Shown here in pieces: positions 1 to 64,000 of a stretch of DNA of 64,000 nucleotides; within the stretch, counting starts at the first letter, position 1; each line of letters starts with the position of its first letter. The position numbers and the translations under genes are program-made. The notes under the pieces were generated by a model. That model was not told where the DNA came from and did no database searches. It saw nothing but the letters and a program-made list of their open reading frames with translations. Location: assembly GCF_029910095.1 (NCBI RefSeq), contig NZ_CP094526.1, forward strand, positions 1,674,001 through 1,738,000, in the 5' to 3' direction. Source of the DNA: Bradyrhizobium sp. ISRA464. GTDB lineage: Bacteria > Pseudomonadota > Alphaproteobacteria > Rhizobiales > Xanthobacteraceae.

Positions 1-948
1 ATTCGATTTTCCACCCGCGAGCTCCCGGAGCGGATGCGCATCCCGATGTGGCGGGAAGAGTTCGGACGGCGCATCGTCCACGCCGATATCGAGACTGTGT
101 CCGACGCTCCGTTTCACGCCGAAGCAACGCTGCAGGCGCTTCAGGGACTGCGCGTGCTCGCATGGACGGGATCGGCCATGCGCTTCAAGCGCATGCGAAG
201 GAATATCGTCGATGGCGATGACTCGATCGGCTTCATCGTCAGCTCTCCGAGTACGAGCCTGCTATCGCAGCGCGGCCGGGAGATCGAATTCCGCGCCGGC
301 GATGCCATCGCGCTTCTGCACTCGGAGCCGGCTATTGTCAGCTATGTCGAAGGACTTCAACTCGGTCTGGCGGTGCCGCGCGACGCACTGGTGCCGCGCG
401 TGACCGATCTCGACAGCCTTGTGATGCGGCGGATTTCCCGCCGAACCGAGGCGCTCCGGCTTCTCATGACTTACCTGAAGTCGGCATTGGGGCAGGGCGC
501 GCTGGCTGCGCCCAAGCTGCGCGATACCATCGTGACCCATATCCACGACCTCGTGGCACTCACAATCGATGAATGCGCTCCCTTGGGCGAGAGCAGCGCG
601 AGCGCGGTGATCGCGGCGCGCCACAGCGCCGCCCTCGACCACATCGCGGCGCACTTTCAGGATCCGGATCTCAGCCTGGAGATCGTGGCCCGTCGCCAGG
701 GCATCTCTCCGCGCTACCTGCAGCGCCTGATGGCGTCGTCGGGTGCGTCTTTCACGGAGCGCGTCAACGAATTGCGGTTGCAAAAGGCGTTCACACTGCT
801 GACCGCGCCGCACGAGGGCGCGCAGCGAATTTCCGACATTGCGCTGGAGGCCGGCTTTTCGGACATATCGCACTTCAACCGGCTGTTCCGGGCCCGCTTC
901 GGCGATTCGCCGCGCGGCGTGCGCAGCGCCGGCAGCCGTGCTGCGTGA
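1..948 (+). CDS. AraC-family transcriptional regulator (5' end outside window)
   Basis: The reading frame is open from base 1 and reads FSTRELPERM before the first internal Met at 34, so the true start lies upstream of the window and this entry is a partial gene. The N-terminal part looks like the cupin-like ligand domain found in AraC regulators (AraC_binding_2 type). The last ~100 residues form a double helix-turn-helix AraC DNA-binding domain, with the typical pattern ISDIALEAGFSDISHFNRLF followed by an F-G-x-S-P-R-x-x-R tail. It should act as a cytoplasmic transcription activator. The effector cannot be told. It converges with the N-formylglutamate amidohydrolase gene, two bases away. Confidence 0.9.
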   Translation: MRFSTRELPERMRIPMWREEFGRRIVHADIETVSDAPFHAEATLQALQGLRVLAWTGSAMRFKRMRRNIVDGDDSIGFIVSSPSTSLLSQRGREIEFRAGDAIALLHSEPAIVSYVEGLQLGLAVPRDALVPRVTDLDSLVMRRISRRTEALRLLMTYLKSALGQGALAAPKLRDTIVTHIHDLVALTIDECAPLGESSASAVIAARHSAALDHIAAHFQDPDLSLEIVARRQGISPRYLQRLMASSGASFTERVNELRLQKAFTLLTAPHEGAQRISDIALEAGFSDISHFNRLFRARFGDSPRGVRSAGSRAA

Positions 949-950
949 CT

Positions 951-1751
951 TCACGCGATCAGCGCCTCCGCCCACAGCATCGCCTCGATCTCGCTGAGGA
1001 TGCGTGCCAGGCGATCGGCCCAGGCTGTCTCGCCGGCCTGGTCGGCGATCAGGTCCTGACGGATCTCGATACCCGAATTCATTAGCCCACGCATCTCTCC
1101 ATGTATGGGGATCGTATAGTCGGTCTCGTCGCTGACCGCATAAGGCTCGTTGTCGCCGACCACGAGGTCGCCCTCGCTGCGCAGCTGTTTCAGCAGCAGC
1201 GGCGGCAGCACCTTGTCGCGGTGATAGAGCGTGCCGATGTGCCAGGGCCGCGCGATGCCGGCGTAAACGGGCGTGAAGCTGTGCAGCGACACCAGCACCG
1301 TCGGCATGCCGCGCCGGGTCCGTTCGTCGATGATCTCGTCGATCCGCCTGTGATAGGGATCGAAGATCTGCGCGCGGCGCATTTCGGCATCGCCGCGCGA
1401 CAGGCCTTCATTGCCCGGGACGGTGGTCGCTTCGCTGATCAGCGGAATCGAGCTTGCGGCATGCGGCGGCCGATTGCAGTCGATCACAAGCCGCGAATAG
1501 CGTTGCGCGATCAGGTGCACGTTGAGCTGGTCGGCGAGCTGTTCGGCGACGCCGGCGATGCCGATGTCCCAGGCGATGTGGCGTGCAAGCTCGCTTTCCG
1601 GCAGGCCGAGATCGCCGAGCGGCTTGGGAATCAGCCGGCCATAGTGATCGCAGGTGAACAGGAATGGAGAGCGGCTGTCCGTGTTGCGTTCCAGAATTGG
1701 CGAAACGTCGGTGTTAGCGAGCAGAAATGACAGGCCACCGACGCGATTCAA
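951..1751 (-). CDS. N-formylglutamate amidohydrolase family protein
   Basis: A 266-residue protein of the N-formylglutamate amidohydrolase family (zinc hydrolases that release formate from N-formylglutamate in histidine breakdown, or act on related N-acyl amino acids). Family marks are FLFTCDHYGR near the N-terminus, YSRLVIDCNRP in the middle, LVSLHSFTPV and a late HGEMRGLMNSGIEIRQD block. The start is a TTG preceded by GAGGA seven bases away, and no ATG or usable GTG lies nearby. No other hut genes are adjacent, so the physiological substrate is open. Confidence 0.88.
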   Translation of the reverse strand: MNRVGGLSFLLANTDVSPILERNTDSRSPFLFTCDHYGRLIPKPLGDLGLPESELARHIAWDIGIAGVAEQLADQLNVHLIAQRYSRLVIDCNRPPHAASSIPLISEATTVPGNEGLSRGDAEMRRAQIFDPYHRRIDEIIDERTRRGMPTVLVSLHSFTPVYAGIARPWHIGTLYHRDKVLPPLLLKQLRSEGDLVVGDNEPYAVSDETDYTIPIHGEMRGLMNSGIEIRQDLIADQAGETAWADRLARILSEIEAMLWAEALIA

Positions 1752-1853
1752 GGTGTTTTCCTCAATTTTGCCTATTCAGGGAGCAAGCGGATCTGGAAAC
1801 GAGCAGTATTCTCTATAGATTAAGCCGCCCAAAATCACGATGATTGTTCGACG

Positions 1854-2012
1854 ATGCCGCTGCTCACTATTCATCACAAGACCGTTTATCGCTGCGCGCA
1901 GCCGGTAGCGTTCGGCGAGCACCGCATCATGCTGCGTCCGCGCGACGGCCATGATCTGCGCGTGCTCGGCAGCGAGCTTGCGATCGATCCGCGTCAGTGC
2001 AGGGAGCGATAG
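1854..2012 (+). pseudogene. Transglutaminase-like protein, N-terminal remnant
   Basis: A 52-codon frame starting MPLLTIHHKTVYRCAQPV and containing FGEHRIMLRPRDGHDLRV is a clear match in pattern to the N-terminal beta domain of bacterial transglutaminase-like proteins (about 260-300 residues when intact). It stops at TAG after about 50 residues, and no catalytic Cys-His-Asp domain follows. An intergenic palindromic repeat begins shortly after. This looks like a gene whose 3' four fifths was deleted and replaced by repeat DNA. Confidence 0.65.
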
Positions 2013-2044
2013 CGACGATCTGTCCGCCGAAGCTTTCGGCGAAG

Positions 2045-2103
2045 GCCGAAGCAATCCATCTTTGCGGCGGCACGGATTGCTTCGCTGCGCTCGCAATGAC
2101 ATA
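2045..2103. repeat. Intergenic REP-like palindrome (family A, partial)
   Basis: Contains AGCAATCCATC and GGATTGCTTCGCTGCG followed by CTCGCAATGAC. The same core (GAAGCAATCCAT ... ATGGATTGCTTCG ... CGCAATGACG) recurs at 9878-9998. Such elements are common between genes in Bradyrhizobium-type genomes. Confidence 0.6.
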
Positions 2104-2110
2104 GAGGGCC

Positions 2111-2509
2111 ATGATCTCCGACCTTCTATTCGTCTACGGCACGCTGATGCGCGGCTTCGACCATCCGATGGCGAAGCTGCTGTCGGCCAACGCCGACTTC
2201 CTCGGCGCGGCGCACTGCCGCGGCCGGCTCTATCTCGTGAAGCATTATCCGGGGTTGCTGACATCGGACGACCCCGCCGACATCGTGCACGGCGAATTGT
2301 TCCGCCTGCGCGAGCGCGACGCGATGCTGCGCGAGTTCGACATGTATGAAGCCTGCGGCGAGGGTTTCCCGCCGCCGACCGAATATGTCCGCAAGATGCT
2401 GCCGGTCACGCTCGCCAATGGACGCATGAGCGAGGCGTGGACCTATCTCTACAACTGGCCGGTGACGCACCTGCCGCGGATCGCGTCAGGCAGATTTCTC
2501 GGACATTAG
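2111..2509 (+). CDS. Gamma-glutamylcyclotransferase-fold (AIG2-like) protein
   Basis: A 132-residue protein of the gamma-glutamylcyclotransferase/AIG2-like superfamily. The substrate-binding loop signature FVYGTLMRG is at residues 7-15, and the acidic residue of the family active site is probably the Glu in FDMYEACGEGF near residue 80. In this family such proteins release 5-oxoproline from gamma-glutamyl amines or dipeptides, but many members have no known substrate. The ATG at 2111 follows GAGGG closely. It stands alone between the transglutaminase remnant and a REP element. Confidence 0.85.
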   Translation: MISDLLFVYGTLMRGFDHPMAKLLSANADFLGAAHCRGRLYLVKHYPGLLTSDDPADIVHGELFRLRERDAMLREFDMYEACGEGFPPPTEYVRKMLPVTLANGRMSEAWTYLYNWPVTHLPRIASGRFLGH

Positions 2510-2517
2510 AGTTGCTC

Positions 2518-2607
2518 CGTCATGCCCGGGCTCGTCCCGGGCATTCACGTCTTTTCCGGCTGCCTTGCAACAAGACGTAGATGGCCGGGACAAGCCCGGC
2601 CATGACG
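2518..2607. repeat. Intergenic palindromic repeat (family B)
   Basis: A long imperfect palindrome: CGTCATGCCCGGGCT ... ACGTCTT ... AAGACGTAGATGGCC ... CAAGCCCGGCCATGACG. Two relatives lie at 10953-11040 and 27755-27881. It sits between convergent genes and could fold as a transcript-end hairpin. Confidence 0.75.
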
Positions 2608-2617
2608 AAGAGAGGCC

Positions 2618-3172
2618 TCAGTTCTCGCGCACCACGCGTATGTCGACCTCGCGCTCGACATAGGTCCACTCTTCGGTCGCGCGCAGCATGCCGACCAGCT
2701 CGTCGAACAGGTCTGCATGTTCGGGCGCGAATTCGAACCAGGTCAGGAAGTCGAAGGGGACGCCGAGATCGCGAGAATGAAACAGCTGGCGGGCGATCGC
2801 CGGCAGGTATTTCAGCGTGCCGGAGATATGGTGCGACTTGTCCTCGATGATCTTGCGCCGCTCTTCCTGCGTCAGCTCCCACCATGCGGCGGATTTCCTG
2901 ATCGGGATCAGCGCTGCATGCGTCGCCTCGCTCCGGCCGAGCTTGGGCTCGATGGCGGCGAGCTTGTCCTTCTCCGCCCGCTCGGTGTAGCGCAGATTGC
3001 TCGCGACGCCGGCGAGCCGCCACGCGGTCGATGACGGCAACAGCGGCAGCGCGATCGCCTCGCTCGAAATCACCGACAGCGCCGCGACCTTCGGCAGCGT
3101 TTCGCCCTTCACCCGCACGATGGAAGTCACCTTCCAGCCGCCACTCTGTCCGCCTCGGAATGTCGTGAACAT
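2618..3172 (-). CDS. Chlorite dismutase-like heme protein, short dimeric type
   Basis: A 184-residue protein of the chlorite dismutase superfamily. Its length fits the short, dimeric lineage known from Nitrobacter winogradskyi (183 residues). The core KYLPAIARQLFHSRD and FDFLTWFEF is characteristic. His115 in KSHH and Arg128 in AIAR are 13 residues apart, the same spacing as the proximal heme His114 and distal Arg127 of the Nitrobacter enzyme, so chlorite-degrading activity is possible (ClO2- to Cl- plus O2). The start is the Met of MFTTFRGG. A longer upstream extension is Arg-rich and looks non-coding. No signal peptide is seen, so it should be cytoplasmic. It is divergent from dnaG with about 200 bases between. 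Confidence 0.85.
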   Translation of the reverse strand: MFTTFRGGQSGGWKVTSIVRVKGETLPKVAALSVISSEAIALPLLPSSTAWRLAGVASNLRYTERAEKDKLAAIEPKLGRSEATHAALIPIRKSAAWWELTQEERRKIIEDKSHHISGTLKYLPAIARQLFHSRDLGVPFDFLTWFEFAPEHADLFDELVGMLRATEEWTYVEREVDIRVVREN

Positions 3173-3343
3173 GCCCCTATCCAAGCGCGGAACCGGAGCA
3201 GGTTCAAGTTGGCCGCAACGTCTCTCCACCGCAGATTCCGGGGTAGTCCGACGGGACAAGCAGCGGGATGACAGCCTGTGAATTGCTCGGAAAAGCCGCC
3301 ACAAGCTTAGTATTTCAGTCGCCGCCCCTATATGGCTAATCGG

Positions 3344-3352
3344 TTATCCACG
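3344..3352 (+). promoter_or_regulatory. DnaA-box-like nonamer upstream of dnaG
   Basis: TTATCCACG, one mismatch from the consensus TTATCCACA, ends 25 bases before the dnaG start codon. A single box is weak evidence. Confidence 0.25.
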
Positions 3353-3377
3353 CATTCCCGCCAACCCGACCTCATCA

Positions 3378-5369
3378 ATGCGCTTCACGCCCCAATTTCT
3401 CGACGAGCTGCGCGCCCGGCTTCCGGTCTCGGAAGTCGTGGGCAAGCGCGTCAAGCTCAAGAGGGCAGGGCGCGAATGGAAGGGGCTGTCGCCGTTCCAG
3501 CAAGAGAAGACGCCGTCCTTCACCGTCAACGACCAGAAGGGCTTTTACCACGACTTCTCCTCGGGGCGGCACGGCAACATCTTCGACTTCGTGATGGAGA
3601 CCGAGGGCGTCACCTTCCCGGAGGCGGTCGAGCGGCTGGCGGCGATGGCCGGCATGGCGATCCCGGCGGCGACGCCGGACGCCGCGCGCCACGAGCAGCG
3701 CCGCCGCACGCTGCACGACGTGATGGAACTCGCGACAAAGTTCTTCGCCGACACGCTGGCCTCGCGCAACGGCGCGAAGGCGCGCGGCTATCTCGCTGAT
3801 CGCGGCATCTCGCCGGCGACCCAGCTCCAGTTTCGCATGGGCTATGCGCCGCCGGACCGCTTCGCACTGAAGGAGCATCTGGGCGCGCAGGGCATCTCCA
3901 CCGAGGACATGGTGGAGGCGGGGCTCTTGGTGGCCGGCGAGGACAAGCCGGTGCCGTTCGATCGCTTCCGCGACCGCGTGATGTTTCCGATCACGGATGC
4001 CCGCGGCCGCGTCATCGCGTTCGGCGGTCGCGCGCTGGAGAAGGACGTTCCGGCCAAATACCTGAACTCGCCGGAAACCACGCTGTTTCACAAGGGCGAC
4101 AATCTCTACAACCTGTTCACCGCGCGCCAGGCCGCGCATGACGGTGCGCAGCTCATCGTGGTCGAGGGCTATGTCGACGTCATCGCGATGGTGACCGCGG
4201 GCTTTCCCGGCGCCGTGGCGCCGCTCGGCACTGCGCTGACCGAGAACCAGCTCGCGCTGCTCTGGAAGATGGCGGACGAGCCGATCCTCTGTTTCGACGG
4301 CGACCGTGCCGGACAGAAGGCGGCCTATCGCGCCGCGGATATCGCGCTGCCGAATCTGAAGCCCGGCAAGAGCCTGCGCATCGCGCTGTTGCCGGAAGGG
4401 CAGGACCCCGACGATCTCGTCCGTTCCGGCGGCCGCGGCGCGATCGAGGACGTGATCTCCGCCGCGCGCCCGCTCGCCGACATGATCTGGTCGCGCGAGA
4501 TCGAGGGCGGCAGCTTCGGCACGCCGGAACGCCGCGCCGCGCTGGAAGCCCGCATCGGCGAACTCACCAATGGCATCCGCGACGAGGTGGTGCGCCGCTA
4601 CTATCGGCAGGATTTGCAGGAGCGTCTGCAGCGCACCTTTGCGCCCGAGGGCGGGCGCGGCGGCTACGGCCGCGGCAATTTCCGGGGCGGCCGCGGCAGC
4701 GAATCACCCCGGCAGTTTGTGCCCCGCGGCCCGGCCCAGGGCGGCCGATTCGGCCCCAAGGGCCCGGTTCCCGGCCTTGGCCGCGGTCCCTACCAGGCGG
4801 CCAGCCCGCAGTTGGCCAACAGCTCGATCATGCGCGGCCAGCGCAGCGCGATCTCCCGGCGCGAGGCCCTGATCCTTGAGTGCCTGATCAACCACCCCTG
4901 GCTGCTGCACGACCATCTGGAGGAGGTCGCGGCGCTCGAGCTCGCCCACCCCGAGGCCCACAAGCTCCGCGCCGGCATCATTGCGGCTTTCGCCAACGAC
5001 CACCACCATTCCCCGGACGCGGAGGAGCAGGCCGAGAAAATGCGGTCTGACCTCGAGGCGGGCGGATTTTCGCAAGCGCTTCAAAGGGTTGAGAGCGCGC
5101 TGACGACCCAGGCGGTGTGGGGCGCCAAGGTCGGCGCGGCGCGGGAGGATGTTTTATCGACCTGGCGGCAACTCGTTGCCTTGCATCAGAAAACCCACGC
5201 CTTACTTAGGGAAAAAAAGGATGCTGAGGCGGCTTTGGCTGAAGACGGAAGCGAGGCCAATCTGGCATGGCTGCGGGATATCCAGGCCCGGATGGCGGAA
5301 GCCGACGGGACCGAGGCCCTGATCGAGGGGTTCGGCGAATTATCGGGCCGGTTCCAGCGTAACGTGTGA
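3378..5369 (+). CDS. dnaG: DNA primase
   Basis: A 663-residue bacterial primase that makes RNA primers at the replication fork. Order of parts: N-terminal zinc-ribbon-like region (about 1-95), TOPRIM catalytic core with VVEGYVDVIAM and the metal-binding CFDGDRAGQ (about 255-310), a Gly/Arg-rich linker (about 415-475), and a C-terminal helicase-binding region. The odd point is the zinc ribbon. Where the family normally has C-P-F-H and C-x-x-C, this protein reads LSPFQQEKTPSF and FYHDFSSGRHG, so no cysteine ligand is left. It is followed by rpoD in the same direction after 366 bases, the usual dnaG-rpoD order. Confidence 0.97.
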   Translation: MRFTPQFLDELRARLPVSEVVGKRVKLKRAGREWKGLSPFQQEKTPSFTVNDQKGFYHDFSSGRHGNIFDFVMETEGVTFPEAVERLAAMAGMAIPAATPDAARHEQRRRTLHDVMELATKFFADTLASRNGAKARGYLADRGISPATQLQFRMGYAPPDRFALKEHLGAQGISTEDMVEAGLLVAGEDKPVPFDRFRDRVMFPITDARGRVIAFGGRALEKDVPAKYLNSPETTLFHKGDNLYNLFTARQAAHDGAQLIVVEGYVDVIAMVTAGFPGAVAPLGTALTENQLALLWKMADEPILCFDGDRAGQKAAYRAADIALPNLKPGKSLRIALLPEGQDPDDLVRSGGRGAIEDVISAARPLADMIWSREIEGGSFGTPERRAALEARIGELTNGIRDEVVRRYYRQDLQERLQRTFAPEGGRGGYGRGNFRGGRGSESPRQFVPRGPAQGGRFGPKGPVPGLGRGPYQAASPQLANSSIMRGQRSAISRREALILECLINHPWLLHDHLEEVAALELAHPEAHKLRAGIIAAFANDHHHSPDAEEQAEKMRSDLEAGGFSQALQRVESALTTQAVWGAKVGAAREDVLSTWRQLVALHQKTHALLREKKDAEAALAEDGSEANLAWLRDIQARMAEADGTEALIEGFGELSGRFQRNV

Positions 5370-5735
5370 CGAAAAATGATGCGGACGGCGTTGGCCGAAC
5401 TCGCAAAAAGACTCGCCAAATCCATGGTTTGGCTGCAAAAACAGGGTTAAGCGAAACTTTAATAGCACCGTAGCATTTTCGGGCGAAGTGGTGCCGCCGG
5501 TTCGTCGTGAAGAAAATCCGCCAGATTAACGTTTGGCGCGTCTTCTGATCGTAAAACCGGTAACCACTTTTTGCGGAAGACGCGCCGGGCTATTGCAGAT
5601 GGAAACCGTCGAAACGGATGGCAGGGGTGGCGATCATGTGCGCCGCCCTTTGTGCGTCGAGAGCAATTCTAGATATCGTGCGGATGTGCGTGCGTGGCGC
5701 CATTTTGCATGACCGCGTTTTCGGGAGCTTAGTGA
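5370..5735. other. dnaG-rpoD intergenic region with long inverted repeat
   Basis: No gene seen in 366 bases. It holds a perfect 10-bp inverted repeat, GGCGCGTCTT at 5535-5544 and AAGACGCGCC at 5577-5586, with a 32-base loop. The rpoD promoter should lie here, but I could not place its boxes with confidence. Confidence 0.6.
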
Positions 5736-7865
<2,130 letters not shown>

Positions 7866-7892
7866 TTTTGTAAGTCAGTATTGACTGTCGTT

Positions 7893-7914
7893 GCCGGGCT
7901 TGACCCGGCAATCC
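7893..7914. repeat. Short hairpin, related to intergenic repeats
   Basis: TTGCCGGG and CCCGGCAA pair around a short loop, a truncated relative of the CCGGGCTTGACCCGG intergenic repeats. It comes just before the rpoD terminator. Confidence 0.45.
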
Positions 7915-7927
7915 ATCGCAACAAAAG

Positions 7928-7954
7928 CGGCGGGCAAAAGCCCGCCGTTTTCGT
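7928..7954 (+). terminator. Rho-independent terminator of rpoD
   Basis: Perfect 8-bp stem CGGCGGGC / GCCCGCCG with an AAAA loop, followed by TTTTCGTTT. It lies 62 bases after the rpoD stop. Confidence 0.85.
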
Positions 7955-8061
7955 TTGGGCTGGTCCGGATCATAACTCGGGCGCCAGCTGCTGATTGGGC
8001 GCAACGACAATGCGCTCAACAGATGCGTTGGTTGGTTATTAGTGACCCGCCTCGCGCGCCG

Positions 8062-8298
8062 CTACTTCTTCTTCACCCCGACCCGCTCGATGCTCTTGAT
8101 CTCGAGCGGCGGGCGGCCACTCTTTTCGGCGATCTCGCGATCCTGGTCGCGGAGGAAGGCGCGCGCCGGTTCGTCGCCGTCGAGGCCGCCAAGCAGCTCC
8201 GAGGGCACGCGGCGGTTGGAGCGCTGCGAGCCGTCCTCATAGAAGACGTTGAAGAAGGCGAATTCGCCTTTGGGATTGGTCCCGGGTTTCTTCGGCAT
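8062..8298 (-). CDS. Conserved hypothetical protein (78 aa)
   Basis: A small soluble protein starting MPKKPGTNPKGEFAFFNV and ending in a lysine triplet. It contains YEDGSQRSNRRVPSELLGGLDGD, then a charged segment RAFLRDQDREIAEKSGRPP. I recognise no catalytic motif. The internal Met start is chosen because the upstream part of the frame has biased, non-protein-like composition. The function is unknown. It is convergent with the rpoD unit. Confidence 0.65.
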   Translation of the reverse strand: MPKKPGTNPKGEFAFFNVFYEDGSQRSNRRVPSELLGGLDGDEPARAFLRDQDREIAEKSGRPPLEIKSIERVGVKKK

Positions 8299-8571
8299 GC
8301 GCGGCTTGTCCCCGATCGCCGCAGTGCTGTCAAAGCAAATCCCGCGTGTGCTCACGCTGGGCTGCCCTGCGCGAGCCGCGAACATTGCCTACCCGAGCGG
8401 CTTTCATATCGGGGCGAAACGAAGCCGTCCGCGAAAATTTCGCGCCTTCACTTTGTCGCGACGCAAGCCGCTGATTTTTTGACCTTCGTCGCTTGCGCCC
8501 TTGCGGGCGATTCGCGTATGAGGCGCACTCTGCCGTTTCTGCAACCAGCCCCTTCGGGAAGCGATATTCCG
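8299..8571. other. Intergenic region
   Basis: 273 bases between the divergent small gene and the SnoaL-like gene. Apparent frames through it are shadows of low plausibility. Promoters for both genes should be here but none is clear. Confidence 0.4.
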
Positions 8572-8982
8572 ATGTCCAACGCCACCCTCGACGCCAACAA
8601 GGCGCTTGTGCTCGCGCATTACGACGCCGTGACCAACGGCCACGATCCCGATGCGATCCGCGCGCAGCTCGCGCCCGACTTCTTCGACCACGCGGCGGGC
8701 AAGCGGATGAGCGCCGACGAGGTGATCGCATACTCGGCGGCCATGCACGCGACCTTCGCCGACCTGTCGGCGGTGGCCGAATGCCTGGTGGCCGAGCGCG
8801 ATATCGTCGCCGGCCGCTTCGTCTGGCGCGGCCGGCATCGCGGCCCATGGCGCGGCATCGCCCCGACCGGCCACCGCGTCGAATTCCGCGGCATGACGTT
8901 CTGGCGGATTCAGGACGGCAAGATTTCCGAGCGCTGGGCGGAGATCGATTTCGCGGGGCTGGAGCGGCAGCTCAGGGGGTGA
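8572..8982 (+). CDS. SnoaL-like ester cyclase/polyketide-cyclase-fold protein
   Basis: A 136-residue protein with the SnoaL/NTF2-like pattern: an N-terminal helix ALVLAHYDAVTNGHD, the LAPDFFDH strand, a central region VAGRFVWRGRHRG, GHRVEFRGMTFWRI, and a final KISERWAEIDFAGLERQL. Members are small cone-shaped barrels that act as cyclases, hydrolases or binding proteins. The substrate is not predictable. The start is the Met of MSNATLDANK, preceded by GGGAAGCGATATTCCG. The upstream frame extension is unlikely to be coding. Confidence 0.8.
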   Translation: MSNATLDANKALVLAHYDAVTNGHDPDAIRAQLAPDFFDHAAGKRMSADEVIAYSAAMHATFADLSAVAECLVAERDIVAGRFVWRGRHRGPWRGIAPTGHRVEFRGMTFWRIQDGKISERWAEIDFAGLERQLRG

Positions 8983-9051
8983 GGTCCGTTTTGACCACAA
9001 CGTCAAACGCATGGCATCATCCACGGCGGGCGGCTTTTCCAGGACATCAAC

Positions 9052-9858
9052 ATGCTCAGACTTCGTTTGGTCGTTTTCTTTTGCGCGCTTGTATTGGCCG
9101 CTCCTTCCTACGCCGCCCACTGTGGCGGCAATTTCAACACCTTCGTCCAGTCGTTCTCGCAGGACGCCGCCGGCGCCGGCATCTCGCAGGATGTGATCTC
9201 GGCGGCGCTCGGCACTGTGCGGCAGGATGGCGGCGTGCTCGCCTTCGACCGGCGGCAGCGCTACACCTTCAACAAGACGTTCGAGCAGTATGTCGCGACC
9301 CGCGTCGGCCCCGGGCGCATCAATGGCGGCCGCGCGCTGTTGCAGCGTCACGCGGCGCTGCTGTCGCGAATCGAGCAGCAGTATGGCGTGCCGCGCCAGA
9401 TCCTGGTCGCGATCTGGGGGCTGGAGAGCGATTTCGGCAAGGGCGACATGGGCAAGCTGCCGGTGATCCGCACGCTCGCGACCTTGGCGCATGATTGCCG
9501 CCGCTCCGATCTGTTCCAGGGCGAGCTGCTCGCGGCGCTCAAGATCGTGCAGCGCGGCGACCTTCGTCTCAATGACCTGATCGGCGCCTATGCCGGCGAG
9601 ATCGGCCAGACCCAGTTCCTGCCGTCGTCCTACATCAAGTATGGCGTCGATTTCGACGGCGACGGCCGGGTCGATCTCCGCCACTCCGTAGCAGACGTGC
9701 TGGCCTCGACCGCGAACCTCTTGCACAGCAGCGGCTTCAAGATGGGCGCGCCCTATGACGAGGGCAGCGCGAATTTCGAGGCGATGCGCGAGTGGAACAG
9801 GGCGGTGATCTATCGCAAGACCATCGGCTACTTCGCGGATCGGCTGATGGGGCGGTGA
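9052..9858 (+). CDS. Lytic murein transglycosylase, MltB-like (SLT_2 type)
   Basis: A 268-residue exported enzyme that cleaves the MurNAc-GlcNAc bond of peptidoglycan to give 1,6-anhydro-muropeptides. A signal peptide covers about residues 1-21 (LVVFFCALVLAAPSYAA). The catalytic Glu is E125 in AIWGLESDFGK, and GEIGQTQFLPSSYIKYGVDFDGDGR is the conserved substrate-binding block of the family. It ends after the catalytic domain and has no C-terminal peptidoglycan-binding repeat. The downstream FRG-domain gene is separated by a palindromic repeat. Confidence 0.92.
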   Translation: MLRLRLVVFFCALVLAAPSYAAHCGGNFNTFVQSFSQDAAGAGISQDVISAALGTVRQDGGVLAFDRRQRYTFNKTFEQYVATRVGPGRINGGRALLQRHAALLSRIEQQYGVPRQILVAIWGLESDFGKGDMGKLPVIRTLATLAHDCRRSDLFQGELLAALKIVQRGDLRLNDLIGAYAGEIGQTQFLPSSYIKYGVDFDGDGRVDLRHSVADVLASTANLLHSSGFKMGAPYDEGSANFEAMREWNRAVIYRKTIGYFADRLMGR

Positions 9859-9877
9859 CACCCAGCCTCGCCTCGAT

Positions 9878-9998
9878 CGTCGTTGCGAGCCAACGGGTCG
9901 CGCGAATGCGCGCCCGATGACAGGCTCCGCGAAGCAATCCATATTTCGGCATATGCGGAACGATGGATTGCTTCGTCGCTTCGCTCCTCGCAATGACG
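9878..9998. repeat. REP-like palindromic repeat (family A, full length)
   Basis: An imperfect palindrome starting CGTCGTTGCGAG and ending CTCGCAATGACG, with internal arms GAAGCAATCCAT and ATGGATTGCTTC. A partial copy is at 2045-2103. It ends 22 bases before the FRG-domain gene. Confidence 0.8.
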
Positions 9999-10020
9999 CC
10001 TCGCATTATCAGGCCTTCCC

Positions 10021-10869
10021 ATGGAAACCATCGGCAGCCAGAAGATCTGGTCGTTCTTCGATCGCAAGGGCTGCCAGGTCGCGAAGAACTCGGCGGTCCG
10101 GGAGGGGCCCGGGCATCGCGTCGGCTCCTATCTGGAGCTCGCGACCAAGATCGCCGAACTGCAATTCCTCAACCGCGATCATGTGCTGATGTTTCGCGGC
10201 CAGGGTGCCGACCACAGGAACGTCAAGGGCAACAGCTCGCTGAAGCCGACGCTGTTTCGCGGCGGCCGCGGCAATCCGGATCGCGCCACGCTGGTCACGC
10301 GGTTCGAGGCGCTGCAGCGCGCCGGGCAGCTTCTGGTCGGCGACTATACACGAGCGAAGCTGCTCGGCCTCGAGCGGCTGAAGCGCCATCATTTGCTGCG
10401 CTGGTCGATCCTGCAGCATTACGAGGTCTGCGCTACGCCGCTGCTCGACGTCACGCATTCGATCCGGATCGCCGCATCCTTTGCCTCGCTCGCCGGGACC
10501 GATACCGCCTTCCTCTATGTGCTCGGCGTGCCCAATGTGAGCGGCGCGATCACCGCGAGCGCCGAGGCCGGCATCCAGATCGTCCGGCTCTCCAGCGTCT
10601 GCCCGCCTTCGGCGGTGCGGCCGCATATCCAGGAGGGCTACCTCCTCGGCGAATATCCTGATGTGATGGGCTACGAGCAGAAGGAAAACTATTTCGCTTA
10701 CGAGATGGATTTCGGCCGCCGGCTGGTCGCGAAGTTCTCGTTCAGTCCGGCGGCGTTCTGGAAGAGCGACAATTTTCCGCAAGTGGCGCGAAGCGCGCTC
10801 TATCCGTCGGAGCGCAGCGATCCGCTGTACCGGCTGGCCCTCGGCGTGAAGAAGCAGCTGGGCGGATGA
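10021..10869 (+). CDS. FRG domain-containing protein
   Basis: A 282-residue soluble protein with an FRG domain, named for its conserved F-R-G. Here it is VLMFRGQGADH (about 58-68), followed by SSLKPTLFRGG, then LLRWSILQHYEVCATPLLDVTHS (about 122-145). The last block is the usual second signature of the family, with a histidine (QHY) and aspartate (LLDVT) likely at the active or binding site. FRG proteins are often found near defence or toxin genes, and their reaction is not established. No signal peptide or partner gene is present here. It lies between repeats. Confidence 0.8.
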   Translation: METIGSQKIWSFFDRKGCQVAKNSAVREGPGHRVGSYLELATKIAELQFLNRDHVLMFRGQGADHRNVKGNSSLKPTLFRGGRGNPDRATLVTRFEALQRAGQLLVGDYTRAKLLGLERLKRHHLLRWSILQHYEVCATPLLDVTHSIRIAASFASLAGTDTAFLYVLGVPNVSGAITASAEAGIQIVRLSSVCPPSAVRPHIQEGYLLGEYPDVMGYEQKENYFAYEMDFGRRLVAKFSFSPAAFWKSDNFPQVARSALYPSERSDPLYRLALGVKKQLGG

Positions 10870-10952
10870 TTATCTTCCCCGTTATTCCCAGGGCAATCGC
10901 ATCTGCTGATCACGTTGCGCGTTCGATGCATGCGGTTTGGTACCCACAAACT

Positions 10953-11040
10953 CGTCATGCCCGGGCTTGTCCGGGCATCCACGTCTTTGGTTTTCCATGT
11001 GAAGAAAGACGTGGATGGCCGGACAAGCCCGGTCATGACG
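10953..11040. repeat. Intergenic palindromic repeat (family B)
   Basis: CGTCATGCCCGGGCTTGTCC ... CATCCACGTCTTTGG ... AAAGACGTGGATGGCC ... CAAGCCCGGTCATGACG. The same family occurs at 2518-2607 and 27755-27881. Confidence 0.8.
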
Positions 11041-11198
11041 ACGTGGAAACGTCAACCGCAGAGCCCGCTGGTGACATATGCGATTGCCCTGCCCTTGTGG
11101 GGGTGAACCGCGGGCTGAGCGGATCGATACGGGCATCATCCACGCAGTTGCGTTTGCTTGTGGCTGTGACGGATGCGGGGAGTGCACGTCGTGTGACA

Positions 11199-11237
11199 CC
11201 CCTCTCCCTAGCCCTCCCCCGCAAGGGGGGAGGGAAC
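11199..11237. repeat. CCCTCCCCCGCAAGGGGG-type intergenic repeat
   Basis: A GC-rich hairpin with arms CCCTCCCCC and GGGGGGAGGG around GCAA. A second member is at 27946-27969. Confidence 0.6.
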
Positions 11238-11621
11238 CCTTTCGCCGGTGGCTTCCTAACAGGCCAATCACTGAGTTGCCCGTGACGGGCAAATTTCCGC
11301 TTCGCGATTCACCCAACTCAGCGGTCTAATGCGCGCGTCTCACCCACTTGAGGGGCGCTGCCGCTCGACGCCAGCCTGGCTCGCCGCCGGGATGCACGAC
11401 CGAGAGCCTGACCGGACTGTTCGCCATCACGCGCGGCCGATGCCGCTGGCGGCTCCGGTCACGGCGGCGGCGGATCCACGGATCGCAGTCACGGGCAGAC
11501 TCCATCTGAGGCAGGGCGCGGGTTCCCATCGCTTTTCCCGGATTGGAACTGAACCATAAAGGGAGTTGAGGCATTTGTTCTGTGAGCGCTTTCAACCCGA
11601 TCACTCAAGGAAGGCACACCC

Positions 11622-12023
11622 ATGGGACAGTCAAAACCCTACCGTGCATTGGTGGTCGAGGATGATCCGATGCAGCGCGCGATGATTGGTCTGTTGCTGG
11701 AAGAAAGTGATTTCGACGTGATCGCTTGCGAGAGTGCGGAAGCCGCCGAGCTGGTGCTGCAGGGAAGCCCCGACAGCGTGGTGCTGATGATGACGGATGT
11801 CGAGCTGGCCGGCCACATGACCGGCGTCGAGCTTGCGCATGCCGCGAAGCGATACAATCCCGACCTCGACGTGGTCGTCATGTCGGGCAAGCCGTTGCAG
11901 CAATCGCTGCCCGACGGCGCGATGTTCTGGGCCAAGCCGTGGGCGCCGCTGGACGTGATCCGCGTCGCCGAAATGAAAGCGTCGGCACTCGCCGGCGAGG
12001 GCGGCCCGAGCAGGTCCTCATAA
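11622..12023 (+). CDS. Single-domain response regulator
   Basis: A 133-residue CheY-like receiver domain with no output domain. Acidic pair E13-D14-D15 in VVEDDPM, phospho-acceptor Asp59 in MMTDVELAG, Ser88 in VVVMSGKP, and Lys105 in FWAKPW complete the receiver active site. Rhizobial genomes carry many such stand-alone receivers used in phosphorelays. No kinase gene is adjacent, so its partner is unknown. Confidence 0.9.
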   Translation: MGQSKPYRALVVEDDPMQRAMIGLLLEESDFDVIACESAEAAELVLQGSPDSVVLMMTDVELAGHMTGVELAHAAKRYNPDLDVVVMSGKPLQQSLPDGAMFWAKPWAPLDVIRVAEMKASALAGEGGPSRSS

Positions 12024-12125
12024 CGAAGTTGTCAGCGCGGGCAAATAGCAGGAGCCGGTACGCCGCTTCCGCCTGTGCGGATGACGTGCTAATTGCGGGC
12101 GCATGTCCAGCCCGTGGCCGACCAA

Positions 12126-12737
12126 ATGACGCTGTCCTTCCTGCTGACCTCGCTGATCGTGGTCGCATCGCCCGGCACCGGCGTGCTCTACACGCTGGCC
12201 GTGGCGCTGACGCGGGGCTCACGCTCGAGCGTCGCCGCCGCCTTCGGCTGCACGCTCGGGATCGTGCCGCAGATGCTCGCGGCGATGCTCGGGCTTGCCG
12301 CGATCCTGCACACCAGCGCGGCGGCGTTCGCGGTGCTGAAATGGTGCGGCGTCGTCTACCTGCTCTACATGGCCTGGCAGGCGCTGCGCGAGCACGGTGC
12401 GCTTTCCGTCGACACCGAGCTCAAGCCGCGCTCGCGCGGGCGGGTGATCGTGACCGCCATCCTGATCAACATCCTCAATCCGAAGCTGTCGATCTTCTTC
12501 CTCGCCTTCCTGCCGCAGTTCATCGCGATCGACGAGCCGCATCCGCTGGCGCGGATGGTCGAGCTTTCCGGTGTGTTCATGGCGATGACCTTTGCGGTGT
12601 TCGCGCTCTACGGGCTGTTCGCGGCCTCGGTGCGCGATCGCGTCGTCACCCGTCCGAAGGTGATGGCCTGGCTCAGGGGGAGCTTCGCCGCGGGCTTTGC
12701 CCTGCTCGGCGCGAAGCTCGCATTTGCAGATCGCTGA
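12126..12737 (+). CDS. LysE/RhtB-family amino-acid exporter
   Basis: A 203-residue inner-membrane protein with about six membrane segments. The N-terminal VVASPGTGVLYTLAVALTRG carries the family's S/T-P-G-P/T pattern in the first loop, followed by a Gly-rich helix AAFGCTLGIVPQMLAAMLGL and INILNPKLSIFFLAFLPQF, the second family signature (N-P-K). It exports amino acids or similar small molecules. The ATG at 12126 starts directly at the first helix. An upstream Met at 12093 would add a polar leader without support. Confidence 0.88.
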   Translation: MTLSFLLTSLIVVASPGTGVLYTLAVALTRGSRSSVAAAFGCTLGIVPQMLAAMLGLAAILHTSAAAFAVLKWCGVVYLLYMAWQALREHGALSVDTELKPRSRGRVIVTAILINILNPKLSIFFLAFLPQFIAIDEPHPLARMVELSGVFMAMTFAVFALYGLFAASVRDRVVTRPKVMAWLRGSFAAGFALLGAKLAFADR

Positions 12738-12770
12738 CCGCGCACCTATCTGAGCGCGGATGTATCAAAT

Positions 12771-12793
12771 AAAAAAGCGGGCCTTGCGCCCGC
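12771..12793 (-). terminator. Rho-independent terminator of the lysine-rich microgene
   Basis: Stem GCGGGC / GCCCGC with a five-base loop, followed on the minus strand by TTTTTTATTTG. It lies 71 bases after the microprotein stop codon and points the same way. Confidence 0.75.
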
Positions 12794-12864
12794 TGCTCTT
12801 CAAACCGGTTTCCCGCTCTGGGAGCCCGGGCAGGGCACGAGCCGCTACCCGGGCGAGAAACGGT

Positions 12865-12936
12865 TTACTTCTTGGCCTTGGCCTTCTTCTTGGTGGCCTT
12901 TTTCGCCTTCTTCGCCTTCTTCGCTTTCTTAGCCAT
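12865..12936 (-). CDS. Lysine/alanine-rich microprotein (23 aa)
   Basis: A tiny frame, ATG to TAA, made almost only of Lys and Ala in a repeating A-K-K pattern with one Thr (MAKKAKKAKKAKKAT, then KKKAKAKK). About 60 percent of residues are lysine. A good Shine-Dalgarno, GAGAGGATACT, stands just before the ATG, and a T-tailed hairpin follows, so it has the look of a complete gene. The composition is like the tail of bacterial histone H1-like proteins, which bind nucleic acid. That role here is inference only. Confidence 0.6.
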   Translation of the reverse strand: MAKKAKKAKKAKKATKKKAKAKK

Positions 12937-13360
12937 AGTATCCTCTCAGGGTTTCATGGATTGAACGCGACTCCGAGGCATGCTTGGCGGAGGGCCGGCC
13001 TCGCAACATCCTCGGTCACAAACTCAGCAGATTCGCAGCCGACTGCCGCGTGCTGTCACGGCGCTGTCATCACGTTATCCACAGCTGTTATGCGTTTTCG
13101 GCAACTTTTCACTGCATTGTTCGCGCCATCAGCAACCGCGTCGTCGTCCGCATGCTTAACGTTGCGCAAATGGCGGTCGCGTACGCCTTCATCAATTCAA
13201 AACCACAGCATCGGTTGGTGGCTTGCGAGTGAGAGTCCGTTAAGCGGCGCCGCTGCATCCTCTCCGTAAGACAACGGGGATTGTCGTTCGGGGGGAGCGC
13301 CTCAAGGGCGGGGGTTCGAACAGAGGGGAGGCGGTACCTTATGCGGTCTCGGACAAGGCG
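12937..13360. other. Intergenic region upstream of GGDEF gene
   Basis: 424 bases with no credible gene. A perfect DnaA-box nonamer TTATCCACA sits at 13075-13083. It should contain the promoters of the divergent microgene and the GGDEF gene. Confidence 0.45.
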
Positions 13361-14581
13361 ATGCTGAGCGTTCCGACGCTTTGGACAGTGTTCGTCATCA
13401 ATTTTCTCGCGCTCGGCCTGATCTGGGCCTATGTGACGCACAGCTATCCGGCATTCGGCGCGGCCCGGTTCTGGACCGCTTCCTCGTTCGTCGCGGCCTT
13501 CGGCGCCAGCTGCGCAATGCTCCGCGTGGTGATGACGGATTCGCTGCTGCCGCTGCTTGCGGCCGGCACGCTGATGGTTTTCGCCGCGTGTCTTGCCGCA
13601 ATGGGGATCGAGCGGTTCTACAGCAAGCCCGTGACCTGGCGCATCACCGCGTTGACCACTTCGCTCGCCTTTGCAGGCCTCGGCGTCTTCATCTTCGCCT
13701 ATGACAGCATGCCGATGCGCATTTTCGTCTATACGATCGCGCAGATCGCGCCCTTCGCGCTGACGTTGAAGTTGCTGCTTTCGCCGGAAAATGGCCGCGT
13801 CAGCCCCGGTGCACGACTCGCCGGCATCGTCGCCATCGTCATCATCGGCATCTATACGCTGCGCCTTGTCGGCGCCTTGGTGCACCCTGGTGAATTCTCC
13901 TTCGTGCGCTTCAACGCGTCCCAATCGCTCCTGGTCCTCGTGCTGGTCTTCCTGTCGATGGCGCTCAATTTCGGCTTCCTGTTGATGGCAATGGACCGCT
14001 TGCGCAACGAGGTCGCCGATCTCGCGCTGCTCGACGATCTCACCGGTGTCGGCAACCGCCGTCACCTGGCGCGACGGCTGACCGAGGAATGCGCGCGGTC
14101 CGACCGCAGCGGCGAACCGTTCGCGCTGCTGGTGATCGACCTCGACGGCTTCAAGGCCATCAACGACACCTTCGGCCACGCGGCCGGCGACGCCTGCCTG
14201 CAGCACTTCACGTTGATGGCGCAGACCCGGCTTCGGCCGGGCGATATGCTCGCCCGCACCGGCGGCGACGAGTTCTGCATCGTGCTGCCGTCCTCGACGC
14301 TGCGCGAAGGCGCGATGATCGCGCGCCGCGTGCTGGAGGTGTGCCGCGCCGATGCCGAACAGTGCACCGGCAAGGACATCCCGATCGCGGTCTCGATCGG
14401 GGTCGCGCAATGGACCCGCGAGATCGGCATGCATTCCGACCGGCTGATCGCTGCCGCCGACCACGCGCTCTACGATGCCAAGAAGGGCGGCAAGAACGGC
14501 TACGCGACCTACGAGCCCAGGCCGGCCCCGGCGCCCGAGCAGGTCGAGTTGCTGGAGGCTGCCCTCCGAGAGTCGGCCTGA
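13361..14581 (+). CDS. Membrane-bound diguanylate cyclase (GGDEF)
   Basis: A 406-residue protein with about six or seven membrane helices in the first ~215 residues and a C-terminal GGDEF domain. The active-site GGDEF is encoded at 14261-14275. Five residues upstream stands R-P-G-D, an intact RxxD inhibitory I-site, so both c-di-GMP synthesis and product inhibition are expected. DDLTGVGNRRHLARRL marks the start of the domain. There is no EAL domain. The N-terminal helices probably sense an unknown signal in the inner membrane. The cell-wall amidase gene begins two bases downstream, suggesting one transcript. Confidence 0.93.
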   Translation: MLSVPTLWTVFVINFLALGLIWAYVTHSYPAFGAARFWTASSFVAAFGASCAMLRVVMTDSLLPLLAAGTLMVFAACLAAMGIERFYSKPVTWRITALTTSLAFAGLGVFIFAYDSMPMRIFVYTIAQIAPFALTLKLLLSPENGRVSPGARLAGIVAIVIIGIYTLRLVGALVHPGEFSFVRFNASQSLLVLVLVFLSMALNFGFLLMAMDRLRNEVADLALLDDLTGVGNRRHLARRLTEECARSDRSGEPFALLVIDLDGFKAINDTFGHAAGDACLQHFTLMAQTRLRPGDMLARTGGDEFCIVLPSSTLREGAMIARRVLEVCRADAEQCTGKDIPIAVSIGVAQWTREIGMHSDRLIAAADHALYDAKKGGKNGYATYEPRPAPAPEQVELLEAALRESA

Positions 14582-14583
14582 GC

Positions 14584-15231
14584 ATGCTATCGAGCAGCGA
14601 CACCGGACCGCTCCGCATGATGCTTCGCCTGCTCGCTGCGCTGCTTGCGCTTCCTTCCGTTGCCCTTGCCGAAACGCCCGACCTCGCGACGATCGCGCGA
14701 TCCGCGGGCACGCCCGAGATTCCCGGCCTCAAGATGGTCTGGCTGTCGCCCTGGGGCGACGTCGCCAAATCCCATCCCTGGCGCAATATCATCGTGCACC
14801 AGACCGAGGGCCCGGCCGGCTCGGCGCGCTTCGGCGCGCTCGAGCAGCACAGGAATCCGACCCGGCGCGGCGTCATGGTCTGGGTCGAAACCGACGGCAC
14901 GGTCTATTGGGCGGTCGCCGACAATCTCGTGCCGACCCACGGCGACGGCGCCGATCGCAACGACAACAAATACATCGACAACGGCAAGACCTATCATCAG
15001 GTCGTCGGTAGCAATTCCATCGGTGTCGAGTTCGCCGGCAATTATCCCGATGTCACGCGCGGGCCGACCGATGCCCAGATCGCGGCATGGCGGGTGCTGG
15101 TGAAGGTGCTGCGTGCGCGCTACGGCATCCCGCTCGACCGCGTCTATGCGCACAACTGGATCGACTTCAAGGATGCCCGCTACTGCGAAGGCTGCGCGCT
15201 CGCGACGATGGCGCGGCAGTGGGGCAAGTAG
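14584..15231 (+). CDS. N-acetylmuramoyl-L-alanine amidase (Amidase_2 type)
   Basis: A 215-residue exported peptidoglycan amidase. A signal peptide (MMLRLLAALLALPSVALAE) follows a short polar leader, and a second possible start at 14617 removes that leader and may be the true one. Zinc ligands are likely His in NIIVHQTEGP, His in VYAHNWIDF, and Cys in ARYCEG. A Cys third ligand resembles T7 lysozyme rather than AmpD, where it is Asp. NSIGVEFAGNYPD is the usual N-x-x-S-I-G-I-E block. The enzyme cuts between MurNAc and L-alanine. It is probably co-transcribed with the upstream GGDEF gene. Confidence 0.9.
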   Translation: MLSSSDTGPLRMMLRLLAALLALPSVALAETPDLATIARSAGTPEIPGLKMVWLSPWGDVAKSHPWRNIIVHQTEGPAGSARFGALEQHRNPTRRGVMVWVETDGTVYWAVADNLVPTHGDGADRNDNKYIDNGKTYHQVVGSNSIGVEFAGNYPDVTRGPTDAQIAAWRVLVKVLRARYGIPLDRVYAHNWIDFKDARYCEGCALATMARQWGK

Positions 15232-15280
15232 GGGCGGGTAGTCGTCATGCTTGGACGAGGACGCTCGGCCCAGCAACAGC

Positions 15281-15392
15281 CGTCATCGCCCGGCTTGACC
15301 GGGCGATCCAGTATTCCAGAGGAGCGGTTATATTGCGCGCCCTCTCTTGACCGTCGCGGCGTACTGGGTCCCCCGCTTTCGCGGAGGACGAC
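15281..15392. repeat. Composite intergenic repeat
   Basis: Contains GTCATCGCCCGGCTTGACC / GGGCGATCCAGTATTCCAGA and then GTACTGGGTCCCCCGCTTTC / GCGGAGGACGACAG, two repeat modules of the type common in Bradyrhizobium-like genomes. Confidence 0.55.
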
Positions 15393-15426
15393 AGTGGAGT
15401 TGGTGAGAAAGCTACCCAAAAACAAA

Positions 15427-15450
15427 AAAGCCGGCGTTGCCGCCGGCTTT
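15427..15450 (-). terminator. Strong hairpin terminator (copy A)
   Basis: Perfect 10-bp stem AAAGCCGGCG / CGCCGGCTTT with a TTGC loop. On the minus strand it is followed by TTTGTTTTTGGG, so it ends the hypothetical gene at 15478-15870. A nearly identical sequence, including flanks, is at 22537-22560 after rpoH. Confidence 0.8.
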
Positions 15451-15477
15451 CGTGTCTGTTGGCCCGGACGTTCCCCT

Positions 15478-15870
15478 TCAGCGAAATGCCTTGGGAAGAT
15501 CGGGCGACGGCTTCGTCACGATCTGGTGCGCGTCGCGCCAGATCACTTCACGCTGGCGCGAGGTCGTGATCGCTCGCACCGGCAGGCCACCCTCTTCAAG
15601 CAGCCAGGCGCAGTAGCGCGCGCGGCTGATCGCTTCACGGGCTTCGGGATCGAACCAGCAAATGCCCCAGATCGAATCGCGCCGCTTGAAGTGCCGCGCG
15701 ATACGCCCGGGAATCGGCAGATGCTGTCCGAACCAGGTGAACTGGTCGGAAAGCTCCTGCCGAATCCAATCCGGGCAGTCGTTCTGGTGGATGCACCAGG
15801 ACGCACGAAAGAAGCCGCTCTCCACGCGGCTGTGCGGGTGGATGAGCGGTGTAACGAACCGCAAATACAT
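15478..15870 (-). CDS. Conserved hypothetical protein (130 aa)
   Basis: A 130-residue soluble protein rich in Trp, Arg and Phe: FFRASWCIHQNDCPDWIRQE, FTWFGQHLPIPGRI, SIWGICWFDPEAREAISRAR, then a final KPSPDLPKAFR. The aromatic-rich, ordered pattern and a strong terminator 27 bases downstream support a real gene. I recognise no named domain, and no signal peptide is present. It stands alone at the edge of the insertion-sequence region. Confidence 0.6.
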   Translation of the reverse strand: MYLRFVTPLIHPHSRVESGFFRASWCIHQNDCPDWIRQELSDQFTWFGQHLPIPGRIARHFKRRDSIWGICWFDPEAREAISRARYCAWLLEEGGLPVRAITTSRQREVIWRDAHQIVTKPSPDLPKAFR

Positions 15871-16727
15871 GACGACACGGCGCGACGCCGTGTTGCGTCA
15901 CGCCCCTCGTAGTCGGATACGATGAATGGAGGAACAGCCGCTAAGCGGCGTTCGGCGCGTGGCCGCTAGTCGATCACGGATGGGCGGCGGCGGTCGGAAC
16001 GTATCGATCTATACTTCATGCCGCCTCCCTGATGAGCGCTGAACAGAAAGGGCGCGACATCGCGCCCGGGGCGGCAGGACATACACCAGCAAAGGTCCTG
16101 CGACAAGCGTGACGACCTGGGAGCGATTGACTGGAAGGCGGCCCTACTCACCAGTCCTACCGCGAAGGCTGCGCGTAACGGTGGTGCGGCAGGGGGGAGT
16201 AGGGCGCGTACTCATCGAAATCCGGGACGCCCGCTTTCGAGGACGAAGCGGAAATCCGATCCGACCTCAAGGATATCGCCTTCTGACCCAAATGTATGGT
16301 CCGGCCGTGCGTTGCAAGAGGTTTCGTCCATCGGCAGATTCGGTCTTGCATCAATGTATCCGGCCTTTGGTTGGAGCGCCTTGTGCTCCGGGCCATCATG
16401 GATATCAGCGCGCATGCGATCTGATTAGCGGACAGGCCTCGACCGAGCCATTTGGGTCACCAGTGTTCGCATGCGCCGGGAAGACCGATCTCCATCGTCG
16501 TCTCATCCTCTCGCAGACCTTGGCGGGCAAACTAAGCTACATCATCGATAGCTCCTCATTTAGGCTGTTCCTTTGTTCGTGCCTGGCGGCCGTTCCTTCG
16601 TCCCGGCCTGCGCGTGCCGACGGGCCGCGCGCAAGGGGACCGTCAAGGTTGGCCGGCGCACAGGCCTTGCCCCCTCGCTTCCATGCTGCCAGGCCACGCC
16701 TTGATGGCCCCGAGCACGGCGCGAGGA
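15871..16727. other. Gene-free stretch beside IS110 element; contains its noncoding right end
   Basis: 857 bases without a convincing gene. A minus-strand frame around 16212-16415 (including PDHTFGSEGDILEVGSDFRF) looks like the translated shadow of a dispersed repeat rather than a protein. The part nearest 16727 is the noncoding end of the IS110/IS1111-type element and is where its guide RNA would be expected. I could not fix the outer boundary of the element. Confidence 0.45.
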
Positions 16728-17792
16728 TCACGATGGACGGGTCGCATCGGTGTTGATGCACGCGAAGGCGCGCCCCTTGTTGAGAACCGCCCACGCGATC
16801 CGGGCGAGCTTGTTGGCGAGCGCAATAGCGAGCACATTGTGGTGTAGTCGCTTCTTCGCCGCTTCAATCCAGGATTTGAGCCCATAGTGTTCCCAATGCT
16901 TCGGCCCGAGCTTGACCAGCACGACCCAGGCCGCCTGAACGAACAGGGAGCGCAGATAGCGATTGCCGCGCCTTGATATGCTGCCGAGGATTGTGCGGTC
17001 TCCCGTCGAGATCTGTTTTGGGACCAGTCCGAGCCAGGCGCCGAAGTCGCGGCCCTTGGAGAACACGTCGCCGGTGCCGATCGCGACCACCATCGCGCTC
17101 GAGATGATCGGGCCAATGCCGGGCACCGTCATCAACCGATCGCAGTGCTGATCTTGACGGGCGAACGTCTCAATTTCGCAGGAGAGGACCTCGATACGCG
17201 CATCCAGCCGGCGCCAGTCTCCCGCGAGGTCCTCGACCAGGCGCAATATGCGGGAAGAGAGGACATCGGTTCGCGTCGCCAGGATGCTTGGCAGCTCGGC
17301 GCGCAGGAAACGCAGCCCTTGCCGCACCGCAATGCCGCGTTCCAGCAGGAAGGCGCGGATCTGATTGATGATACCGGTACGCTGACTGACCAAGCGCTCG
17401 CGGACGCGATGCAGCGCCTGCAGGTCAAGTTGGTCGGCGGTCTTGGTCGCCACGAACTTCATGGTCGGGCGTTGCACCGCCTCAGCGATTGCCTCCGCAT
17501 CGCGGAAGTCGTTCTTCTGTCCCTTGCTATACGGCCGCACGTATTTGGCTGGCATCAGCCGGGCATTGTGGCCGAGTACCTGTAGCTTGCGGCTGAGATC
17601 ATGCGCGCCGACGCAGGCCTCCATGCCGATCAGACACGGCGGCAGGTTGGCAAGTCGCGCCTCGACCTGGCCGCGCGACCATTTCTGCCGGAGTACGATC
17701 GCACCACGCTGATCGTGCCCTACAACGTGGAACGAGTTCTTGCCGATATCAATGCCGACCACGGCGATTGCGCTGCTAGATTTCTGGGACAT
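16728..17792 (-). CDS. IS110-family transposase, IS1111-like group
   Basis: A 354-residue DEDD recombinase. Catalytic acidic residues are in VVGIDIGKNSFHVV (Asp), LIGMEACVGAH (Glu) and KGQKNDFRDAEAIAEAV (Asp pair). The C-terminal domain carries GIGPIISSAMVVAIG and STGDRTILGSISRRGNRYLR, which holds the conserved serine region. The MPAKYVRPY...KNDxxDAEAI pattern is typical of the IS1111 group. The ATG follows AAGGAG by seven bases and the gene looks intact. Elements of this family recombine through a guide RNA from a noncoding end and usually make no target duplication. Confidence 0.93.
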   Translation of the reverse strand: MSQKSSSAIAVVGIDIGKNSFHVVGHDQRGAIVLRQKWSRGQVEARLANLPPCLIGMEACVGAHDLSRKLQVLGHNARLMPAKYVRPYSKGQKNDFRDAEAIAEAVQRPTMKFVATKTADQLDLQALHRVRERLVSQRTGIINQIRAFLLERGIAVRQGLRFLRAELPSILATRTDVLSSRILRLVEDLAGDWRRLDARIEVLSCEIETFARQDQHCDRLMTVPGIGPIISSAMVVAIGTGDVFSKGRDFGAWLGLVPKQISTGDRTILGSISRRGNRYLRSLFVQAAWVVLVKLGPKHWEHYGLKSWIEAAKKRLHHNVLAIALANKLARIAWAVLNKGRAFACINTDATRPS

Positions 17793-17940
17793 GGCGTGCT
17801 CCTTTTCGGTGCCCCGAGCCAGCTTCGATCACTGGCGGGGCTGGAGCACGGCCGGACCATCCCTGATGTCCCCAGTCAAGCACACAGCGCACGGTTTTCT
17901 CATCTCCACGAGGACTCATCGTGAAGTTCTTGCGCCGATG

Positions 17941-18131
17941 GATCGTGCAGAGGAGAAGGCGGGACCCAAAGACGTCGGTGAACAGGCTCTGATGCGCGGG
18001 TTGGATACCGCATTTCCGTTTTTTCGTCTGGGGCTGTCCTGGTCTAGCGTCGGGCGTCGATCGGATGATCGGCCACATAATGGGTTTCAGGATTTCCCCT
18101 GCCGTGGTCCCACCTTCACCTCTGCACGATT
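17941..18131. repeat. 190-bp unit bounded by 26-bp inverted repeats (MITE-like or IS remnant)
   Basis: 17941-17966 and the reverse complement of 18106-18131 match at 23 of 26 positions (core TCGTGCAGAGG, then GAAGG, then GGGACC). The 139 bases between them hold no frame of note. It lies between the two IS110-family genes. It may be a small non-autonomous element, or paired ends left after loss of a transposase. Confidence 0.5.
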
Positions 18132-18169
18132 GATGTCTGCGACTACCCCTGATCCTGATTGCAACAAAA

Positions 18170-18223
18170 GGGGGCTGTGGGCCGGTCGAGCGCACCTCAC
18201 GACTCGAGCGGTCCACAGCCCCC
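18170..18223 (-). terminator. Hairpin at the 3' end of the second IS110 transposase
   Basis: A perfect 11-bp inverted repeat GGGGGCTGTGG / CCACAGCCCCC with a 32-base loop that itself can pair (GTCGAG / CTCGAG). On the minus strand it is followed by TTTTGTTGC. It starts seven bases past the transposase stop. Confidence 0.7.
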
Positions 18224-18230
18224 AACGACG

Positions 18231-19349
18231 TTACGCCTGTCGAGGTGGCATGAGCTCGCGATTGATTGCCCAAATGAAGGCGGATAGCTCTCGGGCAATC
18301 GCCGTGACGATTACGGTTCGCCGCTTGCCCTTCCGCTCGAGTGAGCGGAAGCGTCCGCACAATCTGGTTTGCGCTTTCCACGCAATCTCTCGCGCGCGTC
18401 TCGGTGCGGCCTCCACCTTTGGCTGCTTGTCTCGGCTCACGCGCGGCGGATATCGATAGCTCCAGGCCGCCTCCACAAGAATACGTCGCGCCCGCCCATT
18501 ACCGGCTTTGGTGATGCCGCCTCGCTTGACCTTGTCACCAGTCGAGTTTTCCGTGGGCACCAGACCCAGATAGCCCATCAGCTCGCGCGGATTTTGAAAG
18601 CGGGAGAGATCACCGATCTCGGCCAGCACCCCCACAGCCGCAATGAGATCAATCCCCCGCATCGCCTGCAGGGCCGCGACAACCTCGGCAAGCGACCACT
18701 CGGCCACCACCTCGCGGATGGCATCCTCCAAACGCTCCATCCGCTCACTTTCCTGGCGTATCCCCTCAAGTAACTCTTCGAATGCGATGCGCTGCTCGCG
18801 ATGCTCGAGCTTCTGCGACATCAGCCATCTCATGTGGGCTGGTCCCCACGTTGTCTTGCCCGGATAGATGCGTCCCAGCCGCAGCATCAATGACGAGATC
18901 TGTTGACGCTTGCCCTGGAGGTCCTTCTTTACTGCCTGACGGGCGCGCGAGAGATCGCGCATAGCCTCATGGCGCTCGTCCGGCACCCACACCGCGGTGA
19001 GCTCGCCCGCGCGCAACAGCTTGGCGAGGCTTACCGCATCGCGCCGGTTCGTCTTCACTCGATCGCCGGCCTTCTTCGGAACGAGCGAGGGAGCCACCAC
19101 CAGGCAGTCATGGCCGAGGCTCTTGAGCAGTCTGTAGAGGCCATATCCTGTCGGCCCTGCTTCGTAGCAAAATGTCAGATGACAGCATTTCGCTGCAAGC
19201 TTTGCCACCAGCTTTCGGATCGTTGCCTCCGTGGCAGAAAACTCCCCGAGATATCGTACCTCGCCGCCACGGCCGCCTTCGGCAATGGCTATTGCATTGC
19301 GCGATTTTGACGTATCGATTCCGACAAAGACCTCGGTATGATGACCCAC
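18231..19349 (-). CDS. IS110-family transposase (IS110 group)
   Basis: A 372-residue DEDD recombinase, only distantly similar to the neighbouring IS110 gene. Acidic residues are in VFVGIDTSKSRNAIA (Asp), FCYEAGPTGYGLYRLL (Glu) and VKTNRRDAVSLAKLL (Asp pair). The C-terminal half has AMRGIDLIAAVGVLAEIGD, LMGYLGLVPTENSTGD and a KAGNGRARRILVEAAW block. The start is a GTG seven bases after AAGGAGG; the longer frame lacks such a signal. The gene looks complete. In the IS110 group the guide (bridge) RNA is expected from the end upstream of the gene, here just above 19350. Confidence 0.92.
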   Translation of the reverse strand: MGHHTEVFVGIDTSKSRNAIAIAEGGRGGEVRYLGEFSATEATIRKLVAKLAAKCCHLTFCYEAGPTGYGLYRLLKSLGHDCLVVAPSLVPKKAGDRVKTNRRDAVSLAKLLRAGELTAVWVPDERHEAMRDLSRARQAVKKDLQGKRQQISSLMLRLGRIYPGKTTWGPAHMRWLMSQKLEHREQRIAFEELLEGIRQESERMERLEDAIREVVAEWSLAEVVAALQAMRGIDLIAAVGVLAEIGDLSRFQNPRELMGYLGLVPTENSTGDKVKRGGITKAGNGRARRILVEAAWSYRYPPRVSRDKQPKVEAAPRRAREIAWKAQTRLCGRFRSLERKGKRRTVIVTAIARELSAFIWAINRELMPPRQA

Positions 19350-19525
19350 GACTCGCCCTCCTTGTTTGAGGCTCTGCCCGGTCCATCCAGGCAACCCTCG
19401 TCGCAACATCGAAGGTGAGTCGCCTCATTTTGTGGAGGGGACATACAGTCTAGCCCACATTTGACCTTCTCGTAGTGGTAGCTACGATCACCTTCTGCGA
19501 TCAGTCCTCGACAAGGCAAGACAGT
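19350..19525. other. Upstream noncoding end of the IS110-group element
   Basis: 176 bases between the transposase GTG and the next gene. It contains related blocks GAGGCGACTC and GAGGGCGAGTC (minus strand) and a CGTAG/CTACG hairpin. It is a candidate bridge-RNA locus. No RNA model was tested. Confidence 0.4.
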
Positions 19526-19825
19526 ATGACGAAAAGCGAAAGGTCGTTGCTGATTGCCATAGTCGGATTGTTCTTTTGCGGATTTAACGCAAGCGCCCGT
19601 GAAGATATGATTGCGGACTGGCAAATCGAACTATTTAAGTCTTGTCAGAAGACTGCCGCGCCTAGCGTTGGCATGACCGAGGCGGAGGTGCTGGTGTCAT
19701 GTTGGGGTAAGCCCAAAATGATCGCAGGTGTAAACCCAGCCGGTGAAAGTCAGTGGAACTATCGACAGGGCTTTCTTTATTTAAAGGATGGCAAGGTGAC
19801 GCGGGTTCTCACTTGGCGATACTGA
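19526..19825 (+). CDS. Small secreted protein, BamE/SmpA-like fold suspected
   Basis: A 99-residue protein with a signal peptide (LLIAIVGLFFCGFNASA, cut near residue 24). The mature part has VGMTEAEVLVSCWGKPKMI, then QWNYRQGFLYLKDGKVTRVL. The G-M-T-x-x-x-V-x-x-x-W-G-x-P opening and the Y-x-x-x-x-x-Y-x-x-D/G-G-x-V end are the pattern of small beta-alpha BamE/SmpA-like domains (also DUF2845-like). It is probably periplasmic. It lies between two mobile elements and is the only non-transposon gene in that stretch. Confidence 0.65.
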   Translation: MTKSERSLLIAIVGLFFCGFNASAREDMIADWQIELFKSCQKTAAPSVGMTEAEVLVSCWGKPKMIAGVNPAGESQWNYRQGFLYLKDGKVTRVLTWRY

Positions 19826-19895
19826 CGTTGGGCGAAGCTTTACCGTCTAACTTCAAACTGAGTATCATGTTGACCGCACTTCAAGTGTCTGCATG

Positions 19896-20314
19896 TGTGA
19901 AGGGTTTCGGATGCCGGCCGTTTGAGGGACAGCGCCGCGCATTCGGCGGCCGGCGTCCGAAAGCCTCCAAGGGAGGAAACCGCGGGTAAGGGAACGTAAG
20001 GCTGTGCGGCCGGGACTATGGGGATTTGAGCGCCGCGGGCGAGATGGCTGATTTGAATCGAGCCGATGCAGCGGGTTGTTCGACGGTTGAGCGGCTGACG
20101 AACGGGCCACGGGTGGCATCGAACTCCATAATTTGTCCGTCGATTTGCGACGGCTGGGGGAAATCTGAGCGCGCTCTGCCGTGGCCGGTCGAGAGCCAGC
20201 GGGCACGACGAGCAGATTTGCAGGATTGAGACGTGATCATGAGGTGTCGATCCTGATGCGGTTCATTGGAGCTGTCGGCCGATGCCGCGGCGTTGCACCG
20301 CGCGCGAAAACCTC
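19896..20314. repeat. 419-bp exact direct repeat, copy 1
   Basis: Identical base for base to 63582-64000, where the window ends, so the real repeat is probably longer. It contains the transposase 3' end and the noncoding origin-side end of the IS91-type element. Confidence 0.97.
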
Positions 20315-21427
20315 GATGACGATCATGCAGCCGCCACAGCATGGACAGCTCGGCTTGCTGGGATCGGCGGTAGGCTGGCCTTCAGGTTTTGCAGCGGCGA
20401 GCAGCTCACGGGCGCGTGCGACGTTGGCGGCACAAGCGCCTTTGGCGAACAGGCCGTAGTGGCGGATGCGATGCAAGCCTTTTGGCAGCACGTGGATGAG
20501 GAAGCGGCGGATGAACTCATCTGTGGCGAGCGTCATCTGCTTGTATCGATCGCGGCCCTCGATGCGGTAGTCCTTCCACTTGAAGGTGACGCCGCCCTCG
20601 TCGCAGGCGATCAATCGGCTGTTGGCGATGGCCACGCGATGGGTGTAGCGCGACAGATAGGCCGGCACCGCCTCAGGGCCGCCGAACGGCCGCTTTGAAT
20701 AGACGACCCACTCGGCCGTGCGCAGCGGGGCGAGATGAGTCGCGAAGGATTGCGCCTCGGCGAGATGGGCGTGGTCGCCGAAGAAGCTGAGGCGGCCGGC
20801 TTGGTGGGCGGCGACAAGCTTCTCCAGGAACAGTCGCCGGAACAGGCGGGAGAGCACGCGCACGGACAGGAAGAAGCCCGGCCGGCACGACACCCAGCGC
20901 TGGCCGTCGGACGAGATGCCGCCGCCCGGCACGATCATGTGCACGTGGGGGTGATGGGTCAGCGCCGAACCCCAGGTGTGCAGCACGGAGGTGACGCCGA
21001 TCCGCCCACCCAGATGCTTCGGATCGGCGGCGATCGTCAGCATGGTCTCGGCCGAGACCTTGAACAGCAGATCGTAGACCACGGCCTTGTTCTGGTAGGC
21101 GATGTCGGCGATGGCCGCCGGCAGCGTGAACACGACGTGATAGTACGGCACCGGCAACAGCTCGGCCTCGCGGTCGGCAAGCCAGTCCTTCGCGGCGGCG
21201 CCCTGGCACTTCGGGCAGTGCCGGTTGCGGCAGGAGTTGTAGGCGATCGTGGTATAAGCGCAGTCCGCGCAGCGCGCGACGTGGCCCCCGAGGGCCGCCG
21301 TGCGGCAGCGCTCGATCGCCGACATCACCTTCATCTGGTCGAGGCTGATATGACCGGCATGGGCTTGACGCCATGCTAGGCCATGGCTGCGGAAGATATC
21401 CGCAACCTCCAAAGCCGGGCGCGACAT
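20237..21427 (-). CDS. IS91-family HUH transposase (Y1 type)
   Basis: A 396-residue rolling-circle transposase. The N-terminal zinc-binding region has CADC then CRNRHCPKC (about 52-75). The HUH motif is HHPHVHMIVPGGG (about 158-170). The catalytic tyrosine is in YLSRYTHRVAIAN (about 255-267); with a single clear catalytic Tyr it is Y1-like. A second cysteine cluster SCPCCGGCM lies near the C-terminus. It nicks and moves single-stranded DNA from the origin end. It starts 14 bases after the recombinase gene and is likely co-transcribed with it. Confidence 0.93.
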   Translation of the reverse strand: MSRPALEVADIFRSHGLAWRQAHAGHISLDQMKVMSAIERCRTAALGGHVARCADCAYTTIAYNSCRNRHCPKCQGAAAKDWLADREAELLPVPYYHVVFTLPAAIADIAYQNKAVVYDLLFKVSAETMLTIAADPKHLGGRIGVTSVLHTWGSALTHHPHVHMIVPGGGISSDGQRWVSCRPGFFLSVRVLSRLFRRLFLEKLVAAHQAGRLSFFGDHAHLAEAQSFATHLAPLRTAEWVVYSKRPFGGPEAVPAYLSRYTHRVAIANSRLIACDEGGVTFKWKDYRIEGRDRYKQMTLATDEFIRRFLIHVLPKGLHRIRHYGLFAKGACAANVARARELLAAAKPEGQPTADPSKPSCPCCGGCMIVIEVFARGATPRHRPTAPMNRIRIDTS

Positions 21428-21441
21428 GCGCGGCCTGCGCG

Positions 21442-22320
21442 TCAGGCAGGCGGCTCGTCTCGCTTGGCGCGGAGCGGGGTGAGGTGATCCAGCGGGCTCA
21501 TGACCTCGCGGATGGTGTTGGTGGCGACGCGGGTATAGAGCGCCGTGGTCTCGAGCTTGGCGTGGCCCAACAGGACCTGGATCACCCGAATATCAATGTT
21601 CTGCTCGAGCAGGTGGGTCGCGAAGCTGTGGCGCAGGGTGTGCGGCGTCACCCGCTTGGCGATCTCGGCCATGTGGGCCGCCGCGTGGCAGGCGCGCGTG
21701 AGCTGGCGCGTCGTCATCGGGCTGGCCGGCTTCAGTCCCGGAAACAGCCAGCCCTGCGGGCGGGAAATGCGGTACCAATCGCGCAGAAGTTCGAGCAGCA
21801 CAGGGGAAAGCATCGCGTGGCGATCCTTGCGGCCTTTGCCCTGCTCGACGCGCAGCATCATGCGTTCGGAATCGATGTCGGATACCTTCAACGCGACGAC
21901 CTCAGAGACACGCAACCCTGCACCGTAAGCGACACTGAGCGCCGCCTTGTATTTGATGCTCGGCGCCGCCTCCAGAAAGCGCGCAACCTCTTCCGGGCTG
22001 AGAACAACCGGAACCTTGCGTGGCTCGTGCATGAACGACAGGTGCTTGGCAAGCTCGGGCCGATCGAGCGTCACATTGAAGAAGAACCGCAGCGCCGAGA
22101 CGGTGGCGTTGATCTTTGGCGCGCCGGCGCCGTTCGACGCCAGATGCAGCCGAAAGCCGCGCACGTCCTCCGACTGGGCCAGGTCGGGCGAGCGGCCGAG
22201 GAATACCGCGAAGTCCTTGACCCTTTGCACGTAGTCGTGTTGGGTCTTGGGCGCGAACTTGCGGATCGCCATGTCTTCGATCATGCGCTGGCGCAACGGA
22301 CTGATGGCCTGCTTGGTCAT
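21442..22320 (-). CDS. Tyrosine recombinase/integrase of IS91-type element
   Basis: A 292-residue XerC/D-like recombinase. A core-binding SAM-like domain covers about 1-95 and the catalytic domain about 105-270. Catalytic residues are Arg in GAGLRVSEVVALK, Lys in QGKGRKDRH, His-x-x-Arg in TPHTLRHSFATHLL, His in LLGHAKLETT, and Tyr in ALYTRV. The start is the Met of MTKQAISPLRQ, eight bases after GGAG. A subset of IS91-like elements carries this extra recombinase upstream of the transposase, and its role in movement is not settled. Confidence 0.92.
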   Translation of the reverse strand: MTKQAISPLRQRMIEDMAIRKFAPKTQHDYVQRVKDFAVFLGRSPDLAQSEDVRGFRLHLASNGAGAPKINATVSALRFFFNVTLDRPELAKHLSFMHEPRKVPVVLSPEEVARFLEAAPSIKYKAALSVAYGAGLRVSEVVALKVSDIDSERMMLRVEQGKGRKDRHAMLSPVLLELLRDWYRISRPQGWLFPGLKPASPMTTRQLTRACHAAAHMAEIAKRVTPHTLRHSFATHLLEQNIDIRVIQVLLGHAKLETTALYTRVATNTIREVMSPLDHLTPLRAKRDEPPA

Positions 22321-22536
22321 TGGGGATGCTCCTGTTTTGAGTGAAGGTTGCGAACCCCTCATCTCAAAACAGGACGCCCCGTCGCGCTATCGTCTTGGCT
22401 GCGTCGCCAGCCCCAGCGCCCTACCGCGTGAGCGGTTTAGTCCTATGGCCCTTAGCCGACATGACCAAGAACGCCTCTTTTGTCCGCTTCCAGAGGCTAA
22501 TGCGGGACATTCCTCGGCATCACTTTGCAAAAACAA

Positions 22537-22560
22537 AAAGCCGGCGTTGCCGCCGGCTTT
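22537..22560 (-). terminator. Strong hairpin terminator (copy B), after rpoH
   Basis: Perfect 10-bp stem AAAGCCGGCG / CGCCGGCTTT with a TTGC loop and TTTTGTTTTTGC after it on the minus strand, 27 bases past the rpoH stop. Nearly the same ~43 bases occur at 15418-15461. Confidence 0.85.
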
Positions 22561-22587
22561 CGTATCTGTTGGCTTGTGGCGGCGCGC

Positions 22588-23484
22588 TTAGTGCGCGGCC
22601 TCCAGAGCTGCTTCCTGCTTGGCGATCGTGCCCTTGACGGCCGACTGCACCTTTTCAAAGGCGCGGACCTCGATCTGCCGCACCCGCTCGCGCGACACGC
22701 CGAACTCGGCGGCAAGGTCTTCCAGCGTCATCGGCTCGTCCGCCAGGCGCCGCGCCTCGAAGATGCGGCGTTCGCGCGGGTTGAGCACGCCGATCGCACC
22801 GTTCAGGGCCTGCCGGCGATGATCGAACTCCTCGCTCTCGGCCATCATGGCCTCGGCGTTGGGTGAGTTGTCGACCAGCCAGTCCTGCCATTCGCCGGCT
22901 TCGCCGTCGTCGCGGATCGGGGCGTTGAGCGAGGCGTCGCCGCCGAGGCGGCGGTTCATCTCGATCACGTCCTGATCGGTCACGCCGAGGCGCTTGGCAA
23001 TCAGCTTCACCTGGTCGGGGTGGAGGTCACCCTCTTCCAGAGCGGAGATCTTGCTCTTCGCCTTGCGCAGGTTGAAGAACAGCTTCTTCTGGTTTGCGGT
23101 GGTGCCCATCTTCACGAGCGACCAGGATCGCAGGATGTACTCTTGTATCGACGCCTTGATCCACCACATGGCGTAGGTGGCGAGACGGAAGCCCTTCTCG
23201 GGCTCGAATCGCTTCACCGCCTGCATCAGGCCGACATTGCCTTCCGAGACGACCTCGGAGATCGGCAGACCGTAGCCGCGATAGCCCATGGCGATCTTGG
23301 CCACGAGCCTGAGGTGGCTGGTGACAAGCTTATGCGCCGCGTCGCGATCGTCATGCTCGCGCCAACGCTTGGCGAGCATGTACTCCTGCTGGGGTTCCAG
23401 CATGGGGAACTTGCGGATCTCGGCAAGGTATCGAGAAAGACCGGATTCTCCGTTGAGAACCGGTAACGTAGCTGTACGGGCCAT
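22588..23484 (-). CDS. rpoH: RNA polymerase heat-shock sigma factor (sigma-32)
   Basis: A 298-residue alternative sigma factor for heat-shock genes. Region 2 reads SEGNVGLMQAVKRFEPEKG then FRLATYAMWWIKASIQEYI. The RpoH box QKKLFFNLRKAK follows directly and is diagnostic of sigma-32. Region 4 is TLEDLAAEFGVSRERVRQIE. The start is MARTATLPVLNGESGLSRYL; upstream frame is not conserved-looking. Alphaproteobacteria often carry several rpoH genes, and which paralogue this is cannot be told. It sits right beside the IS91-type element with its own terminator intact. Confidence 0.95.
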   Translation of the reverse strand: MARTATLPVLNGESGLSRYLAEIRKFPMLEPQQEYMLAKRWREHDDRDAAHKLVTSHLRLVAKIAMGYRGYGLPISEVVSEGNVGLMQAVKRFEPEKGFRLATYAMWWIKASIQEYILRSWSLVKMGTTANQKKLFFNLRKAKSKISALEEGDLHPDQVKLIAKRLGVTDQDVIEMNRRLGGDASLNAPIRDDGEAGEWQDWLVDNSPNAEAMMAESEEFDHRRQALNGAIGVLNPRERRIFEARRLADEPMTLEDLAAEFGVSRERVRQIEVRAFEKVQSAVKGTIAKQEAALEAAH

Positions 23485-23701
23485 TACTTGCGCCCTCCAG
23501 TGGTTCAGGCCCCCGATAGCGGCGAGCCCGGCAGGTGGCCGCTGGGTTAAAGCCGGCCATGCTGCGATGTTCCGCGTTGGATATTCAACGCAGGTGCAAC
23601 ATACACCAAATTGTCCGTGATAGGGAAGGATTGCTGACGTCACGTCCCCGTGTGCCAGCTATAACCTGCTGTCATGACTGGATTTTTTTGCAGAGGGTGC
23701 G

Positions 23702-24715
23702 TCATACCGCCGCTTCCAGCGCCCGCCGCAGGAGAAGCATGTCCTCCGGCAGAGGCGTCTCCCAATGCAAAAATTCCCCGGTTCGCGGGTGTTCCAAAGC
23801 CAAGAGATAGGCATGCAGCGCCTGCCGGTCCAGGGCGGTCAGCGCCGCCCGCGCCTCGGGACCGAGGTGTCCGGCCTTGGTCTTGAAATGGGGGCCGTAA
23901 ACCGCGTCCCCCAGCAGGGGGTGCCCGATATGGGCGAGGTGTACCCGGATCTGATGGGTTCGTCCGGTCTCGAGCTGGCAGGCCAGCAGCGAAGCGACCG
24001 GCTTGCCGTCGCGCCCCGCGAAGCTCTGCTGCAGCTCGAAATGGGTAATCGCCTCGCGGCCGCCCTGGCGCACTGCCATTTTCTCGCGGGCATGCGGGTG
24101 ACGGTCGATCGGAGCGTCGATGGTGCCGTGAGGCCGGCTCGGCACGCCCCAGGCGAACGCCATGTAGCCGCGCCGCATCGGCCCGGTGCGACCGTGGTCG
24201 GCGAACTGCGCGGTCAACGATTGATGCGCCTGGTCGTTCTTGGCGACGACCATCAGCCCCGTCGTGTCCTTGTCGAGGCGGTGCACGATGCCCGGTCGCT
24301 TGACGCCGCCGATACCGGACAGGCTGGTGCCGCAATGGGCGATCAGCGCATTGACCAGCGTTCCCGTGGCGTGGCCGGCTGCGGGGTGCACGACGAGGCC
24401 CTTCGGCTTGTCGATGACGATGATGTCGTCGTCCTCGAACACGATGTCGAGCGCGATGTCCTCGGCCTGAGGCTCGGCCGGGACCGCCTCCGGAACGTCG
24501 ATTATGATCGTATCGCCCTTGGCGACATGATAAGCAGGGTCGCGGACGGCGGCGTCCTTGACGGTCACAGAACCGGCGAGGATCAGCGCCTTCAGCCGGG
24601 ACCGCGACAGCTCGGGGGTGCGCTGCGCCAGCACGCGGTCAAGCCGCGCCGAGCCCTCGTCGCCCGCGACGATGACCTCCAGCTTCCGACCGCCATTCGA
24701 AGAGACCTGTTGCAA
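23702..24715 (-). CDS. rluD: 23S rRNA pseudouridine synthase, RluD-like
   Basis: A 337-residue RluA/RluD-type pseudouridine synthase. An N-terminal S4 RNA-binding domain (ARLDRVLAQ ... LSRSRLKALILAGSVTV, about 15-55) is followed by the catalytic domain. Motif II is PGIVHRLDKDTTGLMVVAK with the catalytic Asp, and later QLETGRTHQIRVHLAHIGHP. It converts uridines in helix 69 of 23S rRNA. No ATG fits. A TTG at 24715 preceded by AAGG is proposed as start, leaving 14 bases to the divergent gene. The frame is open further upstream, but that would overlap the neighbour. Confidence 0.9.
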   Translation of the reverse strand: MQQVSSNGGRKLEVIVAGDEGSARLDRVLAQRTPELSRSRLKALILAGSVTVKDAAVRDPAYHVAKGDTIIIDVPEAVPAEPQAEDIALDIVFEDDDIIVIDKPKGLVVHPAAGHATGTLVNALIAHCGTSLSGIGGVKRPGIVHRLDKDTTGLMVVAKNDQAHQSLTAQFADHGRTGPMRRGYMAFAWGVPSRPHGTIDAPIDRHPHAREKMAVRQGGREAITHFELQQSFAGRDGKPVASLLACQLETGRTHQIRVHLAHIGHPLLGDAVYGPHFKTKAGHLGPEARAALTALDRQALHAYLLALEHPRTGEFLHWETPLPEDMLLLRRALEAAV

Positions 24716-24729
24716 AGAAGAGCCTTGTG

Positions 24730-25065
24730 ATGACCGACACCGCCGTGACTGAACCGACCCCCGAGCAGGCCGCACTGATTGCGCGGGTGCGGCGGATGAT
24801 GCTGATCGCGGGCCTGACCTCGGCACTGGCCGTGGCCGTCGTGTTGATTGCCATCGGCTACCGCCTTTATCGCGGCGAGGGAAGCCCCGTATCCGTATCC
24901 GATGTCACCGCTGCGCTGCCGAAAGGCGCCCGGATCGTCTCCACCGGCGTTGCCGGCGAACGGTTGGTCGTGACGCTTGATATAGGCGGCACCACCGAGA
25001 TCCGCACATTTGATGCAAAGACGCTGAAACCTGTCGGCAGGCTGACCTTCGTCGCCGAACCTTGA
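24730..25065 (+). CDS. Small single-pass membrane protein (DUF6476-like)
   Basis: A 111-residue protein with a short cytoplasmic start, one membrane helix (MMLIAGLTSALAVAVVLIAI, about 23-42) and an extracytoplasmic domain of about 65 residues containing LPKGARIVSTGVAGERLVVT and EIRTFDAKTLKPVGRL. It resembles the rhizobial DUF6476 proteins usually found next to rluD, and the divergent rluD here agrees. The function is unknown. Confidence 0.75.
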   Translation: MTDTAVTEPTPEQAALIARVRRMMLIAGLTSALAVAVVLIAIGYRLYRGEGSPVSVSDVTAALPKGARIVSTGVAGERLVVTLDIGGTTEIRTFDAKTLKPVGRLTFVAEP

Positions 25066-25191
25066 GCGAGGCGTTCGCGAGCGGCCGGCAATCGATCAAC
25101 CAGAAGCTGCATAGAATTTTTGCACCTGCGTTGTCACATCTAGAACGTGTGCCGCCATCTTTTCGGCCGAGTTGCACGTTCAGCTTGTGTC

Positions 25192-25839
25192 ATGTCGGAG
25201 TCCAATCCCAACGCTTCCGTCGAGCAAATCGGTGATTCCGAACCGGCCGCTTGTTGCGTAGACCGGACACGTCGCTCGCTGCTCCTGACGGCACTGGCGA
25301 GTTGCACCTGTCTTGCGGCGATCGAACCTGCCGCGGCGGACGATGAGCAGCCCGGTGCCAGTGAACGACCGCAAAAGGCCGACGTGCTGGTGCGCGCCGA
25401 AGGCGACAAGGCGGGTGAAATCATCAAGGCGGATGATTTGACGCTCGGCGGACCGCCGGTCCGCGCCTGGCCGAAGGATCCAAAAAGCTCCGTCGTCCGC
25501 AACGGCTCGCGGCTGAACGAGGTCGTGCTCGTCAAGCTCGATCCGAATGAACTGGACGACGCCACGCGCGCCCGCGCTTCCGATGGCATCGTCTGCTACT
25601 CCATCATCTGCTCGCATGCCGGATGTCCGATCACCGCCTGGGTGAAGCAAGAGCAGGGCGACAAGAACGTCCTCAAATGTCTCTGTCACAACTCCGAATA
25701 TGATCCGCGGCAGAATGCGCAGGTGGTGTTCGGGCCGGCGCCACGGCGCCTTGCGGCGTTGCCGGTGACGGTCGCCGACGGCGCCATCACGGTCGCAGCA
25801 CCGTTCATTGGAAAGGTGGGTGTCCAACAGGGAGGATGA
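25192..25839 (+). CDS. Tat-exported Rieske [2Fe-2S] protein
   Basis: A 215-residue iron-sulfur protein. A twin-arginine leader, DRTRRSLLLTALASCTCLA, is at about 24-42. The Rieske boxes are complete: C140-S-H142-A-G-C145 and C163-L-C165-H166-N-S. Cys140, His142, Cys165 and His166 are the cluster ligands, and Cys145/Cys163 form the usual disulfide. It should be folded in the cytoplasm and carried to the periplasm. The PQQ dehydrogenase gene starts 67 bases downstream, so this protein is a likely electron partner for it instead of a cytochrome c. The start is MSESNPNAS. Confidence 0.88.
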   Translation: MSESNPNASVEQIGDSEPAACCVDRTRRSLLLTALASCTCLAAIEPAAADDEQPGASERPQKADVLVRAEGDKAGEIIKADDLTLGGPPVRAWPKDPKSSVVRNGSRLNEVVLVKLDPNELDDATRARASDGIVCYSIICSHAGCPITAWVKQEQGDKNVLKCLCHNSEYDPRQNAQVVFGPAPRRLAALPVTVADGAITVAAPFIGKVGVQQGG

Positions 25840-25906
25840 GGCCGAATCCGGGATTTCTGCACGACCTAAACTGAAAAAATAAAACGGAGCAGGGAGGTAG
25901 CATCTC

Positions 25907-27637
25907 ATGACAAGGAAGCAGTGGTTACTGTCGGGCTGTGTCGCGTTCACGTGTCTCGTCTCGACTTGCGCCGTCGCAGGGCCGATCGCAAACTACAGTC
26001 CGGTGACGTCAGCGCGTCTCGAAAAACCCGAACCCGGCAACTGGATGCTCTATCGCCGGACCTATGACGGACAGGGTTACAGTCCGCTCGATCAGATCAA
26101 CACCTCCAACGTCAAGAACCTCAAGCCGGTCTGGACCTTCTCCACGGGCGTTCTCGAGGGCCACGAGGCTCCGCCGATCGTCAACAATGGCGTGATGTTC
26201 GTCGCGACCCCGATGGGGCAGGTGATCGCGCTCAACGCCAAGACCGGAGAGGAATACTGGCGCTACAAGCGCCAGCTTCCCGACGATCTGTTCCAGCTGC
26301 ATCCGACCAGCCGCGGCGTCGGCCTGTGGCAAGACAAGATCTATCTCGCCACGACGGACGATCACGTCGTCGCGCTCGATGCCAAGACCGGCAAGGCGGT
26401 CTGGGACACCAAGGTGCAGGACTACAGGAAGGGTCAGTACATGACCCTGATGCCGCTCGTGGTCGACGGCAAGGTGATCGTCGGCGGCTCCGGCGGCGAG
26501 TTCGGCGTGCGCGGCTATGTCGCCGCCTACGATGCCAACAGCGGCAAGGAGCTGTGGCGCACCTTCACCATTCCCGGCGAGGGCGAGCCGGGCCACGACA
26601 CCTGGAGCGGCGACGACTGGAAGTCGGGCGGCGGATCGGCCTGGATGACCGGCACCTACGACAAGGACAGCAAGACGATCTACTGGGGCGTCGGCAACGC
26701 AGCGCCTTGGCCGGGCAGCATGCATCCCGGCGACAATCTCTACACCAGCTCCGTGCTCGCGCTCGACCCCGAGACCGGAAAGATCAAGACGCACTTCCAG
26801 TATCACCAGAACGATTCCTGGGATTGGGACGAGGTCGACGCGCCGATGCTGGTCGACCTGCAGCGCGACGGGCGCTCGTTCAAGAGCCTGATCCATCCTG
26901 GACGTGACGCGATCTTCTGGGTGCTCGAGCGCAAGCCGGACAAGATCAACTATGTCGCCGGCTGGCCGTTCGTGAAGACCAATGTGTGGAAGGGGATCGA
27001 GGCCGAGACCGGCCGCCCGATCCTCGATCCCGACCATAAGCCCGTGCTTGGCAAGCGGGTCGAGTTCTGTCCGTCACTGTGGGGCGGCAAGGACTGGCCG
27101 TCGGCGGCCTACAGCCAGAACACCAAGCTCGTCTACGTTCCCGCCAACGAGAATTTCTGCGGCGGATTCACCGGCGAAAAGACGCCGCTGGTTGCCGGAC
27201 AGCTCTGGCTCGGCACCAAGCCGGAGGACATCGGGCTGACGCCGGCGCCCAACGCCGATCATTTCGGCGAGTTGCAGGCCTGGGACCCGGCGACCGGCAA
27301 GAAGGTCTGGCAGCACGACTTCAAGACCTCGCAGCTGTTCGGCGCGGTGACTGCGACAGCCGGCGACCTCGTCCTCGCCGGTGGCACCAACGACCGCTTC
27401 TTCCGCATCTTCAATGCCAAGACCGGCGAGCTGTTGTGGGAGCAGAAGACCAACTCCGGCATCATGGCGATGCCGATCACCTATGAAGTCGACGGCACGC
27501 AATACATAGCGGTCCAGTCGGGCTGGGGCGTCGACGCGCAGCGCATCCAGGATGCACTGGCCGGCAAGGTTGCAGGCTTCGAGAACAACGTGCCGCAAGG
27601 CGGCGTCGTCTGGGTCTTTGCCCTCGACAAGAAGTAA
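25907..27637 (+). CDS. PQQ-dependent alcohol dehydrogenase (possibly lanthanide type)
   Basis: A 576-residue quinoprotein with a signal peptide (about 1-24, ending TCAVAG). Beta-propeller repeats of the W-motif type recur (VIALNAKTGEEYWRYK, VVALDAKTGKAVWDTK, LQAWDPATGKKVWQHD, FRIFNAKTGELLWEQK). The active-site segment NDSWDWDEVDAP gives Asp306-x-Asp308. A second Asp two residues after the catalytic one is the mark of lanthanide-using XoxF/ExaF enzymes, while calcium MxaF has Ala. No heme c motif is present, so it needs an outside electron acceptor; the Rieske protein just upstream is the candidate. The GGAGG before the ATG is strong. Confidence 0.9.
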   Translation: MTRKQWLLSGCVAFTCLVSTCAVAGPIANYSPVTSARLEKPEPGNWMLYRRTYDGQGYSPLDQINTSNVKNLKPVWTFSTGVLEGHEAPPIVNNGVMFVATPMGQVIALNAKTGEEYWRYKRQLPDDLFQLHPTSRGVGLWQDKIYLATTDDHVVALDAKTGKAVWDTKVQDYRKGQYMTLMPLVVDGKVIVGGSGGEFGVRGYVAAYDANSGKELWRTFTIPGEGEPGHDTWSGDDWKSGGGSAWMTGTYDKDSKTIYWGVGNAAPWPGSMHPGDNLYTSSVLALDPETGKIKTHFQYHQNDSWDWDEVDAPMLVDLQRDGRSFKSLIHPGRDAIFWVLERKPDKINYVAGWPFVKTNVWKGIEAETGRPILDPDHKPVLGKRVEFCPSLWGGKDWPSAAYSQNTKLVYVPANENFCGGFTGEKTPLVAGQLWLGTKPEDIGLTPAPNADHFGELQAWDPATGKKVWQHDFKTSQLFGAVTATAGDLVLAGGTNDRFFRIFNAKTGELLWEQKTNSGIMAMPITYEVDGTQYIAVQSGWGVDAQRIQDALAGKVAGFENNVPQGGVVWVFALDKK

Positions 27638-27754
27638 CGACGCGGGCGTTGCAGATAGGGGGCGATGCGAGCGGGAAGCGGCGGATGGGGAGACCGCCGC
27701 TTCCCGGTCCGCGTGCTCGCAATCGCATTTGACATCAGTGGACTCTTTCCACGT

Positions 27755-27881
27755 CGTCATGGCCGGGCATAGCCGTCCGAAGGACGGCGTCGCTTCCGCT
27801 CGCCTATGTCCCGGCCATCCACGTCTTTCTTCACGTGGGAAACCAAAGACGTGGATGCCCGTCACAAGCCCGGGCATGACG
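27755..27881. repeat. Intergenic palindromic repeat (family B, long form)
   Basis: CGTCATGGCCGGGCAT ... CCATCCACGTCTTTC ... AAAGACGTGGATGCCC ... GCCCGGGCATGACG, with a longer middle part (CGTCCGAAGGACG) than the other two copies. Confidence 0.8.
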
Positions 27882-27945
27882 AGTTGGTGGGTAGACTAAC
27901 CAAGCTGTATGCAGCGAACGCGCGCATAGTCCGCATATGCGATTG

Positions 27946-27969
27946 CCCTCCCCCGCAAGCGGGAGAGGG
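27946..27969. repeat. CCCTCCCCCGCAAGCGGGAG-type repeat
   Basis: A hairpin with arms CCCTCCCC / GGGAGAGGG around the GCAA loop; partner of 11199-11237. Confidence 0.55.
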
Positions 27970-27999
27970 GATGCAATTGCATTGCGGCTACGACCGCCC

Positions 28000-30315
28000 T
28001 CACGTCTCCAGCTGCTTGCCGATCGGAAGTGCGCGGATGCGCTTTCCGGTGGCGGCAAAGATCGCGTTGATCAGCGCCGGTGCGAACGGCGGCACGCCGG
28101 GCTCGCCGACGCCGCTTGGCGGCGTGCCCGCTGCCGGCGGCACGATGTGGACGTTGGTGATCACAGGCGACTCGTCGATCCGGATCACCGGGAAATCGTC
28201 GAAATTGCTCTGCTGCACCTTGCCGTCCTTGAAGCTGATCTCGCCATATTTGGCGAGGCTCAGGCCCATGATCGCGGCGCCCTCGATCTGCGACTGGATC
28301 CGTTCCGGATTGACGTAAGTGCCGCAATCGATCGCGGTGTCGACCCGTGGCACGGTGAGCTTGCCTTTCTCGTCCACGGCCACCTCGACGATGGTCGCGA
28401 TGTAGCTGACGAAAGAGCGGTGCGCGGCGATGCCGAGGCCATGGCCTTTCGGCAACGACCGTCCCCATTCGCCCTTTTCGGCGACCAGCTCGACCACCTT
28501 GCGCAGCCGCGCGGTGTCGATCGGGTAGCTGTCATAGGGCTCGCCGTAGTTCCAGGGATCCTTCACCGAGGACAGGTTGACGATCCGCGGGCTTCCGATC
28601 AGCTCCAGCAGCATGTCCTTCTGGTCGCGGCCCGTCGCATGCGCGATCTCCCCGACCATCGATTGCACCGCGAACGCCCGCGGGATGTTAGACACCGAGC
28701 GGAACCAGCCGATGCGCGTGTATGCGGCGGCTTCCGGATTCTCGCACTGCAGGTTGGCGATCTCGAACGGGTTGTCGATCAGGCCCATGCCGAGCTCGAA
28801 CGGCGCTTCGTGATTGGCGCCGGCCGCGAAGGTCGAGGCGATGGTCGGTGCCACGCTGCGGTGCCGCCACGCGATCACCTTGCCGCTCTTGTCGAGGCCT
28901 GCCTCGATGCGCTCGACCGAGACGGTGTGCAGGAAGTCATGATGAACGTCGTCCTCACGGGTCCACTGCACCTTGACCGGCGCCCCGAGCTCCTTCGAGA
29001 GCAGCGCCGCCTCGATCGCGTAATCGCATTTCGATTTGCGTCCGAAGCCGCCGCCGAGCAGCGTCACGTTGACGGTGACATTGTCCTCGGGGATGCCGAG
29101 CGTCTTGGCGACGTCCTCGCGCGTGCCGCCCGGGCTCTGCACCGGCGCCCAGATCTCGGCCTTGTCGCCCTTGACGTCGGCGACCGCGACCGGCGGCTCC
29201 ATGCTGACATGGGCGAGATGCGGCAGGTAGTACTCGCCGACGATGACCTTGTCGGCGCTCTTCAGGGCCGCATCGACATCGCCTTCCTTGCGCACGACAA
29301 GGCCCGGCTTGCGCGCGGCTTCCTCGAGCGTGGCGCGGTAGGCGACCGAGTCATACTTGGCGTTGGCGCCGTCGTCCCAGACCACCTTCAGCGCGTCGCG
29401 CCCCTTGATCGCCGCGCCGGTGTTGCGCGCGATCACGGCCACGCCGCCGAGCGGCTGGAACTTGGACGGCCACGGCCAGCCCTTCACCTCCATCACCTTC
29501 TCGACGCCGGGCACCTTCGTCGCGGCGCTGTCGTCGAACGACTTGACCTTGCCGCCGGTCACCGGCGGGCGCGCGATCACGGCGTATTTCATCCCGGGCA
29601 GGCGGATGTCGGCGCCGTAATGCGCCTTGCCGGTGGTGATGTCGTGAAGGTCGACGATGCTGACCTCGCCCTTGCCGAGGTAACGGAAGTCCTTCGGGTC
29701 CTTCAACTTGAGGCTGTTGATATCAGGCACCGATTCCTTGGCGGCATCGGCGGCGAGATCGCCGAAGCCGATCTTGCGCCCGCTCGCGCCATGGACGACC
29801 TCGTGGTTCTGCGCCTTCACCTCGCTCGCCGGCACGCCCCATTTCCTGGCGGCGGCCGCTTCCAGCATCGTGCGTGCCGAGGCGCCGATCTGGCGCATCG
29901 GCATCAGATAGTGCCGCGTGCTGCGCGAGCCGTCGGTGTCCTGGTTGCCGTATTTGACCTCGTCGCCATGCGCCTGCTGGACGTGGACGCGCGACCAGTC
30001 GGCCTCCATCTCCTCGGCGACGATCAGGGGCAGGCTGGTGCGGACGCCGGTTCCCATCTCGGAGCGGTGCGCCAGGATGGTGACGACGCCGTTCGGCGCG
30101 ATCGCGACGAACACGCGGGGATCGACCACGACGCCGTGCGGCATCTTGCCGGCGCCGGTCTCATAGGCGAAGGCCTGGCGCGACATCACGGGTGCGGCGA
30201 GCACGAAGCTGCCGGCGATGCCGAGGCCCTTCAGGATGCTGCGGCGCGAGACGTTCTCGACCTTGACGTGCTTCTCGAAGCCACGAAGCTTGCCGGGATT
30301 GGTGAAGATATTCAT
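28000..30315 (-). CDS. Molybdenum hydroxylase large subunit (IorB/aldehyde oxidase-like), Tat-exported
   Basis: A 771-residue xanthine-oxidase-family molybdopterin subunit. A twin-arginine leader, [20 protein letters not shown], is near the N-terminus, which fits the periplasmic IorB-like branch. The middle has [20 protein letters not shown], the cofactor-binding Gly-rich loop, and the C-terminal [16 protein letters not shown] holds the catalytic Glu. It oxidises an aldehyde or N-heterocycle with water as oxygen donor. The [2Fe-2S] subunit gene lies one base upstream. The convergent PQQ dehydrogenase makes an alcohol-to-aldehyde-to-acid route plausible but unproven. Confidence 0.9.
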
Positions 30316-30316
30316 G

Positions 30317-30769
30317 TCACACCCCCGTCGAAGCGAGGTGCACGGCATTCTCGATGCGCTGATAGCAGCCACAGCGGCAGATGTTGCCCGACATGGCTTC
30401 GCGAATCTGGTCGTGCGAGGGTTTCGGGTTGTCGTTCAGCAGCGCCGCGGCCTGCATGATCTGGCCGGCCTGGCAATAGCCGCATTGGGGAACATTGACC
30501 TGGCGCCAGGCCTTCTGCACCGGATGATCGCCGGTGGGATGCAGGCCTTCGATGGTGGTAACCTCGCGGCCGACCACGTCGGAGACCGAGGTGATGCAGG
30601 AGCGCACCGCCTGCTTGTCGACGATCACGGTGCAGGCGCCGCACAGTGCCTGGCCGCAGCCGAATTTGGTGCCGGTCAGGCCGGCTTCGTCGCGGAGATA
30701 CCAGAGTAGCGGGAGATCGGGGTCGCCGTCCCAGTTCTGTTCCTGGCCATTGATTTTTAGTTTGATCAT
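30317..30769 (-). CDS. [2Fe-2S] small subunit of molybdenum hydroxylase (IorA-like)
   Basis: A 150-residue two-cluster iron-sulfur protein. The ferredoxin-like N-terminal cluster has [16 protein letters not shown] and a later RSC. The helical C-terminal cluster has [16 protein letters not shown] and [16 protein letters not shown]. All eight cysteines are present. It passes electrons from the molybdenum subunit to an outside acceptor. With no signal peptide, it would be carried through Tat by its partner. The two genes are one base apart and clearly form one operon. No FAD subunit gene is present, as is usual for the IorAB type. Confidence 0.93.
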
Positions 30770-31260
30770 GGTCTGTCCTCGCTCTGCTTAAGCTATTGAC
30801 CGAAGCGGCGTGAGGCGCGGAACGTCTTCCATTCGCCCGCGGCCGCGCTGATGTTTGTTTTGCCAAGATGTTGATGAGCCAAACTGTGATGCGCCAAGGT
30901 CTGCGCTGTGTCCCAAGCACTCCTCTCGCTTGTCGGCGCCTTGCCGGCGCAGCATGGTGAAGGCGGCAACGCTATCAGACGTTGCGTGACTTCACAGACG
31001 GGCATTTTGCATTGGCCGTTTGTCAAAACCGGGGCCGCGCCAGATGACGTGTGTTGTTTCATCGATACAACTACGCTCGGATCGGCCGGGCGGTATTCCG
31101 GCGGTACCCGGGGAGAGGCAAGGGGGCGGGAGGCCGGGAAGGGGCCTTCGGCGCCGAAATGGCCCCAGCGGGCCGCAAAGCATGGCGACAAAACCCCCGC
31201 CGCAATGCACAAGGCATCTTGCGGCAGGCCGATTTCAAGGCTATTGCCTTGCCTCTCAAC
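30770..31260. other. Gene-free region upstream of tRNA-Glu
   Basis: 491 bases with no credible gene. It should contain the promoters for the Mo-hydroxylase operon (minus) and the tRNA (plus). A GTTGT/ACAAC dyad sits near 31050, and no boxes can be assigned surely. Confidence 0.45.
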
Positions 31261-31335
31261 GCTCCCTTCGTCTAGCGGTTAGGACGCGGCCCTCTCAAGG
31301 CTGAAACAGGGGTTCGATTCCCCTAGGGAGCGCCA
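31261..31335 (+). tRNA. tRNA-Glu (anticodon CUC)
   Basis: A 75-base cloverleaf with encoded CCA. The acceptor stem GCTCCCT pairs with AGGGAGC. The anticodon loop in GCCCTCTCAAGGC reads CTC, giving Glu (GAG codons). The T arm is GGGGTTCGATTCCCC. Its 3' end is the integration site of the small island that follows; the last 15 bases recur at 34351-34365. Confidence 0.95.
31321..31335 (+). repeat. attL core (tRNA-Glu 3' end)
   Basis: CCCTAGGGAGCGCCA, the last 15 bases of the tRNA including CCA, repeated exactly at 34351-34365. Confidence 0.85.
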
Positions 31336-31362
31336 GCCGGGCTCTCCGCGCGTTGATCTCTC

Positions 31363-31947
31363 TCAGCTTTTTGGCGGTTTCCCCAAACCTGCAGAACGGG
31401 TTTGGGGCATTCTGTTCGCCTTGTGGTCCTCAAGTTTCAGGATCGCGCGGCGTCCACCGCGACGCCGATCGGCCTCACGCGTGTAGCGTTCAGCTTCAGC
31501 AAGAGTGAGATGGCCCATCGCTGCCATGATCTCGTGTGCAGTCGCGCCAGCATCGGCGAGGAGGCGTCCAAACGTCTTGCGTAGACCGTGCGGTCGGCAG
31601 TCGAGCGGCAGGCCAGCCTCATCCATCGCGTCGCGCATCCAGCCGCTGAAGCCGTCGACGGTGAATGGCTTGCCGTATTCCGTCGTGAGAATGCAAACGT
31701 GTTTTCGTGGCAGTGCGTCCAGCGCCTCCTTAAGCGACATCGCCTTCTCAACGACAACGGGGACGCCAGTCTTGCGCCGGGTGTATTCAAAGTCATCGGC
31801 ATCGGCCTGCACCCAAGTGGTCAGGTGCGTATCGCCGCGTGCTGTGCCGACATTCAGCATCAGCTCGTAGGCCGCGCGCTGTTTGGTGCCGAATTTCCAG
31901 CGCTTCAAAAAGGCGCCCCATCGACGTGTGGTGTGGCATGACGGCAT
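31363..31947 (-). pseudogene. Tyrosine integrase, C-terminal catalytic part only
   Basis: 194 codons, against the roughly 350-420 usual for such integrases. The catalytic pieces are there: Arg in GTARGDTH, CRPHGLRKTFGRLLAD (His-x-x-Arg), MAAMGHLTLAEAERYTREAD (His and Tyr). RRWGAFLKRWKFGTK would normally be internal, and the arm- and core-binding domains before it are gone. The cut lies where the HNH gene starts on the other strand, so the deletion joined these two. It lies 28 bases from the tRNA, as expected for a tRNA-targeting integrase. Confidence 0.85.
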
Positions 31948-32647
31948 GCCCGATGAGCAGCCGCGTGAATGCCAATACTGCGGAACTAGGTTCGTGCCTG
32001 ACGTTTCGCGGGAGATCGCAATGCCCGGAGCGCCGCCATCCGTAGTCTTCGCACATCGGCGGGCGCATTGTTCGAAGTACTGCGATTATACAATTGCTGG
32101 CTTGCGTCCAGTCGAGGTGGACCGAACCGCTATTTTCGAACGAGATGGATATCGCTGCTATCTGTGCGGTCAGGAAACCCCTCAACAATTGCGCAGCTTG
32201 GGTTATGTGCCCAATGGCCCCAGTGTTGACCACGTTGTGCCCCGTCACTTAGGGACGAATGACCCCGACAATCTGCGTTGTTGTTGTAAACGATGCAATT
32301 TGGAAAAAGGACCTTCGCTAATTTGGGAGAAACTGGCGCATCGCTTGAACGCCGGCTACGACGCCTTCTCCACCGTGTTGCTAGAGATCCTTCCGCGACA
32401 GCCCACTCTTTCGGAATTAGTTTTACTTTGGCGCGAAATGGTGATCTCTGGCTGCGCTGCGAAGCACATCGATCATCGTCATGTCGGCAATCACAGGAGA
32501 GACCGCCGAGCCTTGCAGAATTCCCCGTTGGAGAACGCCGCGCTGGTCGTCAACGTTTGCTTCGCCCGCTATTGTTTCTGTACAGCTAGAAACAGACGGG
32601 CGAACTGGCACCCTACTCCGATCAATGATACGATAGCCCTGTTGTAA
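31946..32647 (+). CDS. HNH endonuclease domain protein (3' end altered)
   Basis: A 233-codon frame. Cysteine pairs CQYC (9-12) and a later H-C-x-x-x-C (41-46) look like an N-terminal zinc knuckle. The HNH core is ERDGYRCYLC (Cys71/Cys74), PSVDHVVPRHLG (Asp95-His96), then DPDNLRCCCKRCNLEKG (Asn109, Asn118). HNH enzymes cut DNA in mobile, restriction or retron-type systems. Residues after about 165 are simply the opposite strand of the reverse-transcriptase gene, so the native C-terminus seems lost at a junction near 32.43 kb. The start is MPDEQPRECQ; earlier codons are antisense to the integrase. Confidence 0.75.
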   Translation: MPDEQPRECQYCGTRFVPDVSREIAMPGAPPSVVFAHRRAHCSKYCDYTIAGLRPVEVDRTAIFERDGYRCYLCGQETPQQLRSLGYVPNGPSVDHVVPRHLGTNDPDNLRCCCKRCNLEKGPSLIWEKLAHRLNAGYDAFSTVLLEILPRQPTLSELVLLWREMVISGCAAKHIDHRHVGNHRRDRRALQNSPLENAALVVNVCFARYCFCTARNRRANWHPTPINDTIALL

Positions 32648-33328
32648 TACAACGCCATCTATTATCGCCCGGGACAGAGGCAATCTGCTCCTCAACCATT
32701 CGACCGAGATAGAGCCATAGCAATCTCTGACGTCGAATTGTATGAACCGCGTTCCGGCTGGAGCGGAGTTCATACCTTTGAGGAGTTCTTCGCAGGCAGC
32801 CAGTTGTCCGCGCGTCAGATCGAAACCTAACGGGCGGATGCCTGCAAAGGGCTGGAGGGCATACAAAACAATTTCCTGTTTCGCAGCACCAAACTCATCG
32901 AAATCGTAGACAATTCTAAAGCCGCCTCTGGCCTTGGGCCGATACAGCCGAACGGCTGTAGCTGGCACACTCAGGCACGCCAGTCGGTTGGCAACTTGCC
33001 ATACTCGTTCAAAAGATGGAGACGCAGACCTTTGGCTGCGGCTTGCTGACCGCCTGCTCTTTTTCCGTAGGGCTACGTAAGCAGCAAATACGCGAACCGC
33101 CGTGCTACGCAACAACGAGCGCTGCTCACGCCTTACAATACGTTCACTCCGCTCTCTTAAACGCCTGATCTTGATCCGCTGGCGCTTCAACACGCGTTTG
33201 CCGTGCAGTCGCAACTCGGTCTGCTCGGCACCCAGCGCGCAAGCGCGCTTGATCGTCTCTAGACGTAGGGCAACAGTTCTGGGGCGCCGAAGCGCACCCA
33301 AAGTTGAATGGTGCACCAATATGAACAT
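32423..33328 (-). pseudogene. Reverse transcriptase, truncated before the catalytic Y-x-D-D motif
   Basis: The frame has RT motif 1-2-like RPKARGGFRIVYDF, motif A IQFDVRDCYGSISVEW (catalytic Asp near 32733), and motif B GILQGSAVSPVIADMTMIDV (about 32524-32465). It stops soon after, with no Y-x-D-D (motif C) in any frame beyond. The first ~110 residues are very Arg-rich and may be a poorly conserved extension. The 5' end overlaps the start of the divergent protease gene by a few bases, and the start codon is uncertain (ATG 33328 or a later GTG). No retron N-A-x-x-H motif is visible. The RT class is not assignable. Confidence 0.75.
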
Positions 33329-34220
33329 TTCTGATGCTGCTTTGAAATGTGTTGCCTTCATAGGCGTAATGAAGGATGGGCGGTTTCAACCGCGCGCCAC
33401 CGGATTTTTTGTCGACTGGATTGAGGACCAGATCAGCCTCACGCATCTGGTTACTGCCGAGCACGTCATAGCCGGGTTAGTTAGGACCAACAACGATATC
33501 TTCGTGCGCGTCAATCTACTAAGTGATGGAGTTGCTGAGTTTCAGGTAGATGCGACCGAGTTTCGATTTCATCCAAACAATGCACAGGAAGCCGCAGATG
33601 TTGCCGTAATGCCTTTCAGAGCGAACGCGCTTCAAGATGATCAAGGCAATGTGGTCGGCATCGATACTGTTTCTATTGCACTGAACGAAAAAGAAGATGG
33701 GTTTTTACCCCAAGAAGAATTCAAAAGACGCCATATGGGGCGCGGCGGGCAGATATCTATAATCGGTCTGTTTCGCAGTCATTTTGGACAAAAGCGTAAT
33801 GTGCCAATTGTGCGTGTCGGGAACATCTCAATGCTGCCTGGCGAGCCTGTGTCCACCCGCGCCGGCGATATCAAAGCCTACCTAGTAGAGGCCCGTTCTG
33901 TGGGAGGTCTAAGTGGCTCTCCCGTTTTTGCGAACGCGGATCAAGGGTTTGAATTGTCGAATGCCCTCTCAAAAAGGACGGTGTGTTTGCAGCCGATGGC
34001 GCTGCTCGGGATGGTTCACGGCCATTTCGATGTGAAGAATTTAAACGAAGATGTGGTTACCGAAGACGACCGGTTGAGAGACGGGGTACATACCGGCATT
34101 GCTATCGTTATTCCTGTCGAAAAAATTGTGGAGACCATCAATCATCCTGACTTGATAGAATTGAGAAAGAAGGCCGTTGAAAATTTGCGCAGCGCGGGCT
34201 CTGACACCTCGTCTCAGTAG
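33321..34220 (+). CDS. Trypsin-like serine protease domain protein
   Basis: A 299-residue soluble protein with a full trypsin-like triad pattern: His in LTHLVTAEHVIAG (about 49), Asp in EAADVAVMPF (about 95), and Ser in SVGGLSGSPVF (about 196; G-x-S-G-S-P). No signal peptide or membrane helix is seen, so it should be cytoplasmic, like the protease effectors of bacterial conflict systems rather than DegP. It is divergent from the reverse-transcriptase remnant with overlapping 5' ends, and the two were probably one functional unit. Codon use is relaxed and AT-richer than the chromosome. Confidence 0.82.
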   Translation: MNISDAALKCVAFIGVMKDGRFQPRATGFFVDWIEDQISLTHLVTAEHVIAGLVRTNNDIFVRVNLLSDGVAEFQVDATEFRFHPNNAQEAADVAVMPFRANALQDDQGNVVGIDTVSIALNEKEDGFLPQEEFKRRHMGRGGQISIIGLFRSHFGQKRNVPIVRVGNISMLPGEPVSTRAGDIKAYLVEARSVGGLSGSPVFANADQGFELSNALSKRTVCLQPMALLGMVHGHFDVKNLNEDVVTEDDRLRDGVHTGIAIVIPVEKIVETINHPDLIELRKKAVENLRSAGSDTSSQ

Positions 34221-34350
34221 ACGAGCGGCACCGCAATCGGCACTATTAAAGGCGGTTTGGGGTACTTTGCTGAAAAGCATTGGAAATCAATGGAGGTCGA
34301 TTTCCCCAAACTTTCAGTTAAGTTATTGACACAAGTAGCATTCCGCAGTT

Positions 34351-34365
34351 CCCTAGGGAGCGCCA
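34351..34365 (+). repeat. attR core of tRNA-Glu island
   Basis: CCCTAGGGAGCGCCA, an exact copy of the tRNA-Glu 3' end at 31321-31335. Sequence after it returns to chromosomal composition. Confidence 0.85.
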
Positions 34366-34410
34366 CTTCATCCCAAAATGCTGGTGTCCCGCACCGCCGC
34401 CTGCGCGTCC

Positions 34411-35706
34411 TCACGCCGCGGCGAGCACCGGCTGCGCCGGCCGCCGGGCGATCATCAGCGACAGGACGGCCGCGACGATGCCGGTCAAGCCTGCGATCAT
34501 GAAGGCTTGCAGATAATCGCCCTGCGCGGAGCGCATGAAGCCGGCGAAGAACGCAGCGCTAGCGGCGCCGAGCTGATGGCCGGCGACCACCCAGCCGAAC
34601 ACCAGCGGCGCGTTCTTGTCGCCGAATGCTTCATTGGCGATGCGCACCGTGGGCGGCACGGTCGCGATCCAGTCGAGACCATAGAACACCGCGAACACCG
34701 ACAGGCTGACAAGCGAGAAATCCGAGTAGGGCAGGTAGATCAGCGACAGGCCGCGCAGTCCGTAATAGAAGAACAGCAACTTTCGCGGATCGAAACGGTC
34801 GGTGAGCCAGCCGGAGAGCGTGGTGCCGAACAGGTCGAAGAACCCCATCAGCGCCAGCAGGCTCGCCGCCTGCACCTCAACGATGCCATGGTCGCCGCAG
34901 AACGCGATCAGGTGGGTGCCGACCAGACCGTTGGTGGTGAAGCCGCAGATGAAGAAGGTGGCGAACAGGAACCAGAACGCCCGCGTCGTCGCGGCGCGCG
35001 CGAGGTTGCTGAATGCGGCGGTGAACGGATTGCCTTGCGCGGGCGACGCCGGCTGATCGTCATTGAGGCTGCCGAACGAGCGCAGGCCGACCGACGCCGG
35101 CCGCTCGGGCACCAGGAAATAGACCAGCGGAATCAGCACCGCGCAGCACGCCGCCACCGTCAGCACCACCGGCCTCCAGCCGCCCCATGCCACCAGCGCC
35201 GCAAGGCCCGGCATGAAGATCAGCGTGCCGGTCGCGGTGCTCGCCGTCAAAAGCCCCATCACGAGGCCCCGATTGGTGGTGAACCAGCGATTGACGATGG
35301 TGGCGCCGAGCACGTTGGCGACCGCGCCCGAGCCGATGCCGGAGAGCAGCCCCCATGTCAGGAACAGTTGCCACGGCGCGGTCATGAAAGTGCTGGCGCC
35401 GGTCGACGCCGCCATCAGCATGAGTGCGCCCAGCACCGTGCGGCGGATGCCGAAGCGCTGCATCACGGCCGCAGCGAATGGGCCCGCGAGGCCGTAGAGG
35501 AAGATGCCGATCGCAGCGGACGACGAGATCACGCCGACATTCCAGCCGAACGCCTGTTGCAGCGGCAGCATCAGCACGCCCGGCGTCGCGCGCAGGCCCG
35601 CCGAAGCAAGCAGCGCAAGGAAGATCACGGCGACGACGACAAACGCGTAGTTCTGGCCGAACGGCCGTCTCGGCACGGGGGCGGGTTGAAGCGGGGTGCT
35701 GGTCAT
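34411..35706 (-). CDS. MFS transporter
   Basis: A 431-residue inner-membrane carrier with 12 predicted helices. Family marks: an N-terminal helix FVVVAVIFLALLASAGLRA, GIFLYGLAGPFAAAVMQRFG, GSGAVANVLGATIVNRWF between helices 4 and 5, and DLFGTTLSGWLTDRFDPRKL, the mid-protein copy of motif A (G-x-L-x-D-R-x-x-x-R). It resembles monocarboxylate/oxalate-type MFS proteins. The substrate is unknown. It is divergent from a TetR gene with an operator dyad touching its start codon, so it is probably repressed by that protein. Confidence 0.9.
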   Translation of the reverse strand: MTSTPLQPAPVPRRPFGQNYAFVVVAVIFLALLASAGLRATPGVLMLPLQQAFGWNVGVISSSAAIGIFLYGLAGPFAAAVMQRFGIRRTVLGALMLMAASTGASTFMTAPWQLFLTWGLLSGIGSGAVANVLGATIVNRWFTTNRGLVMGLLTASTATGTLIFMPGLAALVAWGGWRPVVLTVAACCAVLIPLVYFLVPERPASVGLRSFGSLNDDQPASPAQGNPFTAAFSNLARAATTRAFWFLFATFFICGFTTNGLVGTHLIAFCGDHGIVEVQAASLLALMGFFDLFGTTLSGWLTDRFDPRKLLFFYYGLRGLSLIYLPYSDFSLVSLSVFAVFYGLDWIATVPPTVRIANEAFGDKNAPLVFGWVVAGHQLGAASAAFFAGFMRSAQGDYLQAFMIAGLTGIVAAVLSLMIARRPAQPVLAAA

Positions 35707-35760
35707 GTTACTTACCGGTACGTATTGAGGTGCGGCGTGTATACGTACCGGTCAGTAACA
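35706..35760. promoter_or_regulatory. Operator dyad between MFS and TetR genes
   Basis: TGTTACTTACCGGTACGTAT at 35706-35725 and ATACGTACCGGTCAGTAACA at 35741-35760 are inverted repeats, 19 of 20 matching. Each arm has its own TACCGGTA-like palindrome, so two TetR dimers could bind. It covers both promoters. Confidence 0.8.
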
Positions 35761-35795
35761 TTGTCAAGTGCCGTGGAGGAGCCGAAAGAACCGTC

Positions 35796-36398
35796 ATGAC
35801 CAAGACCGCCGAACCATCTGCGGAGCGCCCCGTGCGCGCCGCCGACCGGATCCGCGCCTCCGCGAGCGAACTGTTCTATCGCGAGGGCATTCGCGCCGTC
35901 GGCGTCGATGAGGTGGTCGAGCGGGCCGGCGTCACCAAGCCGAGCCTCTATCGCAGCTTCGCCTCCAAGGACGAGCTCGCGGCCGCCTATATGCGCGACT
36001 ACGACCTGGATTTCTGGGAGAAGTTCGAAAATCCCGGCGGGAAATCTTACAGCGATGCGCGCGAGCACGTGCTCGCCTATATTCGTATCCTCTCCACGCG
36101 CGCCGTGCGCAAGGGCTATCGCGGCTGCGGCCTCAGCAACGCGACGGTCGAATATCCGGCGCGCGACAATCCCGCGCGGCAGGTCGCCGAAGCGCACAAG
36201 AAGGTCTTTCGCAAGCGCCTGCGCGAGCTCGCAGCCAGCATGGGCGCGCGTCACCCCGCCGTGCTCGGCGACGCCCTGCTGCTGCTCATCGAAGGCATCT
36301 ACAGCACGGGCCAGCAATCGGAAGATGGCCCGGCGCAGTCGGCGGTCACGGTGGCGAAGCTGCTGATCGATGCGAGCGTGGTCCCTGAAGATTACTGA
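35796..36398 (+). CDS. TetR/AcrR-family repressor
   Basis: A 200-residue regulator. The N-terminal helix-turn-helix is ASELFYREGIRAVGVDEVVE and RAGVTKPSLYRSFASKDELA (about 24-63), followed by a C-terminal ligand domain with RGCGLSNATVEYP, a cysteine-containing pattern frequent in this subgroup. It is divergent from the MFS gene and should bind the 20-bp inverted repeat between them, controlling both. The inducer is unknown. Confidence 0.92.
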   Translation: MTKTAEPSAERPVRAADRIRASASELFYREGIRAVGVDEVVERAGVTKPSLYRSFASKDELAAAYMRDYDLDFWEKFENPGGKSYSDAREHVLAYIRILSTRAVRKGYRGCGLSNATVEYPARDNPARQVAEAHKKVFRKRLRELAASMGARHPAVLGDALLLLIEGIYSTGQQSEDGPAQSAVTVAKLLIDASVVPEDY

Positions 36399-36505
36399 CC
36401 TTGCGGCGGGACAGTCATACACAACGCAACGTCAATCCTTGAAGCAGGCACTCGCAAGCAATGCCTACGGATGAATCTGCGCGCCGCCTGTGGTATCTCG
36501 CCGAT

Positions 36506-36528
36506 GTTTCACGTACAAATTGTGAAAC
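36506..36528. promoter_or_regulatory. Perfect dyad upstream of small membrane protein
   Basis: GTTTCAC and GTGAAAC separated by nine bases, ending 11 bases before the proposed GTG start at 36540. It could be an operator or an RNA hairpin. The half-sites equal those of parS, but parS has no spacer. Confidence 0.4.
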
Positions 36529-36539
36529 GGGAGAGGCCG

Positions 36540-36935
36540 GTGAGACGGATAAAAAACAGGGATGAAATCCTCAAATTTATGGAGGAGGAGCACCAGCAGC
36601 ACTTCAAGGTGGCTCTCCTCTTAGCCGGCGCTCATGGGGCGGGTCTAGCGACGTGTGCGACCGTTTGGAAGGATTATGCAAGTACGCCGCAGTACCAAGG
36701 GATAGGCGTACTCTTTATCATTCTAGGAACGGGGCTGATTTCCGCGATCATCAATTACGCCATCGTGTTCATTGCTCGAAATATTGTCCGAGGTGCGCTG
36801 ATGATTCATGAAGATCCAAATGATGCTTGGGGCGCTGTGATACTCCAGATCTTTTATTGGGTGACCGTTGTGGTGTCGGCTGGCGCCTTATTGGCAGCGA
36901 TCGGGTTTTTGGTCTGGCGATCTCGTTTGCTTTGA
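36540..36935 (+). CDS. Small membrane protein of unknown function
   Basis: A 131-residue protein with a charged start (RRIKNRDEILKFMEEEHQQH) and about three hydrophobic segments: VALLLAGAHGAGLATCATV, GIGVLFIILGTGLISAIINYAIVF (split here by one family-less turn) and ILQIFYWVTVVVSAGALLAA. The GTG at 36540 is chosen because GGGAGAGG stands just before it. ATGs at 36471 and 36504 in the same frame lack such a signal, and the second lies inside a dyad. The sequence is AT-richer than neighbours, suggesting acquired DNA. No family was recognised. Confidence 0.55.
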   Translation: MRRIKNRDEILKFMEEEHQQHFKVALLLAGAHGAGLATCATVWKDYASTPQYQGIGVLFIILGTGLISAIINYAIVFIARNIVRGALMIHEDPNDAWGAVILQIFYWVTVVVSAGALLAAIGFLVWRSRLL

Positions 36936-37091
36936 CGGAACGCTGGGTCACGGCTTCTACTGCTCGTTGTCGACCGTGTCTGTTGGAGGACATCTCACAT
37001 GACCCGGTACCGTAGGTATCTGCACGCTTCCACTCAAGTATTAGAAGTGAGTAATGCCTACCGCCTTGAAATTGCATAGATATCATTTAGG

Positions 37092-38096
37092 TTGCAAGGC
37101 CTCCTATCAAGTGAGTCTTGCTTGCCTTCTGAAGCAACCTTTTTTGCAACCATTTCTGCGCACGGCGACGGATGCGCGGATGTGATTTTCGTTCACGGCT
37201 TGACTGGCGATCCGGTCGACACTTGGTCATCCGACGGAGTAACCGAGCAGGAAGGCCCATATTGGCCCAGATGGCTGGTCACCGATCTGCCGCATCTGAA
37301 TTTTTATACCTTGGGTTTTCCCGCGAGCCTCTTTGCGCAGTGGGCCAAAAAGGAAATGAACCTCTTCCAGCGCGCGAAGAACGTACTTGAGCTGTTGGCA
37401 GCGTACGGTTTTGGATCTCGCCCAATCGTCTTCGTTTGCCATAGCTTGGGTGGTTTGCTCGTAAAGCAAATCCTCAGGACTGCAAAAGAATCCACTGAAG
37501 ATGCTTGGCATATTTACTGTTCGAACTACAAAGCCATGAATGATCCGATGGAAGGATACTACTTGGCTGCCTTCTCTGCCGACCGTCACCGCTATGCCGC
37601 GAGCCTCATGCAGGAGAAGAAGCGGGGTCGTGGTTTGGCCTGCTTCAGCGAGACCCACGATAATGACCTTCTATGGGCGCACTACGCCAGCAATTGGAGC
37701 GGTATCTGCATCGAGTACGACTATTCCGAACTAAGCGCTTCGATCCGAGAACTTGAGGCCGCCAATCTTTTCCCCGTTATCTATTCGAGCGATTTGATAA
37801 CGATAGATGACCGTGATTTGATTGATGCCGAGGAGGCGGTTGATAGGATACTCAGGCAGAAGAAGCAGTGCTGGTCTTACGAAAGGGAGTGGCGCCTGTT
37901 GGCGAATTTGGGTCCGAACATGATCGGTCCATTGACGATCACGAGGATATTCTTGGGATCGAGGATAGCAAAAGATCACAAGCGACAACTGATGCAAAAC
38001 GTAGCCGACGCGGGCATGACGACTGAATTCATGCAGATGAACGTTTCCGGCTACGATCAGGAATGGATTCTAACAGACGAGATCCCGACAGACTAG
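37092..38096 (+). CDS. Alpha/beta-hydrolase to DUF2971 chimeric protein
   Basis: A 334-residue frame with two unlike halves. Residues about 28-130 are the first part of an alpha/beta-hydrolase: DVIFVHGLTGDPVDTW, WPRWLVTDLPHLNFYTLGFP, and the nucleophile elbow VFVCHSLGGLL (Ser118). The catalytic Asp and His region is missing. From about 138 it becomes a DUF2971 protein: YKAMNDPMEG, GLACFSETHDNDLLWAHYAS, GICIEYDY, CWSYEREWRLLA. The join near 37.50 kb is in frame. The start is a weak TTG. It is either an in-frame deletion fusing two genes or a rare natural fusion; hydrolase activity is unlikely. Confidence 0.7.
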   Translation: MQGLLSSESCLPSEATFFATISAHGDGCADVIFVHGLTGDPVDTWSSDGVTEQEGPYWPRWLVTDLPHLNFYTLGFPASLFAQWAKKEMNLFQRAKNVLELLAAYGFGSRPIVFVCHSLGGLLVKQILRTAKESTEDAWHIYCSNYKAMNDPMEGYYLAAFSADRHRYAASLMQEKKRGRGLACFSETHDNDLLWAHYASNWSGICIEYDYSELSASIRELEAANLFPVIYSSDLITIDDRDLIDAEEAVDRILRQKKQCWSYEREWRLLANLGPNMIGPLTITRIFLGSRIAKDHKRQLMQNVADAGMTTEFMQMNVSGYDQEWILTDEIPTD

Positions 38097-38200
38097 GCTG
38101 CCGGGATGTTCGAGTCGTTGTCGTTTCGGTTCAACATTTGCGGGGCGGATCACGCTCGGATGAACTTCTCAATCGCGCCCATAGCTAGTCGCCGCAACTA

Positions 38201-38467
38201 TCACTTGATCCCCTCCAGCATCTTCCGCGCCTCCCCCAACAACGCCCGTATCTCCCTTCGCTCGGCGATCGCATCCCTGCTGAATAGGCCGTGCTTGCGC
38301 GCGTTCTGGTTTGCCCTTGGTGCGCCGGATCCCTTTGCGCCGCCGTGCATGCGGCAGCGCGTCTTGCCGTGCACCGCCGGCGAACGGCAGGCGCCGCCGC
38401 AACGGGTTTTCGCGCCACAGCGCGGGCTCGCCAGCATCGGGCCGGTGTTTCTGATGTGATCGCTCAT
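38201..38467 (-). CDS. HGG-motif small protein (phage-associated type)
   Basis: An 88-residue protein with CGAKTRCGGACRSPAV, KTRCRMHGGAKGSGAP and NQNARKHGLFSRDAI. The H-G-G-x-x-G-S-G-A-P ... N-x-N-A-x-x-H-G pattern with Cys residues is typical of small proteins found near phage packaging genes and in isolated spots of rhizobial genomes. Its biochemical role is not known; a metal- or DNA-binding role is a guess. Its start overlaps the stop of the upstream gene by ATGA, so the pair is coupled. Confidence 0.75.
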   Translation of the reverse strand: MSDHIRNTGPMLASPRCGAKTRCGGACRSPAVHGKTRCRMHGGAKGSGAPRANQNARKHGLFSRDAIAERREIRALLGEARKMLEGIK

Positions 38468-39117
38468 GCCTGGGCTTCCGGCTTGGCATCGCGCCGTCGC
38501 CTGGGGCCCGCGGTCTTCGGCGCTTTCCGCGCCACGGATGCCGGGGTCTTGTCGGACACGATCACGCTCGCATGCTGCGTGACGTTGCCGACAATGGCCT
38601 TGCCGCCGTCCTCCACCTTCACGTTCTGCACGGTGATGGCGGGCTCGCCACGGCTGCGGTAGCGGTTGAGCGCCTCGATCTGGGCGGGAAAGGTGCGGGC
38701 GAGCCGGCCCAAGGCGCGCGCGGCGCTGTCGTGCTGGGCGAGGTCTTTTGCATAGGCGAGGTGCTGGGCGCAGCGCATCGCCATCACATGAACCGAAACC
38801 ATCTGGGCCACCAGCATCGCCTCGACGGAATCCCGGGGGCGAATGCTCTTCACCATCGAGATCATGAAGGAGAGGTTGACCTGGTCGGGACTTCCGCCGC
38901 TCACGCTGGCCTTGACCAATTGCCGGAGGATGCCGTCCATCGCCTCGCGGTCGGCGACCCCCAGTGCGTTCACCATGAGCTGTTCGCCGAGCTCCGGATC
39001 AGGATGGTCGATGCAGAAGCCGTGCGATGAGAATTTTATCCCTGGGGCTGCGGCAGCTTTGGTCGGATCAGGTGCGGCGATCGCCGTCGTCATCGCGGGG
39101 TCCGGAGCGGTGTTCAT
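38464..39117 (-). CDS. Conserved hypothetical protein, partner of HGG gene
   Basis: A 217-residue mostly helical protein. It begins with an Ala/Pro-rich segment (about 1-25). The middle has GGSPDQVNLSFMISMVKSI and a helix-rich MLVAQMVSVHVMAMRCAQHL. The end has FPAQIEALNRYRSRGEPAIT then GGKAIVGNVTQH, a block I associate with rhizobial prophage-like gene pairs. The tail is Lys/Arg-rich. The function is unknown. It is four bases overlapped with the HGG gene downstream. The start is MNTAPDPAM. Confidence 0.7.
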   Translation of the reverse strand: MNTAPDPAMTTAIAAPDPTKAAAAPGIKFSSHGFCIDHPDPELGEQLMVNALGVADREAMDGILRQLVKASVSGGSPDQVNLSFMISMVKSIRPRDSVEAMLVAQMVSVHVMAMRCAQHLAYAKDLAQHDSAARALGRLARTFPAQIEALNRYRSRGEPAITVQNVKVEDGGKAIVGNVTQHASVIVSDKTPASVARKAPKTAGPRRRRDAKPEAQA

Positions 39118-39540
39118 GTCGATCTCCCTGGCCGGCGCGCGGTTCGGCCACGCGCCGGCGATCGTCGCCGCGGGGAGCCGGTGCGCTTTTTCAATGGTGG
39201 GTGAGGATTTTCGACCGCAATCGCAAACCGACGAGCCCGCCATGGCGGGTCGACGAGCGTTTGCACGATTTCGGAATATTAGAAGTGTGCCCCTGATTTG
39301 CCCGACGTGTCAAGTCGCCTTGTCGAATGCCGGCAGCCGCCGGTTACTTTGCATGGGGTTGTTTTCGATATTTTGGCAGCGCACACCTTCGAAGGGGCGT
39401 TCTCCAACGTCACCCGCAGCTATGCCGGCAAAGGCCGGTTCTGCGATGCGGCGTAGTTGGAACGACAGCGCCGCCGGCGCGCTCATGCGGAGCAGCGGGC
39501 AGCCCCGCTGCTCCGTTGGGCAATCATGCCGGGCTCAAGT
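39118..39540. other. Gene-free region
   Basis: 423 bases between two minus-strand genes. Frames here are short and unconvincing. It should hold the promoter of the hypothetical/HGG pair. No repeat family was recognised. Confidence 0.4.
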
Positions 39541-40263
39541 TTATTCCGCTGCACCCGGCTGCTGCGCCAAAGCTTCCCCTCGACCCGTGACAGTCGGCTC
39601 CATGAAGCCCATGACCGCCCCGCTCAGGGTGCTGCCGGTCAACAGCACGGTAGCGCCAAGCACCAGCAGGCCAACGAGTGTAAGGACGCTCGCATTTGTT
39701 CCGGTTACCGCGAGAATGCCAAGAACAATCGCGGCAAGACCCGAAAGGCACTGCAGAGCCGCCGAGCCGGAGGCCATTTCACCTGCGAGGAACTCGGCCC
39801 CCGAAGACGTCCCGGCCCCGGCTCGGTACGAAGCCCGCTTCGCCCGGTAAAGACGCCAAACCGAATTGCTGCTCAACAGCAGTGCGCCACCGAACGCAAT
39901 GACTGCTGCGGCCGTCAGCGTCTGTGCAGCGATACCGACAAGAGCAAGCACGCCAAGCACGATGCCGGCTGCTCCCACCACGAACAGAGACGAAAGTCCA
40001 CCGCCTGCCATGACCTCGTCGGCCGTGCCGGCGGCACTCGGTGGGGCTATCAGCTTTGTGAACTCGGTGAGCATGGTGCCCCCCTGGATCAGTAGCGCGG
40101 CTCCGAAGACGATCGTCGCAATGGCGGCCAGCATGGATTGGCCGACGCCCGCCAGTGCGACGATCGCCAGAATGACGGTCGCTGCTCCGCCGATCGCATC
40201 AACCACGCCGCCGTAAGTTGCAGCCTCTTGGAAGGTACGTTCTGAAGTGATCATAGTTGACAT
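39541..40263 (-). CDS. Hydrophobic membrane protein with internal repeats
   Basis: A 240-residue, very Ala/Gly/Leu-rich inner-membrane protein with six hydrophobic segments in three pairs, each pair of the form LGVLALVGI-x(n)-AAVIAFGGALLL. The pairs look like an internal triplication (GGAATVILAIVALAGVG ... ATIVFGAALLIQGG; VGAAGIVLGVLALVGIA ... AVIAFGGALLLSS; LSGLAAIVLGILAVTG ... VGLLVLGATVLLTG). No catalytic or transport motif is seen. The ATG follows GGAGGTTCCC. Confidence 0.7.
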   Translation of the reverse strand: MSTMITSERTFQEAATYGGVVDAIGGAATVILAIVALAGVGQSMLAAIATIVFGAALLIQGGTMLTEFTKLIAPPSAAGTADEVMAGGGLSSLFVVGAAGIVLGVLALVGIAAQTLTAAAVIAFGGALLLSSNSVWRLYRAKRASYRAGAGTSSGAEFLAGEMASGSAALQCLSGLAAIVLGILAVTGTNASVLTLVGLLVLGATVLLTGSTLSGAVMGFMEPTVTGRGEALAQQPGAAE

Positions 40264-40506
40264 GGGAACCTCCTTTGAGGTGCGCCGATGTCGGTCGATT
40301 TGCTGACTTGAAACTTCGCTACCCCAGGTGATTCTGGCGGGGAACGCCGGCCCGGGTAGCTACTCGTGCGGCCTTCTCGTGCGCGCCTTCGATTAGGAGG
40401 GAACGCATTGCCTATTGCTAGGTTCCGTTAGCTTTTCGGCTACCGCGCCGGCCAGGACCCGGCGCGACAGGCGAGGAGAGCGGGCCGCAGTTCCGTTTAA
40501 TCACGT

Positions 40507-40522
40507 TGTTATTTCAATAACA
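40507..40522. promoter_or_regulatory. 16-bp AT-rich palindrome
   Basis: TGTTATTTCAATAACA, perfect 7-bp arms around TC, about 245 bases upstream of the membrane-protein start and 33 bases past the SEC-C gene. The two-base centre makes an operator more likely than a hairpin. Confidence 0.35.
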
Positions 40523-40554
40523 TACGAGTTCGAGTGGAAGCGTCGGCGCGATCA

Positions 40555-41136
<582 letters not shown>

Positions 41137-41479
41137 GAGAGCGCCGGCGACAGTTGAGAAATTATCTTCTAAAGCGAAGAGGCAATATGGATCAGCTCGG
41201 TGAGCCGAGCAACTCCCAGATCGACAAATGGCGCAGCAACCACTTGCCCGTTTCGTTCATCGCCTCAGTTCGCTGACGCCCAACCTCGGGAACAAAGTTC
41301 CCGTCAGGCGTGTTATCGAAGCCCAGCCAAGTACAACACTTGAGGTGCGCTGGGTTCGTTCCCGATCAAGCGGTTGAGCGAGATGATAGCTTCAAGTGGA
41401 GGGCGCTTCCGCGGCGCAAATTCCCACCGCATTCCGGACGGTGCCAGTGCGCGGCCATGCAACCGGTTAAGGACATTGC
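41137..41479. other. Gene-free region upstream of glycosyltransferase
   Basis: 343 bases without a credible gene. It lies between divergent genes and should carry both promoters. No repeat or box was assigned. Confidence 0.4.
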
Positions 41480-43174
41480 ATGGCGCTTGAACGGGTGGAT
41501 CGCGACAGCTCTGGGTTTGTGAGGCCGCAACTCGGCCTCGCATTTGCTGCTCGCCATGCCGAGACGTTGCTCGTGCTCCTTGTGCTCGGCGTGGCCTTGG
41601 TCATCGGGCTTGCGACCGCCGCGGATTACGGGCTGTCCACCGACGAATTCAACACCGACGAGTACGGCCCCAAGGCGCTTGCCTGGTACACGAGCGCTTT
41701 TGCGGACCGGTCTCAGTTCGAGACGGTCGAAGAGTATCTGTGGATGTATGGACCGTGGTTTCAGATGCTCGTCGCGGCCGTGCAGTCGCTTGATCTCGCG
41801 AGCCCGATCACGGTCCGGCACGCCATGACCTTCCTGTTCGGCCTCGCTGGGCTCGCCGCCGTCGTGCCGATCGCACGGCTCACGGTCGGGGCCTGGGCTG
41901 GGCTCACGGCGCTCGCCCTGTGCCTGCTGACCGGTTACCTCTACGGCAACCTGTTCTTCGCCCCGATCGACGTGCCGTTCCTGTTCGCCATGAGCTGGTC
42001 GACGCTCTCGATCGTCCTGATGGTGCGGCGGGAGGTGCCAAGCTGGCGTCCGACCCTTGCGGCGGGCCTTGCCACTGGCCTCGCCATCGCGACGCGCACC
42101 GGCGGGGTGATTACGCACGCCTACCTCGTCGGCGGCATGAGCCTGTGCGCGCTCGAGGCGCTGCTGCGCCATGGCCGCGCCGGCTATGGCCCTTTGCGCC
42201 AGATCGCCTTGCATACGTTGCTTGTCATCCTCATCGCCTGGCTGACGGCGATGGCGCTGTGGCCGTGGTTGCAGATTGGAAATCCGCTCATGCAATTCCG
42301 CGAAGCCTATCGGCACTTTGCCACGCTCGACACCTCGTTCGAATTCCAGAACTGGGGCCAGCTCACCTTCACCGATAAACTGCCCGCCTGGTACATCCCG
42401 GGACAGCTTCTGGCGCGTTTGCCTGAGGGCTTTCTGGCATTGCTGTTGCTCGGCATGGCGGTCTGGATCGGTGCTGCAGCGGCGTGGACGCGCGCCACCT
42501 TCAGCGCCCTGCGTCGGTCCGGCGTCGCAGGACTGCGACCGGTCGCGGCCGAGCTCGCAGGTGCGCGCGCGGTGCTGGTCGTCAGCGTTGCGGCGTTCGG
42601 ACCTATCGCGGTGCTCATCCTGCAGGGCTTGACGCTCTATGACGGTGTCCGCCACGTATTGTTCGTGATCCCTATGCTCGCCATCGTCGCCGCGCGTGGG
42701 CTCACGAGCCTCTTGCCCTTCTTGCGACGCCTCCCGATCGTGCCCGTGGCCCTCGGGGTCGCGCACACGGCCACCATCCTGGCGACGCTCATCATCCTGC
42801 ATCCGCTTGAATATATCGCGATGAACGGTCTGGCAGGCGGCGTCGCCGGCGCTTACGGCCGCTTCGACCTCGACTATTGGAGCATGGCGGCTCCCGAGGC
42901 GCTGCGCCGCCTCGAGGCGCGAATTGACGCCGAAGGTCGGTTCGCGGGCGATTCACCGCGCGTGCTGCTCTGCCTGGCCTGGCGCGAGCAACTGGCAGGC
43001 GTGATGTTCCATCGCAACTGGATTGCCGAGACAGATCTGGACAAGGCCGACTACCTGATCGCCACCGAGCGCTGGCCTTGTGCCGAGGGCACGACGGCCG
43101 TACTGGTTGATGAGGTCAAACGATTTGGCCGCCCCTTCGCCTGGATCTACGCCAATTCGTCGCGGGCTCGGTGA
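41480..43174 (+). CDS. GT-C membrane glycosyltransferase (GT39/PMT-like)
   Basis: A 564-residue polytopic protein with about 11 hydrophobic segments and the GT-C layout. The first periplasmic loop carries acidic residues in GLSTDEFNTDEYG (about 54-66), the place of the catalytic D/E in ArnT/PMT-type enzymes. It uses a polyprenyl-phosphate sugar to modify a lipid, protein or glycan on the outer side of the inner membrane. The ATG follows AAGGA. It is convergent with the DUF2304-GT2-methyltransferase operon, whose GT2 enzyme could make the polyprenyl-linked donor. Confidence 0.82.
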   Translation: MALERVDRDSSGFVRPQLGLAFAARHAETLLVLLVLGVALVIGLATAADYGLSTDEFNTDEYGPKALAWYTSAFADRSQFETVEEYLWMYGPWFQMLVAAVQSLDLASPITVRHAMTFLFGLAGLAAVVPIARLTVGAWAGLTALALCLLTGYLYGNLFFAPIDVPFLFAMSWSTLSIVLMVRREVPSWRPTLAAGLATGLAIATRTGGVITHAYLVGGMSLCALEALLRHGRAGYGPLRQIALHTLLVILIAWLTAMALWPWLQIGNPLMQFREAYRHFATLDTSFEFQNWGQLTFTDKLPAWYIPGQLLARLPEGFLALLLLGMAVWIGAAAAWTRATFSALRRSGVAGLRPVAAELAGARAVLVVSVAAFGPIAVLILQGLTLYDGVRHVLFVIPMLAIVAARGLTSLLPFLRRLPIVPVALGVAHTATILATLIILHPLEYIAMNGLAGGVAGAYGRFDLDYWSMAAPEALRRLEARIDAEGRFAGDSPRVLLCLAWREQLAGVMFHRNWIAETDLDKADYLIATERWPCAEGTTAVLVDEVKRFGRPFAWIYANSSRAR

Positions 43175-43221
43175 GTGACGTCCCCGGCACAAACTTGCCC
43201 CGCGCGACTTGGCAATGGCAT

Positions 43222-43632
43222 CTACTTCTTCGCCTGCAATTCGATCGGGGGCGCCTCGACCTTGCGGGCCAACTTGACCGGGCGACGTTTTCGCGGGGGG
43301 CCTGCCTCACGCCGGCTCTCCTTGGCGCGATCGATCGCCACGGCGCGCGTCAGCCGCGTGATCATGTCGAGCTGGAGCCGCAGCTTGAGATGCAAGTGGA
43401 GCATGATGAGCAGGCTGATCACGACCCAGGTGTAGACGATCAGGTCTGACCCGCGGCCGATTCCCGCGAAGGCCGCAAGCGCCGTGGCATGCTCCGGCAC
43501 CCAGACGAAGTAGAGGCCGGCGAGCGCGGCGCCGCTCGCGAACAGCCCGATGATCGGCACCGTTCGATGCGCCGACCATGCGTAGACCAGAACCAACGCG
43601 AGAAGGGCGGTCAGAAACAGCTGCGCGATCAT
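43222..43632 (-). CDS. DUF2304 membrane protein
   Basis: A 136-residue protein with three hydrophobic segments (IAQLFLTALLALVLVYAW, VPIIGLFASGAALAGLYFVW, DLIVYTWVVISLLIMLHLHL) followed by MITRLTRAVAIDRA and a basic tail. Small proteins of this family lie next to dolichol-phosphate-mannose-like GT2 genes and probably help anchor or regulate them. The start overlaps the upstream GT2 stop by four bases. Confidence 0.8.
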   Translation of the reverse strand: MIAQLFLTALLALVLVYAWSAHRTVPIIGLFASGAALAGLYFVWVPEHATALAAFAGIGRGSDLIVYTWVVISLLIMLHLHLKLRLQLDMITRLTRAVAIDRAKESRREAGPPRKRRPVKLARKVEAPPIELQAKK

Positions 43633-44318
43633 CGGTAGAGTCTCCGCGCAAACAGATCGATCAGGATGGTCAGAGCATCGGTGATGCGTTGACCCTTGCC
43701 CAGCGAATAGGCGCTGTACTCGATATTCACCGGCACCTCGACAAAGCGCAGGCGGCTCTGCGCGATCTGGTGCAGGATCTCGGACGCGTGTGCCATTCGG
43801 TTCTGTCGCAAGGCGATCGCGCGGGCGCCGCGCGCGGTCATCGCCCGTAGGCCATTGTGGGTATCGGTGACAGGCAGTCCGGTGCTCGCGCGCGTAAACC
43901 AGATCGCGGCGCCGAGCAAGATGCGGCGCGGCACCGGCAGATTTGCCGTCGCGCCGGCGAGAAAGCGGCTGCCAAGCGCGAAATCGATCCCGGGCTGCTC
44001 GATGGCCGCGAGCAGCGCCGCGATGGCCGCGGGGGAATGCTGACCGTCGGCGTCGAACGTGACGAGTGCATCCGCATGCTGCTCGAGGGCGAAGTCGATG
44101 CCGGTCTGTAGTGCGGCGCCCTGTCCGAGGTTGATCGGATGCCGGACCACGACCGCCCCTGCGAGCAACGCGACGTCGCCGGTGCGGTCGGCGGAGCCGT
44201 CATCGACCACGATGACCGCGTATCCGGCGCGGCGAATGCCGGACACGACGCTGCCGACCACCGGTGCTTCATTGTACGCCGCGACAACAACCCAGGGATT
44301 GCGAACCCGGCCGGTCAT
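43629..44318 (-). CDS. GT2 glycosyltransferase, DPM1-like
   Basis: A 229-residue GT-A enzyme. The N-terminus WVVVAAYNEAPVVGSVV, the nucleotide-binding VIVVDDGSADRTGDVA, and the metal-binding D-x-D in LVTFDADGQHSP (about 85-96) are complete. LALGSRFLAG and THNGLRAMTARGARAI fit the polyprenyl-phosphate glycosyltransferase branch. It probably makes a polyprenyl-phosphate hexose on the cytoplasmic side. It overlaps both neighbours by ATGA and is translationally coupled. Confidence 0.9.
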   Translation of the reverse strand: MTGRVRNPWVVVAAYNEAPVVGSVVSGIRRAGYAVIVVDDGSADRTGDVALLAGAVVVRHPINLGQGAALQTGIDFALEQHADALVTFDADGQHSPAAIAALLAAIEQPGIDFALGSRFLAGATANLPVPRRILLGAAIWFTRASTGLPVTDTHNGLRAMTARGARAIALRQNRMAHASEILHQIAQSRLRFVEVPVNIEYSAYSLGKGQRITDALTILIDLFARRLYR

Positions 44319-45202
44319 GGGAAGCTCGTATCCGGATGTGGGGGCGCCTTGCTCAAGACCACGCGCATCGCGTCGAACAGGTTTACCGGAATGGCGAACC
44401 GGTTGCCGGTCGGGCTGGCCGCGATCTTACGGCCGAGCATGCGACCGATTTGGAAGGCGATCAGCGAGAACGGCACGAATTTCCAGGGGTGATCGGAACT
44501 CTCTATGCGAAGACCGATCGAATGGGCCAGAGACGCGATGCTGTCGCGGTTGAAGAACCAGAGGTGCTGCGGCGGCGTCATCAGGCGCCAGTGCGCGCCG
44601 GTCGATCGCGCTGCCAAGGAACCGAAGTCTCCGGTCGTCAGCACGATGATTCCGTCCGGCCGGAGATGGTCCGCGAGTAGCGCGAGGGCTTCCCTCGGGT
44701 CGGGCAGATGCTCGACGACGTCGAGGAGGACGATGACATCCAGGGTGCCAAGCGACTTGAGAGTCGCTTCGCTCAGCGGGCCGCGGACGACGTTCAAGCC
44801 GAGATCGCCAGCATGCGCTGCAGCCGCTTCCGCGGGCTCGATGCCGCTCACCTCAAATCCAGCGCGGCGCGCTTCATCGAGAAAGAAGCCGTAGGCGCAG
44901 CCGATCTCGAGCAGGAAACCCCGTGCCTTGCGGCGCCGGATGAACTCGACCGTGCGGGCGAACTCGCGCCGTAGCACGGGTTCGGCGCCGCGATAGTCGG
45001 CGTAGCCGTCGGACTGATGGCCGGAAAAGTAGCCATCGTCATAATAGGCGAGGGGGTCGAAGCTCGATGCCTCGGTGCGTCCCAGTCCGCAGTCAGGACA
45101 TTGGAGGATGTCGCAACCGTTCTTGACGTAAAGAAGCCGATGGAGCGTCGCGCGACTGCACGCGGGACATTTCAGCGTAACCGCAGGTCGGTCGTTGCGC
45201 AT
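44315..45202 (-). CDS. Class I SAM-dependent methyltransferase with N-terminal zinc ribbon
   Basis: A 295-residue enzyme. The N-terminus has CPACSRATLHRLLY and LQCPDCGLG, a four-cysteine zinc ribbon as in methyltransferases of sugar and O-antigen pathways. The SAM site is GFLLEIGCAYGFFLDEARRAG, then DVIVLLDVVEHLPDPREAL. It likely methylates a sugar or lipid-linked glycan. ATG 45202 (MRNDRPAV) is preferred to an in-frame upstream TTG. It is the first gene of the three-gene operon. Confidence 0.87.
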   Translation of the reverse strand: MRNDRPAVTLKCPACSRATLHRLLYVKNGCDILQCPDCGLGRTEASSFDPLAYYDDGYFSGHQSDGYADYRGAEPVLRREFARTVEFIRRRKARGFLLEIGCAYGFFLDEARRAGFEVSGIEPAEAAAAHAGDLGLNVVRGPLSEATLKSLGTLDVIVLLDVVEHLPDPREALALLADHLRPDGIIVLTTGDFGSLAARSTGAHWRLMTPPQHLWFFNRDSIASLAHSIGLRIESSDHPWKFVPFSLIAFQIGRMLGRKIAASPTGNRFAIPVNLFDAMRVVLSKAPPHPDTSFP

Positions 45203-45636
45203 CAGCACATGCGTTCCGCCCAATGGCGTTCTTCAGTTGGAAAAACGCATCCGAAGCCGAACTGTTCCGCTCGGCGAACGGCCACGGGGTCGCAGGCTGC
45301 CTGGCTGGCAGCTATGAAATAGATCGAGGATGGTCCGCACCCTCGTCGGTGCAGCGCGGTGAGACGGCGGTCCATCCGAGGTGTGACGCCGGAGCTGCCG
45401 GGCACCAGCGTCGTCACGCTGCCGCGTGCCGACTTGCCACTTCGCGGTCGGGCGGGCGACCCGACCGCACTGGCAAATCGACGCTAATCCGCATCGTCTT
45501 GCGTTCGCACCGACGCAAAGTCAAGCGCTTCGGGCCGCAGCCTTTCGCGCCGCGCGATGGCTCCACGACCAACGCATGGCTCGGGCTTGGCTCGACGTCT
45601 GATCGAGCGGCGATCGCGAGAGGAGGCTGGCCGCAT
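45203..45636. other. Gene-free region
   Basis: 434 bases between two minus-strand genes. Long plus-strand frames through it lack protein-like features. It should contain the promoter of the methyltransferase-GT2-DUF2304 operon. Confidence 0.4.
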
Positions 45637-46056
45637 TCAATGATGCGCCGAAACGTTCCTGACAGTCTCGGTCAGCAAATCAGCCGACGCGGAACGGCTC
45701 ACGTCACCCAGACTAATGATGCCGACCATCCGCTTGCTCTTGTTGATCACCGGCAGCCTGCGGACCTGCAGCTTCTCCATATGATGCATCGCCTTTGCGA
45801 GGTCATCGTCCTCTCGGCAGCAATGGATGCCTTCAGTCATCACATCGCGCGCCGTCGTGCGGCCGGCATCGAAGTTGTTGCTCGCGAGTCCTTTGCAGAC
45901 GATGTCGCGGTCGGTCACCATCCCGATCAGTTTGTCGTCCGCGCCAATCGGAATGCAGCCGATGTCTTGCGCCTGCATCAATTTGGCGAGCTCGGTGATA
46001 GGGGTGTTGGGGTTGACCCAGTCGACACCCTTGTGCATTACGTCTTTGACTTTCAT
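45637..46056 (-). CDS. Tandem CBS domain protein
   Basis: A 139-residue protein made of two CBS domains. The first has MKVKDVM at the start, then IPIGADDKLIGMVTDRDI; the second starts with TARDVMTEGIHCCREDD and ends LPVINKSKRMVGIISLGDV. Such pairs bind adenosine nucleotides and report energy or redox state. No enzyme domain is attached. The start is MKVKDVM with GGAGG upstream. A perfect 18-bp dyad is centred about 37 bases before the start, so it may be controlled by a dimeric regulator. Confidence 0.9.
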   Translation of the reverse strand: MKVKDVMHKGVDWVNPNTPITELAKLMQAQDIGCIPIGADDKLIGMVTDRDIVCKGLASNNFDAGRTTARDVMTEGIHCCREDDDLAKAMHHMEKLQVRRLPVINKSKRMVGIISLGDVSRSASADLLTETVRNVSAHH

Positions 46057-46084
46057 GGTGGAGCCTCCGTTCCCGGGTTTCAGG

Positions 46085-46102
46085 TGCATTGATTGCAATG
46101 CA
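46085..46102. promoter_or_regulatory. 18-bp dyad upstream of CBS gene
   Basis: TGCATTG and CAATGCA separated by ATTG. The 7-4-7 form resembles binding sites of Crp/Fnr-type dimers, but it is not a FixK/FNR consensus (TTGAT-N4-ATCAA). Confidence 0.4.
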
Positions 46103-46289
46103 GCAGCGCCCCATTTCCTATACTGTACAACCGATCAGGTGCGAGGTCACTGCAGCAAGCATCACTCCTGGGCGATTCGACCAGACAGACGCCGACGCAG
46201 TAGCCGCCACCCTCCGAACAAATTAACTACGACTTCGCGGCCCGGGTTTCCGCCCAAGATCGCAAAGGCATTGGGCGGCGCGCAAATCC

Positions 46290-46760
46290 TCAGTCGTGCG
46301 CGCTGAAGCGCCCGTGCAGTGCGTCGGCCGTCAGGCGGGCAAACTGCGCGTGACCCATATGGAGCAGCGTCTCGTGATCGCCCGCTTCCATATAGATCTC
46401 CGGCTGTGCCTCGATGCTGTCGTCGACGATGATATCCAGCCCGTAGCATTTGCCGACGGCAGGGACTGCACCGTGTGCACAGTCGCCGAACAGCCGATTG
46501 ATCTCGGTTTCATCGGCCATATGGACATTGTCGCCGAGTTTTGTCCTCAGTTCCGACAGGCGCAGGTGATGCGATGCGGGCAAGATGGCCAGCATGTATT
46601 CGCCGTCGCGCCGCAACACGATGCCCTTGGCGAGGCGATCGCCCGAGATATGGCATGCCTCAGCCGTGCGAGCGGACGTCATGCTGAGTTCGTGCGGGAT
46701 CACCTCGTATTGGATGTTTTCAGCAGCTAGGTATTTCTGGAGCGTGGGAGCAATGGTCAT
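46290..46760 (-). CDS. YbaK/EbsC-family aminoacyl-tRNA deacylase
   Basis: A 156-residue stand-alone editing domain of the YbaK/ProX group. Visible blocks: IQYEVIPHELSMTSARTAEA, LAKGIVLRRDGEYMLAILP with the conserved Lys of the active site, and FGDCAHGAVPAVGKCYGLD, the G-x-x-P pocket loop. It should clear mischarged tRNA in the cytoplasm. A strong GGAGGTGATGTC leads the ATG. It lies alone between the CBS gene and a divergent secreted protein gene. Confidence 0.88.
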   Translation of the reverse strand: MTIAPTLQKYLAAENIQYEVIPHELSMTSARTAEACHISGDRLAKGIVLRRDGEYMLAILPASHHLRLSELRTKLGDNVHMADETEINRLFGDCAHGAVPAVGKCYGLDIIVDDSIEAQPEIYMEAGDHETLLHMGHAQFARLTADALHGRFSAHD

Positions 46761-46993
46761 GACATCACCTCCGATGCAAAATGCAAACCGTCCACCGTGA
46801 GGCCGTCAGACTCTCGCCGTACGATAGGCGGCTGCCTGATTATAGACCCAACATACGTCTTGAATCCGCAAGCTGCAATTCGTCGTCGTTTGACCAGCTC
46901 CAGGAGCGGCTACGCCCCTGGATGAACGACCGTTCATGGAACGGCATGGATTTCAAGCCGTTAGTTGGCGGGGCTTGGTTCGCGGAGAACAAA

Positions 46994-47263
46994 ATGAAGC
47001 ACGCAATCATCGCACTTTCTGCAGCTTGTCTTCTTGCTTCCGCCCCCGTCGCTTTCGCGCAGGGCGTATCAAGCAAGACACCGGGCCACGAGATGCAGTC
47101 GAAGGGCTCCAAGAAAGGCAGCCCTGGCGCTTCCGGCTATGCTCCGGGACGAGAGATGCAAGCGAGGGGATCAAAGCGCGGGAGCCCGGGCGCCTCTGGT
47201 TACGCTCCCGGCCAGACAACCGGTTCGAGCCGTCGCATGGGCGGTTCGACGAGGTCCAGGTAA
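46994..47263 (+). CDS. Small secreted protein with tandem repeats (89 aa)
   Basis: A signal peptide (MKHAIIALSAACLLASAPVAFAQ) is followed by a basic, Gly/Ser/Pro-rich mature part of about 66 residues. It contains two near-identical 22-residue units of the form P-G-x-E-M-Q-x-x-G-S-K-x-G-S-P-G-A-S-G-Y-A-P. It should be exported and disordered. The start has GGAGAA just upstream. Proteins of this form are seen in rhizobia as hypothetical exported proteins; the function is unknown. Confidence 0.7.
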   Translation: MKHAIIALSAACLLASAPVAFAQGVSSKTPGHEMQSKGSKKGSPGASGYAPGREMQARGSKRGSPGASGYAPGQTTGSSRRMGGSTRSR

Positions 47264-47413
47264 GCTCAAGCGAAGCGGCCCGCCGCCAAGCCGGTGGGCC
47301 GCGTTGTCTCAGTCATTGTCGCCGGGATCGCACTGTGCTTGGGCGGGACGCGCGGGCATGCTCGCCATCCTGTCCTGATCCGATCCGCGCGGACATCAAA
47401 GGAAGGAATGCTG

Positions 47414-47677
47414 ATGCGAAGATTGATTGTCTTGACAGCGCTCACGCTCGCGATCGGAGTTTCGGCGGCAGCGGCAGCCCCGCCGGCATATCCGCCACTG
47501 CCTAATTCCGCGATGCCTCGCGGTTTGGTTCAAGTGCGAGGCGGGCACGGGTACGGTCACGGATACGGATGGGGACGTGGCGCCGGCTATTATCCCTATG
47601 GCTGGAGTCGCGGACGGAAGGTTGGCTGGAGGGGCCGCGCCTGCCCGCCCGGTCAATGGAAGAAAGGCTGGTGCTGA
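47414..47677 (+). CDS. Small secreted Gly/Tyr/His-rich protein (87 aa)
   Basis: A signal peptide (MRRLIVLTALTLAIGVSAAA) is followed by a Pro-rich linker and a Gly-His-Tyr-Trp-rich segment (GGHGYGHGYGWGRGAGYYPY) that could bind metal or surfaces. The C-terminus ACPPGQWKKGWC has two cysteines that may pair. The ATG at 47414 is seven bases from GGAAGG; an ATG two codons earlier is also possible. It lies in the same direction as the repeat-containing secreted protein 150 bases upstream. Confidence 0.65.
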   Translation: MRRLIVLTALTLAIGVSAAAAAPPAYPPLPNSAMPRGLVQVRGGHGYGHGYGWGRGAGYYPYGWSRGRKVGWRGRACPPGQWKKGWC

Positions 47678-48202
47678 CCTGCTCCGGCTTATTTCTCGGT
47701 ACGCAACCATGTGCGTCAGCATGAAAGCATCTGGTGTTGTCCACGACGGACGTCGGTCGTGAACGCGGCATCAGCTGGCCGTGCTGAGGGCCCGTCAACA
47801 CGCGACCAATCGTTGGAGCGCAAGTCGCGCTCGGCCTCGTGGACGTGCGCCGCCTTCGCGCGCGTCACGACACCGACCGCGTGGTTTGATGGGTCCCGCC
47901 GCCCCGATAGCTTCGGTCCCCCGATCATCGGGGGCAGCTTACATTAACCCCACAACTGGTCCGGCCTGTGTCGGCGTGAGCTTGATGCTGCGTATCCGTA
48001 GTTTTGCGGGGTGCAGTGCAGGACACGTGACAGTGGCTCTATCGCTTGCCTTGGCCCCCGGGTGATCCGTATCCCCGGAGCAGCCCCAATTGGATAACGA
48101 AGGGTTACGCGCTGGCTCGCAGTTTTTTCGGCGAAGGATAGCCCGCGTTAAATCGCCGCGGCGTATAAGGTTTGCATTGGCCACTTGAACATTGAGGACA
48201 AC
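47678..48202. other. Gene-free region upstream of tad genes
   Basis: 525 bases with no credible gene. The promoter of the TadG-TadE-TadE group should be near the right end. I see no clear boxes or repeats. Confidence 0.4.
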
Positions 48203-49552
48203 ATGACGGCCTTCATGAGTTGGAAGGCGGAGGCACCCTCGCAAATGAGGTCGGCGCCGGTGATGCGGCGCTCCCGTTTAAATCGTCTTTTTAGTCGCTT
48301 TGTGCGCGACGAGTCCGGCAGCTACGCCATCCTCGTCGCGCTGCTGCTCCCCGTTCTGGTCGGGACTGCGGGCCTCGGCACCGAGGTCGCCTGGTGGTTC
48401 TACAAGCAGAAGAACATGCTCAGCGCCGCTGACTCGGCGGCCGTCAGCGCAGCCACCGCCGGCACCAATCTCGTCACCGAGGCCGGCGCCATCACGGCAT
48501 TCTACGGCTACACGAACGGGACCAACAACGTCACCGTCACGGTGAACCAGCCGCCGACCACGGGAAGCTACACCTCGAACTCTCAGGCCGTCGAAGTCAT
48601 CATCAGCCAGCCGCAACCGCGGCTCCTGTCGGCGTTGTTCGGCTCCGGCACGGTCCCCGTCACGGCCCGCGCCGTCGCGCTCCCCAATGTCGGAACGGGC
48701 TGCGTGCTTGCGCTCGATCCCACGGCCAACTCGGCTGTGAACGTGAGCGGCAGTAACAATCTCAATCTGATCAACTGCAATCTCTACAGCAACTCCAGCG
48801 GTTCTCCCTCGCTGAACGTGAGTGGCACTGCAAGGGTGTCCGCCAACCTGGTCGGAGCGGTCGGGACCATCTCCGGCGCGAGCAACATCACGGCCCCGAA
48901 CGGCATTCGGAGCGGCATCAGGCCGACCGCCGATCCTTATGCGACTGTCTCTCCCCCCACGACGCCGACCCCGTGCGACCCTAGTAACCAAAAAATCAAC
49001 AGCAGTGGGAAGGTCAACTCGATCTCCCCGGGCGTGTGCTATAGTGGTCTTGTTTCGGTCCAATCCGGATACACGTTGGATCTGACCCCCGGCATCTACT
49101 ATTTTTACGGCTCCGGCGGGGGCTTGTCGGTGCAAGGCAACGCAACGGTCACTTGCAGCTCCTGCACCGGCACAGGCACCTCGGGAGTGACGCTCGTCTT
49201 CACTGGTTCGGCCAGCAATGGCTGGGCCACCGCCAACATCGGCAGCAACGCCATTGTCAACTTGACGGCTCCGGCCTCCGGACCGACCCAGGGCATCGTG
49301 ATGTATGGCGACCGCAACATGACGACAGGTTCGACCTTTTCGCTGCAGGGCGGCGGCTCCCAGAATTTCAGTGGCGCCATCTACCTGCCGAAGGCGAACC
49401 TGCAGTTCAGCGGCGGCAACGGCACGACCTCCTCGTGCACGCAGGTCATCGCCGATACGATCGCCCTTACCGGCAGTTCGAATCTTCAGGTCAATTGCGC
49501 TGCCTTGGGCGGCAGCACCATCGGCACGACGACGGCGCAACTCGTCGAGTAA
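48203..49552 (+). CDS. TadG-like pilus-assembly/secreted protein
   Basis: A 449-residue protein with the TadG-type N-terminus: FVRDESGSYAILVALLLPVL then GLGTEVAWWFYKQKNMLSAADSAAVSAA (membrane helix about 40-62). The long outer part is rich in Ser, Thr, Asn and Gly, with repeated short G-S/N-x-V units that suggest a beta-helix. It belongs to the tight-adherence (Flp) pilus family as a surface pseudopilin. It lacks the von Willebrand domain found in some TadG proteins. ATG 48203 follows GAGGACAAC. TadE genes follow. Confidence 0.8.
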   Translation: MTAFMSWKAEAPSQMRSAPVMRRSRLNRLFSRFVRDESGSYAILVALLLPVLVGTAGLGTEVAWWFYKQKNMLSAADSAAVSAATAGTNLVTEAGAITAFYGYTNGTNNVTVTVNQPPTTGSYTSNSQAVEVIISQPQPRLLSALFGSGTVPVTARAVALPNVGTGCVLALDPTANSAVNVSGSNNLNLINCNLYSNSSGSPSLNVSGTARVSANLVGAVGTISGASNITAPNGIRSGIRPTADPYATVSPPTTPTPCDPSNQKINSSGKVNSISPGVCYSGLVSVQSGYTLDLTPGIYYFYGSGGGLSVQGNATVTCSSCTGTGTSGVTLVFTGSASNGWATANIGSNAIVNLTAPASGPTQGIVMYGDRNMTTGSTFSLQGGGSQNFSGAIYLPKANLQFSGGNGTTSSCTQVIADTIALTGSSNLQVNCAALGGSTIGTTTAQLVE

Positions 49553-49592
49553 GCCTTAATATTTAATATATTGATCAAGTCGGAGTTTTGAG

Positions 49593-50096
49593 ATGAAAAT
49601 GGGCAATGCATGTGGTGAGTGCCGGTCCCATCGGCGTCGCGGCCCGCGGCGTCTGCTCGGGCGTTTCCGCAAGAACACGCGCGGCGCCGCTGCGATCGAG
49701 TTCGGCATTCTGGTGCCGCTCCTTGCGCTGATGGTGGTGTCGGTGATTGACACCGGGCTTGCGGTCTATCGCAAGATGCAGGTGGAGAGCGCGGCGCAGG
49801 CGGGCGTCGAATATGCGATCGCGCACGGCTTCGACAGCAACGCGATGTCGGCCGCGGTCGTCAACGCGACGAATTCCACGGCGATCAGCGCTTCGCCTGC
49901 TCCGGTCAAATTTTGCGGATGTGCGACGACGTCGGGAGTGACCAGCACGACCTGCGGAAGCACGTGCCCGGGAGGCGCGCAGGCGGGTACCTACACCACC
50001 GTATCCGCGCAGGGGTCCTACTGGACTATCATCAACTACCAGGTCGTTCCAAGCGGCTACTCGCTCAGCATGCAATCGACGGTGAGGTTGCAATGA
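49593..50096 (+). CDS. TadE-like minor pseudopilin (167 aa)
   Basis: A basic leader, RRRGPRRLLGRFRKNTRG, precedes AAAIEFGILVPLLALMVVSV, the TadE prepilin-peptidase site (with E-F) and membrane helix. The outer part has QVESAAQAGVEYAIAHG, conserved in the family, and a Cys-rich loop (FCGCATTSG ... STTCGSTCPGG). It probably joins TadG and the second TadE in pilus assembly. It is 40 bases after TadG and overlaps the next gene by ATGA. Confidence 0.85.
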   Translation: MKMGNACGECRSHRRRGPRRLLGRFRKNTRGAAAIEFGILVPLLALMVVSVIDTGLAVYRKMQVESAAQAGVEYAIAHGFDSNAMSAAVVNATNSTAISASPAPVKFCGCATTSGVTSTTCGSTCPGGAQAGTYTTVSAQGSYWTIINYQVVPSGYSLSMQSTVRLQ

Positions 50097-50479
50097 AGAT
50101 TGCCGGGGCATTGTGGCGTGATCATCGTGGTGCGTCCGCGCTCGAGTTTGGCCTGATCGCACCGCTGTTCTTCGCTTTCGTGTTCGGTATCGTCGAGATC
50201 GGTCTGTTGCTGTGGACCCAGGCGGGGTTGCAGCATGGTGTCGAGATTGCCGCGCGATGCGCAACCGTGAACACTACGCTCTGTCCCACGAACAAGCCTG
50301 ATGTGATCGCCACATACGCGAGCCAGCAGGCGTTTGGCCTCAACCTCCCGGCTTCAACGTTCACCTACGCCGCCCCCGCCTGCGGCAACCAGGTGAACGC
50401 GAGCTATCAGTTCCAGTTTCCCCAAATCCTCAATATGGCCCCGCTGACGCTGACTGCGACAGCTTGCTTTCCCGCCTGA
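50093..50479 (+). CDS. TadE-like minor pseudopilin (128 aa)
   Basis: A short leader, MKIAGALWRDHRGA, precedes SALEFGLIAPLFFAFVFGIV with the E-F processing motif and a membrane helix. The outer part has LQHGVEIAARCATVNTTLC and a later pair of cysteines. It starts inside the stop codon of the previous TadE gene, so the two are translationally coupled. No prepilin peptidase, secretin or ATPase gene is present in the window, so this group needs machinery encoded elsewhere. Confidence 0.85.
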   Translation: MKIAGALWRDHRGASALEFGLIAPLFFAFVFGIVEIGLLLWTQAGLQHGVEIAARCATVNTTLCPTNKPDVIATYASQQAFGLNLPASTFTYAAPACGNQVNASYQFQFPQILNMAPLTLTATACFPA

Positions 50480-50554
50480 CGGGGCGCAGCTGCCGGTCTC
50501 CTTGCGGCATCGCCAGCGAAGTCCGCAGCCGAGTGCGGCGAGCCCGGCCGAGGG

Positions 50555-51358
50555 TCACTGCGTCTGAGCTGCCATGTCGGATCCGGGATGCCGTCCCGGC
50601 CTCTGCGGCAAGACCAGAATGAGCCCAACAATCGCGGCGAGGATCACCGCGGATGCCAAGGGACGACTTAGGGCCAACCCACCATCGTGCGTTGGCTTGT
50701 CCAGAAAATCTCCGACCGTCGCACCGAGCGGTCGCGTCAATATGAAGGCGGCCCAGAACAGGAACACGCGCGAGATTGCGGTCCAGTAGTACAAGCCTGC
50801 CAGCAGCGCGAGTCCTGCACAGAACACGAGCGCGCCTCCGTCATATCCCAGTCCGGTGTCGTCGGCGATCCAGTCTCCGAGCGCGGTCCCCAGGGTCTGC
50901 GAAAACGTGATTGTCACCCAATAGAAGATTTCGACTTTCGGCGTGGCCACCGTCTGGACATTTACCGAGCCGAGAGTGAGGTACCAGATCGCGAGCGAGC
51001 CCAGGACGCACGCCAGCAAGATCGACGAGCCTCCCGTATAGCCGATGCCCAATGAGCGATCGAAGAAGTCGGCCATGGCGGTGCCCACGGTCGTGGAGGC
51101 TATGATCGCCAGCCAGTAGACCCAGGCGTTGAATTGTCTCGTCACGATCTGGGCGATCACGGCCGCAACGAACACGGCAAGGAATATTCCGGTGCCGATC
51201 AGATAGCCGCCGTTGCCGGGATGCAAGTCCGCATGCAGCCAGCTCATGGTCACGGCGTCGCCGCCCGTTTCCCCGAGCGTCGTGGCAAGGATCTTGATCA
51301 CCCAGAAGCCGAGTGTCACCTCGGGGACTTTGCTCAGGATCTCGTCTTCGTTTTGCAT
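50555..51358 (-). CDS. Membrane protein with four DUF347 repeats
   Basis: A 267-residue inner-membrane protein with about eight helices, made of four copies of one unit. Each unit starts with a (T)LG-x-x-x-(G)D motif: ATTLGETGGD, STTVGTAMADFF, SQTLGTALGDW, TRPLGATVGDFLDKP. The conserved acidic residue in each helix suggests ion or substrate movement, but the family function is unknown to me. It starts MQNEDEILSKVPEVTLG. It is divergent from the BisC-like gene. Confidence 0.85.
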   Translation of the reverse strand: MQNEDEILSKVPEVTLGFWVIKILATTLGETGGDAVTMSWLHADLHPGNGGYLIGTGIFLAVFVAAVIAQIVTRQFNAWVYWLAIIASTTVGTAMADFFDRSLGIGYTGGSSILLACVLGSLAIWYLTLGSVNVQTVATPKVEIFYWVTITFSQTLGTALGDWIADDTGLGYDGGALVFCAGLALLAGLYYWTAISRVFLFWAAFILTRPLGATVGDFLDKPTHDGGLALSRPLASAVILAAIVGLILVLPQRPGRHPGSDMAAQTQ

Positions 51359-51854
51359 TGTGCATCCTGCAATCGTTCATGCGGTTCGAGTCTGGGCCGC
51401 AAATGCGGCAAATCCTCGTGCATGACAACGCAGACGGCACCAGAAGATCGGTAGCCTTTGCGCGTGATCCGCGCGCTAGACCGGGACGAGTTACAAATCT
51501 GCGTGACCCAGGGCTGCCTGCGAGCCGACGCAGTCCTGTCGGCCTCACTCGAGTTGAGGTCGCGCACCCGGATGAAGAACCGAGGTGCGGTCTCTGTGGG
51601 AATACGTGTCCGCGATCGCGCCATTCCAACGCATAGAGCATGGCGTTCTATGCGCGCTCGCGCGATGCAGTTCACCACCGCCCATCTCAGCCAGACCTCG
51701 TACCTGACACGTTCTTCGCACCATTTGCGCGGCGCGCCCTTGCGTTTTCGACCGACCTGAACTTGATGATATGAGAAGGCGGATGAGTAAACTGGCGATA
51801 TAGTTGGGACAGTGGCGTGCAGAAGCGGCCCGCTCAGCGATTGAGGACGACGTG
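51359..51854. other. Gene-free region between divergent genes
   Basis: 496 bases with frames on both strands but none with protein-like character. It should hold the promoters of the DUF347 gene (minus) and BisC-like gene (plus). Confidence 0.4.
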
Positions 51855-54179
51855 ATGAACGAGACAATTGGCTACCCCGATCCCGGCCTCGACCTCTCCG
51901 AGGGGTTCAAACCGCATACGTCGCATTGGGGCGTCTTCTCGGCGCGTCTCCGCGAGAACAATCTTCTCGAAGTCAGGCCGTATAAGGGAGATCCCGACCC
52001 GAACGGCATCATCGACAACTTTCCCGCGGCCTTGCGGCACGGTGCTCGCATCGCCCAGCCGGCGATCCGCCGCGGCTGGCTCGAGCGCGGTCCAGGACCC
52101 GACGACCGCCGCGGCCGCGACGAATTCGTCTCGGTCAGCTGGGAGAAGGCACTGGATCTTCTCGGCGGTGAGCTCAAGCGCGTCCGCGACACGCGCGGCC
52201 CAGGCGCAGTCTTCGGCGGTTCCTATGGCTGGTCCAGCGCGGGGCGCTTCCATCACGCGCAGAGCCAGGTTCATCGTTTCCTCAACATCGCGATGGGCGG
52301 CTATGTGCGTTCGGTGAACACCTATTCTTCCGGCGCGTCCTCGGTGCTGCTGCCGCAGATCCTGTCGGGTTACGAGGACGTCACCAAGCGCAACGTGACG
52401 TGGGAGCAGATCGCCGCCGAGAGCGAGATCGTGCTGGCGTTCGGCGGCATGGCGTTGAAGAACTCCATGGTCGCCGGCGGCTCGATCAGCAAGCATGTCG
52501 AGCGCGGCGCCATGGAAGCGGCGCGCCGGCGCGGCTGCGAGTTCATCCTCGTCAGCCCGCTGCGCGACGATCTGCCCGCGGAGGCCGGCGCGGAATGGAT
52601 GACCGCCGCGCCCGGTACCGATGCCGCCCTGATGATCGGCATCGTCCACACGCTGGTCAGCGAGGGTCTGCACGATCAGGCGTTCCTCGACCGCTACACC
52701 GAAGGCTGGCCGGTGTTCCTGCGCTATCTGAACGGCGAGGCGGACGGCCAACCGAAGGATGCCGCATGGGCCGCAGCGATTTGCGGCATCGACGCCGACA
52801 CTATCCGAAAGCTCGCTCGTCGCCTTGCCGGGCGGCGGGCGCTCATCACCGTGTCCCATTCCCTGCAGCGCGCCGAGCATGGTGAGCAGCCGGTGTGGAT
52901 GGGCATGGTGCTGGCTGCTGCGCTCGGCCAGATCGGCCTGCCAGGCGGCGGCTATGCCTATTCGCTCGGTGCGATCGGCTATTACGGCCGCCGCGTGAAC
53001 GCGGTGCCGGGGCCGACCCTCGGGCAGGGCCGCAACGGCGTCGCCGACTTCATTCCGGTGGCGCGCATCGCCGATATGCTGCTCCATCCCGGCACGACCT
53101 ATCGCTACAACGGCGAGACGCGAACCTATCCCGACATCCGTCTCGTCTACTGGGCCGGCGGCAATCCCTTCCACCATCACCAGGATCTCAACCGCCTGCG
53201 CAAGGCCTTCGCCCGGCTCGACACCCTGGTGGTGCATGAGCTTGCCTGGACCGCGACGGCTCGGCACGCCGACATTGTCCTGCCCTGCACTATGACGCTC
53301 GAGCGCGAGGACATCGGCTATTCCAGCAACGATCCGCTGATGGTGGCCATGCACCGGATCGCCGAGCCCTACGGCCTTGCGCGCGATGATTACGAGATTT
53401 TCTCCGATCTCGCCGAGCGCCTCGGGGCTCGCGAGGCCTTCACCGAAGGGCGCACGTCGCGGCAATGGCTGATGCATCTCTATGAGCCGACCCGCGCCTC
53501 GCTCGCCGCGCGCGGGCTTGCCGCACCGAGCTTCGAAGAATTCTGGGAAAGCGGCAGCCTGGTCGTACCGCAGCACCTCGACGACGGCGGTTCGCTGCGC
53601 CGCTTCCGCGAGGATCCGGTTGAGCGGCCCCTGCCGACGCCGAGCGGGCGTATCGAGATCTTCTCGGCGAAGATCGCCGGCCACGGCGATGCCGATTGTC
53701 CAGGGCATCCGGTCTGGCTCGAGAAGACGGATGTCCCTCGGCAGGACGCGCCGCTCTTCCTCATTGCCAACCAGCCGTCGACGCGCCTGCACAGTCAGCT
53801 CGACTTCGGCGGGCATTCGACCGACGCCAAGCATCGCGGCCGCGAGGTCGCGCGCATGAACCCGCGCGACGCGGATCCTCGCGGGATCGCTGACGGCGAC
53901 ATCATCCGCCTGTTCAATGCGCGCGGCGCATGCCTTGCGGCGGTCCGCGTCACGGACGCAATCGCCCCCGGGATCGTCCAGCTTCCGACCGGCGCCTGGT
54001 ACGACCCGATGGATCCCGAGGAAGAGGCGCCGCTCTGCGTGCACGGCAATCCGAATGTGCTGACGCGCGACATCGGCACGTCGTCCTTCGCGCAAGGCTG
54101 CACCGGTCAGCTCACCACGGTCGAGGTGGAGCGCTTCAACGGCAATCTGCCGCCGATCCGCGCCTTCGATCCGATCTAG
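51855..54179 (+). CDS. Molybdopterin oxidoreductase, BisC/TorA-like
   Basis: A 774-residue enzyme of the DMSO reductase family. The N-terminus goes straight into THSHWGVFSA-type sequence (here PHTSHWGVFSARLRENN), without a Tat leader and without an N-terminal [4Fe-4S] cysteine cluster. That fits the cytoplasmic biotin-sulfoxide/methionine-sulfoxide reductase branch. NTYSSGASSVLLPQ holds the likely Ser ligand of molybdenum. WAGGNPFHHHQDLNRL and the C-terminal TGAWYDP ... FAQGCTG bind the guanine dinucleotide cofactor. GTG just before the ATG and a GAGGA site mark the start. Confidence 0.9.
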   Translation: MNETIGYPDPGLDLSEGFKPHTSHWGVFSARLRENNLLEVRPYKGDPDPNGIIDNFPAALRHGARIAQPAIRRGWLERGPGPDDRRGRDEFVSVSWEKALDLLGGELKRVRDTRGPGAVFGGSYGWSSAGRFHHAQSQVHRFLNIAMGGYVRSVNTYSSGASSVLLPQILSGYEDVTKRNVTWEQIAAESEIVLAFGGMALKNSMVAGGSISKHVERGAMEAARRRGCEFILVSPLRDDLPAEAGAEWMTAAPGTDAALMIGIVHTLVSEGLHDQAFLDRYTEGWPVFLRYLNGEADGQPKDAAWAAAICGIDADTIRKLARRLAGRRALITVSHSLQRAEHGEQPVWMGMVLAAALGQIGLPGGGYAYSLGAIGYYGRRVNAVPGPTLGQGRNGVADFIPVARIADMLLHPGTTYRYNGETRTYPDIRLVYWAGGNPFHHHQDLNRLRKAFARLDTLVVHELAWTATARHADIVLPCTMTLEREDIGYSSNDPLMVAMHRIAEPYGLARDDYEIFSDLAERLGAREAFTEGRTSRQWLMHLYEPTRASLAARGLAAPSFEEFWESGSLVVPQHLDDGGSLRRFREDPVERPLPTPSGRIEIFSAKIAGHGDADCPGHPVWLEKTDVPRQDAPLFLIANQPSTRLHSQLDFGGHSTDAKHRGREVARMNPRDADPRGIADGDIIRLFNARGACLAAVRVTDAIAPGIVQLPTGAWYDPMDPEEEAPLCVHGNPNVLTRDIGTSSFAQGCTGQLTTVEVERFNGNLPPIRAFDPI

Positions 54180-54569
54180 CGGGGACGGGGAGGCGCAAGC
54201 TTCCCGTCGCGCTCTTGTTGCAGGCGAGATCGCGCGCGCCATGCGGCGGCGGAATGCCTGCGGCCATCATCGGGCGCTGCATCGCAACACCCATCACCGG
54301 TGATGCGTGCATGCGCTCGTCGGACAGCGACGCAAGGCAGCCGCTCCACACCGTCCTGCTACTAAGTGCGCATTGCTCGCATTGGGCCGCGGGACCAAGC
54401 TTGTTCTGTCAAATCTCCCCGAGACATCGCCGTCGGCGACATGTCGAGGAGTCAAACCCTTTCTTGCGATTTCGTGGTCATACGCCGCGTAATTAGAAAC
54501 GGGAATTAGGGATAGCGACGCAAGATCCGTGAAGCAATCGTCAAGCAAGGGCCTGTGAGGAGGAGCCCT
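54180..54569. other. Gene-free region
   Basis: 390 bases between two plus-strand genes. No clear frame. GGAGGAGCCCT at its right end is the ribosome site of the transporter. No promoter was assigned. Confidence 0.4.
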
Positions 54570-55895
54570 ATGACGACGATCCACGTGATATCCGATGCCT
54601 TGTCCGAGACCGACCACCGCACCCAGCTGCGTCGTGCCGTTATCGCGAGCACGGTGGGGACGACGATCGAGTGGTACGATTTCCTGCTCTACAGCACGGT
54701 AACCGGCCTCGTCTTCGGAAAGCTGTTTTTCCCGAAATCCGATCCCCTGGTTGGTGTGCTGGAGGCGTTTGCCATCTACACGGTGGGCTTCATCGCACGC
54801 CCGATCGGAGCAATGATCTTCGGCCATTACGGCGATCGCATCGGCCGCAAGGCAACACTGATCGCGACCTTGCTCATGACGGGGATCGCGACCTTCGCCG
54901 TCGGCCTCGTCCCGACATACGAGACAGTCGGTATCTGGGGCGCCGTTATCCTCACGATCATTCGCTTCATCCAGGGGGTCGGCGTCGGCGGCGAGTGGGG
55001 AGGCTCGGTGCTGCTCGCGATGGAATGGGCGCGCACCAACAACCACCGCGGCTTCATTACCTCATGGCCGCAGCTTGGCGGCCCGGGCGGCCTGCTGCTT
55101 GCGAACATCGCGGTCCTGGTGTTCAGCCGCATCTCCGGCGACCAGTTCCTGGTCTGGGGCTGGCGTATCCCCTTCCTGCTCAGCATCGTGATGGTGGCAA
55201 TCGGGCTCTATATCCGGCTCGGGATTCTCGAGACCCCGGCCTTCCGGCGCATCGTTGCCGAGAATCGCGTTGAGCGGGTCCCGGTCCTCGAAGTGATCAA
55301 GCGCCAGCCGGGCGCGATCATCCTCACCGCGCTGGCGCGGATGGCCGAGCAGGCGCCGGCCTACATCTATCTCGCCTTCGTGTTCGCGTACGGCGTCAAT
55401 GTGTTGCACACGCCGCGTGATTTCCTGCTCACCTCGCTGATCTCAGCCGGCATCGTTTCAATGGCGACGATCCCGCTCGCCGGGCACTTTTCGGACGTCA
55501 TCGGACGCAAGCGCATGTACCTGATCGGCGCGGTCGTGACCGGGATCTACGGCTTCATCTACTTCGCGCTGCTGGATACGACGGTGCCAATCTGGATCTT
55601 CATCGCCATCGTGCTGTCGTTCGTTCCCCACGACCTCCTGTACGGACCGCAGGCAGCCCTGATCGCCGAATGTTTCACGCCGCGCCTGCGCTACAGCGGT
55701 GCGTCGATCGGCTACCAGCTCTCCTCGGTGATCTCAGGCGGTCCCGCTCCGTTGATCGCGACCGCACTGCTGGCAACCTACGGAACGGGCTACGCGATCG
55801 CGGCCTATATCCTGTTCTGCGCGGTCGTCAGCATCATCGCGACCGCGATGCTGCCGGACTATACCAACTGCGACATTTCCGAGGAGCATGCCTGA
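54570..55895 (+). CDS. MFS transporter, metabolite:H+ symporter (MHS) type
   Basis: A 441-residue carrier with 12 helices. MHS marks: STVGTTIEWYDFLLYSTVTG in helix 1, ARPIGAMIFGHYGDRIGRK (motif A) after helix 2, and RFIQGVGVGGEWGGSVLLAM in helix 4. Relatives carry citrate, shikimate, proline-betaine, ketoglutarate and similar acids. The substrate here is unknown. The ATG at 54570 is behind GGAGGAGCCCT. It may be transcribed alone. Confidence 0.93.
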   Translation: MTTIHVISDALSETDHRTQLRRAVIASTVGTTIEWYDFLLYSTVTGLVFGKLFFPKSDPLVGVLEAFAIYTVGFIARPIGAMIFGHYGDRIGRKATLIATLLMTGIATFAVGLVPTYETVGIWGAVILTIIRFIQGVGVGGEWGGSVLLAMEWARTNNHRGFITSWPQLGGPGGLLLANIAVLVFSRISGDQFLVWGWRIPFLLSIVMVAIGLYIRLGILETPAFRRIVAENRVERVPVLEVIKRQPGAIILTALARMAEQAPAYIYLAFVFAYGVNVLHTPRDFLLTSLISAGIVSMATIPLAGHFSDVIGRKRMYLIGAVVTGIYGFIYFALLDTTVPIWIFIAIVLSFVPHDLLYGPQAALIAECFTPRLRYSGASIGYQLSSVISGGPAPLIATALLATYGTGYAIAAYILFCAVVSIIATAMLPDYTNCDISEEHA

Positions 55896-56181
55896 TCGAC
55901 GATGATCGTCGGACATGCGCGCGCTGGTCGTTCCGGGCAGTGGCCTGCGACGCGTGAAGTCCATGCGGCGCCGGCGCTGAGCCGGGCGGCGAGCACGGCG
56001 GCCTTGGCGCCAGCCACAAGGTTTGGACCGCGATCGGACGGGTGCCGATCCAGCCGAGCGTGCTGCGGCCGGGCTGATGGAGGAGGGGCAACTGCGCCCC
56101 GGCTCCGCCGGATCGGGCGAGGCTTGAGGCCCGCGCAGGAATCTGGCGGCAAGCGTCCCTGCTTTCCGCTATGATGAGGCC
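55896..56181. other. Intergenic region
   Basis: 286 bases with no credible gene between the MHS transporter and the UPF0182 gene. No terminator or repeat was recognised. Confidence 0.35.
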
Positions 56182-58965
56182 ATGACGATCGGGATCGCCG
56201 GACCCGGACGGAAGGCACCACGGCAAAATGCCGTGGTCGGGCTGATCATTGCGGCCATCGTCATCGTGAGCAGCCTGATCCTGCTCTCGCTCGCGAGCGA
56301 CTTCCTGGTCGACTGGCTGTGGTTTGCGTCGATCGGCTATTTGCAGGTCTTCTGGATAACGATCGGTGCCCAAGCCGTCGTCCTTGCTGCGATCTGGACG
56401 GCAACTGCGCTCATCCTTTGGGTGAATGGATGGCTCGCGGTGCGTCTTGCCGGCAAGCGGTCGGCACATCTTGCCGCGGTGTGGATGTCGCAGACCGCCG
56501 GTAGCGCGCCGCCGGATCCGCTTGCGCCGTTGCGCGATCGACTACGGTGGCCTCCGATAGTCGCCGGCGCGGCGGCCTTGCTCGCGCTGCTCGTCGCGGC
56601 AGCGGAGGTCGGCAATTGGAGCGTCTTCCTGCGGTTTCTCTATCAGGTGCCGTTCGGCGCGGACGATCCACTCTACAGCAAGGATCTCGGCTTCTACCTG
56701 TTCTCGCTGCCCGCCTACATCCTCATCAAGAACTGGGTGATTCTCACGCTCGTTCTGGGCGCGCTGCTCGCCGGCACGATCTACTGGGTGCAGGGCGAGA
56801 TCGAGTACAGCGCGCAACGCCGATCAATGTCCTCGGCGGCGATCGCCCACGGCTCGGCGCTGCTCGGTCTTCTCTTCATGGTGAAGGCGTGGTCCTACGG
56901 TCTCGACCGCTACCTGCTGCTCTATGGCGACAACGGGGTCGTCGTTGGCGCAAGCTACACCGATATCCATGTCACGCTGCCGGGTCTTTGGCTGTTGATC
57001 GGGTTCTCGATCATCGCGGCGGCCGCCGCATGGGCGAACCTCCGGATGCGCACCTACTGGCTTCCTGCGGCCGCGTTCCTTCTTGTCGTCACCGGTTCCT
57101 TCGTGCTGACCGGTGCGGTCCCTGTGCTGTTCCGGCACTTCCTCGTCAGACCGAGCGAGTTGCAGCTCGAAAAGCCCTATATCGACCGCAACATCGCGCT
57201 GACCCGGCAGGCCTACAATCTCGACAAGATCGCAGCCAAGCCCTTTGCCGCCGAACAGAAGCTCTCCCCCGAGGTGCTGGAAGCCAATAAGGCGACCATC
57301 GACAATATCAGGCTGTGGGACTGGCTGCCTCTGTCGGACACCTACGCGCAATTGCAGGAGATCCGCACCTACTACAAATTCCACGATCTCGACGTTGACC
57401 GCTACTGGCTCGACGGCTCCTACCAGAGCGTGATGCTGTCGGCCCGCGAGCTGCGGCCCTCCTTGCTGCCGCCGAACGCACAGACATGGGTCAACCATCA
57501 CGTGCTGTTCACCCACGGCAACGGCGCGGTGATGAGCCCAGTCACCCGCAAGAGCCCAGAAGGACTGCCGCTGTTCTACCTGCGGAATATTCCTCCGGTG
57601 GCGGGCGGTGGTCCCGAGATCCGCGAGCCGCGCATCTACTTCAGTGAGGAGAGCGACGACTACGTCGTCGTCAAGACAAGCACGCCGGAGTTTGACTATC
57701 CCAAGGGCAAGGGCAACGTCTATGCGGAGTATGATGGCGTCGGCGGAATTCCGATCGGGTCAATGGCATGGCGAACGCTGTTCGCCTACTACTTCGACGA
57801 TCCGAACCTGCTGCTCTCAGATTACATCACGCCGCAGAGCCGGATCATGATCCGGCGCAACATCCGGAAGCGGGTCGCCACGATCGCGCCGTTCCTGAGC
57901 CTCGATCACGATCCCTATCTGGTCATCAGCGGCGGGCGGATGTTCTGGATGCAGGACGCTTACACGACGAGCTCCTATTTTCCGTCGACGCCGGCTGCAC
58001 AGGGTTTCGATCTCAACTACATCAGAAATTCGGTGAAGATCGTCGTCGATGCCTATAACGGGACCGTCGATTTCTATCTGATGGATCCGGCCGATCCGGT
58101 TGCCGCGACCTATGGGCGGATCTTCCCGCACTTGTTCAAGCCGTTCGCGGCGATGCCCGCGGATCTGCAGAAGCACATTCGCTATCCGGAGGACCTGTTC
58201 TTGATCCAGGCGCAGCTCTATCAGGTCTACCACATGGAAGCCGCCGAGGTGTTCTACAACCGCGAGGATCTCTGGCAGTTCCCGCGCCAGCCGGGCGGTA
58301 GCGGGACGTCGGTGATGAGCCCTTATTATATCATCATGCGGTTGCCGGGTGAGCCACGGGCCGAGTTCTTCTTGATGGTTCCCATGGTGCCGAGCCGCCG
58401 CGACAACATGATCGCGTGGCTTGCCGCGCGTTGTGACGCGCCCGACTACGGCAAGCTGATCGTCTACGAATTCCCGAAGGACAAGCTTGTCTACGGGCCG
58501 TTCCAGATCGAGGCGCGGATCAATCAGAACACCGAGATCTCGCAGCAACTGACGTTGTGGAATCAGATGGGCTCGCGGGTGATACGCGGGGCGAACCTGC
58601 TCGTGATCCCGATCGAGAACTCGATCCTTTATGTCACGCCGCTCTATCTGCGCGCCGAGCAGGGACATCTGCCGGAGCTCAAGCGGGTGATCGCAGCCTA
58701 TGACGAGCATGTGGTGATGAAGGAGACGCTCGGCGAGGCCCTGTCGGCGCTGTTCACCGAGCCTGGTACGCCGCGGCGGGAAACGGGACCGACGGAGGAT
58801 CTGTCCCTCGGTGGTCCGGCGAGGAGCCCGGCGCGGGAGGCGCTTGATCACTACAACCAGGCCATGGAGCGGTTGAAGTCCGGAGACTGGAGGGGTTTTG
58901 GCGAGCAGTTCGATGCCTTGCGTGAGCCTCTCGAGAACATGAACCGGCATCCCTCTGGCCATTAG
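56182..58965 (+). CDS. UPF0182 family large membrane protein
   Basis: A 927-residue protein. Seven hydrophobic segments fill about residues 18-320 (for example NAVVGLIIAAIVIVSSLILL, ILTALARM-free region then AAFLLVVTGSFVLTGAVPVL), with FLVDWLWFASIGYLQVFWI between the first two. A large outer domain follows, with RPSELQLEKPYIDRNIALT, NIRLWDWLPLSDTYAQLQEI and GNVYAEYDGVGGIPIGS, all typical of UPF0182. The C-terminal ~90 residues are helical and acidic. The family is widespread, of unknown function, often near 900-1000 residues. The start is MTIGIAGPG. Confidence 0.92.
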   Translation: MTIGIAGPGRKAPRQNAVVGLIIAAIVIVSSLILLSLASDFLVDWLWFASIGYLQVFWITIGAQAVVLAAIWTATALILWVNGWLAVRLAGKRSAHLAAVWMSQTAGSAPPDPLAPLRDRLRWPPIVAGAAALLALLVAAAEVGNWSVFLRFLYQVPFGADDPLYSKDLGFYLFSLPAYILIKNWVILTLVLGALLAGTIYWVQGEIEYSAQRRSMSSAAIAHGSALLGLLFMVKAWSYGLDRYLLLYGDNGVVVGASYTDIHVTLPGLWLLIGFSIIAAAAAWANLRMRTYWLPAAAFLLVVTGSFVLTGAVPVLFRHFLVRPSELQLEKPYIDRNIALTRQAYNLDKIAAKPFAAEQKLSPEVLEANKATIDNIRLWDWLPLSDTYAQLQEIRTYYKFHDLDVDRYWLDGSYQSVMLSARELRPSLLPPNAQTWVNHHVLFTHGNGAVMSPVTRKSPEGLPLFYLRNIPPVAGGGPEIREPRIYFSEESDDYVVVKTSTPEFDYPKGKGNVYAEYDGVGGIPIGSMAWRTLFAYYFDDPNLLLSDYITPQSRIMIRRNIRKRVATIAPFLSLDHDPYLVISGGRMFWMQDAYTTSSYFPSTPAAQGFDLNYIRNSVKIVVDAYNGTVDFYLMDPADPVAATYGRIFPHLFKPFAAMPADLQKHIRYPEDLFLIQAQLYQVYHMEAAEVFYNREDLWQFPRQPGGSGTSVMSPYYIIMRLPGEPRAEFFLMVPMVPSRRDNMIAWLAARCDAPDYGKLIVYEFPKDKLVYGPFQIEARINQNTEISQQLTLWNQMGSRVIRGANLLVIPIENSILYVTPLYLRAEQGHLPELKRVIAAYDEHVVMKETLGEALSALFTEPGTPRRETGPTEDLSLGGPARSPAREALDHYNQAMERLKSGDWRGFGEQFDALREPLENMNRHPSGH

Positions 58966-59147
58966 GCGCTCTCGGGCGGCGCCCTGAGATATGCGTGGTG
59001 ACGCCGCGCAGAGCCCCGCGTTTCTTTCGAGTGCCTGCACCACGCCGTGGGGAACGGCAGCCGTGCCGACCGCGCTGCGGCTTGTGCTCGGCACGGCTGC
59101 GAGGCTAGTCTGCCTGCAAGCAAGAAGACTGCAGGGGAGGCGTCGCG
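58966..59147. other. Short intergenic region before sugar-oxidation pair
   Basis: 182 bases. AGGGGAGGCGTCGCG leads the reductase ATG. The promoter of the pair should be here. Confidence 0.4.
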
Positions 59148-60197
59148 ATGAACCAACATCAATCCTCACGTCCGGGCTCTGCGCCAGCATTGCCGCGCCG
59201 CAGGCTCGGGCGGACCGGGCTCGACGTCTCGATCCTCGGTTTCGGAACCGCGCCGCTCGGCGACCTGTTTGCGCTGTTGGACGATGCCACAGCGATAGCA
59301 GCGGCGGAGCGGGCGTTCGCGCTTGGCGTCAACCTGCTGGATTCCTCGCCGCTCTATGGGCACGGCCTCGCCGAGCATCGCAGCGGAACCGCGCTGCGGC
59401 GCGTGGCGCGCGACGACATCGTCGTCTGCACCAAGGTCGGGCGCTGGATGGATCCGTTCCACGGGCGCGGCGACGGCTCCAATTTCGTCGGCGGGCAGCC
59501 GCACCGCGCCGTGGTGGATTATTCCTACGACGGCACGATGCGTTCGGTGGAGCAGTCGCTGCTGCGACTCGGCACCGACCGGATCGACCTGTTGCTGATC
59601 CACGATGTCGACGTCTGGACCCACGGCGTGGACGCGATCGAGCAGCGTTTTCGCGAGGCGATGGACGGCGCCTATGTCGCGCTCGACAAGCTGCGGTCCG
59701 AGCGCGTCGTCAAGGGCATCGGGATCGGCGTCAACGAGGCCGAGATGTGCGTGCGCTTCGCCAGGGCCGGCACGTTCGACACCATGCTGCTCGCCGGTCG
59801 CTACTCGCTGCTCGAGCAGCCGGCGCTCGCCGAATTCCTGCCGCTTGCGCAGACGCAAGGCATCGGCGTGATGCTCGGCGGCGTGTTCAATTCCGGTATT
59901 CTGGCCACCGGCGCCGTTGCCGGCGCCAAGTACAATTACAAGGACGCGCCGCCGGACGTGATGCAGAAGGTGGCCGCGATCGAGCGGGTCTGCCGCGCCC
60001 ATCATGTGGCGCTGCCGACCGTAGCGCTGCATTTCGCATTGGGCCATCCGGCCGTCGCCAGCCTCGTACTCGGCGCGCAGACGCCGCAGGAGGTCGAGCG
60101 CAACGTCGCCGCGCTGTCGTCCTCCGTGCCTGCTGTGCTGTGGCGCGACCTCAAGGCCGAGCGTCTGCTCGACGACGACGCGCCGGTGCCGGCATGA
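59148..60197 (+). CDS. Aldo/keto reductase (L-fucose / D-threo-aldose 1-dehydrogenase-like)
   Basis: A 349-residue NAD(P)-dependent TIM barrel. The catalytic tetrad is present: Asp and Tyr in LLDSSPLYGHG, Lys in DIVVCTKVGRW, His in IDLLLIHDVD. SLVLGAQTPQEVERNVAAL near the end is the phosphate-binding loop of the family. MLAGRYSLLEQPALAEFLP and VFNSGILATG match the L-fucose/aldose 1-dehydrogenase branch, which makes lactones. The lactonase-like gene overlaps its stop codon (ATGA), so the pair likely turns an aldose to the aldonate. Confidence 0.9.
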   Translation: MNQHQSSRPGSAPALPRRRLGRTGLDVSILGFGTAPLGDLFALLDDATAIAAAERAFALGVNLLDSSPLYGHGLAEHRSGTALRRVARDDIVVCTKVGRWMDPFHGRGDGSNFVGGQPHRAVVDYSYDGTMRSVEQSLLRLGTDRIDLLLIHDVDVWTHGVDAIEQRFREAMDGAYVALDKLRSERVVKGIGIGVNEAEMCVRFARAGTFDTMLLAGRYSLLEQPALAEFLPLAQTQGIGVMLGGVFNSGILATGAVAGAKYNYKDAPPDVMQKVAAIERVCRAHHVALPTVALHFALGHPAVASLVLGAQTPQEVERNVAALSSSVPAVLWRDLKAERLLDDDAPVPA

Positions 60198-61048
60198 TGC
60201 GGATCGACGCGCATCACCATGTCTGGACGCTGGCGCGCGCCGATTACGGCTGGCTGACGCCCGAGCTCGCGCCGATTTATCGCGACTTCGGCCTCGCCGA
60301 CCTGGCGCCGCATCTCGCCGCGGCCGGGATCGAGGGCACGATCCTGGTGCAGGCCGCGCCGACCGAGGCGGAGACGGCGTTCATGCTGGATATCGCCAAA
60401 GGAGCGGAGCTGGTGCGCGGCGTGGTCGGCTGGATCGACTTCGATGCAGACGATGCGGTGGCGCGGATCGATGCGATCGCGGCGCGCGAGCTGCTCGTCG
60501 GCCTGCGGCCGATGGTGCAGGACATCGCCGACGACGACTGGCTGCTGCGTCCGGCCCTGACCGCGCAGTGCGAAGCCATGGCACGGCATGACCTCGTGTT
60601 CGACGCGCTGGTGCTGCCGCGGCATTTGCCGAGGCTGGTGCAGGTGGTCGACCGCCATCCCGACCTGCAATTCGTGCTCGACCATTTCGGCAAGCCGCAG
60701 CTTGCCAGCGGCGAGATCGCGGGCTGGAAGGACGATGTCACGCGGCTCGCCGCGCGCGCCAATGTGGTCTGCAAGCTCTCGGGCCTGGTCACGGAGGCGG
60801 CGCCGAACTGGAAAGTTGACGACCTGCGCGAGGCGGTCGACCACGTGCTCGGCTGCTTCGGGCCGCGGCGGATGTTGTGGGGCAGCGACTGGCCGGTGGT
60901 CAATCTGGCCGGCGGTTATGCGAGCTGGTTCGCGGCCAGCGAGTCCCTGTTGGCCGATCTGTCGGCGGATGAGAAGGCCGCGATCTACGGCGGCAATGCG
61001 GCGCGCATCTATTTGTCAAGTCGCGGAAGACACACATCCCGGACATAA
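60194..61048 (+). CDS. Amidohydrolase-2 family lactonase (L-fuconolactonase-like)
   Basis: A 284-residue metal-dependent hydrolase of the amidohydrolase-2 family. The N-terminal MRIDAHHHVWTL, mid FVLDHFGKPQL and C-terminal RMLWGSDWPVVNLAGGY are the metal- and substrate-binding blocks. ADYGWLTPELAPIYRDFGLADL matches fuconolactonase-like proteins. It would open the lactone made by the upstream aldo/keto reductase. ATG 60194 overlaps the TGA of that gene; ATG 60197 is a possible alternative. Confidence 0.88.
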   Translation: MMRIDAHHHVWTLARADYGWLTPELAPIYRDFGLADLAPHLAAAGIEGTILVQAAPTEAETAFMLDIAKGAELVRGVVGWIDFDADDAVARIDAIAARELLVGLRPMVQDIADDDWLLRPALTAQCEAMARHDLVFDALVLPRHLPRLVQVVDRHPDLQFVLDHFGKPQLASGEIAGWKDDVTRLAARANVVCKLSGLVTEAAPNWKVDDLREAVDHVLGCFGPRRMLWGSDWPVVNLAGGYASWFAASESLLADLSADEKAAIYGGNAARIYLSSRGRHTSRT

Positions 61049-61168
61049 CGCGCGGCAGGACGCCAAATTTGATCCACAGCGCGCCTTGATGAATCAATCC
61101 GGGATGGTCCATAAGCGGCCTCCGCGCCGTCGGACGTCCGTCGGCGTCACGGGTTCAGAGAGACGAGC

Positions 61169-63502
61169 GTGGCCAAAATTCATCATCAGATTGCGCAGGA
61201 GCTGGGGGTTCGCGACGAGCAGGTCGAGGCGGCGGTGACGCTGCTCGACGGTGGCGCCACGGTGCCGTTCATCGCGCGATACCGCAAGGAGCTCACCGGC
61301 GCGCTCGACGACGCACAGCTGCGCACGCTGGAAGAGCGCCTGACTTACTTGCGCGAGCTCGAGGAGCGCCGCACCGCGGTGCTCAATTCGATTCGCGAGC
61401 AGGGCAAGCTCGATGCGGCCCTCGAAGCCCAGATCATGGCCGCCGACAGCAAGGGCCGCCTCGAGGACATCTACCTGCCGTACAAGCCGAAGCGCCGCAC
61501 CAAGGCCGAGATCGCCAAGGAGGCGGGGCTCGAGCCGCTCGCCGACCTGCTGCTGGCGCACCCCGAGAGCGACCCGAACGAGGCCGCCGCACCCTTCGTC
61601 GATGCCGAGAAGCAGGTCGCCGATGCCGCCGCCGCGCTCGAAGGCGCGCGCGCGATCCTGGTCGAGCGCTTTGCCGAGGATGCCGATTTGATCGGCGCGC
61701 TCCGCGAGGAGATGTGGTCGAACGGCGTGATGGCCTCCACCGTGCGCGACGGCAAGAAGACCGAGGGCGAGAAGTTCAAGGACTATTTCGACTTCAGCGA
61801 GCCGCTGCCGAAGCTGCCGTCGCACCGCATCCTGGCGCTGTTTCGCGGCGAGAAGGAAGAGATCCTCGACCTTCAGATCAAGCCGGAGGCGCAGGCCCCC
61901 GCGGCCGGCGTGCCCAGCGCCTACGAATTGAAGATCATGCACCGCTTCGGCGTCTCCAACCAGGGTCGCAAGGGCGACAAGTGGCTGGCGGAGACCGTGC
62001 GCTGGGCCTGGCGCACCAAGATCCAGATCCATCTCAACATCGATCTGCGCATGCGGCTGTGGACCGCGGCCGAGACTGAGGCGGTGCGCGTGTTCGCCTC
62101 CAACCTGCGCGACCTCCTGCTGGCGGCGCCGGCCGGCGCACGCGCCACCATGGGGCTCGATCCCGGCTATCGCACCGGCGTCAAGGTCGCGGTGGTCGAT
62201 GCCACCGGCAAGGTGCTGGCGACGACCGCGATCTTCCCACACGAGCCGCAGCGGCGCTGGGACGAGGCGCTCGCCATTCTCGGCAAGCTTGCGATCGAGC
62301 ATGGCGTCGAGTTGATCGCGATCGGCAACGGCACCGCCTCGCGCGAGACCGACAAGCTCGCGACCGAATTGGTGAAGCGGCTGCCGGAGCGCAAGATGAC
62401 CAAGATCGTCGTCTCCGAAGCCGGCGCCTCGGTCTATTCGGCCTCGGCCTTTGCCTCGCAGGAACTGCCGGAGCTCGACGTCACCATGCGCGGCGCGGTC
62501 TCAATCGCGCGCCGCCTGCAGGATCCGCTGGCCGAGCTCGTCAAGATCGATCCGAAGGCGATCGGCGTCGGCCAGTATCAGCACGACCTCGGCGAGGCCA
62601 AGCTGGCGCGCTCGCTCGATGCCGTGGTGGAAGACTGCGTGAACGCGGTCGGCGTCGATGCCAACACCGCCTCCGTGCCGCTGCTCGCGCGCGTGTCGGG
62701 CATCGGCCAGGGGCTGGCGCAGAGCATCGTGCAGCACCGCGACGCCAACGGCCCGTTCAAGTCCCGCAAGGCGCTGAAGGACGTGCCGCGGCTCGGGCCG
62801 AAGGCGTTCGAGCAATGCGCGGGCTTCCTGCGCATCAACAATGGCGAGGACCCGCTCGATACGTCGGGCGTGCATCCGGAATCCTATCCGGTGGTCCGGC
62901 GCATCCTGGAAGCAACCAAGAGCGACATCAAGGCGCTGATCGGCAACGCCGACGTCGTGCGCCAGCTCAAGCCGCAGGCCTTCGTCGACGACACGTTTGG
63001 TCTTCCGACCGTCACCGACATCCTGCGCGAACTGGAAAAGCCCGGCCGCGATCCGCGTCCGGCGTTCAAGGCCGCGGTGTTCAAGGAAGGCGTCGAGGAG
63101 GTCAAGGACCTCAAGAAGGGCATGATCCTCGAGGGCACGGTGACCAACGTTGCGGCGTTCGGCGCCTTCGTCGATATCGGCGTGCACCAGGACGGCCTCG
63201 TGCACATCTCGGCGATGTCCAGGAACTTCATCAAGGACCCGCGCGAGGTGGTGAAGCCGGGCGACATCGTCAAGGTGAAGGTGCTGGACGTCGAGGTCGC
63301 GCGCAAGCGCATCGCATTGACGCTGCGCCTCGACGACGAGATCGGACCGAAGAAGGACACCGGCGGATCGTCGCGCGATTTTTCGCGCGGCAAGATGTCG
63401 TCATCGGCGCCGCGCCGACCGCAGGAGCAGTCCGGCGGTGGTGCGCTCGCCGAAGCCCTGCGCCGCGCCGCCGAGAAGAGCGGGCGCGGCAAGCCGACCT
63501 GA
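61169..63502 (+). CDS. tex: Tex-family transcription accessory protein
   Basis: A 777-residue RNA-binding protein. The N-terminal helical Tex domain (about 1-200) has [17 protein letters not shown] and [21 protein letters not shown] YqgF/RNase-H-like fold starts at [16 protein letters not shown] (about 330). Helix-hairpin-helix motifs include [17 protein letters not shown]. An S1 RNA-binding domain is at [20 protein letters not shown] (about 650) to [16 protein letters not shown]. The tail is Arg/Ser/Gly-rich and disordered. The start is a GTG ([10 protein letters not shown]). It is the last gene before the second IS91-type element. Confidence 0.95.
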
Positions 63503-63581
63503 GGGGTGTGCTCATAGAACGAGGGTGTCCGCCTTCTCGATGAAAGCGGACATGCTCTGACGACCTCGTAACGACGCCTTC

Positions 63582-64000
63582 TGTGAAGGGTTTCGGATGC
63601 CGGCCGTTTGAGGGACAGCGCCGCGCATTCGGCGGCCGGCGTCCGAAAGCCTCCAAGGGAGGAAACCGCGGGTAAGGGAACGTAAGGCTGTGCGGCCGGG
63701 ACTATGGGGATTTGAGCGCCGCGGGCGAGATGGCTGATTTGAATCGAGCCGATGCAGCGGGTTGTTCGACGGTTGAGCGGCTGACGAACGGGCCACGGGT
63801 GGCATCGAACTCCATAATTTGTCCGTCGATTTGCGACGGCTGGGGGAAATCTGAGCGCGCTCTGCCGTGGCCGGTCGAGAGCCAGCGGGCACGACGAGCA
63901 GATTTGCAGGATTGAGACGTGATCATGAGGTGTCGATCCTGATGCGGTTCATTGGAGCTGTCGGCCGATGCCGCGGCGTTGCACCGCGCGCGAAAACCTC
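63582..64000 (-). mobile_element. IS91-type element, copy 2 (cut by window end)
   Basis: 419 bases identical to 19896-20314: the noncoding origin-side end and the last ~78 bases of the transposase gene (stop at about 63923 on the minus strand). Orientation equals copy 1. The rest of the element continues beyond the window. Confidence 0.95.
63582..64000. repeat. 419-bp exact direct repeat, copy 2
   Basis: Exact copy of 19896-20314, offset 43,686 bases. It begins 79 bases after the tex stop codon. Confidence 0.97.

Follow-up and report, generated by a model that had tools for sequence, protein, structure and literature searches.

The tRNA-Glu locus and its remnants

Within the 64-kb window (the whole stretch of DNA analyzed, part of an 8.46-Mb single-contig genome), a tRNA-Glu(CTC) gene is followed by a truncated tyrosine integrase gene, an HNH endonuclease gene, the middle of a reverse transcriptase (RT) gene and an intact serine protease gene, and the segment ends in an exact copy of the tRNA 3' end (Table 1). 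The close protein relatives that carry an organism name come from Bradyrhizobium (P0004 for the protease; P0124 and P0127 for the RT). The 15-bp sequence CCCTAGGGAGCGCCA is found in two exact copies in the window, at 31321 and 34351 on the same strand, the second lying 3.03 kb downstream of the tRNA 3' end, where base composition predicts about 2e-5 chance matches per 5 kb. The locus thus has the layout of a tRNA-targeted tyrosine-integrase island, a repeat of the tRNA 3' end at the far side and an integrase, here truncated, in between. The G+C content is 0.65–0.67 in the flanks versus 0.45–0.61 in the island interior, and in genomes G238 and G031 similarity to the window begins just right of the repeat, at 34403 and 34413, with no match to its left over the 16–17 kb examined, so that neither genome presents a clean empty site. 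Copies of TTTCCCCAAAC and its complement lie near both island ends and look like arm-type integrase sites. The right end (34252–34350) is also 71% identical over 99 bases to positions 4207–4305 of locus L019 in genome G146, a stretch ~6 kb from that genome's own fragment of the same RT. The exact repeat noted in the original prediction is thus confirmed, and the reading of the segment as the scarred remains of a tRNA island is upheld.

Table 1. Features of the tRNA-Glu island (window coordinates)
Feature	Position	Strand	Remarks
tRNA-Glu(CTC), integration target	31261-31335	+	Last 15 bases (31321-31335) form the left attachment core
Tyrosine integrase, C-terminal fragment, 194 aa	31363-31947	-	N-terminal half missing, catalytic half only
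Arm-type-like repeats, left end	31375-31414		TTTCCCCAAAC and reverse complement GTTTGGGG; families D3 and D8; pairs 81-85% identical; putative role
Phage-type HNH endonuclease gene	31949-32440	+	C-terminus undefined
RT remnant (motifs A and B), 260 residues	32450-33229	-	N-terminal region and C-terminal ~150 residues (motif C) missing
Seam joining the RT remnant to the protease gene	33230-33320		N-terminal residues of intact relatives absent upstream of about 33229-33256
Single-domain serine protease, predicted HtrA fold, intact, 299 aa, PDC-S45-like	33321-34220	+	Triad H48, D93, S200
Right island end	34252-34350		Carries TTTCCCCAAAC-type repeats
Right attachment core	34351-34365	+	Exact copy of the tRNA-Glu 3' end

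The integrase was correctly called broken, as the fragment matches PF00589 (E = 8e-12) with its catalytic half only and aligns with the phrog_1 integrase profile over positions 278–461 of 611 (2.9e-13). The HNH gene, likewise anticipated, is recognized by the HNH_5 (E = 1e-7) and HNH (E = 3e-6) models and resembles phage HNH endonucleases (55 phage records found, 8 of them listed, and 1 plasmid record); its end has to be left undefined, because the frame continues antisense into the RT as far as 32647.

The RT open reading frame spans 32423–33361 on the minus strand and gives a partial RVT_1 match with E = 1.4e-5 and 25.3 bits, against a Pfam cut-off of 29.6. Its first ~44 and last 8 residues have no counterpart in RT relatives. 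The remainder corresponds to residues from about 51–60 to 319 of P0002, a 466-residue metagenome protein, with 87% identity (tblastn). The N-terminus common to P0002, P0124, P0125 and P0126 is gone upstream of about 33229, and ~150 C-terminal residues including motif C are absent past 32450. Motifs A and B are therefore present as described, in a remnant truncated at both ends, and the genes of the island meet at seams. With motif C lost, the window's RT is presumably dead and would be unable to work.

The protease and its relation to the RT

Full length is apparent only for the protease among the genes of the segment (299 residues versus 296 in P0004, to which it is 92% identical and from which the start at 33321 was placed). 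The protein scores 22.7 bits with Trypsin_2 (E = 2e-4; cut-off 27.6), and the predicted His/Asp/Ser pattern proves to be complete: His48, Asp93 and Ser200 are invariant in 24 of 24 aligned proteins, namely the window's and 23 chosen among the 120 listed of the 627 relatives found. The companion claim, that the protease lacks an export signal, holds by eye for the window protein but does not extend to all of its distant relatives, since P0099 and open reading frames in loci L024 and L025 have N-terminal stretches that look membrane- or signal-like by eye. The PADLOC profile PDC-S45 is matched over most of the protein (profile positions 9–279 of 293, E = 4e-15); we know of no test of this candidate family.

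The surroundings of the protease vary by eye among six genomes of the genus and one metagenome-assembled genome. Genome G259 has a protease fragment near a tRNA-Glu(TTC) gene, in or beside an open reading frame with a CAP12-type TIR domain. Plasmids and phages gave no match to the protease, viral contigs gave four loci with no RT of this family found beside them by tblastn, and genome contigs gave a single relative (L002). Because its neighbors differ and no RT recurs among them, the protease looks like mobile cargo rather than a partner of the RT.

The RT and protease genes of the window are divergent and less than 100 bp apart, an arrangement that a genuine pair could show as well. The original prediction saw in the segment the remains of a defense island whose RT–protease arrangement matched no named system, and suggested that intact relatives in other genomes may be an undescribed RT–protease system. 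In a two-gene anti-phage system of this kind, the protease might be triggered by the activity of the RT or by its cDNA. Such a system would fit with the position of the two genes as divergent neighbors within one island and with the occurrence of trypsin-like proteases in some DRT systems, as mentioned in the available part of PMC12799240, and of Trypsin_2 among the domains occasionally near RT genes, according to a partial text of PMC8934634. In a survey of 265 genomes of the genus, however, the protease was found in 10 and the RT in 3, and both only in the window's genome, so that none of the nine other protease genomes has the RT and neither of the two other RT genomes has the protease; these counts leave out the contig of P0002 (the closest RT) and the genome of Bradyrhizobium sp. 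Pha-3 (source of the closest protease, P0004). Tblastn searches with P0002, P0124 and P0126 over the loci examined placed the RT only in the window, G146 and G020 loci, and the loci fetched for the protease yielded no RT of this family. The RT is moreover cut at both ends, with its N-terminus lost toward the protease gene, and none of the five island open reading frames (among six scanned with Pfam) matches an MBL nuclease. Within the genomes searched, the homologues are thus never adjacent elsewhere, the very observation that had been named in advance as counting against the pair, and no intact RT–protease relative was found. On the genomes and loci searched, we rejected the pair, and with it, from the Pfam scan of the island, an MBL nuclease–protease pair. 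A joint system is very improbable; the RT and the protease are probably not partners, and their adjacency is probably accidental. A tempting but probably false RT–protease system is thereby removed, leaving the RT lineage as the better lead.

Reverse transcriptases with an altered motif C

A profile search returned nine proteins including the window's, and all eight others reach motif C, where they read [HY]SDN instead of YxDD. When 397 genomes of the order were searched, two distant intact relatives emerged, with YADN (G547) and HCDN (G556). Six full-length members, once aligned, show no variation at the Asp of motif A, the QG of motif B or the D and N of motif C, and the Asn of this xxDN motif aligns with the second Asp of YADD in the solved group II intron RTs 6me0 and 6ar1. 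For P0126, structure prediction from seven sequences (mean pLDDT 79.6) gives an RT fold near those of DGR, group II and G2L4 RTs.

The replacement of the second motif C Asp by Asn, in eight close records and two distant members, together with the position of the RT close to an integrase in G547 and G556, could mean that xxDN RTs have little or no polymerase activity and bind RNA in integrase control or island maintenance. We consider this unlikely. That all six intact members keep the Asp of motif A, the first Asp of motif C and the QG of motif B suggests, at the level of sequence, that catalysis is conserved, and the polymerases of negative-strand RNA viruses work with GDN.

The xxDN members are poorly described by existing models. 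PADLOC models for DRTs and retrons gave partial, weak matches, none of them above 57 bits with an xxDN member, and the NCBIfam RT models stayed far below their cut-offs in all six intact members. With TIGR04416 (cut-off 300), the window fragment scored 15.6 bits and the six intact members 21–57 bits. Five loci (L018, L019, L056, L057 and L081) contained no intron RNA at the gathering score, nor did window positions 30800–34800 up to E = 0.1, and no Rfam RNA other than tRNA was found in these five loci. Given the TIGR04416 scores and the lack of intron RNA in the loci scanned, we rejected a group II intron. Rfam likewise gave no msr-msd RNA beside the RT in the five loci and in positions 30800–34800, although many retron RNAs may be missing from that database. 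In the open-licence literature we found nothing on RTs with an xxDN motif (YxDN, YSDN, HSDN, HCDN or YADN) and nothing on DUF6538 together with a reverse transcriptase. To our knowledge, no natural bacterial RT with Asn in place of the second motif C Asp has been described, and the family is apparently undescribed in the profile libraries and open-licence papers searched.

Wider searches scored at most four candidates per genome, so that some members of the family may have been missed. The order search gave hits in 7 of 397 genomes at E ≤ 1e-3 (G000 with the fragment and a YADD RT, two with xxDN, two with LADD and two with YADD). Searches of the class (17 of 385 genomes at E ≤ 1e-8) and the phylum (13 of 393 at E ≤ 1e-12) added no further xxDN RT among typeable loci. 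One set of 19 further loci comprised 15 with DD and 4 that were not typeable; another, of 17, comprised 12 with DD, G556 itself and 4 that were not typeable, 3 of these being shared with the first set. P0002 had no match in phages and plasmids. For P0125, P0130 and P0131, plasmid matches were of low identity; among the best 20 of 68, 20 of 1189 and 20 of 1053, most carry an annotation as group II intron RTs. Phage matches, also of low identity, came from five phage records. Viral contigs gave nothing for A2 and P0126 and three weak matches for A5, the one typeable match being an RT with YADD.

An 18-row tree has a supported branch (95/94) that puts the xxDN members on the same side as three relatives with canonical motifs, G882 (YVDD), G1001 (YGDD) and G336 (LADD). 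Because these share its side of the branch, xxDN may have had more than one origin; the best tree requires at least two changes, and a single origin is not rejected (p-AU 0.24). The branches are long, which makes the evidence of the tree weak.

Island setting and comparison with known systems

The two distant xxDN members lie in tRNA islands. In G547 the order is tRNA-Ser, a DUF6538 tyrosine integrase, one gene without assignment and the RT, with HsdM 7 kb further on, and in G556 a tRNA-Ala gene is followed by a DUF6538 integrase, a convergent RT, a resolvase and Vsr. The YVDD relative in G882 has a comparable setting (tRNA-Ser, DUF6538 integrase, a small gene, a weakly HTH-like gene, RT, HNH_2 and an Eco57I-type methylase), and in G1001 an integrase lies 2.3 kb from the RT; the profile used found no integrase in the LADD relatives G336 and G401. 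The protein P0129 passes directly from sequence antisense to an integrase end resembling that of the window (46% over 37 residues) to the C-terminal half of the RT. In G020 the RT gene is broken late by a frame change, and ~80 bp past its end lies a degenerate tRNA-like sequence that scores 24.3 bits, under the gathering score; in G146 the RT stump lies 450 bp from a complete GajA–GajB (Gabija) pair (E = 4e-223 and 7e-186). No integrase was found by profile in the 19-kb G020 locus (L018) or the 20 kb of G146 (L019). An integrase occurs within 1.5 kb at three of four test loci and at none of 34 other RT loci, a comparison that is only suggestive, as the profile was built from six integrases of which four are those of the test loci. 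In a small sample, the link that recurs is thus that of integrase and RT in tRNA islands with defense, restriction or repair genes.

This company bears on what the RT might do. It could be a DRT-like defense enzyme, acting with an RNA or a partner and standing first behind the integrase of tRNA islands, with the protease as an unrelated second cargo. The presence of HsdM, Vsr or an Eco57I-type methylase in the integrase-bearing islands of G547, G556 and G882 favors this reading, as does the Gabija pair beside the G146 stump. It is countered by the lack of any full-length match to a DRT or retron model (at best 57 bits for an xxDN member) or of a score reaching an NCBIfam RT cut-off, by the lack of Rfam RNA except tRNA in the five loci, and by the motif C change, which may lower activity. 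A DRT-like role is our leading guess for the RT family, a distinctly doubtful one, with integrase-linked or RNA-binding roles as its rivals.

Taken together, these data suggest that the segment is very likely a collapsed remnant of a tRNA-Glu integrative island, in which RT and protease became neighbors through deletion and the protease is intact cargo. The island would have entered the tRNA-Glu 3' end by means of its tyrosine integrase and then collapsed, deletions and recombination leaving an integrase stump, the HNH gene, the middle of the RT and one intact cargo gene, so that the adjacency would be a product of deletions and not of a shared system. Judged from the predicted fold and the aligned triad, the surviving cargo is probably a cytosolic HtrA-fold serine protease, which may be a regulated protease that works by itself or together with a host partner, possibly in defense. 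The original reading as a defense island remains plausible in view of the PDC-S45 match and of RT relatives beside Gabija, restriction or repair genes, with the exception of its RT–protease system, and the decayed tRNA island was probably defense-carrying. The intact relatives of the dead RT would form a separate family with an altered motif C, found beside an integrase in two distant intact cases. It is possible, if somewhat doubtful, that the stump derives from an undescribed lineage of xxDN RTs of about 425–545 residues, the intact members of which follow immediately on a DUF6538 tyrosine integrase in tRNA islands that include restriction or repair genes, and would constitute a new class of defense or mobility RT with altered metal chemistry. 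If active, xxDN RTs would test how far the YxDD rule bends, and G547 and G556 offer defined loci for their roles in defense or mobility.

Among known RTs, those of group II introns and the G2L4 and DGR enzymes, which the predicted fold resembles, differ in sequence (12–16% identity in all three). UG17, the profile of DRT10, ranks with the better-scoring DRT profiles in several members (22–55 bits), with a best score of 54.7 bits for the YVDD relative G882 and 41 bits for P0125 and P0130, all partial and none full-length, and on these partial, low scores membership was rejected. The available part of PMC12632851 describes DRT10 with YVDD, SLATT and an ncRNA and with a tyrosine recombinase in two of three tested systems; the RT family here shares the nearby tyrosine recombinase, whereas its motif is xxDN, and no SLATT domain was found in the part of the neighboring open reading frames scanned with Pfam. 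In the nuclease–protease pairs of Hachiman, AVAST, Lamassu and DRT systems, as far as the excerpted PMC12799240 describes them, the protease is fused to a defense enzyme behind an MBL nuclease gene. The window protease resembles these in its trypsin-like domain and putative defense context and differs in being a single-domain protein with no MBL match among the island open reading frames scanned. In contrast to HtrA/DegS proteases and MamO, it has no PDZ domain by Pfam in its 299 residues and no signal peptide by eye. PDC families were drawn up by a guilt-by-embedding scan and have for the most part yet to be validated, according to a partial text of PMC12988326, and it is the unvalidated PADLOC candidate PDC-S45 that the window protease resembles over most of its length.

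RTs with other motif C sequences

A relative of the RT with the canonical YVDD was found in genome G882 (locus L081), inside a tRNA-Ser island that also contains a DUF6538 integrase, a gene with a weak HTH resemblance, HNH_2 and a large methylase of the Eco57I type. Two further related RTs have LADD in motif C; their neighbour genes differ, and no integrase was found near either with the integrase profile used. YADD occurs in an RT on a viral contig, which by eye appears TIR-like in its C-terminal part, and in a second, canonical RT elsewhere in the window's genome, group II-like by appearance.

Coordinates of the features by locus (L) and genome (G)
Feature	Genome	Position
LADD RT	G336	L097:7305-8708
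LADD RT	G401	L098:9238-10326
YADD RT, viral contig		L060:7536-9173
Second RT, YADD	G000	C1:8406742-8407341 (L055)
Protease N-terminal piece	G259	L022:8729-9836
GajA and GajB	G146	L019:6445-9565

Protease homologues

Several homologues, including P0007, P0012 and P0099, end in a tail of the type NPTHREDFxxLLGAAARKP, which the window protease lacks. The N-terminal piece of a window-type protease lies within or next to an ORF with a CAP12-type TIR domain, close to a tRNA-Glu(TTC).

Gabija beside an RT half

A complete Gabija pair is separated by 450 bp from the C-terminal half of a window-type RT, in a region that also carries the window's island-end sequence.
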